The notes beneath the pieces were generated by a model, which was not told the origin of the DNA, did not search any database, and saw only the letters and a program-made list of their open reading frames with translations. The translations under genes and the position numbers were made by a program. A stretch of 64,000 bases of DNA. Source: Aureimonas jatrophae. Its GTDB lineage: Bacteria > Pseudomonadota > Alphaproteobacteria > Rhizobiales > Rhizobiaceae. This document shows positions 1 through 64,000 of the stretch, one piece after another. Numbering within the stretch: position 1 is the stretch's first letter; every line of letters starts with the position of its first letter. The stretch lies in NCBI RefSeq assembly GCF_900104035.1, contig NZ_FNIT01000010.1, positions 1-64,000 on the forward strand. Direction: 5' to 3'.

Positions 1-1218
1 AACCAGGTGCAGTCGAGCCGGCGCCTGGAACGCGAGGCGGGCCGCAACGTCGAGGTCATGTGGCTGACGGGCAAACTCGCTCCCGACTTCAAGACGATCG
101 CCGACTTCCGGCGCAACAACGGCGACGCGGTCCGTGCCACATGCAGGCAGTTCGTTGTCCTTTGCCGGGAGGTCGGCCTGATCGCCAGCGGTACGGTGGC
201 AGTGGACGGCAGCCGCTTCCGAGCCGTGAACACGCGCGACAGGAATTATACGCCCGGCGCGATCCAGCGGCGCATCGAACAGATCGAAGGGGGGATCGAG
301 CGTTACCTCGCCCAGCTCGACACGGCGGACCGGTAGGAAGACGATGTCGCCGAGATGCGTACATCGCGTCTGAACGAGCGGATCGAGGCGCTCCGCCAGC
401 AGATGCGCTCCCTTCAGGCGATGGCCAAGAATGTCGAGTTGGCACCCGACCGTCAGGTCTCGCTGACCGATCCCGATGCGCGGGCCATGGCCACGCACGG
501 CAAGGGCACCGGCCTTGTCGGCTACAACGTCCAGGCCGCCGTCGATACGGACAGCCATATCGTCGTGGCGCACGAGGTCACCAACCTCGGCCACGACCGC
601 ACCCAGCTTGCCAACATGGGCCGCTAGGCGAAGGATGCGACCGGGGCGTCCAGCATTACCGTTCTGGCCGATCGAGGCTACTTCTCGGGCGAAGAGGTCC
701 TCGCCTGTGAGGCACGGGACGTCGTTCCGATCTGTCCCAAGCCGTTCACATCGAGCGGGCGCAAGCTGGGATACTTCGTCAAAGAGGACTTCCGCTACGA
801 AGCCGATCGCGATCTCTACGTCTGCCCGGCCGGCCATGAACTGACGCAGGCCAAGGCGCGGGCAGGCCGTGGAACGGACATTTACTCGTACCGGAACTCG
901 CAAGCGTGCCAAGTCTGCACGCTACGGTCGCGATGCACGCCGGAGGCTGTCCGGCGCATCCGGCGCTGGGAGCATGAGCGCGTTCTGGATGCCATGCGGC
1001 ATCGGCTCGACCGTATGCCCAACGCCATGCGCATCCGGCGACGAACGGTCGAGCACGTGTTCGGCACGATCAAGGACTGGATGGGCCGCAGCCACTTCAA
1101 GACGCGAAGATTGCCGAACGTCGGCACGGAAATGAGCCTCCACGTCCTCGCCTACAACATGAAGCGGGCCATCGCCCTCCTTGGGACGATAAGGCTCATG
1201 GCCGCCATGCGGGGCTGA
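1..1218 (+). pseudogene. IS1182-family transposase, broken by two in-frame stops; 5' end outside window
   Basis: One forward frame runs from the window edge to the TGA at 1216-1218 and reads as an IS1182-type DDE transposase. The N-terminal DUF772-like part contains LTGKLAPDFKTIADFRRNN. The middle holds the catalytic strand VAVDGSRF and later VLADRGYFSGEE. A cysteine cluster (CPAGHE, CQVCTLRSRC) and the C-terminal TVEHVFGTIK motif follow. The frame is interrupted by TAG at 334-336 and TAG at 625-627 with no shift on either side, so all three pieces belong to one gene. Each TAG could come from CAG by a single C-to-T change. The true start lies upstream of base 1. No terminal inverted repeat could be assigned downstream. 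Family assignment is secure; loss of activity is inferred from the stops. Confidence 0.88.
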
Positions 1219-1269
1219 AATCGGATCGGCTTTGCCACGCCACCGTCAGCCTCGTCGCAGACCCGTTTC

Positions 1270-1395
1270 CACACAGCCTCCACCCAAGCGAGCCAATCAA
1301 CGCTAGCGAAGCGGACGCCCGGAAGCGTTCTGCCCGCTTCCGACCCTTCTTGGTCATTTATATCGCTTCGAATTAAACCCGGAAGCGGACACTCG
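1270..1395 (+). repeat. Dispersed non-coding repeat, copy A
   Basis: The stretch from 1311 matches the core of the repeat seen at 11006-11095: gcggacgcccggaagcg at its start and a closing aagcggaca motif about 80 bases on. The bases before 1311 (cacccaagcgagcc) also resemble the flank of the 10928-11095 copy. It lies in the gap between the transposase remnant and the marR gene and has no coding potential. Confidence 0.6.
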
Positions 1396-1499
1396 TCCGA
1401 CCGCGCTCGCCCCCGGCTACCTGCATATTGATGATAAGATCAGCCACATCCTGTTTCGCCTGCCGTTGTGCGACGGGATCGTGTGGTAGCCTCGAGGGG

Positions 1500-1958
1500 T
1501 CAGACCCGAACGCGGCTCAGCCGTTGGCTTGCCACCCGATCGAGGCTTCTCAGAAGCGCTAGAACCGCCACGCCATCGACGTCCCTGGCCAACTCCGCGT
1601 CCAGCGCAGCCCGGACACCGAGCGCCTGTTCTCGGATCTCGACCCCTTTGGGTAGGATGCGCACCGTCGACTTGCGCGCATCCGACGCGTGGGGCTCGCG
1701 TACGACGAACCCGTCTCGCTCCAGCCGCGTCAGCATCTTCGATATGGTGGAGGACCGAACCGAGGCGTTGGTTGCCAACTGGCTGACCGTGACCGTTCCG
1801 TCTTGCGGCAGGGCCAAGAGAACGTCGTCTTGCCCGACCTGAAGGCCGATCTCGGCCAGCTTCAGGCCGTGCAATGCTCGAAGGGCGCGCACGATGGAAA
1901 AGAGGGAAACGAGCAGGTCGCTGTCGTCAGCGAGAGCGATGGCAGGGGCTGTCGGCAT
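1500..1958 (-). CDS. MarR-family transcriptional regulator
   Basis: The 152-residue protein has the size and layout of a MarR regulator. The helix-turn-helix and wing fall at about residues 55-100, with VSQLATNASVRSSTISKML as the recognition part and DARKSTVRILPKG as the wing. Flanking helices would form the dimer interface. Such proteins usually bind as dimers to palindromes near their own promoter and respond to phenolics or oxidants; no ligand can be read here. The gene faces away from a small forward gene at 2228, leaving about 270 bases of shared upstream DNA. No clear operator palindrome was identified. Function beyond DNA binding is unknown. Confidence 0.85.
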   Translation of the reverse strand: MPTAPAIALADDSDLLVSLFSIVRALRALHGLKLAEIGLQVGQDDVLLALPQDGTVTVSQLATNASVRSSTISKMLTRLERDGFVVREPHASDARKSTVRILPKGVEIREQALGVRAALDAELARDVDGVAVLALLRSLDRVASQRLSRVRV

Positions 1959-2227
1959 ACGGCTCGTCGCGCAGTTGGCCGATCAAGTTATTTGAGCGAC
2001 CGGAAGAGGCACCAAAGCCCAACCGGAGGCTAATCCCGTAGCTCCGGCTGGGCCTGCCGATGGGACACTGGGAAGTAGACCGCCGGCCCCGCGCTCATGC
2101 CAGTCCGGTCGTGGCCAGGCAATGCAGCCAAACGACGTGAGAGCCCGACCACGATGGTCGTCCGTGAAGCCAGAATGATCTGGTCGTCGCATTGGCGATT
2201 GGATCGGAAGCGACTAGTTTGCCCGCC

Positions 2228-2431
2228 ATGGAACAGGCAACGGCCGACGCACCACTACGGGAGCGACTGATCGTTCGCGAGGTTGCAGCACCCGGTCGAA
2301 CGATCGTGTGCGATGTGTGCCTGGAGGCGGCGCCGATGACGGTCGATCTCTGCATCGCGGGCGGGTTCACCGCTTCGATCTGCGCCATGTGCGTAACGGT
2401 TGCGGCGCGGCGGTCGGACGGAGCGGACTGA
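2228..2431 (+). CDS. Small hypothetical protein with two CxxC pairs
   Basis: A 67-residue frame starts at ATG 2228; an in-frame ATG at 2192 would add 12 residues. It contains CDVC near residue 28 and CAMC near residue 53, a spacing that could form a small zinc ribbon. Nothing else is recognisable. It lies divergent from marR and upstream of a copy of the dispersed repeat. The paired cysteines and alphaproteobacterial codon usage favour a real gene, but shortness and lack of a recognised family keep confidence low. Confidence 0.35.
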   Translation: MEQATADAPLRERLIVREVAAPGRTIVCDVCLEAAPMTVDLCIAGGFTASICAMCVTVAARRSDGAD

Positions 2432-2469
2432 CCGGCCTCCAGCCGAGCACGCCCGTAGGCATTGAGAAT

Positions 2470-2555
2470 GCGGACGCCCGGAAGCGGTTCATCCGCTATC
2501 GACCCTTTGTTGCCGTTGAACGAGTCGCATTCGATCTCCGAGAGCAGACACTCCC
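2470..2555 (+). repeat. Dispersed non-coding repeat, copy B
   Basis: This copy begins gcggacgcccggaagcggtt and continues catccgctatcgaccctt, nearly identical to the copy at 11006. It ends at a degenerate agcagacactc about 80 bases later. It lies in the 276-base gene-free gap between the small CxxC gene and the respiratory cluster; nothing else is visible there. Confidence 0.65.
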
Positions 2556-2707
2556 TATTTGCTCAGCGTCGCAAGCGAAGCTTGCAATTGCTGTATTGCT
2601 GCGCGAATGGCGTGCGTGGTCGTGGCGCTGCCATGACGAGCCTATCCCACCAGAACCTCCTTCCATTCCATGGAAAGGATCACATCATCAAACTCTGGAT
2701 CAAAAAC

Positions 2708-3058
2708 CTAAAGGCAGGTCGAGAGCGGCAAGAGGGGAGAGAAGTTCACGAAGGTGGCAAGTAACGCGACGATGTTGGCGACGACGGAGACTTTGGCAAG
2801 AAACGCTTCGGGATCTCCTTCCCGCTGGCGAGCGCGACGGCGCGCCCAGATGACGAGGGCTGCATTGAGGGCAAGATGTAGTGACCAGTTGGTCACCAGA
2901 GCCGCGCGTTGAAGGCTGATAGGCCCCAGCACCCGGTCCTCCCAGCCATAGGCGCAGCCAAGCGACAGCAGCGCATAGAGGCTGAGAAAGGCGGAGGCCC
3001 AGACGGTGAGGCCGGCGCAAAGGAGGAGAAGGTCGGCACCTGAGCCGCGTAGTGTCAT
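2708..3058 (-). CDS. Small membrane protein of the cytochrome oxidase cluster
   Basis: The 116-residue product is strongly hydrophobic, with about three membrane spans near residues 8-32, 50-72 and 90-110. A basic stretch (ARRRARQRE) precedes the last span. Its start codon overlaps the stop of the oxidase subunit I/III gene as ATGA at 3055-3058, so the two are probably translationally coupled. Small membrane proteins at this place in alternative oxidase clusters are generally taken as accessory or assembly factors. No family motif is recognised, so the role is inferred only from position. It is the last gene of the reverse-strand operon. Confidence 0.65.
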   Translation of the reverse strand: MTLRGSGADLLLLCAGLTVWASAFLSLYALLSLGCAYGWEDRVLGPISLQRAALVTNWSLHLALNAALVIWARRRARQREGDPEAFLAKVSVVANIVALLATFVNFSPLLPLSTCL

Positions 3059-5637
3059 AAGGGGAGGCCTGTGCGCAGCGGCGTCAACCAGGGCAGGACG
3101 TTGAGGAAGGCCAGCACAAACACGGACGAAAAGGCCGTGTAGTCATGCCAGAGCGACCCAATCGTGAGGTCGCCCACGCGGTCGCGCGCTACGAAGCCTT
3201 CCCGGCACCGCCAGAGCGAGAAGGCGGCGAGCACCGCCCCGATCGCGGAGTGGAGGGCGATGTAGGCGAGAAAGGCGAAGGTCACGGCGAGATAAGCATG
3301 AGTCGTCGGGTCTGGCACGTCGGCGACCAGCAGCCAGATAGCGAGCGCGCAGGCCAGCGCCTGGGCGCCGGCCGCAACTGCCATCGGCGGCAGTGCGGCC
3401 CCCGGCCCAGCGCGCCGTGCCCTCGCGATCGCGATGCGCAACAGGATGGCCGCAGCCGATACGGCGACTGCCACCCCCAGTGACTTGATGAGAGGCAGCG
3501 CGACCACAATAGGCGCTGGCCAGCCCGGCGCGACCAGCCAGAGGAACAGGGCGCCAAAGACAAGCGATGCCAGCATCGTGCCGTCGGCGACCAGCAGGAA
3601 CAGGACGCCCCACCAGGTTGGCGGGCGGTCTACTTCGGCATGGGTGCGCAACCGAAGCCCACCGCCCGCATCGAGCTCCCCGAAGCTCTCGCGCTGGCCC
3701 GAAGACGGTGCCCAAGCCAGGAAGGACACGACGATCAGGCCGATCGCGAGCGGCGAGAACCAGTACTGCTTGAACAGGAGCGAGAGTACGAAGCTGCCGA
3801 TGGCGAGCGCGCTCCAGAGCGGCAGGTAGGTCGGTCGGGGCAGGATCGCGATATGCCGGGGCTCTGCGGTCGCGGTGTCGACGACCAGGGTTTCCTGCCA
3901 GCCGTTGCGCGGCGCCGCGAGATAGCCGCGCCCGGCCGCAAGATCCTCGCGCAGCGTGGGTCGGTCGCGCAGCGGCGTGCGCGTCTCGACATGCGGCAGC
4001 GCCGCGAAGCCATAGGGTCGCGGCGGCGTCGCGGTGGCCCATTCCAGCGTCTCGGCGCCCCAGGGGTCCGGCTTGGTGGTGCGGCCGTAGCGGAACTGGA
4101 AGAGCATATCGATCGCGAACAGGGCGAAGCCCGCGGTCGTGATGAAACCGCCGACCGAGGAGACGAGGTTCGGGAGTTCCCACCCCACCCCTTCCAGGAC
4201 GACCGCGAAGCGGCGCGGCATGCCGAGCAGCCCCGTCAGGTGCATGACGAGGAAGGTCAGGTTGAAGCCGACGAAGATCAGCCAGAAGGCGATCTTGCCG
4301 ACGCCGTAGAGCGGCTCGCGGCCGGTGACGTGCGGCAGGTAGTAGTAGGCCGCCGCCAGCATTGGGAAGACGAAGCCTCCGACCAGGACGTAGTGGAGGT
4401 GCGCGACCACGAAGTGCGTGTCGTGGACCTGCCAGTCGAAGGGCACGACGGCAACCATGACGCCCGTCAGCCCGCCGCACACGAAGACCGTGAAGAAGCC
4501 GAACAGGTAGAGCATGGGCAGTGTCAGGCGCGGCCGCCCGGCCATCAGCGTGCCGATCCAGAGGAAGATCTGAACGCCGGTCGGAATGGCGACGAGCATG
4601 CTTGCGGCCGAGAAGAAGGCCTGCGCCAGATGGGGAATGCCCACCGCGAACATGTGGTGGACCCAAAGGCCGAAGGAGAGGAAGCCCGTCGCCGCGACCG
4701 AAACGACGATGGCCGAGTAGCCGTAGATCTCGCGCCGAGCGAGGACCGGGATCATCGTCGTGATAATGCCGGCGGCCGGCAGGAAGATGATGTAGACCTC
4801 CGGGTGACCGAACAGCCAGAAGAGGTGCTGCCACAGGAGCGCGTCGCCGCCGCGCGTCGGATCGAAGAAGGGCAGATCGAAGGCGCGCTCGGCTTCCAGC
4901 AGGACCGAACCGAGGATCAGCGGCGGGAAGCCGAGCAGCATCATGCCGGCCGTCACCAGGATGTACCAGGCAAAGAGCGGCATCTTGGACAGCGTCATGC
5001 CCGGCGCGCGGAAGCGCAGGATCGAAACCGTCAGCTCCACCGCCGCCGCCATGGCCGAGACCTCGACGAAGGTGACGCCGAGGAGCCAGACGTCGGCGTT
5101 GATGCCCGGCGAATGGGCTGAGGACGAGAGCGGCGTGTACATGAACCAGCCGCTGTCCGGCGCGTAGCCGGCGACCAGCGCCGCGATCAGGATCGAGCCG
5201 CCGAAGACGTAGCACCAGAAGCCGAGCGCCGTCATCCGCGGGAAGGCGAAGTCGCGCGCGCCCAGCATCTTGGGCAGCAGGTAGATCGCCAGCCCCTCGA
5301 ACATCGGGATGGCGAAGAGGAACATCATCACCGTGCCGTGCATGGTGAAGATCTGGTTGTAGAGATCGGGCCCGACGAAGGCCGAGCGCGGTGAGGCGAG
5401 CTGCGCGCGGATCAGCATGGCGAGGACGCCGCCGATCGCGAAGAAGCCGAAGGCCGCGATCATGAAGCGGCGCCCGAGAACGGTGTGGTTCACCGCCGAC
5501 AGGCGCCCCCAGCCTAGCGGCGTCGACCAGATGCGCTCGAGCTCCCGCTGGGCCGGCGTGAGCGCGGGCGGCAGCGTCACACCGACGTCGCCCGCCATGT
5601 TGCCGGGCGCGCGCCGCAGCGCGATGTCGCCTACCAT
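3055..5637 (-). CDS. ctaD: Cytochrome c oxidase, fused subunits I and III
   Basis: This 860-residue protein carries a complete heme-copper oxidase subunit I followed by a subunit III-like helical domain from about residue 660. Heme and copper ligands are present: His100 (MHGTVMMF), HPEVY at 278-282 with the cross-linking Tyr, His327-His328 (VHHMF), and His413 and His415 (AHLHY). The C-terminal part contains the subunit III-type segment WWGVLFLLVADG. ATG 5637 is chosen because AGGAGGGG lies just upstream; it overlaps the ctaC stop by seven bases. A second ATG at 5598 is possible. The K-channel lysine position holds Gln356 (PTGVQIF), and the usual Asn pair after the D-channel Asp129 is replaced by Thr136-Ala137. 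The enzyme is membrane-bound and should reduce oxygen with electrons from cytochrome c. It resembles the alternative CoxMNOP oxidases of rhizobia more than the housekeeping aa3 enzyme. Confidence 0.93.
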   Translation of the reverse strand: MVGDIALRRAPGNMAGDVGVTLPPALTPAQRELERIWSTPLGWGRLSAVNHTVLGRRFMIAAFGFFAIGGVLAMLIRAQLASPRSAFVGPDLYNQIFTMHGTVMMFLFAIPMFEGLAIYLLPKMLGARDFAFPRMTALGFWCYVFGGSILIAALVAGYAPDSGWFMYTPLSSSAHSPGINADVWLLGVTFVEVSAMAAAVELTVSILRFRAPGMTLSKMPLFAWYILVTAGMMLLGFPPLILGSVLLEAERAFDLPFFDPTRGGDALLWQHLFWLFGHPEVYIIFLPAAGIITTMIPVLARREIYGYSAIVVSVAATGFLSFGLWVHHMFAVGIPHLAQAFFSAASMLVAIPTGVQIFLWIGTLMAGRPRLTLPMLYLFGFFTVFVCGGLTGVMVAVVPFDWQVHDTHFVVAHLHYVLVGGFVFPMLAAAYYYLPHVTGREPLYGVGKIAFWLIFVGFNLTFLVMHLTGLLGMPRRFAVVLEGVGWELPNLVSSVGGFITTAGFALFAIDMLFQFRYGRTTKPDPWGAETLEWATATPPRPYGFAALPHVETRTPLRDRPTLREDLAAGRGYLAAPRNGWQETLVVDTATAEPRHIAILPRPTYLPLWSALAIGSFVLSLLFKQYWFSPLAIGLIVVSFLAWAPSSGQRESFGELDAGGGLRLRTHAEVDRPPTWWGVLFLLVADGTMLASLVFGALFLWLVAPGWPAPIVVALPLIKSLGVAVAVSAAAILLRIAIARARRAGPGAALPPMAVAAGAQALACALAIWLLVADVPDPTTHAYLAVTFAFLAYIALHSAIGAVLAAFSLWRCREGFVARDRVGDLTIGSLWHDYTAFSSVFVLAFLNVLPWLTPLRTGLPL

Positions 5638-6338
5638 GTCCCCTCCTGCGCGAGCCGCACCCCGCCGGCCGTCGCGGCATCCAGCGCCGCTGGGTATGCC
5701 TCCGCCGCGTGCGCCATCGCCGTGAACCGCATGTCGGTGTGGCCGACCCCGCAGAATTCCGAGCAGACCCCGCCGAACGTGCCGGGCCGGTCGGCAAGGA
5801 TGCGGATTGTGTTCACGTGACCCGGGATGGCGTCGATCTTGCCCGCGAGCCGCGGCACCCAGAACGAGTGGATGACGTCGCCGCCGACCACGCGGATGTC
5901 GATCGGGCGGCCGGCCGGCAGGTGCAGCACATCCTCGGTCTCGCGCCCGTCGGGGTAGCGAAAGTGCCAGCGCCATTGCTCGGGCCGAGCCTCGATGGCA
6001 AGAACATCCTCTCCCCGGTGGGGCAGGAGACGCTCGCCGGTCGCCAGCGCGAAGACGAGGAGCGCGGCGAGCACGGAGCCCGTGAAGACCAGCCCGCCCC
6101 AGACAAGCCAGACGCGCTGCGGAATGCGCGCGCCGAGACCCGGCTTCCATAGCGCCAGAAGGACGAGCGCGGTGACGAGGAGCAGGATCAGGGTCGCGCC
6201 CGAAAACATCACGATTCCGAGCGTCGCCGTGGCTGCGGCGGACGGTCCGGCCGGGTCGAGGACCGACAGGTTGCCGGCGCAGCCGTACAGCCCACATGCG
6301 ATGAAGAAGAGCAGAGCCCCCCGGCCCGAACAGGACAC
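5631..6338 (-). CDS. ctaC: Cytochrome c oxidase subunit II
   Basis: The protein has two membrane spans followed by a periplasmic cupredoxin domain. All CuA ligands are present: His157 (VIHSFW), Cys192, Glu194 and Cys196 (CSEFC), His200 and Met203. Electrons pass from cytochrome c through CuA to subunit I. No ATG fits before the divergent gene at 6342. The GTG at 6338 gives 235 residues and a signal ending in the lipobox LYGC (Cys20), which suggests a lipid-anchored precursor. No good ribosome binding site precedes it, so the start is less certain than the domain. The stop overlaps the start of ctaD. It is part of the reverse-strand oxidase cluster. Confidence 0.87.
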   Translation of the reverse strand: MSCSGRGALLFFIACGLYGCAGNLSVLDPAGPSAAATATLGIVMFSGATLILLLVTALVLLALWKPGLGARIPQRVWLVWGGLVFTGSVLAALLVFALATGERLLPHRGEDVLAIEARPEQWRWHFRYPDGRETEDVLHLPAGRPIDIRVVGGDVIHSFWVPRLAGKIDAIPGHVNTIRILADRPGTFGGVCSEFCGVGHTDMRFTAMAHAAEAYPAALDAATAGGVRLAQEGTW

Positions 6339-6341
6339 CGC

Positions 6342-6842
6342 ATGAGCGATACCGCGACTTCCAAGAGCCCGATCATCGCCGCCGTCACGGAAAAGGACGT
6401 CAGCTCCGCGGTGGCGATCGCCGGACATCCAATCCATGCCATGGCGGTGCATTTTCCGATCGCGCTCGCGGTCGCGACGCTCGGGGCCGACGTCTTCTAC
6501 TGGTGGAGCGCCGATCCGTTCTGGGAGCGTGCCGGTCTCTGGGCGGCGGGCTTCGCCTTCGCGACCGCGGTCGGGGCCTCGCTGGTCGGGACCATGGAGC
6601 TTCTGATGGTGCCGGGCATCCGCGCGCGTGCGGCGAGCTGGACGCACGCCATCGCCGCCATGATGTTCGTCTCGATCGTCGGGCTGAACTGGGGCGTGCG
6701 GCTCGCGGTGCCCAATGCGGTTCTGCCGCTCGGCCTCGTGCTCTCGGCGCTCGGCGCGGTGTTCACGGGTCTGGCGGGCTGGCACGGCGGAAAGCTGATC
6801 CTCCATCATGGCGTCGGCATCATGGTGTCAGACCAGGAATGA
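6342..6842 (+). CDS. DUF2231-family membrane protein
   Basis: The 166-residue product has four predicted membrane segments and the DUF2231 opening motif HPIHAMAVHFPIALAV near residue 30. Histidines in this motif (HxxH, HFP) are conserved in the family and could bind heme or metal, though the biochemical role is unknown. AGGACA precedes the ATG. It lies on the opposite strand inside the oxidase cluster, three bases from the proposed ctaC start. Its 3' end overlaps that of the CopD-like gene by 23 bases. DUF2231 proteins often occur beside respiratory genes, which fits this location. Confidence 0.8.
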   Translation: MSDTATSKSPIIAAVTEKDVSSAVAIAGHPIHAMAVHFPIALAVATLGADVFYWWSADPFWERAGLWAAGFAFATAVGASLVGTMELLMVPGIRARAASWTHAIAAMMFVSIVGLNWGVRLAVPNAVLPLGLVLSALGAVFTGLAGWHGGKLILHHGVGIMVSDQE

Positions 6843-7326
6843 ACCGCACCGCCAGCGCTTGGAGCCCGCCGGGCTCGGTGAGCGCGGTGGGCAGGCCGTC
6901 GAGCGCGATCTCGGGCTTGTCGAGAACGACGTAGAAGATCGCGCCCATGACGAGGGAAAGCACGCCGAGGCTAAGGCCGACGCGCCAGGGCGCAAAGCGC
7001 TGGCCCTCGTTGAAGACCGAAAGCACCAGCAACCCGGTCCAGACATGCAGCGCAACCAGGATGCCGACGAAGAGGAGCTTCACCGCAAACCACGCCGTGA
7101 ACACCTCGCGCGCGAAGGTCAACGCAATGCCGGAGCCGATCGCCACGAAGGCGGCAGGTGAGATGACGGTGATGTAGGCGAAGCGCGAAAGGGCGTGGAG
7201 ACGGTGGAGCGCGTTGCCCTCTCCCGCCGCCTCGCGCTGGCCGAGCAACACCGGCATTAGGAGAATGCCGCCGGCCCAGATCGACAGGGCGGTGACGTGG
7301 AGGAGCTTCAGCCAGACGACGATCAA
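6820..7326 (-). CDS. CopD-family membrane protein
   Basis: The 168-residue protein has four hydrophobic spans with conserved histidines in the first (WLKLLHVTALSIWAGG) and an acidic C-terminal tail. This pattern is typical of CopD/PcoD-like proteins, implicated in copper passage across the inner membrane. The start is probably TTG at 7326, overlapping the ctaG stop as TTGA; a longer frame extends upstream inside ctaG. With ctaG before it and ctaC-ctaD after it, a role in supplying copper to the CuA and CuB sites is a reasonable inference. Confidence 0.78.
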   Translation of the reverse strand: MIVVWLKLLHVTALSIWAGGILLMPVLLGQREAAGEGNALHRLHALSRFAYITVISPAAFVAIGSGIALTFAREVFTAWFAVKLLFVGILVALHVWTGLLVLSVFNEGQRFAPWRVGLSLGVLSLVMGAIFYVVLDKPEIALDGLPTALTEPGGLQALAVRFIPGLTP

Positions 7327-8072
7327 GCCCGACCCACCGTCTTCGCGCCGCCCGCCTCCGCGAGCCCAAGAAGGCAGACGAGAGCCGCGACGAGGTTCGG
7401 AACGATGGCAGGCACCCACATGATCAGCCCTGCCAACTGCTGGTCCTCGAGCGGCGTGAGACCGTAGAGTTCTGTCGTTAGGAGGTGCGGCATGTAGAGC
7501 GGAACCGGCGCGAAGGTGATCAACGCGCCTAGGAGCCCCATCAGGGAGATCAGCACCACGTGGCCGATCGAGCTGCGCAACTGGACGCCGGGCGTCAGAA
7601 GCTCGCGCCAGACGAGAACGGCTGTTCCCAGTAGGCTCGCCTGCATCACCCAGTAGAGACCGTCGCTGCCGAGAGCCCAGGCATACGGAACGGGTGCATG
7701 CCAGAACCAGACGGCGACGACATGTGCGAGGATGGCAAGCGTCAGCGGAGTTCCAGTCGTCCGAAAGTGAGCGGGGAAAGCGACGGCTAGAAGCGGTGCG
7801 GCAGCCGAGATCAAGAGAAGGTGATGAGTGACGCGTGCGGAGAACAACGCCGAGGACAGCGCGCAGAGCGGTGACACGAAGGCGACCGTCAGGAGGGCGA
7901 GAGCCCCGAGATAGGAGTTCCGACGGAACCGGTCACGGCGCAAGGCAGGGTGCAGAAGGCCACCGATGAGAACGCCGCTGAGCATCGTCACAACAATGGG
8001 ATCGAAATTCCAGGCCAGGAGAAGGTCATTCGGTCGCGGGGCCTCTCCGCAATAGGGTACACCTGAAGCCAT
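7323..8072 (-). CDS. ctaG: Cytochrome c oxidase assembly protein, CtaG (caa3 type)
   Basis: This 249-residue membrane protein has six or seven spans. It matches the CtaG_caa3 family in size and in the motifs THHLLLISAAAPLLA and WFWHAPVPYAWAL. Members of the family assist copper delivery and assembly of caa3-type oxidases. The histidines in the TM segments are the likely metal ligands. It is the first gene of the reverse-strand oxidase cluster, so the operon promoter should lie between 8073 and about 8260. The downstream CopD-like gene overlaps its stop. Confidence 0.85.
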   Translation of the reverse strand: MASGVPYCGEAPRPNDLLLAWNFDPIVVTMLSGVLIGGLLHPALRRDRFRRNSYLGALALLTVAFVSPLCALSSALFSARVTHHLLLISAAAPLLAVAFPAHFRTTGTPLTLAILAHVVAVWFWHAPVPYAWALGSDGLYWVMQASLLGTAVLVWRELLTPGVQLRSSIGHVVLISLMGLLGALITFAPVPLYMPHLLTTELYGLTPLEDQQLAGLIMWVPAIVPNLVAALVCLLGLAEAGGAKTVGRA

Positions 8073-8436
8073 CCCAGTTTGTTTTCCTCATCCCCGATAC
8101 AAGGCCGACGAAAGCCTCGTTTCCGTCCCTTTCCGACCTATTGCCGACTTTCGGTCAGGCAAGGGATCGTTCGTAGAGGTGACGACAAGTCGGTATCACC
8201 GGGTGTATTCGGCGAGATGCACCCCACTCGTTGATTTCGCGATCAAGTGACAGCGCCGGTCAACCGTCGAGGTGGACGCCCGGGAGCGGTCCATTCGCTA
8301 TGGACCCAACTCAGACCTCCAGCGCCACTGCGCACAAGCTCCAAAGCGGCCACCACCTACGGGATCATCCAGACGATCGCTCGGAACATCCGCCAGCTTC
8401 GTGGCTTAGGAAACTATCTCGTACAAAGGATCTTCC
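8073..8436. other. Gene-free stretch between divergent ctaG and esterase genes
   Basis: This 364-base stretch must hold the promoters for the oxidase cluster (leftward) and the esterase gene (rightward). It also contains repeat copy C. No convincing reading frame or RNA gene is visible, and no promoter consensus could be assigned with confidence. Confidence 0.5.
8272..8358 (+). repeat. Dispersed non-coding repeat, copy C (diverged)
   Basis: The copy begins gtggacgcccgggagcggtc and continues cattcgctatggaccc, then ends at ccaaagcggcca about 80 bases later. It is the most diverged of the copies sharing this core. Confidence 0.55.
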
Positions 8437-9522
8437 ATGAAGCCCGTATCCTCACTGGCCGTGGCCTTGGCCGCCGCAACCGTTCTGTCGTCCGCAGCCC
8501 TCGCGCAGACGGCGACCCCAACGCCCGCACCAGTGACGGAGACGGCGCAGCCTGCGATGGCGCAGCCCGCGCCTGAGATGAAGGCCGTCCTCGACAAGCT
8601 GACCGAACTCGGCGCCAAGCCGATCGGCACCCAGTCCGTCGAAGAAACGCGCAAAGGCCCGACCCCAGCCGACGCTGCCATAGCCGTCATGAAGGACAAG
8701 GGCATCCAGCCCGATGCTACTGTCGCGGCGGTGAAGACCAAGGACATGATGATCCCGGGTGCGGCGGGCGAGATCCCGATCCGGATCTACACACCCGAGG
8801 GCACGGGCCCCTTCCCGATCGTCGTCTACTTCCATGGGGGCGGCTGGGTGATCGCCGACATCGACACCTACGATGCCTCGGCCCGCGGTATCGCGGCCGG
8901 AGCCAAGGCCATCGTCGTCTCGGCCGACTACCGTCATGCGCCCGAGCACAAGTTCCCGGCCGCGCACGAAGATGCGAACGCGGCCTATAAGTGGGTCGTC
9001 GAGAACTCCGGCTCGTTCAACGGCGATGCCACGAAGATCGCGCTCGTCGGCGAGAGCGCCGGCGGCAACTTGGCGGCCAACGTCGCCATCGCAGCCCGCG
9101 ACCAGAAGCTGACCGCGCCGCTCGCGGAGGTGCTCGTCTACCCCGTTGCCGGCAAGGACATGACGACGCCGTCCTATGTCGAGAACGCCAATGCCATGCC
9201 GCTGTCGAAGCAGGCGATGGAGTGGTTCGTCTCGAACGTCTTCGTGAGCAAGGACCAAGCGGCCGACCCGCGCCTCGACCTCGTCAACCGGACCGATCTG
9301 GCGGGCCTGCCGCCGACCACGATCATCAACGCCCAGATTGATCCGTTGCGCTCGGAAGGCGAGATGCTGGCCGAGAAGATGAAGGCGGCAGGCGTCACAA
9401 CGCAGCAGAAGACCTATGACGGGGTGACCCACGAGTTCTTCGGCATGGCCGCGGTTGTCCCGCAGGCCAAGGAGGCGACGGACATGGCGGTCGCCACACT
9501 GACGAAGGCGTTCGGGGACTAG
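8437..9522 (+). CDS. Secreted alpha/beta-hydrolase, HSL-type esterase
   Basis: The 361-residue protein opens with a Sec signal peptide (cleavage likely after ALA at residue 23) and a Pro/Thr-rich linker. An alpha/beta-hydrolase of the hormone-sensitive-lipase group follows. HGGGW at 133-137 forms the oxyanion hole. The catalytic triad is Ser207 in GESAGG, Asp302 in AQIDPLRSEG and His332 in GVTHEFFGM. The family hydrolyses short-chain esters; the natural substrate is unknown. The gene stands alone, with a terminator-like hairpin after it and a catalase-like gene downstream. The predicted location is the periplasm. Confidence 0.9.
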   Translation: MKPVSSLAVALAAATVLSSAALAQTATPTPAPVTETAQPAMAQPAPEMKAVLDKLTELGAKPIGTQSVEETRKGPTPADAAIAVMKDKGIQPDATVAAVKTKDMMIPGAAGEIPIRIYTPEGTGPFPIVVYFHGGGWVIADIDTYDASARGIAAGAKAIVVSADYRHAPEHKFPAAHEDANAAYKWVVENSGSFNGDATKIALVGESAGGNLAANVAIAARDQKLTAPLAEVLVYPVAGKDMTTPSYVENANAMPLSKQAMEWFVSNVFVSKDQAADPRLDLVNRTDLAGLPPTTIINAQIDPLRSEGEMLAEKMKAAGVTTQQKTYDGVTHEFFGMAAVVPQAKEATDMAVATLTKAFGD

Positions 9523-9543
9523 CCAGAGGCGCTTGTAGCAAGA

Positions 9544-9578
9544 CGAGCCGCTTGTGCCTGTTTGGTGCGAGCGGCTCG
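9544..9578 (+). terminator. Hairpin after the esterase gene
   Basis: A perfect 9-bp inverted repeat (cgagccgct / agcggctcg) with a 17-base loop follows the esterase stop. There is no clear T-run, so it may be a weak or Rho-assisted terminator. Confidence 0.5.
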
Positions 9579-9636
9579 CCCTTGTCACTCTTGCACCTCG
9601 CGCACTGCCACGGTGTGACATTCCGGAGATGAAGCG

Positions 9637-10725
9637 ATGAACCGTACACCCTTGCCGTACAGCCCCGACATCGAGCAGCCGAGCGAGGACGAGCAGAAGA
9701 CGATCGACGGTATTATCCAGGGCATGACCCAGCAGTCCGAGACGGTGGAGAGGCGCGAGCACCATGCCGTACGCGCCAGCCATGCGAAGTCGACGGCCCT
9801 TGCCGTCGGAACGCTGGAGATCCCAAAGGGGCTTCCAACGGAATTGGCGCAGGGATTGTTCGCGCGCCCCGGCATTCATCCCGTCGCGGTCCGCTTCGCG
9901 CAAGGACCCGGCGAGCGGCTCGGCGACCGTGTGTCCACCCATCGTGGCATGTCGATCAAGGTCTTCGACGTGCCAGGTGTGAAGCTGCCAGGCCATACAA
10001 CGGACACGCAGGATTTCGTGCTGGCCAGCGGCACGACCTTTCCGTCCGGGACGGCGGAAGGTTTCTTGCGCGACGGCACGGTGATCGGCAAGACCACGGG
10101 GTTGCCGGAAGGCGCCAAGAGCGCGGTTGCCTCGCTGGCCCGCAACTTCAACCGCGTGCTGCATGCCTTCGGCACCGAAAGCCCGAAGGCGGACTTCTTC
10201 GGCCACCCCTTCTCGCACCCGCTCGCCGAACCCTACTACAGCCAGGCTCCGATCCGCTTCGGCGATTACGTCGCCAAGCTCGGCGCCTTCCCCGCCTCGC
10301 CGGCGCAAGACGCCCTACAGGACTGGCGGCTCGACCCAAAGGAGGACGAGGACGGCTTCCGCCACGCCACCGTCGACCACTTCCGGACCAACGAGGTCGT
10401 GTTCGAGCTGCGAGTTCAGCTTTGGCGCGACGTAGACAGCCAGCCTATCGAGGATGCTTCAGTTGAATGGTCGGAGGACACAAGCCCCTTCGTCACGGTG
10501 GCGAGGATACGCCTGCCAGCGCAGGACGCTTACAGCGCCACACGCCAGCGGTACTTCGACGAGGCGATGACCTTCCGTCCGGCTCACAGTCTCGCAGCAC
10601 ACCGGCCGCTCGGCTCGGTGATGCGGGCCCGGCTCCAGGTGTACCAGGCGCTGTCCGAGTTCCGGCACAGCGAGAATGGCATCCCGGAAGAGAGCCCGGC
10701 GACGATCGAGGCGGTCCCCGCCTAA
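9637..10725 (+). CDS. Catalase-family heme protein
   Basis: The 362-residue protein belongs to the short catalase-like group rather than to full-length catalases of about 480 or more residues. The distal histidine motif is at His49 (ASHAKSTAL). The proximal tyrosine lies near the C-terminus in RxxxY form (Arg332, Tyr336). The core RFAQGPG and RGMSIKVFDVPG segments match the heme-binding barrel. Members may act as peroxidases or on organic hydroperoxides; true catalase activity is not assured. It lies in the same direction as the esterase gene but after a hairpin, so is probably a separate unit. No signal peptide is seen, so it is likely cytoplasmic. Confidence 0.85.
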   Translation: MNRTPLPYSPDIEQPSEDEQKTIDGIIQGMTQQSETVERREHHAVRASHAKSTALAVGTLEIPKGLPTELAQGLFARPGIHPVAVRFAQGPGERLGDRVSTHRGMSIKVFDVPGVKLPGHTTDTQDFVLASGTTFPSGTAEGFLRDGTVIGKTTGLPEGAKSAVASLARNFNRVLHAFGTESPKADFFGHPFSHPLAEPYYSQAPIRFGDYVAKLGAFPASPAQDALQDWRLDPKEDEDGFRHATVDHFRTNEVVFELRVQLWRDVDSQPIEDASVEWSEDTSPFVTVARIRLPAQDAYSATRQRYFDEAMTFRPAHSLAAHRPLGSVMRARLQVYQALSEFRHSENGIPEESPATIEAVPA

Positions 10726-10745
10726 CGGTACGAAGCGGGTTGGGT

Positions 10746-10779
10746 GACAGGTCGGATGCTAGCCTGTCCGCCTCTTTTT
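10746..10779 (+). terminator. Possible intrinsic terminator after the catalase-like gene
   Basis: A 6-bp inverted repeat (gacagg / cctgtc) is followed within three bases by a T-rich run (cctcttttt). The stem is short, so confidence is moderate. The gene-free stretch 10726-11180 otherwise holds only the full copy of the dispersed repeat. Confidence 0.45.
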
Positions 10780-10927
10780 CTCTCACCCACGCGTGGCGGT
10801 CTCGGCATGTGGAGCGGTTGGGCTGACGATGTTGTGGGACGTAGCCTTCGCTGAAACTACCCCAAGGCTGAGTAGGTGCCAAATGAACTGACGCCCGGGA
10901 TGCGGGCATTCCTCAACCACAACTGAT

Positions 10928-11095
10928 CCTGTCCGCTTTCGCTTTATGACGTCCAAAAGCGGACAGGCAGGAAACCACCCAGTCGAGCCGGTCGGCGCCT
11001 ACAAAGCGGACGCCCGGAAGCGGTCCATCCGCTATCGACCCTTCACAGCCATTCACGTCGCTTTGGGAACTCCCCAAAAGCGGACATCGCTGCGG
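10928..11095 (+). repeat. Dispersed non-coding repeat, copy D (most complete)
   Basis: This copy has two parts. The first (10928-10980) is a perfect 12-bp hairpin, cctgtccgcttt / aaagcggacagg, followed by caggaaaccaccc. The second (from 11006) is the gcggacgcccggaagcggtc core, ending aaaagcggaca near 11090. Other copies keep one or both parts. It resembles the palindromic REP or MITE-like repeats scattered in alphaproteobacterial chromosomes. No reading frame is present. Confidence 0.65.
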
Positions 11096-11180
11096 ACCTA
11101 GATATCTTGGGGCGATCGGACTGGAGGCTACTCGATCGTCCTCATGAGCGTCATCTCAACGAACTTCGATCAGTCCCCGC

Positions 11181-12344
11181 CTACTGCACGAACACCGCCC
11201 GCAGGCACCTATCGTCCTTGTGCTTGAACATGCGATAGCCCGTCGGCGCGTCCTCCAGGGAGAAGTGATGCGTCGCAAGCGCGGCCGGTGTCAGCTCACC
11301 TCTCTGCGCGTGCTCCAATAAGCGCGGAACATAGGCCTGGCCGTGCTGCTGGGCGGTTCGGACGGTGACGCCCTTGTTCATCAACAGGCCGAGCGGGAAC
11401 TTGTCCATCACGCCGTAGACCCCCAGAATCGAGAGCGTTCCGCCCTTGCGCACGGCCAGCATCGCCTGCCTGAGTGCTGCTCCACGATCGGTTTCGAGAT
11501 AGAGGGCTTGCTTGACCCGATCGTAGGCATGCTGGAGCCCGGTGCCGCCCGCCTCCATTCCGACGGCATCGATACAGGCATCCGGTCCGCGTCCGCCCGT
11601 CATCTCGTTCAACGCCTCGACGACATCGACCTTGGTATAATCGAGTGGGACCGCGCCGAATGCTTCCGCCTGCGCTAAGCGCTCGGGGTATCGATCGATG
11701 GCAATGACGCGTTCGGCGCCGAGGATCATGGCACTCTGCTGGGCCATCAGGCCGACCCCGCCGCAGCCCCAGACGGCGATCACATCGCCCCGATGGATGT
11801 TGCAAAAGTCTGCACCCATGAAGCCGGTGGGCGCCGCGTCCGAGATGAAGAGCGCCGCCTCGTCGGCAACGCCGTCCGGTACCTTGAAGCAGTCGGTATC
11901 GGCGAAGGGCACGCGCACATATTCGGCATGCGCGCCGGCATAACCGCCGAAGGCATGGGAATAGGCGTAGATGCCAGCCGTGGGATAGCCGAGCATCGGT
12001 TCCTGCAATTCGGGCTTCGGATGGGTCGTGTCGCAGAGCGAGTAGAGGTTGTGCTGGCAGTACCAGCACTGGCCGCAGGAGATGAAGGACGGGACGACGA
12101 CCCGGTCACCCTTCCTTACCTTGGTGATGCTGCGGCCGACATCGACGATCTCGCCCATGAACTCGTGACCGAGGACATCGCCCGCCCGCATCGTCGGGAT
12201 GAGGCCGTCGATGAGGTGAAGGTCTGAGCCGCAGGTCGTGGAGAGCCGGACCTTGAGGATCACGTCGCTAGGGTTGAGAATTTGGGGGTCGGCCACGGTC
12301 TCGACGCGAAGGTCGTTGACGCCGTTCCAGCAAAGCGCGCGCAT
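11181..12344 (-). CDS. Zinc-dependent alcohol dehydrogenase (formaldehyde dehydrogenase-like)
   Basis: The 387-residue protein is a full-length medium-chain dehydrogenase of the glutathione-independent formaldehyde dehydrogenase-like group. Catalytic zinc ligands are in TTCGSDLHL and GHEFMGE. Four structural-zinc cysteines are in CGQCWYC and LYSLC. The NAD-binding turn is GCGGVG, with an acidic residue at the end of beta 2 (AIDRYPERL). It should oxidise an alcohol or aldehyde with NAD; the substrate is not known. It follows an SRPBCC gene by 11 bases and probably shares its transcript, along with the PAS/LuxR regulator upstream. A truncated relative lies at 14979-15974. Confidence 0.88.
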   Translation of the reverse strand: MRALCWNGVNDLRVETVADPQILNPSDVILKVRLSTTCGSDLHLIDGLIPTMRAGDVLGHEFMGEIVDVGRSITKVRKGDRVVVPSFISCGQCWYCQHNLYSLCDTTHPKPELQEPMLGYPTAGIYAYSHAFGGYAGAHAEYVRVPFADTDCFKVPDGVADEAALFISDAAPTGFMGADFCNIHRGDVIAVWGCGGVGLMAQQSAMILGAERVIAIDRYPERLAQAEAFGAVPLDYTKVDVVEALNEMTGGRGPDACIDAVGMEAGGTGLQHAYDRVKQALYLETDRGAALRQAMLAVRKGGTLSILGVYGVMDKFPLGLLMNKGVTVRTAQQHGQAYVPRLLEHAQRGELTPAALATHHFSLEDAPTGYRMFKHKDDRCLRAVFVQ

Positions 12345-12355
12345 GGGCGTTTCTC

Positions 12356-12865
12356 CTAGCGGTCCGCGCCGCCGCTGCGGGCGGCAGGCTGAGGTTCGGT
12401 GGTGGGGATTTCGCCGGTCAGCGCGAGCGCGCGGAACCTGTAGAGAGCGGTGCGCACGATCTCGCGCGGCGCGATGTGGAAAAGCTTGGCTATCGCCTCT
12501 CCGATGGCTCCTCCCGGCGGATCGAACCGCACGTCGAGGTGCAGTTCCGTTCCCCGATCGCCCGGGGCGGGCCGGAAACGCAGCGCGCCGACATTCGGCA
12601 CGTCGGCCCCTTCCTCGCTGGCCCAGCGAACCGTCGCCGGTCCATCATCGACGACTGCGGTCCGCCAGCGATACTCGCCGCCCGCAGGCCCGCGCGCGAC
12701 CCATTCCGCGGTCCGATCGCCCGTAGGCGTCACTTCCGCGAAGTGGCCCCATATCCGGGACTGAGTATCCAGTTGTAGCCAAAGCGATCGCAGGTCAGCG
12801 GCAGGCTTACCTATTGTGATGGCAGCAGCGGTCGCCGTGTCTGCTTCGGCCTCAGTGGTGCTCAT
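12356..12865 (-). CDS. SRPBCC-family protein (cyclase/dehydrase-like)
   Basis: The 169-residue protein has a START/SRPBCC fold pattern: an N-terminal strand after a short disordered tail, alternating strands (AEWVARGPAGGEYRWR, GTELHLDVRFDPP) and a long C-terminal helix. Such proteins bind hydrophobic ligands in a deep cavity. ATG 12865 is preferred because GAGGTGG lies a few bases upstream; a longer frame reaches 12895. It sits 11 bases before the zinc alcohol dehydrogenase, a pairing common in alphaproteobacteria, but no substrate can be deduced. Confidence 0.8.
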   Translation of the reverse strand: MSTTEAEADTATAAAITIGKPAADLRSLWLQLDTQSRIWGHFAEVTPTGDRTAEWVARGPAGGEYRWRTAVVDDGPATVRWASEEGADVPNVGALRFRPAPGDRGTELHLDVRFDPPGGAIGEAIAKLFHIAPREIVRTALYRFRALALTGEIPTTEPQPAARSGGADR

Positions 12866-12999
12866 GGTCCACCTCATACCCTTGTTCGGTCCCATCGTGG
12901 CCCGAAGGGGCTCCGCTCAGCGGTGCCATTGCTCGCCCCGATCCCGTTTCAGGGTCTTCAGTAGCGGCGGCCCAGCGACCGCCGGCACCCGTAGGATCC

Positions 13000-14823
13000 C
13001 TAGGTAGACCTCCGCATCGCCCGGCTCTCGTCCGGCGACGGCGCGATGCCGGCGGCAAGGGCGATCTGGAGGAGCTCGGTTAGGCTTCCCGCATCGAGGC
13101 GGTTCATGACCTGGGCGCGGTGGAGTTCCACGGTGCGCGGACTGATGCCGAGCTTCAGTCCGATGATTTTGTTTGTCCCGCCGTCTATGAGGCCGCCCAA
13201 GACCTCGCGTTCCCGGGGCGTCAGACGGGCGATGCGGGCGGCAGCGCCCTCGTCCCGGGCCGGCGCGCGCGTCGCGCCCTGACATTCGGCGAGTGCGTTC
13301 GCGAGCGCCGTCGGAAGTGATGTCTCGTCGTCGGTGATGATGTAGTCCAAAGCCCCGGCCTTCATGGCGGCGACGGCCGTGGTGACGTCGGCCTCGGCGG
13401 CGTCGAGCGCGATCGTGGGCAAGGTGATCGACCGCGCCTTGAGTTCGCGCGGGACCGACAGACCGGCGTCCCGTCCCGACCGCAGATCGACGATGACGGA
13501 GCCCGGTGCCAGCACCGCGGCCATGTCGAGAAAGGCAGAGGCGCTCTCGAAGATCCGCGCCCGGAAGCCCAGCCCGCGAACCACGTTGGCGAGCTTGCGC
13601 GCCTCGCCCGGCTCGCCGCTGACGACGTAGACATGGCGAAGATCCTCGCGCGTCAGGTCTTCGACGATCCCTCCGATCCGCGCCACGGCGCCGCCATCGT
13701 CCAAGATCGGAAAACTCGTATCCCGTAGCCAGCGGATCGCGCCGTCGCCGGGGCGGACAAGTCGATACTCGAACTGCGTCACCTCGCCTGCGGCCACGGA
13801 GGCGAGAGCATGCTCGACCTGTTGCTGATCGTCGGGGTGGACGTCCTTGATCCAGTCGGAAAGGTCGTTCGCCGCGTCTTCGGCGCGGATACCCCAGATC
13901 CGCTCGAACGCTGCACTTCGATAGATGATCCTCTGCGCCTTGGGGTCTCCGATCCAGATCAGGTTACTACTGTTGGCCGCGAAGCCTCGGAACTGCGCTT
14001 CGCTCGTGCGGATCGCGGCCTCGGCACGGCGCTGGCTTGTTACATCTATCGCGGCGCCGATGAATCCGACCGGGCGACCATCGGCGAACGTCGTCCGCCC
14101 GGCGGTCACGATATGGCGCGTCACGCCGTCGTCGCGGCCGACGACGCAATATTCAATGCTGTAGCGTCCGTCGCCGGCCGGATCGGCACAGGCGGCAATC
14201 GCCTCGCGCACGCGAGGAAGATCGTCCGGGTGGATGCCCGCCTCGTAGACGCCGATATCGACGGGAGCGTCGGCCGACAGCCCCCACATCGCACGAAGGC
14301 GCTCGTCCCAGTCGAGCGCGCCGGTCACCGGGTCCCATGAATAAATCCCGATACCGACGAGCTCGGTCGCAGCCCTGAGCCGCGCCTCGCTGCGCCGCAG
14401 GGCCTCCTCCATGGCGCGTCGCTCGCTGGTATCGCGGGACACGCCGACGACAAGCTCAACCGTCCCGTCCTCGCCCCGGACCGGCGCCCAGAGATAGTCA
14501 AAGTAGGCGGCGTGACCGCTGGGGGTTCGGTAGAAGACTTCGTCCTCGACCGTAACGCCATCCGCAAAGATCCGGTCTATATGACCGTTGAGAAGCCGGG
14601 CGAGATCGGCGGGATAGCCAAGGTCCAAGAAGGTCTTGCCCAGCATCTCCGACGACGAAAGACCGAAGAGGCCGAGCATCGCCGGGTTGGCATAGGCGAA
14701 GCGTCGCTGCCGGTCGAAGGCGTACACGTAGTCCGGAATCGCTGAGAGGTTCGCCTCCAAGAAGCGGGCTCGGTTCGCTCGCGCCGCATCGGCAGCGCGC
14801 TTTCGATCGCTTGAAGCCTCCAT
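13000..14823 (-). CDS. Triple-PAS protein with degenerate receiver and LuxR-type DNA-binding domain
   Basis: The 607-residue protein starts with three PAS domains (about 20-135, 145-265 and 275-395). A FixJ-like receiver (about 400-515) and a C-terminal LuxR helix-turn-helix (about 535-600, LTPREREVLGGLIDGGTNK) follow. There is no histidine kinase domain. In the receiver the aspartate before LRSG remains, but the N-terminal acidic pair is replaced (VYVVSGEP) and the usual lysine after the last strand is missing, so phosphotransfer is doubtful. It therefore looks like a one-component sensor-regulator. ATG 14823 is chosen because the longer frame to 14964 would run into the promoter and start of the divergent dehydrogenase gene. 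It probably controls the genes on either side, which is inference. Confidence 0.83.
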   Translation of the reverse strand: MEASSDRKRAADAARANRARFLEANLSAIPDYVYAFDRQRRFAYANPAMLGLFGLSSSEMLGKTFLDLGYPADLARLLNGHIDRIFADGVTVEDEVFYRTPSGHAAYFDYLWAPVRGEDGTVELVVGVSRDTSERRAMEEALRRSEARLRAATELVGIGIYSWDPVTGALDWDERLRAMWGLSADAPVDIGVYEAGIHPDDLPRVREAIAACADPAGDGRYSIEYCVVGRDDGVTRHIVTAGRTTFADGRPVGFIGAAIDVTSQRRAEAAIRTSEAQFRGFAANSSNLIWIGDPKAQRIIYRSAAFERIWGIRAEDAANDLSDWIKDVHPDDQQQVEHALASVAAGEVTQFEYRLVRPGDGAIRWLRDTSFPILDDGGAVARIGGIVEDLTREDLRHVYVVSGEPGEARKLANVVRGLGFRARIFESASAFLDMAAVLAPGSVIVDLRSGRDAGLSVPRELKARSITLPTIALDAAEADVTTAVAAMKAGALDYIITDDETSLPTALANALAECQGATRAPARDEGAAARIARLTPREREVLGGLIDGGTNKIIGLKLGISPRTVELHRAQVMNRLDAGSLTELLQIALAAGIAPSPDESRAMRRST

Positions 14824-14978
14824 AGAACGAAGAGCCCCCGTCCTGACGTCGCCCTGCCCAAAGGTCGGCGAGACGAAGGCGATTGGATGCGCCCTCGGAA
14901 TGTTCCCTAGGTATCGTCCGAATGCCGCGTGGTGAGAGGTCGATTTACGTAGACGTATCGTCAACCGAGGAGACCGGC

Positions 14979-15974
14979 ATGAGAGCGCTCGTCTGGCACG
15001 GCAAGGAGGACATCCGTTGCGATACGGTGTCCGACCCCGAGGTCGAGGATCCCCGCGATGCCATCATCAAGGTCACGAGTTGCGCGATCTGCGGCTCCGA
15101 CCTCCATCTCTTCCACAACCTCGTTCCCGCGATGCTGCCCGGCGACATCATGGGCCATGAGACGATGGGCGAAGTCGTGGAGGTCGGTAGTGAGGCGAAG
15201 GGCAAGCTCAAGAAGGGCGACCGCGTCGTCATCCCCTTCACCATCCAGTGCGGCGAGTGCGACCAGTGCCGCAAAGGCAATTTCTCGGTCTGCCAGCGGA
15301 CCAACCGCAAGGCGAACTTTGGAGACGCGGCCTTCGGTCACCGGACGGCGGGACTCTTCGGCTACACGCACCTCACCGGCGGCTATCCCGGCGGTCAGGC
15401 CGAATATCTCCGCGTGCCCTTCGCCGACACGACGCATGTGAAGGTGCCGGACGGCATCGACGACGAGAAGCTCCTCTTCCTCTCGGACATCCTGCCGACC
15501 GGCTGGCAGGCGGCCGTCCAGGCGGACATCCAGCCCGGCGATACGGTCGCGATCTGGGGCTGCGGACCCGTCGGCCAGATGGCGATCCGCTCGGCCATTC
15601 TTCTGGGCGCCGAGCAGATCGTCGCCATCGACCGGGCCAAGCAGATGCTGATGGCGGAGAACGACCGCCCGCATGTCCTGCGCGAGATGATCTACGTTTG
15701 CCGTCCCGCCGGCACCATCTCGATCATCGGCGTCTATCTCGGCCTCGTCGACAAGATCCCGATGGGCCAAGCGATGAACAAGGGCCTGACCTTCCGCATG
15801 GCGCAGGCGCATGTCCCGCGCTGGACGGGCGATCTCCTGCGCCGGATCGAGGACGGCCAGATCGACCCGTCCTTCGTGATCACCCACAAGGCCGATCTCT
15901 CTCAAGGACCGGAGATGTACGCCAAGTTCCGCGACAAAGCGGACGGCTGCATCAAGGTCATGCTCCAGCCGTGA
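14979..15974 (+). CDS. Zinc-dependent alcohol dehydrogenase with an internal deletion
   Basis: The 331-residue product aligns with the 387-residue dehydrogenase at 11181 over both ends. It keeps the catalytic-zinc motifs ([17 protein letters not shown]), the structural cysteines (CGECDQC) and the dinucleotide turn GCGPVG. Directly after VAIDR near base 15635 it jumps to [18 protein letters not shown], which in the family lies about 56 residues further on. The missing part covers much of the coenzyme-binding Rossmann fold, so activity is doubtful even though the frame stays open. ATG 14979 follows a good GAGGAGA site. The gene diverges from the PAS/LuxR regulator and is followed 12 bases later by a small membrane protein gene. 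Confidence 0.85.
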
Positions 15975-15986
15975 AGGAAGCCCATC

Positions 15987-16574
15987 ATGCCGCTCACCAA
16001 TCTTTCCGGCATTGCGCGCTCCGAGGGTGATCCCCGCGTTCAGCGCAAGGGCCCAAGCTCTATGTCGAGCGCTGACAAGCTAGCGCGCGCGCTCGGCTGG
16101 TTCTCGATCGGGCTCGGCTTCGTCGAGCTCGTGGCGCCCGGGCGCATCGCCCGCACGCTGGGTCTGGAAGGCCGCGAGCATCTGATCCGGGCCTATGGCG
16201 CCCGCGAACTGGCCAGCGCGATCCCGACCCTTTCCATCGACAAGCCCATCGGGTTGGCGGCACGGATCGCCGGAGACGCGCTCGACCTCGGCACGCTCTC
16301 CACGGCGCTCCATCGCGGCAACCCGAAGCGGGATAACGCGATGATCGCCACCGCCCTCGTCGTCGGAATCACGCTTCTCGACCTCCAGGCCTACGCGGGC
16401 GTTAGGGCGGCGCACCGCCGCCCGCCCGGCTCCAACCGCGACTACTCAGACAGGGCCGGCCTGCCGAAGGGGGTGCAGGCATCCCGCGGCCTCGCCCGCA
16501 AGGACTTCAAGATCCCGCTGGACTATCATGCCGGAGGTACGGTCGCTGAGGCGCTGGCCGCGAAAACCTCCTGA
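15987..16574 (+). CDS. Hypothetical membrane-associated protein, often near SRPBCC genes
   Basis: The 195-residue protein has a hydrophilic N-terminus, two or three hydrophobic segments (about residues 33-55, 85-110 and 115-137) and a polar tail. Motifs include ARALGWFSIGLGFVELVAP and YGARELASA. This sequence type occurs next to SRPBCC or cyclase/dehydrase genes in alphaproteobacteria, but I know of no established function. It begins 12 bases after the shortened alcohol dehydrogenase and ends 22 bases before the truncated channel gene, so all three may once have formed an operon. An in-frame ATG at 16062 (MSSADK) is an alternative start. Confidence 0.72.
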   Translation: MPLTNLSGIARSEGDPRVQRKGPSSMSSADKLARALGWFSIGLGFVELVAPGRIARTLGLEGREHLIRAYGARELASAIPTLSIDKPIGLAARIAGDALDLGTLSTALHRGNPKRDNAMIATALVVGITLLDLQAYAGVRAAHRRPPGSNRDYSDRAGLPKGVQASRGLARKDFKIPLDYHAGGTVAEALAAKTS

Positions 16575-16596
16575 ACGAGGCGTAAGGAGGAGGCCG

Positions 16597-16779
16597 ATGT
16601 CGGCAACGTTCGAACAGGTCGCAGGCGCGGCGCTCATCCTCGTGTTCCTCGCCGATGTCTTTATGACCGTGCTCTATGCCAGGGCCGGCACCGGGCTGCT
16701 CGCGCCCTACTGGAACCGCGCCGTCTGGGCCGTCTTCCGCATCCCCAACCACCAACCCGTAATACGTCCGCTTTTGTAA
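16597..16779 (+). pseudogene. Truncated two-TM ion-channel gene, N-terminal fragment
   Basis: After a strong AAGGAGGAGG site, ATG 16597 opens a frame resembling the first helix of a small potassium-channel-type membrane protein (LVFLADVFMTVLYARAGTG, then WNRAVWAVFR). Homology stops near 16765, where repeat copy E begins, and the frame runs into TAA at 16777. The selectivity filter and second helix are absent, so only about 55 native residues remain. The rest of the gene is not found downstream; an unrelated reverse gene ends at 16823. Deletion or rearrangement at the repeat is the simplest explanation. Confidence 0.65.
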
Positions 16780-16816
16780 CGTGCCATCGAAAAGCAGACC
16801 GACTGGAAACCACCCG
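16766..16816 (+). repeat. Dispersed non-coding repeat, copy E (5' part only)
   Basis: This 51-base stretch matches the first part of the 10928 copy. It has gtccgctttt, a short loop, gaaaagcagac and then ggaaaccaccc. It begins exactly where the ion-channel coding sequence stops, marking a rearrangement junction. Confidence 0.6.
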
Positions 16817-16822
16817 AATAGG

Positions 16823-17878
16823 TCACCAGAGCGGCGCGTCGCGGTCGTATCCGGCAAGCGCGTTGCGCGACGTGGTAACCGCGCTGCCCGACACCCCGTC
16901 GACGACGCTCGTCCAGATCGTCGTGAAGTCCGTCACCGCGTAGCGGGCGTCGTAGTAGAACCCCGCACCCCGATCGACGCCCACACGCCAAGCGCCGACC
17001 TTCGGCGCCCGCGTGTCGATCGGTTGCCCGGCCAAGAGGTCGATGGCGCTCGACGCCGTTAATCCCAGCAGTGCCTTCCGGATGGCCGGATCGTTCATGT
17101 CATTCGGGAACTTGTCGTCGAGAAACCGCGTGCGGAACGCGTTGAGGTCAGCCATCGGCTCGGGCTCGCCGCCGACCCGCCCGTCGATGCCGACCGGGTC
17201 GAGGGGACTGAGCATCTCCGAGACGGCCAGTCGGCATGCATTCCGGGCCCATCCCTTGCGCGGCTTGATGGCTTCGCCCGCCAGCCGGATGCCGAGCCCA
17301 GCGATCTCCCGCGGTGTGTCGATGGACTCGACCCGTTCCGGAGGCGTCGTCAGGAGATGGGACAGAAGGCCGACATCGACCGTACCCATCCGTGTCGCGT
17401 ACTCGATCAGGATGGCGTTGATGACCCTCGCCTCGCTCAGCGTCTCGTCGACGACGCGGACCTGGTCGCCACCGGTGAAGAACCCGTGGTACCCAAGCAG
17501 GGCACCGGGCTCGAGGTTACGGGACACCGCGTCCGATGTGACCCCGCTCGCCTGTCCGCCGAGAAAGGCGACCGCGCACGCGCTGGCGCATGTCTCGCCC
17601 CGTCGCACCAGCGTCGGCACCCCTGCTTCGCGGACCGCCATGCCGATGCGCATGCCCTCCATCAGGTTGCCGCCGGGCGAGTCGAGCGCGACCGTCACCC
17701 AAAGGTGGTTCATCTCGTCGCGTTCGAGGCGGCCGAGGAAGGACCGCAGCCGCTCAGCGTCGCCCTGCCCGATCGGTCCGGCGGCCCGCACTGTGTCACC
17801 GTCCAGCGAGAAGGTCATCGCCGAAGCAGGCGCAGTTGCCAGGAAAGCGGTGGCGAGGAGGACTCGGATCGAGCGCAT
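16823..17878 (-). CDS. Periplasmic ClpP-like protein (COG3904 type)
   Basis: The 351-residue protein has a signal peptide (cleavage near APASA, residue 20) and a crotonase/ClpP-fold core. The motif VALDSPGGNLMEGMRIG is followed by GETCASACAVAFLGG and later LLGYHGF. The serine in CASACA sits where the nucleophile of ClpP-like proteases would be, and the histidine in GYHGF could assist. Members are predicted periplasmic proteins of unknown substrate. The C-terminal 130 residues have no recognised domain. The gene is convergent with the truncated channel and stands alone. Catalytic activity is inferred, not shown. Confidence 0.75.
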   Translation of the reverse strand: MRSIRVLLATAFLATAPASAMTFSLDGDTVRAAGPIGQGDAERLRSFLGRLERDEMNHLWVTVALDSPGGNLMEGMRIGMAVREAGVPTLVRRGETCASACAVAFLGGQASGVTSDAVSRNLEPGALLGYHGFFTGGDQVRVVDETLSEARVINAILIEYATRMGTVDVGLLSHLLTTPPERVESIDTPREIAGLGIRLAGEAIKPRKGWARNACRLAVSEMLSPLDPVGIDGRVGGEPEPMADLNAFRTRFLDDKFPNDMNDPAIRKALLGLTASSAIDLLAGQPIDTRAPKVGAWRVGVDRGAGFYYDARYAVTDFTTIWTSVVDGVSGSAVTTSRNALAGYDRDAPLW

Positions 17879-18099
17879 GGGTGGCCCTGAACGAAGGAGC
17901 CGAGGCTAGCATCACCGGGAGGCGCCGCAAGGGTGGCGGGCGCACGGTTATGCACAGCGGGTGGATGCCCGGGGGATAGCTCAGGACCGACGGATTGCGT
18001 GCCTGCCGGCCCGCCAACCATAGTGTGGGCCATGGAGCCCATCCGTCCGCAACTCGATCTTCGCGACCTGCGTCCGGTCCGTCCCGGAAGGGATGCTTG

Positions 18100-19122
18100 A
18101 TGGGAAGGACTTCGCCGACGAACTCTGAACGGCAGGCCGACCTCTTCGCTGCTTTCCCGGCCAACGATGACAGCGCGCTTCTCGCGACCGTCAGATCGAA
18201 CGCCAGAGGGCGATCCGTACAGGCCGCGCACCCGACGCGTCCGTCCGAGGACGACATGGCGAGGCAGCTCGAGGAAACGGGGCGCTACCGCGTGCTTCGG
18301 CAACTGGTGCCTCGGCCCGTGGTGCCAACACCGTCCCCGTGGCCGCGGGACCTGAAGCTCGGCATCATTCTTGATACGGAGACGACGGGTCTCGACCATG
18401 CGACGCACGAGGTCATCGAGATCGGCATGGTCGCCTTCACCTACGACGACGGAAGGATCCATGACGTCGTTGGCGTATTCTCCGGCCTGCGCGAGCCGAA
18501 GCAGCCGATCACGCCCGACATCACCCGGATCACGGGCATCACGAACGAGATGGTTCGGGGACAGGTCCTGGACCTCGACGCCGTCGAGCGCCTCGTCGAG
18601 CCGGCGGATCTCGTGATCGCTCACAACGCGAAGTTCGACCGGCCGTTCTGCGAGAAGCTGGCGCGCGGGTTCGACGTGAAGCCGTGGGCCTGTTCGGTGT
18701 CCGAAGTCGACTGGACGGCGCTCGGCTTCGAGGGAACCAAGCTTGGCTACCTCGTCGGACAGGCTGGCCACTTCCACAACGGCCACCGCGCCGTCGACGA
18801 CTGCCACGCACTGCTGGAGGTGCTCGCCGGCGCCTCGCGGGTCGCCGGCGTTCCCGCCCCCTTCTCCCAGTTGGTAGCGTCCGCCGGACGCACACGTTTG
18901 CGGATACACGCGCTCGGCTCGCCCTTTCACACGAAGGACGTCCTGAAGGCGCGCGGCTATCGCTGGTCGGACGGCTCGGGCGGCCAAGCAAAGGCTTGGT
19001 GGCGGGACATCGATGAGGACGCCTTTGACGACGAGGACACGTTTCTTCGCGACGAGATCTATGGCGGCTTCACAGGAGCGCACGTCCAACGGTTGACGGC
19101 TTGCGAGCGGTTCAAGGTTTGA
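18100..19122 (+). CDS. DEDDh 3'-5' exonuclease, DNA polymerase III epsilon-like
   Basis: The 340-residue protein carries an RNase T/DnaQ-type exonuclease domain at about residues 85-255. Exo I is ILDTETTGL, Exo II is IAHNAKFDRPF, and Exo III has HRAVDDCHALLE with the catalytic His of the DEDDh class. About 85 residues precede the domain. A C-terminal domain (about 265-340, with ARGYRWSD) often accompanies this alphaproteobacterial group. It may act in DNA repair or nucleic-acid turnover rather than as the replicative proofreader, which is shorter. The start is ATG 18100 with GGAAGG upstream; the open frame extends to 17995. It lies immediately outside the proposed left end of the Tn7-like element. 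Confidence 0.85.
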   Translation: MGRTSPTNSERQADLFAAFPANDDSALLATVRSNARGRSVQAAHPTRPSEDDMARQLEETGRYRVLRQLVPRPVVPTPSPWPRDLKLGIILDTETTGLDHATHEVIEIGMVAFTYDDGRIHDVVGVFSGLREPKQPITPDITRITGITNEMVRGQVLDLDAVERLVEPADLVIAHNAKFDRPFCEKLARGFDVKPWACSVSEVDWTALGFEGTKLGYLVGQAGHFHNGHRAVDDCHALLEVLAGASRVAGVPAPFSQLVASAGRTRLRIHALGSPFHTKDVLKARGYRWSDGSGGQAKAWWRDIDEDAFDDEDTFLRDEIYGGFTGAHVQRLTACERFKV

Positions 19123-19208
19123 AGCGGTGCGACATCCGAGGCGAGGCGATCACGCTGGATCGAGACCAGCCGTACAACACCCTGATCGTCACAGTTGCCC
19201 GGCACCCC

Positions 19209-19320
19209 CTGTCTGGTGTTGGAAAATTGGGAGACAAACCTGCGTATCGTAGATTCGTCGTAACGGTTTGAACCCGACGTCCCAGGTGGGAAATGAGCGT
19301 GCTCGTCAGAAAATTGCGGG
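19209..19320. repeat. Candidate left transposon end
   Basis: The stretch between the exonuclease stop and the tniQ stop holds tgtctggtgttggaaaattg at 19209 and a second related motif, cgtcagaaaattgcgg, at about 19305-19320. Tn7-type ends start TGT and carry several transposase-binding repeats, so this is a plausible end. It is not proven. Confidence 0.4.
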
Positions 19321-19323
19321 CCG

Positions 19324-21318
19324 CTAGTCGGCCGCATGTGATGCGGTTCGGTCGGCAGTGTTCCGGTCGGCTGCCAGCACGCACGTGACGGTCTCCCTCT
19401 CCCACAGCAGCTTGCCGCGAGACCCGAACTCATGGCAGGGCGCGATGCCGCGCGATTGGAGATAGCCAGGGACATCGCGCAACCGCAGGCCGCGAGTCCG
19501 CGCGCCATCCATCATGTGAACCTCGGTTGTCAAAGCGAAGCGACGCGAGAAGGTCTCGAGACCCGACAGGGTCAGGGGCGGAGCCAGCAGGCCCGCCGCG
19601 ACGAGCTCCGAGACGGTGACGGCGGACGCATGCAGCAGAGCCGCTGCCTCCCCTTGGGTCAGCCCGACCTCGCGCGTTCGAGAATGTCGGACATTGATGT
19701 TGGCCGGGGCGAGCGACGCGGATACGAGCAGTCCAGACAGGATGCCCCCATCGGTGCCTTGCCACGCCTCGATGTCCCCGCACAGGACGGCGCTGGCGAT
19801 CGAAATAAGAGGCTGGCCGAGTTCACGCCGGAATGCGTCGGCCGCCGCGCCGAGCGTGACCGTGTCGGCTGTCGGGATCCCAGCCATGACGAGCGCCGAA
19901 AGGGCTGTCTCGGCGGCCTGGACGCTAGCTCCGGTGTAGAAGGTCCCCTTCCCCAGAAGCAGCACTCCCGGACCGCGCGCCGCCGTCACGTGACCGTGGC
20001 GGGACAGGAGCTCGACCTCCCAAGTTGGTACGCCCCAACGGGCACCGAGATCGCTTGCCGATTGGAGGTCGCGCGCCTCCTCGACGATCGTCCGGACGTT
20101 TTCCAAAGGTAGCAGGACGGGAGCTTTCGATGCCCCCGGCGCCCGAACCACGCCTGCCCGAGGGTCGGCAGCCAAATCCGCCCAACGCCGACGGTTGAAA
20201 CCGAAGCGTTTGTGGGCTTCCTGCATCGTCACGAGGTCGGAACGGTGACGGTTCTCCGACCTCCGGACCAACCCCGGCTCGAAGGCGGACGCCGCCATAT
20301 TGGCGCGTACCGCCGTTTGCACCAAGTAACGGATTTCCTTTGACAGGTTGGGATCCACGGACAAGTCGGTGATCGGTCCGAGTTCTTTTGCCACGCCGAA
20401 ATAGAGGGGACGATCGACGCGCGCGGCGCGCAGGCGTTCGCCGAGGTCGTGAAAGGAGGACGGCCACCCTAGCGCCACTCGACCCGCTTCGGCCAGGACG
20501 TCGGGGCCAACCGAGGAGAACTCCGCGTGCGACTTCGCTCGCCAGGACGATGACCTTCCAGCGTTGGCGGCGACGATAGTGCAAGCGACCGCGTAGACGA
20601 ACTCGAACATATCCCCCGGCTCGACGGACCCGAACGGGGAGCCGGCAGGCAGGAAGCGACGCGCATCCTGCAAGGGGTCGAGCAACGCGGCCGCGAAGTC
20701 GAGCGCTTCCTCGTCGCCAACCTCCACCAAAGGTTGGGTGAGATCCCTCAAATCTACCGCGCCAATCGGCATCCCGTATCGATCCGACGTCAGGCAACAG
20801 TCGCAGTACTCGATCCCTAGCGTGGTGCGGAAGGTCAAGCGATGCCCGCAGCCGGGGCACTCCTCGAGCAGTCGCTCACGCGTGGACGGATCGAAACCGA
20901 GCAGCTTGACCGACCAAACGGCCCGGCCGTGGGGGGACGCCCGCAGAGCCCGTGGCGACACGCGGCGGTAGCGCACCTCCCGGTGGACCCTGCGGAGAGG
21001 CGTGCCGAAGAAGTCGTGCCAACCCGTCCTGGCGGGTACGGAACGATAGGCAAGGCGTTCGATCTCTTCCACGCCGCCGACGATGCCGAGCGCCCTTGCC
21101 AGCATGCTCTCCCGCCCGATGACGCTCGTCCCTGCGCTTGCTGGCACCCCCCAACCCGGATCGGCGATGCGCATGACGTCGACGACATTCCGGTAGCCGT
21201 TCACGGCGGCGGCCCGTTGCAGCAGTTCCGGTATGCCCTCCCCTGGGATGGGCTGCACCGGAATGACCAGGGCCGGAACGCTGGTCGCCGACGGTAGGGA
21301 TTCTGGAAGGGCGTTCAC
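19324..21318 (-). CDS. tniQ: TniQ/TnsD-family target-selection protein
   Basis: The 664-residue protein has the TniQ N-terminal region, including a zinc ribbon with Cys154, Cys157, Cys172 and Cys175 (CPGCGHR, YCDCC). A long C-terminal part has helix-turn-helix-like segments, for example LTQGEAAALLHASAVTVSEL. In Tn7-like elements such proteins bind the attachment site and recruit the AAA+ regulator and transposase. The size resembles TnsD-like proteins, and the neighbouring tRNA gene is the likely target. GTG 21318 overlaps the tniB stop as GTGA, supporting this start; an in-frame start further upstream is unlikely. It is the last gene of the transposition operon. Confidence 0.85.
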   Translation of the reverse strand: MNALPESLPSATSVPALVIPVQPIPGEGIPELLQRAAAVNGYRNVVDVMRIADPGWGVPASAGTSVIGRESMLARALGIVGGVEEIERLAYRSVPARTGWHDFFGTPLRRVHREVRYRRVSPRALRASPHGRAVWSVKLLGFDPSTRERLLEECPGCGHRLTFRTTLGIEYCDCCLTSDRYGMPIGAVDLRDLTQPLVEVGDEEALDFAAALLDPLQDARRFLPAGSPFGSVEPGDMFEFVYAVACTIVAANAGRSSSWRAKSHAEFSSVGPDVLAEAGRVALGWPSSFHDLGERLRAARVDRPLYFGVAKELGPITDLSVDPNLSKEIRYLVQTAVRANMAASAFEPGLVRRSENRHRSDLVTMQEAHKRFGFNRRRWADLAADPRAGVVRAPGASKAPVLLPLENVRTIVEEARDLQSASDLGARWGVPTWEVELLSRHGHVTAARGPGVLLLGKGTFYTGASVQAAETALSALVMAGIPTADTVTLGAAADAFRRELGQPLISIASAVLCGDIEAWQGTDGGILSGLLVSASLAPANINVRHSRTREVGLTQGEAAALLHASAVTVSELVAAGLLAPPLTLSGLETFSRRFALTTEVHMMDGARTRGLRLRDVPGYLQSRGIAPCHEFGSRGKLLWERETVTCVLAADRNTADRTASHAAD

Positions 21319-22300
21319 TTGAGGATGGCCCGCCGGACACCGTCCCGGAACGGATTGTAGTCGATGTGACCCTTTGGTATCGCCCACTCATCGGTGGCTT
21401 GCGAGAGGTCGTCGCGGTTGACCATTGTCCCTTTGCGCTCAAGGGACCTCTCGGCACCTGCCTCGACCAACCTCGACGCCATTCCGAGCCTCCCGCCGGC
21501 GACTTCGAACACGCAAGCGGGGATGTCGCCGCTTAGAAAGTTCGAACGCTCCGGAAACAGCCCGTGTTCGCGCAGCATCAATCCGACCTTGCCGAGGTAG
21601 TCTTTGAAAATTTGTATTCCGAGGCGATTTCCAGCCGAAGGCGTCCGTAGTTGATCTCGTTGACACACCGCGCGGCGAGCTGCTCGTCGTTGAAGAGGTG
21701 ATGACGGGCTTCGGTCTTTCCGACGAACAGTATGGGAACCAAGCCACGGATCATCATCAGTTTGAGCGTGTTGGTCGCGCTGGTCTCGAACTGGTTGCTG
21801 CTGCTTGCCCTCGTCCCTTGACGAAGAGCGGTGAGCGAGAGGTGCTGGATCTCGTCGACGACCAAAAGCTCTGTTCTGCATCCCTTCAACAGGACATACG
21901 CCTGCCGCATCAGCAACGGCGTACTGCTGCCTGCGGAGTACTTCGCGCCCAACACGTCCAGTATGTCGCAGGCAAGGGATTTGGGCGTGGCTTTATCGGT
22001 CAGCGTCACGTGGAGCACGCGCTTCTGCAACGTGGCCGCTTTGACGCGATTGAGCCCATCTCCCTTGAGTTCACCGGCCGCGATGACATCGTCGAGGACC
22101 TTGGTCTCGATGTAGTGCTTGACCGCGGTGGACTTGCCAGATTGCGTATCGGCAAACAGGGACGCACACCCCTGCTCGGAATGAGGGGTTCGGCGCCTGC
22201 ACTCGCGCAGGTCGGACATCACCCCCGCGACGTCGTGCAACCGGGGATGCTGGATCCGCATTGTCCTGAACGCAGGCCATATGTCGGCCCTGGTTGTCAC
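21315..22300 (-). pseudogene. tniB: TniB/TnsC-like AAA+ transposition regulator, frameshifted
   Basis: The first frame (GTG 22300 to about 21610) contains an AAA+ core with Walker A DTQSGKST and Walker B ELLVVDEIQHL. At about 21607-21610, in an A run on the plus strand, the frame shifts by one. The other frame continues IFKDYLGKVGLMLREHG to a TGA at 21315-21317. That TGA overlaps the tniQ GTG as GTGA, which shows the second frame is the authentic end. One extra base in the run would restore about 328 residues. As written, the protein ends at 21578 after about 240 residues. TnsC-type ATPases bridge target protein and transposase, so the shift would disable the element unless corrected or erroneous. 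The start overlaps the tnsB stop. Confidence 0.8.
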
Positions 22301-24636
22301 GAAGCTCTTTCCCGTGCCAACTCGAGTTCGAGACGTTCCAGTTCGGCCAGTGAGTCCAGACTTTCCTCAGTGACTTGGACGGGCGCCTTGAGAGGCTTGG
22401 AAGACGGCGTCTCGCCGGCGCTCATGGGTCCTCCGGCAGGCGCTGTCGGTTTCGCCCCGCTCGCCTGCTTCGCCGCCGCCTTATTCCGGTTTCGGGTCGC
22501 CACAGCCTTCGTCGTGGCCTTCTTGCCCCCTCGCCTTGCGTCCTTCGGTGGGATCCGGTCATCCTCGCGCTCGAAGGCCGGCAACGCGTTCGGGACGGAG
22601 CCATCGCCGAAGCCGGAGGGGCTGGGCTCCTCGGTCGCCATCACCACGACGTCACCCAAGCCGAGGTTGGCGTTCTCGCGGTGCAGGGTGGCCACCGCTT
22701 GGCGCCGGCCGCGCGAACGAGCCCCGGCGGTCTTCAACCTGGGTCCGAGCGTCGCCATGTAGGCCGTACGGGCCGCAAGTGCCTCTTCGTTCGAGTGGAA
22801 GGCGAGGTTCTGCTGCTTCACGAACGATTTTAATTTTCCGGCGTAGCTGTAACTGAGGCCATGGTAAGCTGCCTGCCAGTTAGGGAAGCGTTCAGAGATT
22901 CGGCGCCGCGGATCCCACGCTTCGACTTCGGAACAGTCGTTGTCATCCGCAACGATGACAATCTTAGCGGTTCCCGTGCTCAGCGGTCCCTTCCTCTGAG
23001 CTCGCGAGGAGGCGAAGCGCAGGACGCTGTCAAGCATCCTGCTCGTCGTTGCTTGGTCGTGGAAGCGATGGCCCCGGAAGTAGATCCCCTCTGCGGTCAG
23101 CGTAACCCGATGGGTCCGGCCGAACATCTTGTCGAGCGACTTCGGGTCGTCGATGGTGGGACGCTTGCGGTTCGGACCCTTCATCCACTTGCGTGCGGGG
23201 GCCATTCCGATGCCGCTGTGCGGTTCGACGTGGTATATCGTGACGATGGCGCCCCACATGTCGTCCGCCATGGCTTCGATGTTGCGGTCAGCGGCCTCGC
23301 GCGGCTTGATGCCCATTTTTGACATCGTCCGGCCGTCGTGGGGGATGCCGCCTGGCAGCCGATGCCAAACGTGCTGGTTCAACGTTGAGATCGCGCGTTC
23401 GACGTAGGGTTTGTAAGTCGGTGTCTTGACTGAAGCCCAATGGACGTCGATGCCTGCGGCCTCGCATATGGCCTTGAACGAAATACCGACGTTCTGCCAT
23501 GCCCGGTCGACGATGATCTCGGCCGGCTTGCCCCATCCGTCGGTTGCGCCCTTGTGTGGTCCCCAACGACTCTCCAAAAAAGTCTTTCGCCGGACTACCT
23601 GCCGCAGGCATTCCATGACGGTTATCAAGGAGAGGCCGTCGTAGGTCAGCACCGCGCCCAGTATCATGCGCGAGTACAGGTCGATGGCGAGCGTTAGGGT
23701 CGGGCGTGCCGTATTAACGACGTTGCCGTCGGCGTCCGTGAACAGTGCCAAGGCGTCCACCTCCGTGTCGTCAATGAGGACATATTGGAGGATGCGCTCT
23801 GCGACCATGCCCCGGCCACGGCCTCGGAACCGGGCGTCGGCGCTCTTCTTTCCGTACTTTGATTTGTAGTTCTCGTAGTTCTCGCTGTCGTTGACCCATT
23901 TGTGGAGGATCGAGCGTTTGGGACTTTTCGGTATTGCCTCGAACTCACGCTCGCACGCTTCTCGGAGCCTTTTTGCTCCTGTCATGAACTTGTTGACCGC
24001 GTCGCCCTTCCTGACGCCCCTCGCGGACCAATAGTGCGCGATCATGGCGTCCCGCAACTCGAGTATGCGCCGGTCCCAGCGCTCGGTCTTGCCCTTCGTT
24101 CCTCGGGTCAGGAATGGACCGAGCGGCCGGTTTCCGGGGGTGCCATAGTTCTCGAGCGCCCGCTTGAGCGCGCTCGGCGATGGGCACCAGTCGAAGCCTG
24201 CCTCGGTTGCCGCTACGCGGTGTTCCGCGATGAGGTTGCGAAGATCGACTCGGCCATGGGTCAGGCCCGGGGTTTCATCATGGCGCATGCAGAAGAAGCG
24301 AAGCGTCCTCGCATTGGACAGCCTCTGCCGCATCGCCTGCCTGTGGGCTTTCTCGATCGGTTTTATCCCGACCTCTTCCGGGTCCGCGAAGAAAGCCGGA
24401 TCGAGGTCATGGTCGACGCCGTCACCATCGAGAAGCCGAGTGACGCGCACGAGCAGCCCTTCGGAGCGGTCCCGTTCGTACTCGTCCGCAGACATAGTCC
24501 GTTTGCCGCTGCCGTCCGCCTTCCGGAATTCGAGTTTCCCGTCGAACTGGAAGCGCGTGAACTCAAGGGCAACCTGCCGGTCCGCCGTCCCGTAAAGGAA
24601 GATTTGTCCCGCATCGACGTCGGGTTGGCTCGTCAT
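22297..24636 (-). CDS. tnsB: TnsB/TniA-like DDE transposase
   Basis: The 779-residue protein has N-terminal DNA-binding segments, a retroviral-integrase-like core and a basic C-terminal tail. The catalytic triad is read as Asp290 (LIDDTEVD), Asp377 (IIVDRAW) and Glu413 (YVERAISTL). The Mu-type C-terminal beta-barrel follows (GIYFRGHRFHD). The tail is rich in Lys, Ala and Pro and probably contacts the AAA+ regulator. ATG 24636 overlaps the tnsA stop as ATGA, and its own stop overlaps the tniB start as GTGA, so the operon is tightly coupled. It would perform strand transfer, with TnsA cutting the other strand. Confidence 0.9.
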   Translation of the reverse strand: MTSQPDVDAGQIFLYGTADRQVALEFTRFQFDGKLEFRKADGSGKRTMSADEYERDRSEGLLVRVTRLLDGDGVDHDLDPAFFADPEEVGIKPIEKAHRQAMRQRLSNARTLRFFCMRHDETPGLTHGRVDLRNLIAEHRVAATEAGFDWCPSPSALKRALENYGTPGNRPLGPFLTRGTKGKTERWDRRILELRDAMIAHYWSARGVRKGDAVNKFMTGAKRLREACEREFEAIPKSPKRSILHKWVNDSENYENYKSKYGKKSADARFRGRGRGMVAERILQYVLIDDTEVDALALFTDADGNVVNTARPTLTLAIDLYSRMILGAVLTYDGLSLITVMECLRQVVRRKTFLESRWGPHKGATDGWGKPAEIIVDRAWQNVGISFKAICEAAGIDVHWASVKTPTYKPYVERAISTLNQHVWHRLPGGIPHDGRTMSKMGIKPREAADRNIEAMADDMWGAIVTIYHVEPHSGIGMAPARKWMKGPNRKRPTIDDPKSLDKMFGRTHRVTLTAEGIYFRGHRFHDQATTSRMLDSVLRFASSRAQRKGPLSTGTAKIVIVADDNDCSEVEAWDPRRRISERFPNWQAAYHGLSYSYAGKLKSFVKQQNLAFHSNEEALAARTAYMATLGPRLKTAGARSRGRRQAVATLHRENANLGLGDVVVMATEEPSPSGFGDGSVPNALPAFEREDDRIPPKDARRGGKKATTKAVATRNRNKAAAKQASGAKPTAPAGGPMSAGETPSSKPLKAPVQVTEESLDSLAELERLELELARERAS

Positions 24637-25526
24637 CGGCCCCGGTCCAGGATGGCCTTCCCGTCGTTGATCAGACGGACGGGGCTCTCCCCCGACCACT
24701 CGCCGGCCAATCCGATCGATAGGACCCGGCGAACGGTCAGCGCCGCGACCTTGCATTGTGCTGCGGCGCCGCCGCCGAGGGCCTTCGCAACGACGTCCAC
24801 GGTCGCCACGGCGCCTGCCCGACCGACGGCTTCACGGGCCGCGATGACGTCTGCCATTCGGATCGAGGTGAAGCGATCCATGAGGACGTCGCGGATCGGA
24901 GCCATGTCGACGCAGTCGAGGTCCTTGGACTTGAGAATGGTGACGAACGTCATTCCGACCCGCTCGTAGACTTGGGCGGCAAGGTCAAGCTTCTCGGCGT
25001 AGTCTCGATTCGCTAGCCTCGGGTCCCGATCCTCCTTGACCTCTATCACCATCGTTCGCGTCGCAGCGGGACCCATAGGTGGGACCCAGTTGAGGGCCGC
25101 GGTGGCGAATGGCATCCCTGAAACAATGCTGTGCTCGAATGCCCTGTCGACGACTAGCATCAGGTCCGGGAAGTAGACGAGGGGCCGGGACGAGCCCCTG
25201 ACTGTCATTTCCAGCCGGTGGGGCTGCGACAGCAGGCTGTGGACGGCACCGCAGAACTCCGCGAGCTGCATGACGGGTTTTTCACAGTCTCGCGACTCCC
25301 AAGGCATCGCCCTTGCTTTGGCTTTCAGAGAGACGAACGTGCCCGTTGGCTTGCCGCCGCCAGTGGTTTGGATGGTCCGGAGCGGGCCGCCCGTCGTGGA
25401 CGACACGATCCGGGCGAACACCCTGCGGAGATCGACCGGGTCATCTACGTCCGCCCGGGATCTGGGCTCGTTCACGTGACACTTTTGGCAATAGGGTGTC
25501 TCGCGGGAACGGGACGGTTGCCGCAT
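24633..25526 (-). CDS. tnsA: TnsA-like endonuclease
   Basis: The protein (297 residues from ATG 25526) carries a restriction-enzyme-like catalytic core. Glu77 is in MPWESRD, Asp121 in YFPDLMLV, and Glu162-Val-Lys164 in VIEVKED, matching the E-D-xK arrangement of TnsA. A possible zinc-binding CQKC sits near the N-terminus. TnsA cuts the 5' strands so the element moves by cut-and-paste rather than by replicative cointegration. The frame continues upstream to a TTG at 25613, and the start choice is not secure. It is the first gene of the transposition operon and diverges from the winged-helix gene at 25724. Confidence 0.85.
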   Translation of the reverse strand: MRQPSRSRETPYCQKCHVNEPRSRADVDDPVDLRRVFARIVSSTTGGPLRTIQTTGGGKPTGTFVSLKAKARAMPWESRDCEKPVMQLAEFCGAVHSLLSQPHRLEMTVRGSSRPLVYFPDLMLVVDRAFEHSIVSGMPFATAALNWVPPMGPAATRTMVIEVKEDRDPRLANRDYAEKLDLAAQVYERVGMTFVTILKSKDLDCVDMAPIRDVLMDRFTSIRMADVIAAREAVGRAGAVATVDVVAKALGGGAAAQCKVAALTVRRVLSIGLAGEWSGESPVRLINDGKAILDRGR

Positions 25527-25723
25527 ATGACAGGGATCATAGGACTCATGAGGTAAGGGTCGGACACCATAGACCTCGCCTGATTCGAACGGTAAGCTTC
25601 GAAAGGACGCCAATTCGGTGCGGCATCTCCTCCGAGGTGCCTTTCGGTAATGTTATAACTTCAATTTTGGGCCCCGCAAGAAGGGAATCCCAAATTTTGT
25701 CGTCCGGCTGGAGGTAGCCTGTA

Positions 25724-26197
25724 GTGGACCCCTTTCCTCAAATCTCCGATAGGATGGCACGGGGTTCGAGCATCGATGGGATCCTCGCGGAGCTTGACGC
25801 CGAGCTGGCATCCCGCAGGGACCTGATAGCGGAGTGCGAACGCGAAATCGCGGCGCTGACGCAGGCGCGCGACCTGATCGCGGGCAGCGTCACGCGAACG
25901 GGCGCTACTGCGGTGGAGTCGCAAACGCTACGGTCGTCGACCCGGCCTTCTCCCCGCCCGCGACGGGTTCGGGAGGCGAGCTTGGCCGAAACCGTACGCC
26001 GTGCAACGCGCGAACTCATTCGTCGCGAGGGACGGCCCATGAACCGGGTGGAGATTCTCGCGCATCTTCGGCACGTGGGCATCGAGATCGCCGCCGCCGA
26101 CCCCGGCAAGCGTGTGGGCAAGATCGTGTGGGCGTCGAATGAGTACCGCCACGTCGGCCAGGGTTACTGGTTCAAGGGTGAGCCTGTGCCCGAATGA
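25724..26197 (+). CDS. Coiled-coil plus winged-helix protein
   Basis: The 157-residue protein has an N-terminal helical region likely to form a coiled coil (about residues 15-55), a Pro/Arg-rich linker and a C-terminal winged helix (about 85-150, RPMNRVEILAHLRHVGIEI and YRHVGQGYWF). The C-terminal part resembles the HARE-HTH type found with restriction and chromatin proteins. GTG 25724 follows GGAGG at a suitable distance. It diverges from tnsA with about 200 bases between the ATG starts, so it could regulate the transposition operon. A role in the adjacent defence-like cassette is also possible. Confidence 0.7.
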   Translation: MDPFPQISDRMARGSSIDGILAELDAELASRRDLIAECEREIAALTQARDLIAGSVTRTGATAVESQTLRSSTRPSPRPRRVREASLAETVRRATRELIRREGRPMNRVEILAHLRHVGIEIAAADPGKRVGKIVWASNEYRHVGQGYWFKGEPVPE

Positions 26198-26550
26198 CGT
26201 CGTGACCGAGCGGAGTCGACGCAAACCGATTTTCGCGACTCGCGAGTTGTCGTTCGAGCGACTTGTCGCCTTCCCTGACATGCGTGGAACGACAACAATT
26301 TGAAGTCGCGCCCTTGTGCTGTCCACGTCACCCCACTCAAGAGGTCCCTTACAGGTCCATATGAAGCGGACGGCATGGTTGTATGTGTCATGTTGCATGC
26401 CTGCTTCTTTGGACTTCGTCCGGCTGAGCTGGCGGTTCTGGATATTCTATGCATAGGCGTCCGCTCAAGGGCGGTTCGCTTGGTCGCAAGCTAGTCGGGC
26501 GTTGCCGATCATGCTGGATCGTCGCTCAAGGCAATGCGGACATGCGGGTG
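26198..26550. other. Gene-free stretch inside the transposon
   Basis: I see no convincing reading frame here between the winged-helix gene and the 3' end of the nuclease gene. Base composition is lower in GC than the neighbouring genes and no strong hairpin was found. Confidence 0.5.
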
Positions 26551-28503
26551 CTACGGCGTGAGTACGGCGGTCGACGGACCCACAACGTTCGCCGGCGACC
26601 GCTGGCGCCCTTGGATCCGAAAGACCACCACCGAGTAGGTCGTCGCGCCCGAGCCGGGAATCTTCTCGACGACCGCCACCTTCTCGCGGATGTGCCCCCC
26701 GCCGCCACCCCGGTCGACGAGATCGAGCACCATGAGGATGCAGAACGTGACGTTCGTCCTCTGGTACGACGTCGTTTGGAGACCGAATTTTCGGACGAGC
26801 TCCGCGAGGTTGGAGTCCCGGTCATGCTTCTTCAACTCGGCGACGATCTTGAAGCCGTCCTTCTCGAACAGCACGTCCGCGCGGCCGTGGCCGATGCCCT
26901 GGGCTTCCTTTTGGTCGGTCGGACGCAGGCGGGTCGCCTCGAGGAAGCCGTAATAGTCCCTGTGCAGATCGTCCTCGACGGGCGGCGCCGTCACGCTGAG
27001 GTCGAACAGGTAATCGGTCCCGGTCGTCGACGTCGTTCCGAGGTTATCGCGCGACGCCAGGAACCCGAGTGTGTGGAACAGGATCACGCCGAAGAACGCG
27101 CGCGCGAGTGGCTTCGTGCGGTAGTCGAAGTTCGTCAGGAGCCGTTCGTGGAGGGCCATCCACAACTCCGCGACGATGGGCTCCGCCAGCTCGATGTCGA
27201 AGCTTGCAAGCGTGGACTGGAGAAGTTCAAGGGCCTCGCGCTGCTCTGCCGGTCCGAGGCCGCTGTCCCTGACGATGGCGACGGCCGTGGGACGAGCGGT
27301 CGACGCCTCAGTGGGGTTTCGCGTGACGCTGGCCTCCATCGCCGCCAATACGGCAGATCGCATGGCCATTGCCGCATGCCTTTCCGGGCCGTCTACCGCC
27401 CGGCGGTCGATCCAGGCGTCGAGGACGTCGAGCTGCCTACGCTCCCTTTGTAGCGCGCCGACGATGCGCGGACGCACGACCGCCTCGAGCCCACCATCCG
27501 CGTCGCGCCGGAAGACGGATCGGCTGGCGGTATAGACCATGAGCAGCTCCTCCTCGACGACCATGGCCCCGTTGAGCCATGTCGCCTCGCCAAGGCTCGT
27601 TTCCAGCGCGCCGAGTCGGAAAGCGAGCGACGCCCAGTGCACCCCCTTGAGGGTCGCCGCGCCCGACCAAGGGTCGCGGGGCAGCGGTCGGTTGGACGGA
27701 ACGAGATGGGCCGACCAAGCGAACGCCGACGCGCGGATCTCGCCAATCGACGCATGGATTTCCGCGGGACTCCCGCCTTCTCCGAACGCAAGGAGGAAAT
27801 CGAGGCAACGCGCGTGCAGGTCGGCATCCAGCCTTACCTCGGCGGCGCCGGCCGACCGCCGGAACCATGACCGGGCCTCCTCGAACCTCCGGACGGCACC
27901 GGACCGTTCGCTCTCGTCGAGTCCCTGCGCCAGCGCCAGCAACCCGAGTGCCATCGAGGCCTCGTCCTCGGCTTCCGGCACGTCGAGGAGGCTCGCGAGG
28001 GCAAGCCGCAGGTCGCCGTCGTCGACCTGTGCCAGCAGAAGGCCCATGACCTTGGTCGCGTGTCTCAGGTAATTGCCGTCGTCGTCCGTTCCGGTGTCGA
28101 TCAGGTGCGCTTGCAACAGCCTCGTCGGACCGGGGCGACCGCCTGAGAGGACAAGCGCGCCCATCAGGGCTTGCGAGCGTGTCGCCGGATGCCAGGAAGC
28201 GTCGCCCGCCTTCGCCAGAAAGGATTTATGCAGCCGACGCACGGTCGCTTGGTCGATGCGGAGGCCAGCGGAGAGCGAACAGACGACCTCGACCATGACC
28301 CCGGGATCGGGCGTCCTGTCGACCAGCTCCGCCGCGCCGTCGAGGCAGGCGGCCGTTCCCGTCTGGCAGAGGGAAACGAAGAGGGCACTCCCGCCGGGAT
28401 GGTTGAGCAACTCTTCGATCGCGTCGCCGATCTCGGGCGCCCCAGCGTCGGACAGGTCCACCGGGCCGCCCGCGCTCAGGATCTTGGACGCGATGTCCGG
28501 CAT
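26551..28503 (-). CDS. Large helical protein with C-terminal PD-(D/E)XK nuclease domain
   Basis: The 650-residue protein has about 500 residues of helical, HEAT-like or TPR-like sequence with no recognised motif. A nuclease-like domain follows at about 525-640. It shows Asp543 (GRADVLF), Glu556-Leu-Lys558 (VAELKK) and a following helix with Gln576 and Gln581 (LQTTSYQ), the pattern of Cap4/Mrr-type PD-(D/E)XK enzymes. It starts 13 bases after the corrected end of the ATPase gene and is the last gene of the cassette. As effector of an SMC-like defence system it would cut DNA when released or activated; that role is inferred. A GAGAAGCGGAG stretch precedes the ATG. Confidence 0.75.
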   Translation of the reverse strand: MPDIASKILSAGGPVDLSDAGAPEIGDAIEELLNHPGGSALFVSLCQTGTAACLDGAAELVDRTPDPGVMVEVVCSLSAGLRIDQATVRRLHKSFLAKAGDASWHPATRSQALMGALVLSGGRPGPTRLLQAHLIDTGTDDDGNYLRHATKVMGLLLAQVDDGDLRLALASLLDVPEAEDEASMALGLLALAQGLDESERSGAVRRFEEARSWFRRSAGAAEVRLDADLHARCLDFLLAFGEGGSPAEIHASIGEIRASAFAWSAHLVPSNRPLPRDPWSGAATLKGVHWASLAFRLGALETSLGEATWLNGAMVVEEELLMVYTASRSVFRRDADGGLEAVVRPRIVGALQRERRQLDVLDAWIDRRAVDGPERHAAMAMRSAVLAAMEASVTRNPTEASTARPTAVAIVRDSGLGPAEQREALELLQSTLASFDIELAEPIVAELWMALHERLLTNFDYRTKPLARAFFGVILFHTLGFLASRDNLGTTSTTGTDYLFDLSVTAPPVEDDLHRDYYGFLEATRLRPTDQKEAQGIGHGRADVLFEKDGFKIVAELKKHDRDSNLAELVRKFGLQTTSYQRTNVTFCILMVLDLVDRGGGGGHIREKVAVVEKIPGSGATTYSVVVFRIQGRQRSPANVVGPSTAVLTP

Positions 28504-28516
28504 CTCCGCTTCTCCC

Positions 28517-30504
28517 TCAGAACAACTCCGCCGCGCCGGTCACCTGCTTTCGAAAGGCGCGTGGGACATACTCCCCGATTCCCTCCCTCCAGACGGCGCC
28601 GAGGATCACCTGCAAGTCGGGGTACTGCTTTGTCGCCTGCGCCACGGCACCGATCAAGGCTGGGAAGTCCTTGGCGTCCATCTCCTGCGAGCCGGGGGAG
28701 TCGAGGATGAGGAGACCGGGATGGCGTCCGAACCCACGAGCGGCCGCCACGTGGAGGACGGCCAGGGCGGCCGCGATCCGGATGCGCACCTGCTCGCCCG
28801 GCGTAAGGTCGCCGAAGTGCACCTTGCTGCCCCCTGGCTGACGTCGAGGCGGCCGTTCCCGACAAGGCGCAGGCTTTCGAGGTTGCGTACGCCGAACTCC
28901 CCCGCGAGACGGAGAAGGGCATCGCTGACCTCCTTCAGCACCTCGGTTTCCAAGGGCTTGAACTTACCCTCGACGACGTCGACCGTCGCCTCGAGGACCG
29001 CGAGATCGTGTTCCCCGTACTTCCGGACCGCCACGGGCGCGGAGGCGCGCGCAAGCTCGTCCAGCCGCGCCTCTGCGGCCGCGATGGCGCAAAGGATGGA
29101 CGTGTCGTCCGGCAGCGACACGTAGGCATCCCCCTTCGCTTGGAGGTCAGCCTCGAGACGTTCCCGTTCGCCCTGCGCAGCGAGGAGTTCCCCCGCGGCG
29201 GCCGCAAGCCGCTTGCGGGAGGCGCGCAGTTCACGTGCCGCGTCCTCGACGGCGTCCCTGAGGTGCGGGACCGCGTCGTGCGACGCGTCCCCCGGCGGGT
29301 CGGTGTTCCCGCACAGGCCGCAGGTCTCGGAAGCCGTCGCCTCGAAGCGGCCGATCTGGACCGAGGCCTCGCAGGCCGGGCAGCAGGATGGACGCAGCCT
29401 GCGGAAAACGTATCCCGCGGCGGCGTCGTCCTGCGCCTGCTGGAGGGCGGACCTTGCGCCCGCGTGTATCGAGATCGCGTCGGCCTCGGCCCGCGTAGAC
29501 GCGTCGACTTGGCCCTTTGCGGACGCGATCCGCGAACCGGAAGCGAGGAGCTGCGCGTCGATGGCGCGAAGGTCGGCGCGCAGGGCGTCCCTGTCGGGTA
29601 GCCCGGCGAGCGTTTCCCGCAGCCCTGCCAGCTCGGCCTTAAGTTCCGCGCGGCGCCCCACCGCCCGCCCCGCCTGCGTTCCAGACGTTTCGCGGTCGGC
29701 CTTGTCGTCTGCCTGCACGGACTTCAGGGCGGTGGAGGCCGCCGAATAGGTCGAGATCCACGGCATGCCGATGAAGAGCTGCATCAGGCGTATGGGCAGG
29801 CCATCGTTCGCGACACCGCCGAAGATGGCCTTCCCGGGACCGTCGATGAAGAGGGCTGACGACATGGCGGGCCACCCGTGCTCGCTCGCCGCGTCCGTTT
29901 CGGATCGGTAGGAGCGGAACTTCGCGAACCCCAGTTCCTCCATGAAGACGTCCGACATCGCCCGCTCGAAGGAGGCGTCCGCCGGCCCGTCGTGCAGGAC
30001 GGCGATGGCCGGATCCATGCCGCGGACGACACGCGCGCGAGCCTCCGAAGGCTTCAAGACGCCAACCTCCTTCCGGACCGCCACCCCGAACCGTATCCCG
30101 TCGATGTCGAACGAGACGTCGATGCCGTCGATCCAGTTCCAGACGTCGGGCTTCACATGCCCTGGAAGCCGTCCCTGGAGAACGGCAAGGACCAGTTTGA
30201 GGATTGACGACTTGCCCTGGCTGTTTCCGTCCGTCAGGACAGCCCAGAGTCCGGTGTCGAGGCCGTCCCAGTCGAAGGAGAAGCGCTCGAATCCCGCCGC
30301 GTCGTGCTTCACGCCGCTGAACGACACGCGGCGGACGATGAGCTTGCGCGGGCGGGGCAAGGTGCCCGCAGCCTCGACGCCGTGCAGCCGATGCACGTCG
30401 AGAACGACGTCGGGCTCCACCCCCGCCATGGCGGCGACGGCCTCGACCCAATCCGCGTCCGCAAACCTGGCCTCGACCCTCTTGTCCGTCCTGCGCCTAA
30501 CCAC
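28517..30504 (-). pseudogene. SMC/Rad50-like ATPase with zinc hook, frameshifted before the signature motif
   Basis: From GTG 30504 the frame encodes an N-terminal ATPase half with Walker A GNSQGKSS near residues 93-100. Coiled coils flank a Rad50-like hook with Cys375/Cys378 (CPAC) and Cys395/Cys398 (CGLC). After GNGRLDVSQG, at the C run 28830-28834, the frame is lost. The other frame continues HFGDLTPGEQVRIRIAAALA (ABC signature) and GLLILDSPGS (Walker B) to TGA at 28517. One extra C restores about 662 residues. Uncorrected, the long frame ends at 28654 with a nonsense tail and lacks signature and Walker B. The start overlaps the stop of the upstream gene; an in-frame TTG at 30540 is the alternative. 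It is the central gene of the cassette. Confidence 0.82.
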
Positions 30505-31177
30505 CGCTTCCCCCGTCCAATTCCCGCAGTCGCGCTTCAACCTTTAGGCGGATCGATGGGATCGCCGTCCCGTACGGAGTGCCGGCGTACTCGGCGTGTT
30601 CGTAATGGATGTCCTTGAGCGCCGAGCCGCTCCTGGCGGCAGCAACAACGAGTGCCAGGTCGGTCTGCCGCGAATACCATTCAAGGGTGGGTTGCGAACG
30701 TACTGCCTCCGACAGGAAAGTCTCGGCCAACGGCCCGAGCAGGAACTCGTTCTGATGCCCGGAGGGGATCGTCCGGCGCATCGGCGTGACCAGCCGGCGG
30801 GCCGCCAAGAACGAGAGCGAGGTCTGGAGGTCGTCGTAAGCGCCTCGCCGCCACCGGATCATCCAGACGGTGCGGACCGAGGGTTCGTCCTCGTCGAAGA
30901 TTCGACGGACGGCGGCCAGGATGGCGGGGTCGCCCGTCTCGGCGTGGATGTCGAGCAGTTCGTCCGCAAGGTAATCGGGATAGCGAAGCCAAAAGTCGAT
31001 CGCCAGAGCCCGCTTCTCCCCCACGAAGACCCGGTCCTGCGTGTCCGTGGTCAGTTCCGCGGCTAGGGGTTCGCTGCCCCTGACGAGAATGAAGAGAAGC
31101 CGAAGCGCGTCGCGGAACGCATGGCCGAACTCGGGCAGGGCAACCGGACCCGCAGGCCCGGACGGCGGTGTCGACAT
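30497..31177 (-). CDS. Small winged-helix-like protein, possible middle component of an SMC-type defence system
   Basis: The 226-residue protein is acidic and mostly helical. It has a possible winged helix at about 105-165 (DDLQTSLSFLAARRLVTPM, then FLLGPLAETFLSEA). Small proteins of this kind precede the ATPase gene in ABC-three-component and Lamassu-type loci, where they act as the middle or kleisin-like component. Here the gene comes first, overlaps the start of the ATPase gene, and the nuclease gene follows, matching that layout. No sequence motif proves the family, so the assignment is contextual. An ATG at 31177 fits the frame. Confidence 0.6.
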   Translation of the reverse strand: MSTPPSGPAGPVALPEFGHAFRDALRLLFILVRGSEPLAAELTTDTQDRVFVGEKRALAIDFWLRYPDYLADELLDIHAETGDPAILAAVRRIFDEDEPSVRTVWMIRWRRGAYDDLQTSLSFLAARRLVTPMRRTIPSGHQNEFLLGPLAETFLSEAVRSQPTLEWYSRQTDLALVVAAARSGSALKDIHYEHAEYAGTPYGTAIPSIRLKVEARLRELDGGSGG

Positions 31178-31955
31178 GCCCGTATGGTTCTCCCAGAAGC
31201 TTTCGCCGCAGGTTGGGTCACCGCCGACACGCAGTTAACGCAACGGCGGACGCGATAAGTCGAATCCAAATTCCTTCACCGAAGGGATTCGCCCCGCGTC
31301 CGTCTATCAGCGTGCTAGGATTCGATCCCAGGGCATCCGATCGCGTCGATCGCAACCGTTACGCTGCGTGGATGAACCCAACGCTGTGGCATGGATTTGG
31401 TCGAGCGGTCAGGAGCCGACTGTGAGCCGGTAGCCCGACGATCCAAGACGATCGGCGTCGCTCCGCGGTACGGTGGCAAGACATTGCCGCAAGTCCCCGA
31501 AGCGCGAGCGGCGACCGATCTAAGGTCGGGGCGCTCTTGTGCGCCACGCTTCTTTCAAATCTCGTGCGGGCTGACTTCTGCGTCGAAGTCGGCAAACACG
31601 ACGTTGGGCGGCACGGTCGTCGTGCGCAAGTCCCAGCGAACGCCGCGGCTCAGCCCGTTCGCGGTAACGAGGTCATCGAAGACCAGGTGACTGTTCCGTC
31701 CGCGCGGCCATCGTTCGGGAACAGCCAAATGATTCGCAAGCCGTCCAAAAAGCCTGATCCCGCTCGAGCCGATCCCTCAAAAGCACGCGTATCGAACGTG
31801 CTCAGCGTCGGAGACGTCGCAGAAAAACTGGCAAAGCAAAAATATGGCCACGTCGGGATTTGGGACGAGGAGCGCACTTCATGCAGAATGGAATAGTGTT
31901 AATAACCAGCCACTTACTGAATTATGATGTGTCGCCGCAAGCTTTGATCGGGATC
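31178..31955. other. Gene-poor stretch at the right side of the transposon
   Basis: This stretch of about 780 bases has lower GC than its surroundings. The only frame that looks at all protein-like runs roughly from 31728 to 31896 (MIRKPSKKPDPARA...), about 55 residues, with no recognised family and no good ribosome binding site. It may be a gene remnant. The promoter of the three-gene cassette should lie just right of 31177. Confidence 0.4.
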
Positions 31956-31956
31956 A

Positions 31957-32029
31957 GCGTTTTTGGAAGGAAACTCAGGATTTTTGGAAACAGGGTCGCC
32001 GTTGTTTGGAAACGACAATTTCGCAGACG
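31957..32029. repeat. Candidate right transposon end with three short repeats
   Basis: Three motifs of the form gttttTTGGAA are spaced about 20 bases apart: near 31958-31968, 31980-31990 and 32001-32012. They lie within 70 bases of the tRNA 3' end. Regularly spaced repeats of about 20 bp at an element edge are typical of TnsB-binding sites. The matching left end is weaker. Confidence 0.45.
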
Positions 32030-32031
32030 GT

Positions 32032-32107
32032 TGGTGGGCCCGGCAGGACTCGAACCTGCAACCAAGCGGTTATGAGCCGCCGGCTCTGACCATTGAGCTA
32101 CAGGCCC
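32032..32107 (-). tRNA. tRNA with anticodon CAT, probably tRNA-Ile2 (lysidine type)
   Basis: Reading the reverse strand from 32107 gives an acceptor stem GGGCCTG pairing with CGGGCCC. A D arm (GTAGCTCA), anticodon loop CTCATAA, T arm GGTTCGAGTCC and an encoded CCA at 32032-32034 follow. The GGGCC acceptor stem fits the isoleucine tRNA whose CAT anticodon is modified to lysidine, rather than initiator or elongator Met. The 3' end faces the Tn7-like transposon, consistent with use as its attachment site. All arms are intact, so the tRNA should be functional. Confidence 0.88.
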
Positions 32108-32224
32108 GCCGTGCGAGCGTTAACCCAACTGGGACGCCGTCTCAAGCAAAGGTTGGGTCGGCAAAGCTTCCGCCGCATTCCCTTGGCAGGTCGTTCGGGC
32201 CGAAGCCTTTCGAATGGAGACTTT

Positions 32225-32992
32225 ATGTCCGCTTCCCACCGCCTTGCCCGCCCTGCCCTCTTCGCGCTGGCCCTGGGGCTTTCCTCGGCGGCCATCGCGC
32301 AGACGCCGCCCCCGCCGGCTCCGCCCGCCGCCGGCCGGCCGGCGGAGCCCCGGCGCCTGGCCGTGACGGGCGAGGGACAGGCCTTTCGCGCGCCCGACCT
32401 GGCGCTCGTCCAGCTGACCGTCATGCGCCAGGGCGAGACCGCGCAAAAGGCGCTGGCCGACAACAGCGCGGCCATGAGCGCCGTGCAGGGTGCGCTGCCA
32501 GAGTTCGGCCTGGAAGCGCGCGACGTGCAGACCTCGGGCTTCACGATCGCCCCGCAATACCGCTACGACACCGCCTCCGACGGCACGCAGGCCCCCCCGA
32601 CGCTGGTCGGCTACGAGGTCCGCAACACCATCACGCTTCGCGTTCGAGCCGTGGATCGTCTCGGCGAAATCCTGGACCGGGCGGTCTCGCTGGGCGTCAA
32701 CGACGGCGGGTCGATCGAGTTCGTGGCCGAAGATCCGTCGGCCCTCCAGAACGAGGCGCGTCGCACGGCCGTCGAGCGCGCCCGGGCGAGCGCCGAGGCG
32801 ATGGCGGGCGCGGCCGGACTGCGCCTCGGCGCGCTTCTGAGCATCGAGGACGGTGCCTCCGGCATCGAGCCGCCCCGGCCCGTGAGCGAGATGCGCATGA
32901 TGGCCGCGCCTGCCTCGCCGAAGGTCCCGGTGGCGGCCGGCGAGACCATGGCGAGCGCCACCGTGCGGGTGGTGTTCGCGCTGGAGAACTGA
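32225..32992 (+). CDS. Secreted SIMPL-domain (DUF541) protein
   Basis: The 255-residue protein has a signal peptide (cleavage after AIAQ near residue 25), a short Pro-rich linker and one SIMPL/DUF541 domain. It shows VTGEGQAFRAPDLALVQLTV at its start and the ARRTAVERARASAEAMA helix later. Members form oligomeric periplasmic or outer-membrane-associated proteins, linked in some species to stress tolerance; no enzymatic role is known. ATG 32225 follows TGGAGAC. A strong terminator follows the gene. It is the first conserved chromosomal gene to the right of the tRNA. Confidence 0.85.
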   Translation: MSASHRLARPALFALALGLSSAAIAQTPPPPAPPAAGRPAEPRRLAVTGEGQAFRAPDLALVQLTVMRQGETAQKALADNSAAMSAVQGALPEFGLEARDVQTSGFTIAPQYRYDTASDGTQAPPTLVGYEVRNTITLRVRAVDRLGEILDRAVSLGVNDGGSIEFVAEDPSALQNEARRTAVERARASAEAMAGAAGLRLGALLSIEDGASGIEPPRPVSEMRMMAAPASPKVPVAAGETMASATVRVVFALEN

Positions 32993-33090
32993 ACGCCGGC
33001 GCCGTTCCGGCCGACACTGCGAGGGGCTTGGCCGTCCGGCCGCGTCCCTCGATGCCGCAGCGCATCGGTTCTCCGCTGGCAAGGGCGACG

Positions 33091-33126
33091 CAAAAGGCCC
33101 GGAAGCACGAGCTTCCGGGCCTTTTG
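33091..33126. terminator. Strong bidirectional terminator
   Basis: A perfect 16-bp inverted repeat (caaaaggcccggaagc / gcttccgggccttttg) with a four-base loop ends in A and T runs on both sides. It lies between the convergent SIMPL gene and the gene at 33147 and can serve both. Confidence 0.9.
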
Positions 33127-33146
33127 CTTAAGCGGCGGGCGCCGCC

Positions 33147-33536
33147 TCAGCGGCGGTCGATCACCGGACAGCCGCGGGCCTGCGCGAAGGTCACGAGAAC
33201 CGGGCGTCCGCCGCGGCGGAAGCCCTCCACCACGACACGCCGGCGGCCGACGTCGACGATGTCGACGCCGCGCAGGCCGAAGGCGCGCGCCTTCTCCAGC
33301 GCGAGGCCCGGACGGCAGATGCCGCGATCGCGGCGGTCGTCGTACCGGTGGCCACGGCGATCGTCCCAGTCGCCCCGACGGTGGCGGCGCTCGCCGTCCC
33401 AGTCGCCCCGATACTGGACATTCGTCAGGAGCGAGACGTCGGCGGTGGCGCCGGCGCGGGCGGGAGCGCTTGCGCCCAGACAGGCGGTCGCGATCGTCGC
33501 GGCGGCAAGAAGCGCGGAACGAAGGATCGGGGTCAT
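33147..33536 (-). CDS. Hypothetical secreted protein
   Basis: The 129-residue protein has a signal peptide (cleavage near APARA, residue 28). An Arg/Asp-rich middle with many charged residues (RRHRRGDWDDRRGHRYDD) and a C-terminal part, VDIVDVGRRRVVVEGFRRGG, follow. Two cysteines (GICRPG, RGCPVI) could form a disulfide. Similar short exported proteins occur in other rhizobia without a known function. It is convergent with the SIMPL gene and shares its terminator. Confidence 0.7.
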   Translation of the reverse strand: MTPILRSALLAAATIATACLGASAPARAGATADVSLLTNVQYRGDWDGERRHRRGDWDDRRGHRYDDRRDRGICRPGLALEKARAFGLRGVDIVDVGRRRVVVEGFRRGGRPVLVTFAQARGCPVIDRR

Positions 33537-33704
33537 GGCGGGGTGTCCTTTCAGGTGAGGATGAGGGCCGAACCGGACGCTAGCGGCGCCGGACTGAACG
33601 CGTGCCGAGCGCGGCGTTCAGCGACGGTTCAGGAAGCCGCCTCCACGACATCACGGCGAAACGATCCACGCGGAAGATCGCCCCGTCCCAACCGGAGTGG
33701 TCCC

Positions 33705-34166
33705 ATGCCCCGTTTTCTTGCCCGCCTTCTCGAGTCCGTCCTGTTCACGCGGTTCGCGCTCGTCGTCCTCACCTTCTGCTTCTGGGGCTCGGGACTGGCC
33801 AAGCTGGCGGACTTTCCGGCGGCGGTTGCCGAGATGGCCTTCTTCGGCCTTCAACCCGCGGCCCCGATCGCGGTTCTCGTGATCGCGACGCAGCTCGGCG
33901 GCTCGCTTCTTCTGATCACCGGCATCAAGCCTTGGCTCGGTGCCGGCGCGCTCGGGGTCTTCACCGCGCTGACCATTCCGCTGGTGCATCACTTCTGGAG
34001 CCTCGAGGGCGAGGCTGCGATCGCGCATTTCCACACCGCGACCGAGCATGTGACCGTGATCGGCGGGTTGATGGTGGCCGCCATCCTTTCGCATCGTCTT
34101 CAGACGGCGCGAAACGCCGCGATCGTGACGGCAGCGTCTGGCGCGACCCGCTACCAGCCCGCCTGA
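33705..34166 (+). CDS. DoxX-family membrane protein
   Basis: The 153-residue protein has four membrane helices and the DoxX pattern, including FWGSGLAKLADFPAAVAEMA in the first half and LGVFTALTIPLVHHFW in the second. DoxX/DoxD proteins resemble a subunit of thiosulfate:quinone oxidoreductase. Most bacterial homologues have no assigned substrate. The start is ATG 33705 with GGAGTGG upstream. A terminator follows directly and rpoD lies beyond on the opposite strand. Confidence 0.82.
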   Translation: MPRFLARLLESVLFTRFALVVLTFCFWGSGLAKLADFPAAVAEMAFFGLQPAAPIAVLVIATQLGGSLLLITGIKPWLGAGALGVFTALTIPLVHHFWSLEGEAAIAHFHTATEHVTVIGGLMVAAILSHRLQTARNAAIVTAASGATRYQPA

Positions 34167-34181
34167 CCTGAGACGTCACGA

Positions 34182-34212
34182 AAAAGGGGCGCCCTTGCGG
34201 GACGCCCCTTTT
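34182..34212. terminator. Bidirectional terminator between doxX-like gene and rpoD
   Basis: An inverted repeat aaaaggggcg / cgcccctttt with an 11-base loop ends in A and T runs on both sides. It lies between two convergent genes and can stop both transcripts. Confidence 0.85.
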
Positions 34213-34236
34213 GCATGCGGCGCCGGAACGCGCCGC

Positions 34237-36210
<1,974 letters not shown>

Positions 36211-36528
36211 TCCCGTACGTCTCCAATTCGCGCCGGGCGTTCCCGTGAGAGAACCCGGGGCCTCGCACGCCGCGCGCCGAGAACCTTGCGTGTCTTATAG
36301 ATGAGCGGCCGTAAACGACCGCTTAACCATGATGACCGTCCGCCTGCGCGGTCGCTCGGCCTACTCGAAACTCGTCGCAGCGCTTCGCCGCTCGGCAGCC
36401 CAATGCCGTGACAGAACCCGTCGCGGCGGTGTTTTTTGGTTTCCCGACGTCCTGTCAAGAGCTTGCAGCATCCTGACGCGATCGGGAGAACTCTCGACCG
36501 ACCCTCCCATGCCGGCGAATTGGGGACG
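36211..36528. other. rpoD upstream region
   Basis: This 318-base gap between the dnaG stop and the rpoD start has no reading frame of note. It should contain the rpoD promoter. A short inverted repeat (agcgg / ccgct around 36305-36325) is visible but weak, and no heat-shock or -10/-35 consensus was assigned with confidence. Confidence 0.5.
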
Positions 36529-38514
36529 TCAGATGCCCTTCGCAGGACGACCCGACAAGACCCCGAACCCGTCGATCAGGGCTTCGGTTCCCGCTAGATT
36601 GTTGATCTCTCGGTTGATTTCAACGACCTGCGCCAGCGCGAAGTCGTCGTCGCCGCGCGCCAGAGCATCCTCGGCGGCCTTGAGTTCCTTATTTAGGGAA
36701 ATGGCGCGGTGCTGCAAGTGGAGCGCCTGGCGCACCGCCTCGCGCGCGTCCTCGAGCGCCGCCTCGGGCAGGACGGGCCACAGCCGCACGAGGCGCAGCA
36801 CCCCTTCCAGGCGCGCGAAGGTGTCGCCCATGCCGCGGCGGTCGAGTTCCGACAGGATGTCGTCGCGCGAGTGGGGCTGGTCGTCGGCATAGACGTCCAC
36901 CACGGCCGAGCGCACGCGCTCCATCTCGCCGTCGGTCAGCTCCAGGTCGGCGAAATAATCGAAGGCCTCGCGCAGAAGCGCGGGGTGGTTCACGAAGCCC
37001 ACCACGATCGAGGCCTCGCGCTGATAGGCCTGCGAGCCGTGGGCGGCCCCCACCATCTTGGTGCGCGTCAGGCGATCGGAACCGCGCTGCAGGCCCGCAC
37101 TGCCCGTCGGATTGCGCGAGAAGGCTGGACGCCCCCCCTCGCCACCGCCCCCGCGCCGCCCGGTCCTGCCCTCGCGCGGCCCCCGCTCGCCGCCGCGCCC
37201 GAAGCCCTGCGTGGCCTTTGCGACCCCGAAGAAGGCCGACAGGCGCTCCTCGGCGTCCTGCAGGTAGTGGCGGCGCAGGCTCTCGTCGCCGATCTGGCGC
37301 AGCGTGGTCTTGAGGCGCTGCTCCAGTTCGGCGCGGCGCTCGGGCGTGTCGAAGCCGCCGCCGCCCGACTCGCGCGTCCAGATGAGGTCGGCCAGCGGCC
37401 GGGCCCGTTCCAGGACGGCGCGCATCGCGTCCGCCCCGCCGGAGCGGATCAGGTCGTCGGGGTCCTTGCCGTCGGGCAGGAGGGCGAAGCGGAGCGAGCG
37501 ACCGGGCTTCAGGTGCGGAAGCGCCAGGTCGGCCGCGCGGTTGGCGGCCTTGATACCGGCCGCATCGCCGTCGAAGCACAGGATCGGCTCGGGCGCGGTG
37601 CGCCAGAGAAGCTCCAGCTGGTTCTGCGTCAGCGCGGTGCCGAGCGGCGCGACCGCGTTCTCGATGCCCGCCTGGTGAAGGGCGATGACGTCCATGTAGC
37701 CTTCCGCCACCACCAGCGTGTTGGAAGCCTTCGACGCGCGCCGGGCCTGCGCGAGGTTGTAGAGGACGTTGCCCTTGTGGAAGAGTTCGGTCTCGGGCGA
37801 GTTGAGGTACTTGGCCGGCGTGTCCGCCGACAGCGCGCGCCCGCCGAAGGCGATCGCGCTCTCGCGCCCGTCGAGGATCGGAAACATCACGCGGTCGCGG
37901 AAGCGGTCGTAGCTGACGGCGATCCCCTCGCCGTGCACCACGAGCCCGGCACCCTCGATCTCCGCCTTGCCGATGCCGCGGTCGGCCAGGAACTGCTTCA
38001 GGCGGTTGCGCGAGTCCGGGGCGTATCCGAGGCCGAAGGTCTTCTGGGTGACGGGATGAAGGCCGCGGTCGCGCAGGTAGCTGCGCGCCTTCGCGCCGTC
38101 GGCCTCCTGCAGCGTCTGGCGAAAGAACTCGGCGGCGAGGCGCACCGCGTCGCTGAGCGTCGCGCGCTCGCGCTCGCGCCGCTCGGCATCGGCGTCGCGG
38201 GCGGGCATCGGCACGCCCGCCTCGCCCGCCAGCCGCTCCACGGCCTCGGGAAAGCTCATGCCTTCCAGCTCCACCATGAAGCGGAAGTGGTCGCCCGACA
38301 CGCCGCAGCCGAAGCAGTGGTAGCGGCCCTTGGCATCCTCGCAGTGAAACGAGGGCGACTTCTCGCCGTGGAACGGGCAGCAGGCCCACCAGTCGCCGCG
38401 CGAGGGCTGGGTCTTGCGTCGGTCCCACGTCACGCGCCGCCCGACGACGTCCGAGATGGGGACGCGGGCGCGGATCTCGTCGAGAAAGGCGGGGGAGAAG
38501 CGCATGAGGATCAT
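36529..38514 (-). CDS. dnaG: DNA primase
   Basis: The 661-residue protein has the CHC2 zinc-binding domain at the N-terminus (CCPFHGEKSPSFHC, YHCFGCG). The primase core (GYAPDSRNRLKQFL, AFGGRAL) and the Toprim domain follow, with VVAEGYMDVIAL and CFDGDAAGIKAANRA. The C-terminal helicase-binding part is helical, and a Gly/Arg-rich linker sits at about 440-480. It synthesises RNA primers at the replication fork. ATG 38514 gives MILMRFSP; the internal ATG at codon 4 is equally acceptable. It sits upstream of rpoD. Confidence 0.97.
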   Translation of the reverse strand: MILMRFSPAFLDEIRARVPISDVVGRRVTWDRRKTQPSRGDWWACCPFHGEKSPSFHCEDAKGRYHCFGCGVSGDHFRFMVELEGMSFPEAVERLAGEAGVPMPARDADAERRERERATLSDAVRLAAEFFRQTLQEADGAKARSYLRDRGLHPVTQKTFGLGYAPDSRNRLKQFLADRGIGKAEIEGAGLVVHGEGIAVSYDRFRDRVMFPILDGRESAIAFGGRALSADTPAKYLNSPETELFHKGNVLYNLAQARRASKASNTLVVAEGYMDVIALHQAGIENAVAPLGTALTQNQLELLWRTAPEPILCFDGDAAGIKAANRAADLALPHLKPGRSLRFALLPDGKDPDDLIRSGGADAMRAVLERARPLADLIWTRESGGGGFDTPERRAELEQRLKTTLRQIGDESLRRHYLQDAEERLSAFFGVAKATQGFGRGGERGPREGRTGRRGGGGEGGRPAFSRNPTGSAGLQRGSDRLTRTKMVGAAHGSQAYQREASIVVGFVNHPALLREAFDYFADLELTDGEMERVRSAVVDVYADDQPHSRDDILSELDRRGMGDTFARLEGVLRLVRLWPVLPEAALEDAREAVRQALHLQHRAISLNKELKAAEDALARGDDDFALAQVVEINREINNLAGTEALIDGFGVLSGRPAKGI

Positions 38515-38601
38515 ATCGTCCCGCCCGGGTCCAATTGCCAGTTTCGCCGGCGCTCAAGTCCCGTTATCCACGCCTGTCCACAGCCGGGGAGCACCATCGC
38601 C

Positions 38602-39093
38602 ATGACACCGCGCCTGAGCCTGTCCGATCTGCCCCTGGAGTCCTGGACGCAGGGATCCGCCTTCGGGAGCGCGGACAGCTCGTTCGCCAAGCGGCTCGGC
38701 CTTCGCCTCATCGGCGCGAGCTACAACGAGGTCCCCCCGGGCAAGAGCGGATGCCCCTTCCACAACCATCGCGGCGAGGACGAGCTCTACGTCATCCTCG
38801 AGGGGTCCGGCCTCTACCGCTTCGGCGAGGAGCGGATCGCGGTCTCGGCCGGCGACGTCCTCGGCGCACCGGCCGGCGGTCCCGACACGGCGCATCAGTT
38901 GATCAACACGGGCGAGCGCGTCCTGCGCTACCTCGTCGTGTCGAACCAGGCGCCGGTCGACATCGTGGAATATCCCGATTCCGGGAAGGTGCTCGGCACG
39001 GTCGAGGACGCGCCGGCGGACGACGGCTTCCGGCACATGACGCGCCGTCGGGAGAGCGTCGACTACTGGGAGGACGAGCCCGGCGCGCTTTGA
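38602..39093 (+). CDS. Cupin-domain protein
   Basis: The 163-residue protein is a single-domain cupin. Motif 1 reads CPFHNHRGEDELYVILEG with the expected His-x-His and Glu metal ligands. Motif 2 reads GDVLGAPAGGPDTAHQLIN with the third histidine. It therefore probably binds a divalent metal. Substrate is unknown; many such proteins are annotated as auxin-binding-like or as sugar isomerase relatives. It diverges from dnaG and is followed about 60 bases later by a chorismate mutase gene. An ATG at 38602 fits, with GGGGAG about 15 bases upstream. Confidence 0.82.
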   Translation: MTPRLSLSDLPLESWTQGSAFGSADSSFAKRLGLRLIGASYNEVPPGKSGCPFHNHRGEDELYVILEGSGLYRFGEERIAVSAGDVLGAPAGGPDTAHQLINTGERVLRYLVVSNQAPVDIVEYPDSGKVLGTVEDAPADDGFRHMTRRRESVDYWEDEPGAL

Positions 39094-39155
39094 CCTCCCG
39101 CCCCGCTCGGCCTATCGAGACCTCGCCCCCCGCGCCTATAGGAGCCTTTCCGCCG

Positions 39156-39458
39156 ATGGACCAGCCCGCCGTTCCCGCCGAACTCCTGGAGATCCGACGC
39201 TCGATCGACAACATCGACGCGGCCATGGTCCATCTTCTCGCCGAGCGCTTCCGCTGCACCAAGCGCGTCGGACACCTCAAGGCGACCCACAAGCTGCCGC
39301 CCGCCGATCCGGCGCGCGAGGCCCGGCAGGTCGAGCGCCTGCGCAAGCTCGCCGTGGACGCCGAACTCGACCCGGACTTCGCCGAGAAATACTTAGCCTT
39401 CGTGATCCGCGAGGTGATCCGCTACCACGAGGCGGCCGCGCGCGAGACGACCGGCTAG
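39156..39458 (+). CDS. Chorismate mutase (AroQ type)
   Basis: The 100-residue, all-helical protein matches the small AroQ class. The first helix reads LLEIRRSIDNIDAAMVHLLAERF with the active-site arginine. KRVGHLKATHKLPPADPARE and the C-terminal FVIREVIRYHE helix follow. It converts chorismate to prephenate for phenylalanine and tyrosine synthesis. AGGAG lies about 14 bases before the ATG. The monofunctional form without prephenate dehydratase is common in alphaproteobacteria. It lies upstream of carA in the same direction with a 132-base gap. Confidence 0.9.
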   Translation: MDQPAVPAELLEIRRSIDNIDAAMVHLLAERFRCTKRVGHLKATHKLPPADPAREARQVERLRKLAVDAELDPDFAEKYLAFVIREVIRYHEAAARETTG

Positions 39459-39590
39459 CTTGCAACCAAGCCATGCGTGCGCCGGGGGTTGCGCTCCGGG
39501 TCTCCAGCGGCGATAGGAACGCTCCGAAAGCGACGACGCCGCCTCGACCGAGATGCCGGCCCACCCCCCGTCGCGTTTTGGAGTTGCCCC

Positions 39591-40778
39591 ATGAGCGAGC
39601 CCTGGACCCCGCGTCGCCCGACCGCCCTTCTCGTCCTGGCGGACGGCACGGTGATCGAGGGCGACGGCATCGGCGCCGAAGGGTCGGCCGTCGGCGAGGT
39701 CTGCTTCAACACCTCGCTCACCGGCTACCAGGAGATCCTGACGGACCCCTCCTACGCCCGGCAGATCGTCACCTTCACCTTCCCCCACATCGGCAACGTC
39801 GGCGCCAACGACGAGGACGTGGAAGACCTCGTGCCGGAGAACTCGGTCGGGGCGGTGGGCGCGGTGTTCCGCGCCGAGGTGTCGGCCCCCTCCAACTACC
39901 GCTCGGCGGGCGGCCTCGACGCGTGGCTGAAGAGCCGCGGCGTCGTCGCGATCTCGGGCGTCGACACGCGGGCGCTGACCGCCCTGATCCGCGAGAACGG
40001 CATGCCGAACGCGGTGATCGCGCACGCGCCGGACGGCGTGTTCGACCGCGACGCGCTGCTCGCCCAGGCGCGCGAGTGGTCGGGTCTCGTCGGCCTGGAT
40101 CTGGCCAAGGACGCGGCCTCCTCGCGCACCGAGGTCTGGACGGAAGGGCCCTGGAACTGGGACCGGGGCTACGGCGCCCACGAGAATCCGAACTACACGA
40201 TCGTCGCGATCGACTACGGCACGAAGCGCAACATCCTGCGCCTCATGTCGGGTCATGGCGCGCGCGTCGTGATCGTGCCGCCGGACGCCTCGGCGGCCGA
40301 GATCCTCGCCCACAAGCCCGACGGCATCTTCCTGTCGAACGGGCCGGGCGATCCGGCCGCCACCGCCCGGTACGCCGCGCCCGTGATCGCGGAGCTCGCC
40401 CGCACCGGCACGCCGATCTTCGGCATCTGCCTCGGCCACCAGCTGCTGGCGCTGGCGCTCGGCGGTCGCACCATGAAGATGCACCAGGGACACCACGGCG
40501 CGAACCATCCGGTGAAGGACTTCACCACCGGCAAGGTCGAGATCGTCTCGATGAACCACGGCTTCGCGGTGGATCCCGCCTCGCTGCCCTCGACCGTGGA
40601 GCAGACGCACGTCTCGCTCTTCGACGGCACGAACTGCGGCCTGCGCGTCGCCGGCCAGCCGGTCTTCTCGGTGCAGCACCACCCGGAGGCCTCGCCGGGA
40701 CCGCAGGACTCGCACTACCTGTTCCAGCGGTTCTTCGACCTCATCGACGAGCACCGGGCCACCCGCTCGGCCGCCTGA
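39591..40778 (+). CDS. carA: Carbamoyl-phosphate synthase small subunit
   Basis: The 395-residue protein has the N-terminal CPSase_sm_chain domain (VCFNTSLTGYQEILTDPSY, FTFPHIGNVG) and a class I glutamine amidotransferase domain. The latter shows the nucleophile in FGICLGHQLLALALGG and the His-Glu pair in VQHHPEASPGP. It hydrolyses glutamine and channels ammonia to CarB for arginine and pyrimidine synthesis. ATG 39591 is supported by TTTTGGAG just upstream; the open frame continues to 39477. carB follows after 147 bases. Confidence 0.96.
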   Translation: MSEPWTPRRPTALLVLADGTVIEGDGIGAEGSAVGEVCFNTSLTGYQEILTDPSYARQIVTFTFPHIGNVGANDEDVEDLVPENSVGAVGAVFRAEVSAPSNYRSAGGLDAWLKSRGVVAISGVDTRALTALIRENGMPNAVIAHAPDGVFDRDALLAQAREWSGLVGLDLAKDAASSRTEVWTEGPWNWDRGYGAHENPNYTIVAIDYGTKRNILRLMSGHGARVVIVPPDASAAEILAHKPDGIFLSNGPGDPAATARYAAPVIAELARTGTPIFGICLGHQLLALALGGRTMKMHQGHHGANHPVKDFTTGKVEIVSMNHGFAVDPASLPSTVEQTHVSLFDGTNCGLRVAGQPVFSVQHHPEASPGPQDSHYLFQRFFDLIDEHRATRSAA

Positions 40779-40925
40779 GGGGGCGGGCGCCGAATGCGCC
40801 CTTTCCCACCGCTGCCCCCTCGCCTATAAGCCGCTTCTAGCCTCGCCATCAGATCCTGCTCGACCTCGTCCGCCCCTTCCGGCGGCCGGGGCCTTCGGCG
40901 CAACACGCAAGACGGACCGGAACCC

Positions 40926-44351
<3,426 letters not shown>

Positions 44352-44370
44352 CGCTTGATCCCGCGAGGGA

Positions 44371-44389
44371 CGGCCCCGTTCCGGGGCCG
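44371..44389 (+). terminator. Hairpin after carB
   Basis: An 8-bp inverted repeat (cggccccg / cggggccg) with a three-base loop follows the carB stop by 20 bases. No T-run follows, so it may be a partial terminator or an element in the greA leader. Confidence 0.5.
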
Positions 44390-44536
44390 CAAGGGCTCTC
44401 CTGCATAAGGCCGCCCGCAAGAATCACCGGCTGGTTCCCGCCTCAGAACGGGGACCGGTCTTCTTTCGCGTCGGCGGGCTGCCGGCGCCGTGTTTCCGGC
44501 CCCGGCCGGGGGCCGCAAGTCGAAGAGGTAACGGGC

Positions 44537-45010
44537 ATGGACAAGGTGCCGATGACGAGCGCTGGCTTCGAGTCCCTCAAGGAGGAACTCCGCCGCCGTC
44601 AGCAGGAGGAGCGCCCGCGGATCGTCGAGGCCATCTCCGAGGCGCGCGCCCATGGCGACCTGTCGGAGAATGCCGAGTACCATTCCGCCAAGGAGGCGCA
44701 GAGCCTCAACGAGGGACGGATCGCCGAGCTCGAGGACCTGACCGCGCGCGCCGAGGTAATCGACGTCGCCAAGCTGTCCGGCGACAAGGTGAAGTTCGGC
44801 GCCACCGTCAAGCTGGTGGACGAGGACACCGAGGAGGAGAAGGTCTATCAGATCGTCGGCGACCAGGAAGCCGACGTGAAGAAGGGCCGCATCTCCATCT
44901 CCTCGCCGATCGCACGCGCCCTGATCGGCAAGGGCGAGGGTGACACGGTCGAGGTCGCGGCCCCCGGCGGCGCCCGCTCCTACGAGATCCTGGAGCTGCG
45001 CTGGGCGTAA
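44537..45010 (+). CDS. greA: Transcript cleavage factor GreA
   Basis: The 157-residue protein has the N-terminal antiparallel coiled coil with the acidic tip residues in [22 protein letters not shown]-terminal FKBP-like globular domain follows ([18 protein letters not shown]). It enters the RNA polymerase secondary channel and stimulates cleavage of backtracked transcripts. AAGAGG precedes the ATG. The Uma2 gene starts nine bases after its stop and is probably co-transcribed. Confidence 0.97.
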
Positions 45011-45019
45011 GGGAATGCG

Positions 45020-45604
45020 ATGAGCGAGGCCGTCCAGCAGACCTTCGGGCTCGAAGCGTTCCTTGCCTGGGAACGCGAGCAGGAACGCCGATACGAGCTG
45101 GTGGATGGCGTCGCCGTGATGATGACCGGTGGGACGCAAGGCCACGCGCTGATCGCCGCCAACATCGTCGCCGCCTTGCGTCCGCGTTTGCGCGGCTCTC
45201 CTTGCCGGCCGTCCGGCTCCGACATGCGGGTCCCAATTCCTGCCACCGGCAACGCGCGCTATCCCGACGTCACCGTGGATTGCGGTCCGTTCGACCGCTC
45301 CTCGCACGATGCCTCGCGACCGACGGTCGTGTTCGAGGTGCTCTCGGACTCGACCGGATGGTTCGATCAGACGCGCAAGCTGCGCGACTACGACAGTGTC
45401 GCCTCGATCCGTCAGTACGTCTGCGTCTCGCAGTCCGAGCCACGCGTCCTCGTCTGGCGGCGTGACGGTTCGGGCCGGCTCGTACCGGACGCGATCCTGG
45501 TGAAGGGCGCACTCCAGCTGGACTTCGAAGGCTTGATGGCCGATCTGTCGCTCGCCGACATCTACGAGGAAACGGGGCTTCTGGACGCCTCAGCCGCCGG
45601 CTGA
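45020..45604 (+). CDS. Uma2-family (DUF820) endonuclease-like protein
   Basis: The 194-residue protein shows the Uma2 PD-(D/E)XK fold. YELVDGVAVMMTGGTQGHALI is followed by ARYPDVTVDCGPF (catalytic Asp), VVFEVLSDSTGWFDQTRKL (Glu and downstream Lys) and IRQYVCVSQ. The family is abundant in cyanobacteria and some proteobacteria, and most members have no known cellular role. It follows greA by nine bases and precedes the glycosyltransferase by four, so it is part of that transcript. Confidence 0.88.
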   Translation: MSEAVQQTFGLEAFLAWEREQERRYELVDGVAVMMTGGTQGHALIAANIVAALRPRLRGSPCRPSGSDMRVPIPATGNARYPDVTVDCGPFDRSSHDASRPTVVFEVLSDSTGWFDQTRKLRDYDSVASIRQYVCVSQSEPRVLVWRRDGSGRLVPDAILVKGALQLDFEGLMADLSLADIYEETGLLDASAAG

Positions 45605-45608
45605 CCCG

Positions 45609-46691
45609 ATGAACGTGGCACCGTCCGACCCCGAAGTCGTCGCACCCAACTTCAAGCGCCGCCTGTCGGGCGTCACCTCGACCATCATTCAGCTCGTGCC
45701 CGAGCATGCGCGGCGCTTGAGCGTCGCGGCGTTCGGCCCCGGCCTGCCGGCGCATCTGCCCAAGCTCGGCGCGCGCGACCTCCTTCGGCTCGCCCGTCCC
45801 CCGGCGGGCCGTCCGTTCCGCATCTGGCACGCCCGGCGCAACGTCGAGATGCTGCCCGGCATCCTCCTGCGCGATCTCCTGCGCTGGCCGCTCCGCCTCG
45901 TCTTCACCTCCGCCTCGCAGCGTCGCCACACGCGCTACACGCGCTGGCTGATCGGGCGCATGGACGCCGTGATCGCGACCTCGTCCCGCACCGGCGCCTA
46001 TCTGACGGTACCCCATACGGTCGTCACGCATGGCATCGACCAGACCCGCTTCCGCCCCCCGTCCGAGGGCCGCGCGGAGCGACGGAAGGCGCTCGGCCTC
46101 GATCCCGCGCTCAAGGCCGTCGGCTGCTTCGGCCGCATCCGTCACCAGAAGGGCACCGACCTCTTCGTCGACGCCATGATCCGCCTTCTGGCGGATCATG
46201 GCGGCTGGCAGGGCGTCGTGGCAGGCCGCACGACGGGCGAGCACGAGGGGTTCGAGCACGATCTGAAGGTCCGCATCGACGCCGCCGGGCTTGCGACGCG
46301 CATCCGTTTCGTCGGCGAGCACCGCGACATCGAGCGCTGGTACGGAGCGCTCGACCTCTTCGTCGCGCCGCAGCGCTGGGAGGGCTTCGGCCTGACGCCG
46401 CTGGAGGCGATGAGCTGCGGCGTACCGGTGGTGGCCGCCGACGTCGGCGTCTTCGCGGATGCGGTGCCGCCGGTGGCCGGGCGCATCGTGCCGCCCGACG
46501 ATCTCGATGCGCTCACCGAGGCGATCCGCCCGTTCCTGCATGACGATGCCCTGCTCGGCCAAGCCGGCGCGGCAGCTCTCGAAACCGCTCTGCGCGACTT
46601 TCCGCTGGAGCGCGAGGCGCGCGAGATCGAGGCCGTCTACGAGCGGCTCTGGTCCGGGAAGTCGGCCGCCTCGACGGGCGTCCGCCGGTAG
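45609..46691 (+). CDS. lpcC: Group 1 glycosyltransferase, LpcC-like core mannosyltransferase
   Basis: The 360-residue protein is a GT4-family enzyme of GT-B fold. The acceptor half contains IWHARRNVEMLPGILLRDL. The donor half has GCFGRIRHQKGTDLFVDAM and the retaining-enzyme motif WEGFGLTPLEAMSCGVPVVA with the conserved E-x7-E. The acceptor-side sequence resembles rhizobial LpcC, which adds mannose to the lipopolysaccharide core. The gene symbol is offered on that resemblance. It begins four bases after the Uma2 gene and overlaps the convergent GT25 gene by 55 bases. It acts at the inner face of the cytoplasmic membrane. Confidence 0.83.
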   Translation: MNVAPSDPEVVAPNFKRRLSGVTSTIIQLVPEHARRLSVAAFGPGLPAHLPKLGARDLLRLARPPAGRPFRIWHARRNVEMLPGILLRDLLRWPLRLVFTSASQRRHTRYTRWLIGRMDAVIATSSRTGAYLTVPHTVVTHGIDQTRFRPPSEGRAERRKALGLDPALKAVGCFGRIRHQKGTDLFVDAMIRLLADHGGWQGVVAGRTTGEHEGFEHDLKVRIDAAGLATRIRFVGEHRDIERWYGALDLFVAPQRWEGFGLTPLEAMSCGVPVVAADVGVFADAVPPVAGRIVPPDDLDALTEAIRPFLHDDALLGQAGAAALETALRDFPLEREAREIEAVYERLWSGKSAASTGVRR

Positions 46692-47446
46692 GTCGCGGGC
46701 CCCAGCCGCGCCGCGTGATGGGCGAGGAGGCGTACCTGCGCCGCGATGCGCCGCGCGAGAAAGGGCAGGTTCGCGCGACTGACGGGCAGGCGCGCGCGCG
46801 GCTGGTGGATCATGGTCGCGCCGTCGACGCCCGCGGCCCGTCCGGTGAGCGCGGCGAAGAGATGCGCCTGGATCGCCAGCGCGGGCTCGACCTGGAAGAG
46901 CCTCAGACCCGGGCAGGTGAAGAGAAAGGCGTCGGCGGGCGCCGCGCCCCGGGCCTCGAACGAGGCGAGAAGCCGCCGCGCGCCGGCCGGCCACAGGAGG
47001 TAGGCGGCCGAGCCCGACTTGTCGCGCCGCGTCTGCCGGACCCATAACCCCTCGCCGACCGCAACGCTCCGGCGCGCCACGAAGCGCCGCCGTCCGAAGG
47101 TCTCGATGTTCACCATCTCCGCGTCGAGGCGCGACAGGGCCGCCAGCGCCTCAGGCAGGCGGCACGAGAGCACCGCGTCGTCCTCCAGCACCAGGACCGG
47201 CCCGGTACCCGCCGCGACCTCGCGCCAGATCGCGACATGCGACAGGAGGCAGCCGAGTTCGGGACCGCTCAAGGGCCGCTCCCAGCGGTGGTTGATGCGA
47301 CGCTCCAGGTCGGGCGCGATGTCCGCGGTCTCCACCGCCCGCCGACGCTCGAAGGCCAGGCCGAGGCCACCGAGCTGCCGCGCCATGAAATCGAGGCGCG
47401 CGGTGGCGCGGTCGAGGTTGATGACGCGGATCGGGACGGGCTCCAT
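46637..47446 (-). CDS. Glycosyltransferase family 25 protein
   Basis: The 269-residue protein matches the GT25 (LPS-type beta-galactosyltransferase) family. It has VINLDRATARLDFMARQL at the N-terminus, GCLLSHVAIWREV in the middle and the metal-binding-like VLVLEDDAVLS. It probably adds a sugar to lipopolysaccharide or another surface glycan. ATG 47446 matches the family's usual start; the frame extends to 47524. The 3' end overlaps lpcC on the other strand. It lies 56 bases downstream of an ABC exporter gene read in the same direction and may be co-transcribed with it. Confidence 0.85.
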   Translation of the reverse strand: MEPVPIRVINLDRATARLDFMARQLGGLGLAFERRRAVETADIAPDLERRINHRWERPLSGPELGCLLSHVAIWREVAAGTGPVLVLEDDAVLSCRLPEALAALSRLDAEMVNIETFGRRRFVARRSVAVGEGLWVRQTRRDKSGSAAYLLWPAGARRLLASFEARGAAPADAFLFTCPGLRLFQVEPALAIQAHLFAALTGRAAGVDGATMIHQPRARLPVSRANLPFLARRIAAQVRLLAHHAARLGPATYRRTPVEAADFPDQSRS

Positions 47447-47501
47447 GGGCGTCGCTCTAGGCCGGACGCGGGCGGCGCGTCCAGTGCGCCGCCCGTCCCG
47501 C

Positions 47502-49292
47502 TCATCGGATGCCCAGCCCGTCATGCCGGTTGAGGCGCCGGTAGAGCCCGTCCTCGCGCGCCATCAGCTCGGCATGGCTGCCGTCCTCGGCGATGCGCCC
47601 CCGGTCGAAGACGAGGATGCGGTCGAGCTCGCGCACCGTGGACAGCCGATGCGCGATCACGAGGCTGGTGCGCCCGCGCATCAGGCGCTCCATCGCGAGC
47701 TGGATCAGGCGTTCGGACTCCGAATCCAGCGCCGAGGTCGCCTCGTCGAGCACGAGGATCGGCGCATCCGCCAGGAAGGCGCGGGCCAGCGCCACGCGCT
47801 GCCGCTCGCCGCCCGACAGCTTCACGCCCCGCTCGCCCACCATCGTGTCGTAGCCCTGCGGCAGCTGCTCGATGAAGCGGTCGGCGCTGGCGAGCCGCGC
47901 CGCCCGTTCGATCTCCTCGCGGCTGGCGTCGGGCCGGGCATAGGCGATGTTGTCGCGAAGCGTGCGGTGGAAGAGCACCGACTCCTGCGGCACGATCGCG
48001 ATCTGCCGGCGCAGCGAGCCTTGCGTGACGCGCGAGACGTCCTGCCCGTCGATCAGAATGCGTCCGCCGTTCACGTCGTGAAGCCTCTGGATCAGCTTCA
48101 CGAAGGTCGTCTTGCCGGAGCCCGACGGCCCCACCAGCCCGACGCGCTGCCCGCCGGGGATCGCGACCGTGAAGTCCTCGTAGAGCGGCGTGTCGTGGCC
48201 GCCGTAGTGGAAGCGCACCGCCTCGAAGCGGATCGCCCCGTCCCGCACGACGAGCGGCTGCGCCCCTTCCGCGTCGCGGATGCCCGGTGTGCCGCGCTCC
48301 AGATCCACCAGCTCCTCCATCTCGTTCACCGAGCGCTGGAGGTTGTTCACGTGCATGCCGATGTCGCGCAGGTATCCGTGCACCACGAAGTAGGTGGTGA
48401 GGAGGTAGGCGACGTCGCCCGCCGAGGCCGCGCCGGTCCGCCACAGGTGCAGGGCCGCGAGCGCGATCGCGACACGGATCGCCCAAAGGACGGCGACCTG
48501 CGCCGTGCCCGCCCAGGTATGCCGCATCCAGGTGCGCGCGGTCTGCCGACGCCAGTCACGGAGGGCATCGGACAGGCGTTCCTCCTCGCGCGCCTCGGCG
48601 CCGAAGGCCTTCACCACGGCGTTGCAGCCGAGCGCGTCGGCGAGCACGCCGCCGACGCGCGTATCGAGCTTGTTGGACAGGCGCGAGGCCGGCGCGACGT
48701 AGGCGACCGACAGCCAGACGGTGGCAGAGACGTAGAGAACCGCGCCGAGCCCCATGACGAGGCCCATCAGCGGCCACTGCGCGGTGAGAAGCGCGACCGT
48801 GCCGATCAGCACCACCACGGAGGGCAGAAGTGCCAAGAGGAGCACGTCGTGCAGAAGGTCGAGCGACCACATGCCCCGCGTGATCTGGCGCACCGTCGAG
48901 CCCGAGAAGCTGCCGGCATGCCAGTCCGAGGAGAAGTGCTGGACGCGCGCGAAGGTGCGCCCGCCGACCCGGCTCATGATGCGCAGCGTCATCGGCACGA
49001 CGCTGGCCCAGGCCAGATGCCGCAGCCCGACGAACAGAAGGCCGAGCACCGCCATGGCGGCCAGCGCCTCCAGCGCTTGACGCATGGCGTCCGGCCGCGC
49101 GCTCTCCGTCGTCAGCGCGTCCACGAGGCGCCCCGCGAAGAAGGGAATGAAGACGTCGGCAAGCGTCGCGAGCGTGATCGCGCCCGCCACCATGGCGACG
49201 CGCGGCGTCTCGGTACGCCAGTTGCGGACGGTGTAGGCAAGGACGCGACGGATCGCGCCCATGCGATCGGTCTCGATGGTTTGAACGGTCAT
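47502..49292 (-). CDS. ABC exporter, fused permease and ATPase
   Basis: The roughly 596-residue protein has a six-helix type-1 exporter domain and a C-terminal nucleotide-binding domain. The latter shows Walker A (GPSGSGKTTFVKLIQRL), Q-loop (IAIVPQESVLF), signature (VKLSGGERQRVALARAF), Walker B (ILVLDEATSALD) and H-loop (VIAHRLSTV). It forms a homodimer or heterodimer in the inner membrane. Substrate cannot be read from sequence; a lipid, glycan or drug is possible. Starts at 49325, 49292 and 49262 are all in frame and none has an ideal ribosome binding site. The GT25 gene follows. Confidence 0.88.
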   Translation of the reverse strand: MTVQTIETDRMGAIRRVLAYTVRNWRTETPRVAMVAGAITLATLADVFIPFFAGRLVDALTTESARPDAMRQALEALAAMAVLGLLFVGLRHLAWASVVPMTLRIMSRVGGRTFARVQHFSSDWHAGSFSGSTVRQITRGMWSLDLLHDVLLLALLPSVVVLIGTVALLTAQWPLMGLVMGLGAVLYVSATVWLSVAYVAPASRLSNKLDTRVGGVLADALGCNAVVKAFGAEAREEERLSDALRDWRRQTARTWMRHTWAGTAQVAVLWAIRVAIALAALHLWRTGAASAGDVAYLLTTYFVVHGYLRDIGMHVNNLQRSVNEMEELVDLERGTPGIRDAEGAQPLVVRDGAIRFEAVRFHYGGHDTPLYEDFTVAIPGGQRVGLVGPSGSGKTTFVKLIQRLHDVNGGRILIDGQDVSRVTQGSLRRQIAIVPQESVLFHRTLRDNIAYARPDASREEIERAARLASADRFIEQLPQGYDTMVGERGVKLSGGERQRVALARAFLADAPILVLDEATSALDSESERLIQLAMERLMRGRTSLVIAHRLSTVRELDRILVFDRGRIAEDGSHAELMAREDGLYRRLNRHDGLGIR

Positions 49293-49832
49293 GAGGCTCA
49301 GAACGGCGCCCAGCGGGGCGACCATCTCCCATAGTGGCGCGAGGACCCGTCGGGGTCGTTCGGCCGGAAGCGCAGGAACGGGTGCGGGCCTTACGGGGAA
49401 GGCCGCGACCTGGAAGATCGAGAACGGGCGGCTAGCGCCGCACGGTCGATCGCGGGCCCTTCGGGCGTCCCGCGCCGGCTGCGGACCGCAGCACGGACGG
49501 GTGGCGAAGGGCACCGGCGGGGGTTGAGATCGGATCCATCACGTCAGTCCCTCCCCGCATCTTAGGTCGGATCGGCCCGCCGCTGGACCGGGCTGGATTC
49601 GGCGGGGCAAAGGCATCCCGCACGCGGCTGCAGCGGCATGATTAGTCCCGCGCCCCCGCGTCGTCCAGCCATGCCTCTTCACCATGGGGCGAAAGAGACG
49701 GGGAACTGTGGCGCGCCGGCCACTCCCGCTGTTGCCAGCCGGCCGCCCCCTCCCCTATTGAAGAGGGCTGTATTGAAGAGGTCTGCGCCCGAGCCCATGT
49801 CGAGTTGCGACCCACAAGCCGAGTGCCATTCC

Positions 49833-50813
49833 ATGACCCAGCGTCATTCCAGCGTTCTCGTGATCGGCTCCGGCCCGGCCGGCTACACGGCCGCGATCTA
49901 CGCCGCCCGCGCCATGATGAAGCCGCTGCTCGTCGCCGGCCTTCAGGAGGGCGGCCAGCTCACCATCACCTCCGACGTCGAGAACTATCCCGGCTATCGC
50001 GATCCCGTCGCGGGTCCCTTCCTGATGGAGGAGATGAAGAACCAGGCGCTGAACGTCGGTGCCGAGATGGCGTCCGACCTCATCGTCGAGGCCGACCTCT
50101 CGGTGCGCCCCTTCCGCTTCACCGGCGACTCCGGCACCACCTACACGGCGGACGCCGTGATCATCGCGACCGGCGCGCAGGCCCGCTGGCTGGGCCTCGA
50201 GTCCGAGGCCGCCTTCCAGGGCTTCGGCGTCTCGGCCTGCGCGACCTGCGACGGCTTCTTCTACCGCGGCAAGGACGTCGTGGTGGTGGGCGGCGGCAAC
50301 ACCGCCGTCGAGGAGGCGCTGTACCTGTCGCATATCGCGAAAAGCGTCACCGTGGTCCACCGGCGCGACCATTTCCGCGCCGAGCGCATCATGCAGAACC
50401 GCCTCTTCGCCAAGGACAACGTGCGCGTCGTCTGGAACGCGGAGGTGGCCGAGGTCTTGGGCGAGACGAAGCCCGTGAAGTCGGTGACGGGCGTTCGCCT
50501 GCGCGATCGCAACACCGGCGAGCTGAGCGATCTCGCCGCCCACGGCGTCTTCGTTGCGATCGGCCACGCGCCGGCCACGCAGGTGTTCGGCGACCAGCTG
50601 CGCAAGAAGGACGGCGACTATCTCTGGGTCGAGCCGGGCACGACGCGCACGTCCGTCGAGGGCGTGTTCGCGGCCGGCGACGTCGCGGACGACGTCTACC
50701 GACAGGCGGTGACGGCGGCGGGGCTCGGCTGCATGGCGGCGCTCGAGGCCGAGCGCTGGCTGGCCTCGCAGATCGTGGTGCATGGGGACGGCGTTCGCGA
50801 GGCCGCCGAGTAG
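49833..50813 (+). CDS. trxB: Thioredoxin reductase
   Basis: The 326-residue flavoprotein has the FAD-binding motif VIGSGPAGYTAAIYAAR, the redox-active CATC pair in SACATCDGFFYRG, the NADPH motif VVVGGGNTAVEEALYL and the C-terminal FAD motif GVFAAGDVAD. It reduces thioredoxin with NADPH in the cytoplasm. ATG 49833 gives the usual length; an in-frame ATG at 49797 would add 12 residues. The lsrB-type LysR gene follows by 33 bases, an order conserved in rhizobia. Confidence 0.96.
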   Translation: MTQRHSSVLVIGSGPAGYTAAIYAARAMMKPLLVAGLQEGGQLTITSDVENYPGYRDPVAGPFLMEEMKNQALNVGAEMASDLIVEADLSVRPFRFTGDSGTTYTADAVIIATGAQARWLGLESEAAFQGFGVSACATCDGFFYRGKDVVVVGGGNTAVEEALYLSHIAKSVTVVHRRDHFRAERIMQNRLFAKDNVRVVWNAEVAEVLGETKPVKSVTGVRLRDRNTGELSDLAAHGVFVAIGHAPATQVFGDQLRKKDGDYLWVEPGTTRTSVEGVFAAGDVADDVYRQAVTAAGLGCMAALEAERWLASQIVVHGDGVREAAE

Positions 50814-50846
50814 CATTCGTCTCGAAGGGGGAGGACGGGGCGGACG

Positions 50847-51743
50847 ATGGCGCTCGACTGGGACAAGCTGCGCATCTTTCACGCCGCCGCCGAGGCCGGC
50901 TCCTTCACGCACGCCGCCAACACGCTGAACCTGTCGCAGTCGGCCATCTCGCGCCAGGTCGCGGCGCTGGAGCAGGAGATCGGCGCGCCGCTCTTCCACC
51001 GCCACGCGCGCGGCCTCGTCCTGTCGGAGCCGGGCGAGCTTCTCTACCAGACCGCGAGCGACGTGCTGCGCCAGCTGGAAACGGTGCGCATGCAGCTCAC
51101 CGAGACGCGCGAGAAGCCGAGCGGCAAGCTGCGCGTCACCACCACGGTGGGCCTGGGCTCCGGCTGGCTGACGCAGCGCGCCCAGGAGTTCCTGGAGCTC
51201 TACCCCGAACTCGAGCTCCAGCTCGTCTTCGACAACGAGGAGATCGACCTCACCATGCGCAAGGCGGACTGCGCGATCCGACTGCGCCAGCCGCAGCAGC
51301 CCGACCTCATCCAGCGCCGCCTCTTTACGGTGCATCTCCACGTCTACGCCGCGCCGAGCTATCTCGGGCGCTTCGGCACGCCCCAGACCACCGACGACCT
51401 CGAGCGCCACCGCATCATCACCTTCGGCGAGCCCGCGCCCAACTACCTCCGGAACCTCAACGCGCTGGAGACCGCAGGCCTGCCCGACGGCCAGAGCCGC
51501 CAGCCGATCCTCCAGATCAACAACCTGATGGCCATGAAGTCGGCGATCGAGCGCGGCATCGGGCTGGCGCTCCTGCCGGACTACATGATCGATAAGGACA
51601 CCTCGCTGGTGCAGGTCCTGCCGGAGCTGAACCTCGCCTCGTTCGACACCTATCTCTGCTATCCCGAGCAGCTGCGCGACGCGGCCAAGCTCAAGGTGTT
51701 CCGCGACTTCCTGATCGGCAAGGCGCGGACCTGGAGCTACTGA
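50847..51743 (+). CDS. lsrB: LysR-family regulator, LsrB/VtlR type
   Basis: The 298-residue protein has the N-terminal LysR helix-turn-helix (LRIFHAAAEAGSFTHAANTL, LSQSAISRQVAALE) and a substrate-binding domain with Cys142 in RKADCAIRL. Position directly after trxB and the overall sequence match LsrB of Sinorhizobium and Agrobacterium and VtlR of Brucella. Those proteins control symbiosis or virulence, oxidative stress response and AbcR small RNAs. An AbcR-like RNA follows about 115 bases downstream, reinforcing the assignment. GGGGGAGG precedes the ATG. Confidence 0.88.
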   Translation: MALDWDKLRIFHAAAEAGSFTHAANTLNLSQSAISRQVAALEQEIGAPLFHRHARGLVLSEPGELLYQTASDVLRQLETVRMQLTETREKPSGKLRVTTTVGLGSGWLTQRAQEFLELYPELELQLVFDNEEIDLTMRKADCAIRLRQPQQPDLIQRRLFTVHLHVYAAPSYLGRFGTPQTTDDLERHRIITFGEPAPNYLRNLNALETAGLPDGQSRQPILQINNLMAMKSAIERGIGLALLPDYMIDKDTSLVQVLPELNLASFDTYLCYPEQLRDAAKLKVFRDFLIGKARTWSY

Positions 51744-51857
51744 GGCCACGCGCGCGGACGCCCGTCGCACGGAATCGTTTCATGCGTCGCTCGCATGCCG
51801 CATGCGCGATCGGTGCACTGGTCGTCCCCGGCCGCGCGTCTAGCTGCTGACGCAATC

Positions 51858-51969
51858 GGCTGGACCGCTCTCCTCCTCCCGGGCGCCCGCCCCGATTGTT
51901 TCCTCCCAGGGGTCCAAGCGGCCCCTTACTTTCAGGCCGGGCTCCGAACAGGAACCCGGCCTTCTTCTT
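51858..51969 (+). ncRNA. abcR: AbcR (alpha-r15 family) small regulatory RNA candidate
   Basis: Downstream of lsrB lies a stretch with two CTCCTCCC-type unpaired motifs (51870-51879 and 51899-51908). These are the anti-Shine-Dalgarno seeds of AbcR RNAs. The segment ccttactttcaggcc and a terminator hairpin ggccggg / cccggcc at 51935-51961 followed by ttcttctt come next. Sequence style, length of roughly 110 nt and position beside an lsrB/vtlR gene all match. AbcR RNAs work with Hfq to silence ABC-transporter mRNAs. The 5' end is estimated, and no promoter was assigned. The rest of the gap to 52227 shows no gene. Confidence 0.72.
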
Positions 51970-52227
51970 GTCCGGGAGCGCGACCGACTAGGCTTATTCG
52001 GGACCATGCTCTGAAACGATAGTCTATCGGTAAGTCAAACTGATCGTATGACCGACGAATACTGAACGGATTTTGAAAATTGCGGTCCGAATTGGGAACC
52101 GGACGGCCGGACCGGACGCTATAGCGCCACCTCACGCCGTCGTGAGGCCGCGCCCTCACCGGATCGCGCCTCGCTCGGGCGTCCGGTTGCACGGCGTATC
52201 CCTCCGCAACCCGGAAAGGTCGCCCCC

Positions 52228-53346
52228 ATGCTCCGCTGGCTGCAATTTGGCGATCTGCATGCCTGCGAGGGCGACGAATGGGAGAGCCTCGGGCGCTTCC
52301 GGCAGCTCGTCGAGGAGGCGAACCGCGACATCGCGCACCGGATCGACTTCGCCGTCCTGCCGGGCGACAACGCCAACCATGCGACGCCCGAGCAGTTCCG
52401 GCGCGTGGCCGAGACGGGGCGCCAGCTTCGCGCGCCGCTTCACGTCCTGCCGGGCGACCACGACTACGAGGCAGGGCACCTCGACGACTTCCGCGCGCTG
52501 CTCGCGCCCGAGACCCTGCCGCGCGCCGAGATGCACGGCGACACGCGCGTCGTGTTCCTCGACATCGTGAGTGCGGGCTCGGGCGGGCCGGACTTCCGCC
52601 TCGGGCGCGAGCAGACCGCCTGGCTGCGGCGCACGCTCGCCGACACGGCCGGGGCACGGCGCACGGTGGTCTTCATGCACGCCTTTCCCGGCGACCTGCG
52701 CGAGGGCGGCGACGAGGTGGCGGCGCTGTTTGCGGCCGGCGGGGTCGCCTATGTCGGCACCGGCCATACCCACTACAACGACCTCCTGAACGACGGGCAC
52801 GTCGTCTACGGCGCGACGCGCTCGACCGGCGAGATCGAGGAAGGCGCGCCGGGCTTCTCGGTCTCGGCGCTGGATGGCGACGTCGTGTCCTGGCGCTTTC
52901 GCGAGTTGGGCCACCACGGTCCCTTCGTGCTCGTCACCTCGCCGTCGGACATCCGCCTCGTGACCGACCCGCAGTCGCGCACGCAGGTGCCCGACGGTGC
53001 GATCGAGGTGCGGGCCGAGGTGTTCGGCGCCGACGCCACGGCCGGCGTCACCGCGCGGCTCGGCGACGGGCGTGGCGCGGAGCTCGCGCGCGGCGCGGAC
53101 GGAACCTGGTGCGGTCGCTTCGACGGCGTGCCCGACGGGCTGCACCGCCTCACCGTCACCGCGCGCAACGCGGCGGGCGAGACCGACAGCGACGGGGTGG
53201 ACGTGCTTCTGCGGGGCGCGCGCGAGCGCCCCAAGCGAGGGGCCGCGATCGCGCTCGGGCGCGACGTGCATTCGGTGCGCAGCTGGCCCGAGAAGGGCAT
53301 TCCCGGCGGCCGGCTCGGTCCGAACGCCAACGGGCGCAAGTGGTAG
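52228..53346 (+). CDS. Calcineurin-like metallophosphoesterase
   Basis: The 372-residue protein carries the dimetal phosphoesterase motifs in order: FGDLHA (Asp, His), LPGDNANH (Asp, Asn), LPGDHDYE, VFMHAFPG and GTGHTHYN. The catalytic domain covers about residues 1-230. The C-terminal 140 residues form an Ig-like beta domain (DGAIEVRAEVFGADATAG, DGLHRLTVTARNAAGE), which suggests recognition of another protein or nucleotide. No signal peptide is seen. The substrate is unknown; cyclic nucleotides or phosphoproteins are possibilities. The gene stands alone. Confidence 0.88.
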   Translation: MLRWLQFGDLHACEGDEWESLGRFRQLVEEANRDIAHRIDFAVLPGDNANHATPEQFRRVAETGRQLRAPLHVLPGDHDYEAGHLDDFRALLAPETLPRAEMHGDTRVVFLDIVSAGSGGPDFRLGREQTAWLRRTLADTAGARRTVVFMHAFPGDLREGGDEVAALFAAGGVAYVGTGHTHYNDLLNDGHVVYGATRSTGEIEEGAPGFSVSALDGDVVSWRFRELGHHGPFVLVTSPSDIRLVTDPQSRTQVPDGAIEVRAEVFGADATAGVTARLGDGRGAELARGADGTWCGRFDGVPDGLHRLTVTARNAAGETDSDGVDVLLRGARERPKRGAAIALGRDVHSVRSWPEKGIPGGRLGPNANGRKW

Positions 53347-53392
53347 CGCCTTTGCCGGGACCCGCGATGGCCCCGGCGCGAGGCGTCTCGTT

Positions 53393-55452
<2,060 letters not shown>

Positions 55453-55459
55453 ACGCAAA

Positions 55460-55490
55460 GGGCCCGCTCCGGATGCACCGGAGCGGGCCC
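55460..55490. terminator. Strong hairpin between convergent genes
   Basis: A perfect 13-bp GC-rich inverted repeat (gggcccgctccgg / ccggagcgggccc) with a five-base loop lies 8 bases after the GST stop. It lacks a T-run but its position between convergent genes supports a terminator role. Confidence 0.7.
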
Positions 55491-55516
55491 GCCGAGCCGT
55501 CAGGGGCTGGCGTCGA

Positions 55517-56005
55517 TCAATCGTCGAGGCCGAGCGCGTCGAGGTCGGTGTCGGGCGCCGAGGTCAGCGTCTCGCGGGTCAGGCTCGGCGCGTTGACGCG
55601 CAGGTCGTCGCCGTCCATCGCGATCTGCATCGCGCTCCAGTTCACGAGCACGTCCTTCTCGCCGACGCCCAGGAAGCCGCCGACCTCGAGGATCACCGCC
55701 TGGATCGAGCCGTCGGCGTTGATGATAAAGTCCTCGATCTCGCCGATCTTCTCGTTGTTGGCGCCATAAACGTCCTCGTCGTCCAGCGCGCCGGTGCGGA
55801 AGTAGGTCGGCATGGCGCCGGCGGCCGGCGGGGTCAGGGTCACGAAGTCGCCGCCGGCGGCAGCGGTTGTCGCGGCGGGCGCCATGCCCGTGGTCGCGGG
55901 CGCCGTCGTGGTGGCCGGCGCGGTCGTCGTGGCGGGCGCGGTCTGGGCAAGGGCGGCGCCAGCGGTGGCGAGCGAGGCGAGGGCGACGAGGGCGAGACGC
56001 TTCAT
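55517..56005 (-). CDS. Exported PRC-barrel domain protein
   Basis: The 162-residue protein has a signal peptide (cleavage near AALAQ, residue 20). A low-complexity Ala/Thr/Pro linker and one PRC-barrel domain (about 65-140) follow, with VYGANNEKIGEIEDFIINAD and VILEVGGFLGVGEKDV. PRC-barrel proteins of this exported type are common in rhizobia and may sense or bind envelope components, but no clear function is known. ATG 56005 is the natural start after the signal sequence. It is convergent with the GST gene. Confidence 0.83.
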   Translation of the reverse strand: MKRLALVALASLATAGAALAQTAPATTTAPATTTAPATTGMAPAATTAAAGGDFVTLTPPAAGAMPTYFRTGALDDEDVYGANNEKIGEIEDFIINADGSIQAVILEVGGFLGVGEKDVLVNWSAMQIAMDGDDLRVNAPSLTRETLTSAPDTDLDALGLDD

Positions 56006-56195
56006 GGAACAATCCTTGGGTACGGTGTTGGGCGAGGCCGGGCCGCTGGCGCGGTGGGCCTTCCCTCCTTGAAGGGTGCGACAAACTGTTCGGTTCCCGC
56101 GACCCGACAAGAAGCTCGCCGCCTCGCGCGCTTGCCGTCCGCCGCACGCTTGCGGCAGTCTGCGCCGCACGACCCCAGCGCCGAGGACCGATCGC

Positions 56196-56609
56196 TTGTC
56201 TGTTTCCGAGCCCGACGACCAGCCCCGCGGCGACCTGACGATCCGCGTCCAGGCCATGCCCGCCGACATGAACGCGGCCGGCGACGTGTTCGGGGGATGG
56301 GTCATGGCGCAGATGGACCTGGCGGCCGGCATCCGGGGCGCCGAGCGGGCCGGCGGCCGCGTCGTGACGGCCGCGGTCGAGACGCTGGCCTTCCGGCGTC
56401 CGGTGCATGTGGGCGATACGCTGTGCGTTTATACGCAGGTCGAGCAGGTCGGCCGCACCTCGATCCGCATCCGGGCCGAAGCCTGGGCGCGGCGCTACCT
56501 CAAGCCCCAGCGCGAAAAGGTGACCGAGGGCGTCTTCGTGATGGTGCATCTGGACGAGGCCGGCCGGCCCGCGGCGGTCGGCGAGGCGCCCCCGTCCCTC
56601 GCCTCCTGA
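56196..56609 (+). CDS. Acyl-CoA thioesterase, YciA-like hotdog fold
   Basis: The 137-residue protein (from TTG 56196) has the hotdog thioesterase signature. MPADMNAAGDVFGGWVMAQMDLAA includes the catalytic Asn and Asp region, with VHVGDTLCVYTQVEQVGRTS following. It would hydrolyse acyl-CoA esters and so control free CoA and acyl pools. GAGGACC precedes the TTG; an ATG at 56076 would give a longer but atypical N-terminus. It diverges from the PRC-barrel gene. Confidence 0.85.
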   Translation: MSVSEPDDQPRGDLTIRVQAMPADMNAAGDVFGGWVMAQMDLAAGIRGAERAGGRVVTAAVETLAFRRPVHVGDTLCVYTQVEQVGRTSIRIRAEAWARRYLKPQREKVTEGVFVMVHLDEAGRPAAVGEAPPSLAS

Positions 56610-57440
56610 GCGCGTTCGCGCCCGGCCGATCCCTTTGCCGTTCCGGCGGACGCCGCGCTCCATACGCAGCGCTCGCCTGTCATGACGCGAGGACAGCGGC
56701 GAGACGCGCGGGCATGTCCCGACCCTCACGCGAACGCGCGGCGCGGATCCGTTCGCACCCGTCCCGCCTGACCGGGTCGAGGCCGATGCCGGTGCGGTCG
56801 CGGGATAGCCGCGTCGGCATTCCAGGGGGCTGGGATGGCCACCCGCGGACGACGCCGGATCGAGGTGACGTCTTCGCCGGGGTCCAACTGGAGAACCAGG
56901 CCGGCAACGCCCTTCAGCCTGTGCGACCGGGCCCACGGCGGTGGTGAAAGACGCCGGTCAGCCCGGCGACGCACGACTGAGGGGACGGCGCCGCATTCAG
57001 CCGCGTCCCGTCGGTGCCGATCGAAACCGCTGAGCCGTCGTCGCGCCGGGTTTGAGGTCACCCAGATGAAGCCGCTGCAAGGAGGTCGCTCTCGCGGCGC
57101 CGCTGCCGCAGGGCGCCGCATCAGGGTCTGCCACACGATGCGCTCCACATGTTCACGAAGGCGTCACGAGGCGCTGTGTTGGCGCTCGAAGCACCTTGCG
57201 CCGATCATGGGTGTCATCAGGGCGGCGGGCTGCGTCGGCCTGCTCCGGGAATGGCGGGCACGGTTGTCGTCCTGCCCCGAGTCTCGCGGATCGCCCTCCC
57301 CTATACGGATGGCCCCAGCGCCCGGAATGGCGCGCACAAGCCGAACCGCTGCGAGCGCACGGCGAGCGCGGAGCCAAACGATCCGGTCTGGTGTCGCAGG
57401 GTACCCCAGGCCCCGCCCGCCGCGGCTCCCAGCAACCGCC
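56610..57440. other. Gene-free stretch of about 830 bases
   Basis: Several open frames cross this stretch on both strands because of the high GC content, but none has a domain, a good ribosome binding site or coding-like third-position bias that I can support. It may contain decayed genes or the 3' region of the chemotaxis gene transcript. No tRNA, strong terminator or repeat was recognised. Confidence 0.45.
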
Positions 57441-58571
57441 TCAGGCGGCGCGCGCCAGTCCGGGCCTTGCGGCGGCATCGGGCTTGGTGGCGGCCGACGA
57501 ACTCAGCATCTGTCCGGACTGGTCGAGCCGCTGCAGCACCTCGTTGATCTGCTCGGCGCCGACCGACTGCTCGCGGCAGGCCGCCGAGATCTCCGACACC
57601 AGCTCCGTGGTCCGCTTGATGTGGGGCACCAGCGCCGCCAGGCTCTCGCCCGCCGCCTCCGAGGTTTGCAGCGTTTCGGCGGTCAGCGCCTCGATCTCGT
57701 TCGCGGCCCGCCCGGCGCGCTCGGCGAGCTTGCGCACCTCGCTCGCCACCACCGCGAAGCCCTTGCCGTGCGAGCCGGCGCGCGCCGCCTCGATCGCCGC
57801 GTTCAGCGCGAGAAGGTCGGTCTGTCGCGCGATCTCCTGCACCACCGACACGCGCTCGGCGATGGTGCGCGTGGCGGCCACGGACTTCGCCACCGCCTCG
57901 CCGCCCAGCGCCGCGCTCTCCGACGCTTCCAGCGCCAGCTTCTCGGTGCGGCCCGCGTTGTCGGCGTTCTGGCGAATGTTGGCGGTCATCTCCTCCATGG
58001 TCGAGGAGGCGTCGCCGAGCGAGCGCGCCTGTTCGTCGGCGAGCCGCTGGCGCTCGGCGTCGCGCGCGGCCTTTTCCGCCTCCAGCGCCTCGAAATAGGT
58101 CGAGATGCCGAGATCCATGTCGAGAACCGCAAGCTTCACGAGGATGCCGACGATCCGCGCCGCCTCGCGCGTGCGCCGCCGGCTCGTCAGTCCGCGCCCG
58201 ACCAGGGCGGGAACCAGCTCCGCGATCATGGTCTCCAGGATCAGCGCGTAGCCGCCGAGGTGCCAGCGCGGCTCGAGGCCGATGCGCGCATGGACGCGAC
58301 CGATGCGCTGGGCGTTCTCGGCATAGCCCGCGTCGATCGCGCCCGCCGCGATGCGGCTCCAGTGGTCGCCCTGCGCCGCTCGCGCCGCGTCCAGTCGCTT
58401 GGCGTCGGGAAAGAAGCGCCGGACGTCCGGGGTCGCCTCGACCTGGGCATAGAAGGTTCCGAGCGCCCGCTCCACCGCGCGGCCCACGAGCTCGCGATGC
58501 GGCGCGAGCGCCGCCAGCGCCTCGGGCTCGATCCCCAGGAAGTCGAGACGCTCTTGAAAGGACCTGTCCAT
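57441..58571 (-). CDS. Globin-coupled chemotaxis transducer (HemAT-like), cytoplasmic
   Basis: The 376-residue protein has an N-terminal sensor globin (about 1-150) with the proximal His in [16 protein letters not shown] short linker and an MCP signalling domain follow (about 180-370), with the conserved tip [20 protein letters not shown]. No membrane span is present, so it is a soluble transducer. It should bind heme and oxygen and control CheA. The MCP part is short and lacks a C-terminal CheR/CheB docking pentapeptide. No che genes are nearby, so its partners are elsewhere. Confidence 0.9.
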
Positions 58572-58815
58572 GCCCGTCGCCGCCGTTCGTCCGTGCGTGA
58601 TTGCCGCGGCCGAGGATGGGGCGCGTGGGTGAAGCGGACGATAAGGCTGGCATCGGGATGACTACGTAGCCGCAGGACGCAGTTCCCGCAGGCTGACTCC
58701 CCGGCCGAAGCCCCGCTCGTTCTGGACAACGCGGCGTCCGACGGGGCAAATGCGCCCGACCCTTCCGCGCCCGCCGCCTCCCGCGCGCCGCGGCCCTCCT
58801 GCCAAGTGCCCGTCC

Positions 58816-60579
58816 ATGCTCGCTCGCTTCTTCTCCTACTACGCGCCGTGGCGCGGCCTGTTCGTGCTCGACTTCACCTGCGCGGTGGCGGCCGGCCTCC
58901 TGGAGCTCGGCTTTCCGATCGCGGTGAAGCTCTTCATCGACGACCTCCTGCCGGGCGGCGACTGGGGGCTGATCGTGCTGGCCTCGCTCGGCCTGCTCCT
59001 GATCTACGCGCTCAACACCGGTCTGATGGCCGTGGTCACCTACTGGGGCCACATGCTCGGCATCAACATCGAAACCGAGATGCGCCGGCGCGCCTTCGAC
59101 CATCTCCAGAAGCTGAGCTTCGGCTACTTCGACGAGCGCAAGACGGGCCATCTCGTCGGGCGCCTGACCAAGGATCTTGAGGAGATCGGCGAGGTCGCGC
59201 ACCACGGGCCGGAGGATCTCTTCATCGCGGTGATGACCTTTGTCGGCGCCTTCCTGCTCATGGTGTCCGTGCATGTCGAGCTGGCGCTGATCACGGCGGT
59301 CGTGGTGCCGCTCGGCACCTGGCTGACCGCGCGCTACGGCAACCGCATGACGCGCACCTGGCACGCCATCTACGGCTCGGTCGGCGACTTCAACGCGCGG
59401 ATCGAGGAGAATGTCGGCGGCATCCGCGTGGTGAAGAGCTTCGCCAACGAGGACCACGAGCGGGCCCTGTTCGACGCGAACAACCAAGGCTACCGCGCGC
59501 GCAAGCTCGACGCCTACCGCATCATGGCCATGAGCCAGTCGCTGAACTACCTGTCGATGCGCCTGACGCAGGTCATCGTGATGCTGGCCGGCACCTGGTT
59601 CGTGATCCAGAACGACCTCAGCTACGGCGGCTTCGTCGGCTTCCTGCTTCTGGTCAACGTCTTCTTCCGGCCGGTCGAGAAGATCGCGGCGGTTCTCGAA
59701 ACCTACCCGAAGGGTATCGCGGGCTTTCGCCGCTACACCGAGTTCCTCCACACCGAGCCCGACATCGTGGACGCGCCGAACGCCGTCCCGGTCGACCGGC
59801 TCACCGGCGCCATCGCGTTTCGCGACGTGCGCTTCGGCTACCGGGCCGGGCGGCCCGTCCTGCAGGGCATCGACCTCGAGGTGCGGCCCGGCGAGACGGT
59901 GGCCTTCGTCGGCCCGTCGGGCGCCGGCAAGACCACGATCTGCTCGCTGGTTCCCCGCTTCTACGACGTCACCGGCGGCGCGATCCTGATCGACGGCATC
60001 GACATCCGGCAGATGCGGCTGGCCGACCTGCGCCGGCGCATCGGCGTCGTGCAGCAGGACGTCTTCCTGTTCAGCGGCACGATCCGCGAGAACATCGCCT
60101 ACGGCCGCCTCGACGCAACGGAAGGCGAGATCGTGTCGGCGCTGCGCCGCGCGCGGCTGGAGGAGACGGTCGCCGCCCTTCCCGAGGGTCTCGACACCGT
60201 GGTGGGCGAGCGCGGCGTGAAGCTGTCGGGCGGGCAGAAGCAGCGCCTGTCGATCGCGCGCATGTTCCTGAAGGATCCCGACATCCTGATCCTCGACGAG
60301 GCGACCTCCGCGCTCGACACCGAGACCGAGCGGCTGATCCAGGCGTCTCTCACCGAGCTTGCCGAGGGGCGCACCAGCCTCGTGATCGCCCATCGCCTGT
60401 CCACCATCCGCCATGCCGACCGCATCGCGGTGATCGAGGCGGGCCGCATCGTGGAGACCGGCAGCCACGCCGAACTCCTGCGCGCCGGCGGTCCCTATCG
60501 CCGCCTGATCGAGGCGCAGGAGGTCGTTCTCGGCGCCAACGACGGCGCGCTGCCCCCTCGCCGGTCGCCGGCCGCTTGA
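58816..60579 (+). CDS. ABC exporter, fused permease and ATPase (MsbA-like)
   Basis: The 587-residue protein has six helices in its N-terminal exporter domain. The C-terminal ATPase domain shows Walker A (GPSGAGKTTICSLVPRF), Q-loop (IGVVQQDVFLF), signature (VKLSGGQKQRLSIARMF) and Walker B (ILILDEATSALD). The permease motif FDHLQKLSFGYFDERKTG is typical of lipid/multidrug exporters. It works as a dimer in the inner membrane; the substrate is unknown. ATG 58816 begins MLARFFSYYAPWR; an upstream in-frame ATG at 58750 is less likely. A strong terminator follows. Confidence 0.88.
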   Translation: MLARFFSYYAPWRGLFVLDFTCAVAAGLLELGFPIAVKLFIDDLLPGGDWGLIVLASLGLLLIYALNTGLMAVVTYWGHMLGINIETEMRRRAFDHLQKLSFGYFDERKTGHLVGRLTKDLEEIGEVAHHGPEDLFIAVMTFVGAFLLMVSVHVELALITAVVVPLGTWLTARYGNRMTRTWHAIYGSVGDFNARIEENVGGIRVVKSFANEDHERALFDANNQGYRARKLDAYRIMAMSQSLNYLSMRLTQVIVMLAGTWFVIQNDLSYGGFVGFLLLVNVFFRPVEKIAAVLETYPKGIAGFRRYTEFLHTEPDIVDAPNAVPVDRLTGAIAFRDVRFGYRAGRPVLQGIDLEVRPGETVAFVGPSGAGKTTICSLVPRFYDVTGGAILIDGIDIRQMRLADLRRRIGVVQQDVFLFSGTIRENIAYGRLDATEGEIVSALRRARLEETVAALPEGLDTVVGERGVKLSGGQKQRLSIARMFLKDPDILILDEATSALDTETERLIQASLTELAEGRTSLVIAHRLSTIRHADRIAVIEAGRIVETGSHAELLRAGGPYRRLIEAQEVVLGANDGALPPRRSPAA

Positions 60580-60590
60580 TCGCGACCGGA

Positions 60591-60624
60591 AAAGGCCGGC
60601 GCCCCGTCGGGAGCGCCGGCCTTT
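60591..60624. terminator. Strong terminator between convergent genes
   Basis: A 12-bp inverted repeat (aaaggccggcgc / gcgccggccttt) with a ten-base loop and flanking A/T bases lies between the ABC exporter gene and the convergent gene at 60640. It can serve both directions. Confidence 0.85.
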
Positions 60625-60639
60625 CCGTCGTCGATGCCC

Positions 60640-61266
60640 TTAGTTGGCGGGCGGCGGGGTCGGGGCCGCGTCACCGGCCGCCGGCGGCGGCGGCGGGGTG
60701 GCGCCGCTCTCGGGCGGGGTCACGAGCGAGCGCGGCGGCGGGGGAACCTCGGTGCCCGCGGTCTCGCCGCGCATCGCCGAGATGATCGGCTGGGCGGCCT
60801 CGATGCAGTCGGCGATCGGCTCGTCGCCGCAGCGCACGTCGAGCGAGCGGCCCTCGCCCAGGTCGATCGAGAAGCCGGCCATCGGCATGGGCGGCGCCGG
60901 CGGCGGACCGCGGCGCGGGCCATCGCCGCGCGGACCCATGCCACGCGGGCCCATGTCCATCATGTCGCGCGGGCCGCCCGGACGCGGGCCCGGCTCGTCG
61001 GCGCGCGCCCAGCGATCGCCGTAGCGCATGTCGCGCGGCGAGGGCTCGGGCCGGTCGTCGCGCCGGTCGGCGCGGTCCTCGTCACGGTCACGGTCCCGGT
61101 CGCGGTCCCGGTCGCGATCCTTGTCGCGATCCTTGTCGCGGTCGCGATCGCGGTCCCGGTCGGGGCGCTCCATGCGATAGCTGTCCTCGTCGTCGCGCTC
61201 CTGCGCATGCGCCAGGGGCACGACCGACGTCGCCAGGAGGGCGGCCAGTGTGAGGTGCTTCAACAT
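60640..61266 (-). CDS. Secreted low-complexity protein with Arg-Asp repeats
   Basis: The 208-residue protein has a signal peptide (cleavage near AHAQ, residue 22). An extended run of alternating Arg/Asp and Lys/Asp pairs occupies about residues 35-70, encoded by repeated hexamers at roughly 61085-61170. A Pro/Gly/Met-rich stretch follows, then a short ordered part (FSIDLGEGRSLDVRCGDEP) with two cysteines, and a Pro-rich tail. Most of it should be disordered. It is exported to the periplasm or beyond; the function is unknown. ATG 61266 is chosen for the signal peptide. Confidence 0.75.
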   Translation of the reverse strand: MLKHLTLAALLATSVVPLAHAQERDDEDSYRMERPDRDRDRDRDKDRDKDRDRDRDRDRDRDEDRADRRDDRPEPSPRDMRYGDRWARADEPGPRPGGPRDMMDMGPRGMGPRGDGPRRGPPPAPPMPMAGFSIDLGEGRSLDVRCGDEPIADCIEAAQPIISAMRGETAGTEVPPPPRSLVTPPESGATPPPPPAAGDAAPTPPPAN

Positions 61267-61618
61267 TCGGGCTTGTCCTGTTGGATCCACGGACCCGAGC
61301 GTCCGTGGGCTCCCAACGCGCCGGTGGCCGAAGCGTTGCCGTGACCGGTTCGTGGCAGGACGGGTGCGCCCGCCGCCGCGAACAAGGGTCGGCGGGCGCT
61401 GGGGAACGCGGGGACACTGGCTCCGCCGCTACGAGATACAATGGCGGGCCCCGGTTCTGGTCCGCGAAACTCGAGCGGATACGAGCGAAGCTAGGCCCTC
61501 TTGGTAAGCGAAGGATGAACGGAACCGGTCGAATGCTGCGACATTCGCGCCCCGCCTCGCGCGGATCGCCTGTCCGTTCCCCCTTTATTCCCATCGTCGT
61601 CGGGCCCATATTCGCCGT
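61267..61618. other. Divergent promoter region of uvrB and the secreted-protein gene
   Basis: This 352-base stretch holds a hairpin ccacggac / gtccgtgg at 61287-61308 in the leader of the reverse gene. No convincing gene was found. It should hold promoters in both directions; a LexA-type box (GTTC-N7-GTTC) for uvrB was looked for and not clearly seen. Confidence 0.45.

Positions 61619-64000
<2,382 letters not shown>

Follow-up and report, generated by a model that had tools for sequence, protein, structure and literature searches.

The window analysed here, the first 64,000 nucleotides of contig NZ_FNIT01000010.1 of Aureimonas jatrophae, carries a gene for a fused oxidase subunit I-III that reads from 5637 to 3055 as a single open frame (Table 1); it lies on the minus strand, the original prediction having named none. 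The COX1 part covers approximately residues 30–552 and the COX3-like part approximately residues 600–855, and the start codon is uncertain, as the alignment with many relatives begins only near residue 30. The NCBIfam profile CtaD_CoxA (TIGR02891) matches residues 46–550 with 689.6 bits against a cut-off of 670.75. An AlphaFold2 model (mean pLDDT 82.5, with a 40-row alignment as input) aligns over residues 40–848 with 2yev_A, the I+III chain of Thermus caa3 (Z 36.3, 757 residues, rmsd 2.8). Because the model aligns with the Thermus fusion over both parts, taking the COX1-COX3 fusion as real is supported, and the fused subunit I-III proposed originally is borne out by both profile and predicted fold. 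The C-terminal part gave no COX3 match in Pfam, even at E 0.05, and no match to PDB sequences by phmmer; since the fold match spans this part, the silence of Pfam on COX3 would not mean that the domain is absent.

The gene for subunit II lies upstream of the fused gene, and a small membrane protein, for which neither Pfam nor NCBIfam returned a match, overlaps its end. The genome (4.59 Mb) encodes six subunit I homologs. One of them, C13, is a canonical aa3 oxidase with the motifs PTGIKIFS and FPRLNN, thus keeping the K-channel Lys; three (C15, C23 and C5) are quinol-oxidase-like, keep the Lys and have a subunit II lacking the CuA cysteines; and another, C20, is a second fused oxidase with the same PTGVQIF motif as the window copy. 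One gene for heme A synthase was detected, at another place in the genome.

Table 1. Genes and channel sites of the fused oxidase locus, with window coordinates; site numbers in brackets are those of the Rhodobacter sphaeroides enzyme
Feature	Position	Strand	Basis or observation
Small membrane protein, 116 aa	2708..3058	-	Overlaps oxidase gene end by 4 bases; homolog in 55/80 related loci
Fused COX1-COX3 gene, 860 aa	3055..5637	-	Translation, profile, fold match
PTGVQIF motif, residues 352–358	4564..4584	-	Pattern search
Gln356 (K-channel Lys362 site)	4570..4572	-	Alignment
Thr353 (K-channel T359), retained	4579..4581	-	Alignment
Glu280 (E286) to Tyr282 (Y288, active-site Tyr), retained	4792..4800	-	
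Glu201 (N207 site of D-channel)	5035..5037	-	
Glu192, helix IV (site 198)	5062..5064	-	
Thr136-Ala137 (N139-N140 site of D-channel)	5227..5232	-	Alignment
Asp129 (D-channel entry D132), retained	5251..5253	-	Alignment
Ile118 (N121 site, asparagine gate)	5284..5286	-	Asn in 0/144 Gln-type rows
Glu114, helix II (site 117, one turn before N121 site)	5296..5298	-	
Subunit II (COX2)	5631..6338	-	Intact CuA motif; putative GTG start at 6338; homolog in 79/80 related loci
DUF2231 membrane protein	6342..6842	+	Homolog in 76/80 related loci
UPF0093 (HemJ-like) membrane protein	6820..7419	-	Homolog in 76/80 related loci
Caa3_CtaG copper-assembly family protein	7323..8072	-	Homolog in 71/80 related loci

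Residues of the two proton channels

Sites are given in R. sphaeroides numbering, with bovine and Paracoccus equivalences following Table 2 of PMC12901375. A search with the window protein fetched 80 loci, and every one of them has Gln at site 362. The wider comparison comprises 180 distinct subunit I rows, 144 with Gln at site 362 (Gln-type), 32 with Lys (Lys-type) and 4 other or truncated; the Gln rows over-represent close relatives because the 80 loci came from the window-protein search. The row counts exclude the window gene's three copies (L003, L007 and L124), six exact duplicates, 16 loci in which no COX1-like match was present and the 4 rows classed as other, of which three are truncated matches and one is L201. 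The catalytic centre is intact throughout: the window protein has the six His ligands H102, H284, H333, H334, H419 and H421 together with Y288, and the six ligands, Tyr288, Arg481 and Arg482 are invariant in 144/144 Gln-type rows, while site 286 is Glu in 136 and Asp in the other 8. Altogether, 87 of the 466 alignment columns are invariant. The invariance of the ligands, Tyr288 and the two Arg indicates that selection acts on the enzyme's chemistry.

In the K-channel, Gln356 aligns with Lys362 of R. sphaeroides in a pairwise alignment that is gap-free around the site, confirming the Gln that had been read from PTGVQIF. The lysine is replaced rather than displaced, an alternative that the original prediction had left to alignment and that we reject, as helices VI and VIII of the family hold no conserved Lys. 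The basic residues found in these helices are the ligand H284, an Arg at 307/308 close to where helix VI ends, and, in helix VIII, His342 near its start (105/144 Gln-type rows) and Lys372 (20/144). Among rows of the window type, Thr359 and Ser/Thr299 are kept in 112/112 and Ser365 in just 3 of the 112; in those of the C20 type, site 299 is Ala in 25/27.

The entry to this channel is also changed. The subunit II encoded in the window has a lipobox-like Cys (LYGC) and no CxxCH, and its site for the K-channel entry residue Glu101(II) is Val. Aligned to R. sphaeroides, this Glu occurs in 0/109 subunit II rows of the family (one gapped), a set that includes two window copies and the alike L016 and L040 and in which similarity around the site is low enough for single rows to be misaligned; it is present in R. 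sphaeroides itself and in 6/6 reference loci (L001, L002, L005, L006, L035 and L036). With Lys362 and Glu101(II) both missing, the K-channel has lost its residues at both ends. In a whole-ORF scan, putative CxxCH hits came up in four loci of the window type (L068, L069, L075 and L102).

In the D-channel, D132 and E286 are kept and several sites are altered. The window oxidase has the haem and CuB ligands, D132, E286, Y288 and T359 in common with both R. sphaeroides aa3 and C13, whereas K362, N121, N139, N140, N207 and Glu101(II) all differ. The changes from R. sphaeroides in subunit I are K362 to Gln, N139 to Thr, N140 to Ala, N121 to Ile, N207 to Glu, S142 to Gly and S201 to Ala, and D-path Y33 aligns with Phe58. 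Residues N121 and N139 are described as the asparagine gate, with N207 among the lining residues (PMC10341450). A displaced gate asparagine was rejected, the window protein having no Asn at either site 121 or site 139. Asn139 is missing from 139/144 Gln-type rows (Ser in 71, Thr in 53, Gly in 13 and Ala in 2, so that Thr or Ser is found in 124), the five that keep it being unfused CoxN-like rows, and at the D132 site 5 of the 144 have Asn and 6 have Glu. Regarding the Thr-Ala reported originally for Asn-Asn after Asp129, both asparagines are indeed replaced, but only the first change is distinctive, because Ala140 occurs in actinobacterial enzymes. It is present in all five of these among the matches listed, which keep Asn139 and the K-channel Lys (one also has Gly142), and Asn140 to Ala was rejected as a signal.

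Three glutamates are new to this region. Glu117 is found in 143/144 Gln-type rows, within a predicted helix (90–125), and Glu198 in 144/144, within another (179–208), as against 0/32 Lys-type rows in each case, where site 198 is Gly or Ser. Site 207 is Glu in 142, Asp in 1 and Ala in 1 of the Gln-type rows, compared with Asn in 32/32 Lys-type rows, none of which has an acid at any of the three sites. From helix geometry, we infer that site 117 lies one turn from site 121 on the same helix face; by equally simple geometry, Glu198 would face the side of helix IV opposite to site 207 and may not belong to the same path.

A family of Gln-type oxidases and its place among haem-copper enzymes

As the Gln and Lys groups are defined by site 362 itself, independent support comes from the tree. 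In a quick tree of 81 rows, 46 of the 144 Gln rows (the window, 31 picked for diversity and 14 random) lie on one side of a branch with SH-aLRT 97, and 34 Lys rows lie on one side of a branch with SH-aLRT 99; L183 and L201 form long branches of uncertain placement. As far as this sample shows, the change from Lys362 to Gln would have arisen once, and, falling on one branch, Gln362 and the new glutamates would count as a single event rather than as repeated independent covariation. Gln is fixed in family members as low as 43.4% identical. Judged from these sequences, Gln362 and the altered D-channel sites are a family hallmark and not a quirk of one enzyme; the original prediction had framed them as this enzyme's own, but a large family shares them, including the second fused copy, C20.

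The family is widespread: of 199 Pseudomonadota genomes drawn evenly, at least 15, counting that of the window, have a Gln-type enzyme, as checked at the residues. A protein search at E 1e-150 returned 16 genomes, of which G248 (locus L201) was removed, its site being Ala; the count is a lower bound because the cut-off was strict and at most four candidates were scored per genome. A pattern search with the Gln motif (34/299 genomes) was dropped as a family count, since translation showed oxidases at just 11 of the 30 loci retrieved. Close relatives of the window protein include those of Aureimonas, Antarcticirhabdus and Aurantimonas. Within the genus, an ortholog of at least 60% identity is present in 18/21 genomes, the window's own included; in the remaining three, only the second type is present, at 45–47% identity.

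By its fold, ligands, Tyr-I and profile, the window oxidase is a haem-copper oxygen reductase of the A lineage. The A1 D-channel fingerprint is given (P. denitrificans numbering) as Asp124, Asn113, Asn131, Asn199, Tyr35, Ser134, Ser193 and Glu278, and the K-channel fingerprint as Lys354, Thr351, Ser291 and Tyr280 (PMC3084760). Only the Asp and the Glu of the former are kept, the three Asn having become Ile, Thr and Glu, Ser134 Gly, Ser193 Ala and Tyr35 Phe58; of the latter, Thr and Tyr are kept, Lys is Gln and Ser291 is Thr. With three Asn, two Ser, the Tyr and the Lys changed, the enzyme was not filed as a typical A1, although it groups with A-type enzymes. Retention of D132, E286 and Tyr-I does not fit the B-type, which lacks D-channel residues, or the C-type, which lacks Tyr-I, and chains of the B-type and of cbb3 gave much poorer matches (best E values 3.6e-13 and 1.8e-7, respectively, vs 4.2e-135).

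Among known systems, the caa3 of Thermus thermophilus (2yev) is the best structural match, covering both parts of the fusion, with 29% identity in the alignment. It is an A2-type enzyme whose subunit II carries a c-haem. The fusion and the nearby Caa3_CtaG gene correspond to the A1-type COX operon 'subtype a', the available descriptions of which leave channel residues unmentioned (PMC4013037, PMC6431628). The CoxMNOP systems of rhizobia and Pseudomonas, alternative aa3/ccaa3 oxidases with separate CoxN and CoxO and a c-haem subunit II, differ from the window oxidase, which is fused and whose subunit II lacks CxxCH. In the same Gln branch, five loci (L197–L200 and L203) from genomes of the window's taxonomic family encode an unfused subunit I of approximately 655 aa that shares Gln362 and Glu198 with the window protein, and, except in L203, Glu117 and Glu207. 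Their D132 site is Asn, whereas the window oxidase keeps Asp, and their subunit II has one CxxCH, the CoxM of KF707 being described with two c-haems (PMC5492768). By their size and layout, these five are putative CoxN proteins.

Proton uptake and pumping

There is still debate over the assignment of protons to channels, including whether the pumped ones pass through the D-channel at all (PMC12901375). The same source assigns the A-type K-channel to the reductive phase and reports that bovine N98D, N98T and N98S (N98 corresponds to N139) keep activity and lose pumping, and that N98D or N98T, added to a K-channel mutant (printed K316M), brings back a lost transition. It also argues that pumped protons take another route, the H-pathway, so that there is no agreement on what the decoupling mutants mean.

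Given what was directly observed (the residues, their conservation, the single tree branch, the intact haem and CuB ligands and the model fold), the explanation to which we incline, with modest confidence, is that of an active A-lineage oxidase in which the K-channel is unused, protons are taken up along a Glu-lined region near the old D-channel and pumping is probably weaker. Electrons would enter by the CuA subunit, probably from a cytochrome c, and the K-channel would be idle, the titratable Lys362 and Glu101(II) both being gone. Protons would then reach Glu286 past the new glutamates, and pumping would probably be below that of canonical aa3, possibly absent, given the loss of the gate and the Thr, Ser or Gly at its key site. 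That the buried Glu at sites 117, 198 and 207 could serve as alternative proton residues is supported by the sequence comparison. The five CoxN-like rows with Asn for D132 keep Glu198 (5/5) and Glu207 (4/5), which suggests that proton uptake may not depend on D132 alone; together with the position of the glutamates midway along the D-channel, this favours Glu-lined uptake to Glu286 with a disused K-channel. By analogy with the Thr and Ser variants at N139, which reportedly keep O2 reduction without pumping, an altered pumping stoichiometry is plausible. The original interpretation, of different stoichiometry or use of other residues, is partly supported: both channels are altered, Glu101(II) is lost and the buried glutamates are candidates for the other residues.

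The retained Thr359 and Ser/Thr299 count against this explanation and may allow some K-path conduction. Indeed, the K-channel might work without its Lys, with Gln356 anchoring a water and Thr353, Thr293 and Tyr282 passing protons by a water chain, leaving the two-channel outline intact. Gln is polar and is fixed rather than drifting, B-type enzymes are described as running a K-path without this Lys (PMC3084760) and Thermus ba3 has Thr there (Table 2 of PMC12901375). However, the entry Glu101(II) is lost as well, Ser365 is rarely kept in window-type rows, site 299 is mostly Ala in the C20 type and K319M (equivalent to K362M) is reported to block haem a3 reduction essentially in canonical enzymes (PMC12901375); we consider a Lys-free K-path unlikely. 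The loss of textbook channel residues might also be taken as the mark of a degenerate, non-functional gene, but this is highly improbable given the open frame, the invariant ligands and columns, neighbours conserved in 71–79 of the 80 loci (the small ORF, at 55, excepted) and the orthologs throughout most of the genus.

Another possibility, towards which we lean less than halfway, is a naturally decoupled, non-pumping oxidase that works alongside the pumping aa3 as an electron sink when oxygen is high or reductant in excess, and conserves energy only by uptake of substrate protons from the cytoplasm. The Thr or Ser at site 139 equals the published decoupling mutants (PMC12901375), N207 and N121 are lost too, the genome also holds the canonical aa3 and three quinol-type oxidases, and a coxMNOP mutant of R. 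etli is described as having no distinct growth defect in the conditions tested (PMC4274787). Against this, three new conserved buried Glu exceed the needs of a simple decoupled enzyme, and Glu286 (Asp in 8 rows), Arg481 and Arg482 are kept. Such an enzyme is compatible with the favoured explanation of Glu-lined uptake, of which it would be the zero-pumping end.

More generally, and only tentatively, the Gln-type enzymes may be family A oxidases with a single Glu-lined uptake on the D side and no K-channel, a mirror of the B- and C-types that use the K-route only. With one textbook channel seemingly lost and asparagines of the other turned acidic, standard assumptions about uptake and pumping would not simply apply, and caution is called for when annotation alone is used to assign pumping or ATP yield to oxidases of the fused or CoxN type. 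A natural family seemingly without a K-channel and with a rewritten D-channel gate would be a ready-made experiment: any pumping by its members would have to proceed in the absence of the K-channel Lys and the asparagine gate and, in CoxN-like members, of D132 as well. In the open-access literature, we found no structure, simulation or pumping measurement for members of the family and, supplements aside, no account of channel residues in oxidases of the CoxN or fused COX1-3 kind. The Gln variant, which is part of the finding, may already be known to specialists, as PMC8239418 treats variation of both the K- and the D-channel in family A oxidases of archaea and bacteria, with K-channel variants classed in its supplement, and cites a 2020 review. 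In a 2011 classification, only 4 of 1216 sequences are reported to be without the channel residues of their type, all of them nearest the B-type (PMC3084760). Canonical channels are described as having ionisable residues at their ends only (PMC8239185), whereas the D-channel region of the window oxidase has them midway.

Subunit II and its CuA site

Within the family, the branch of subunit I sequences carrying Gln at the K-channel Lys362 site (R. sphaeroides numbering), alignment of 109 subunit II rows revealed 14 (L028, L091, L095, L096, L098, L100, L101, L103, L106, L107, L110, L111, L115 and L116) that have lost the two CuA cysteines as well as the second His, with Ser/Asn/Gly and Tyr in their place, but retain H217 and E254. 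The electron donor may have changed in these 14 members, for example to quinol. In the comparison of neighbours across 80 loci, which does not include L028, the small ORF encoding a 116-aa membrane protein is absent from the other 13 of these loci and from 12 further loci of the 80. Another 109-row observation concerns position 263, where His is found instead of the CuA Met in 10 rows (L063, L066, L077, L079, L080, L083, L085, L089, L090 and L108).

Oxidases in and beside the Gln branch

The related L201/L209 oxidase of genome G248 adjoins the Gln branch in the tree, on a long branch of unsure position. It lacks both K362 and E286, with Ala at 362 and Trp at 286 (HPWVY), and has Thr at site H411; its subunit II contains CxxCH. 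In the unfused CoxN-like proteins L197–L200 and L203, the D-channel entry residue D132 is Asn and the family-specific Glu198 is retained.

Other observations

Three adjacent ORFs in the window resemble a Tn7-like set.

Putative Tn7-like ORFs in the window; both matches are weak and fall under the curated cut-offs
Feature	Position	Strand	Profile match
Three-ORF set	19324-25613	(-)	
ORF	22297-24756	(-)	integrase core
ORF	24633-25613	(-)	TnsA N-terminal
687-aa ORF, beside these two	within 19324-25613	(-)	none

The L077 contig, titled Bacillus sp., holds a family member placed close to a Sphingopyxis sequence in the tree; the contig is possibly mislabelled or contaminated.
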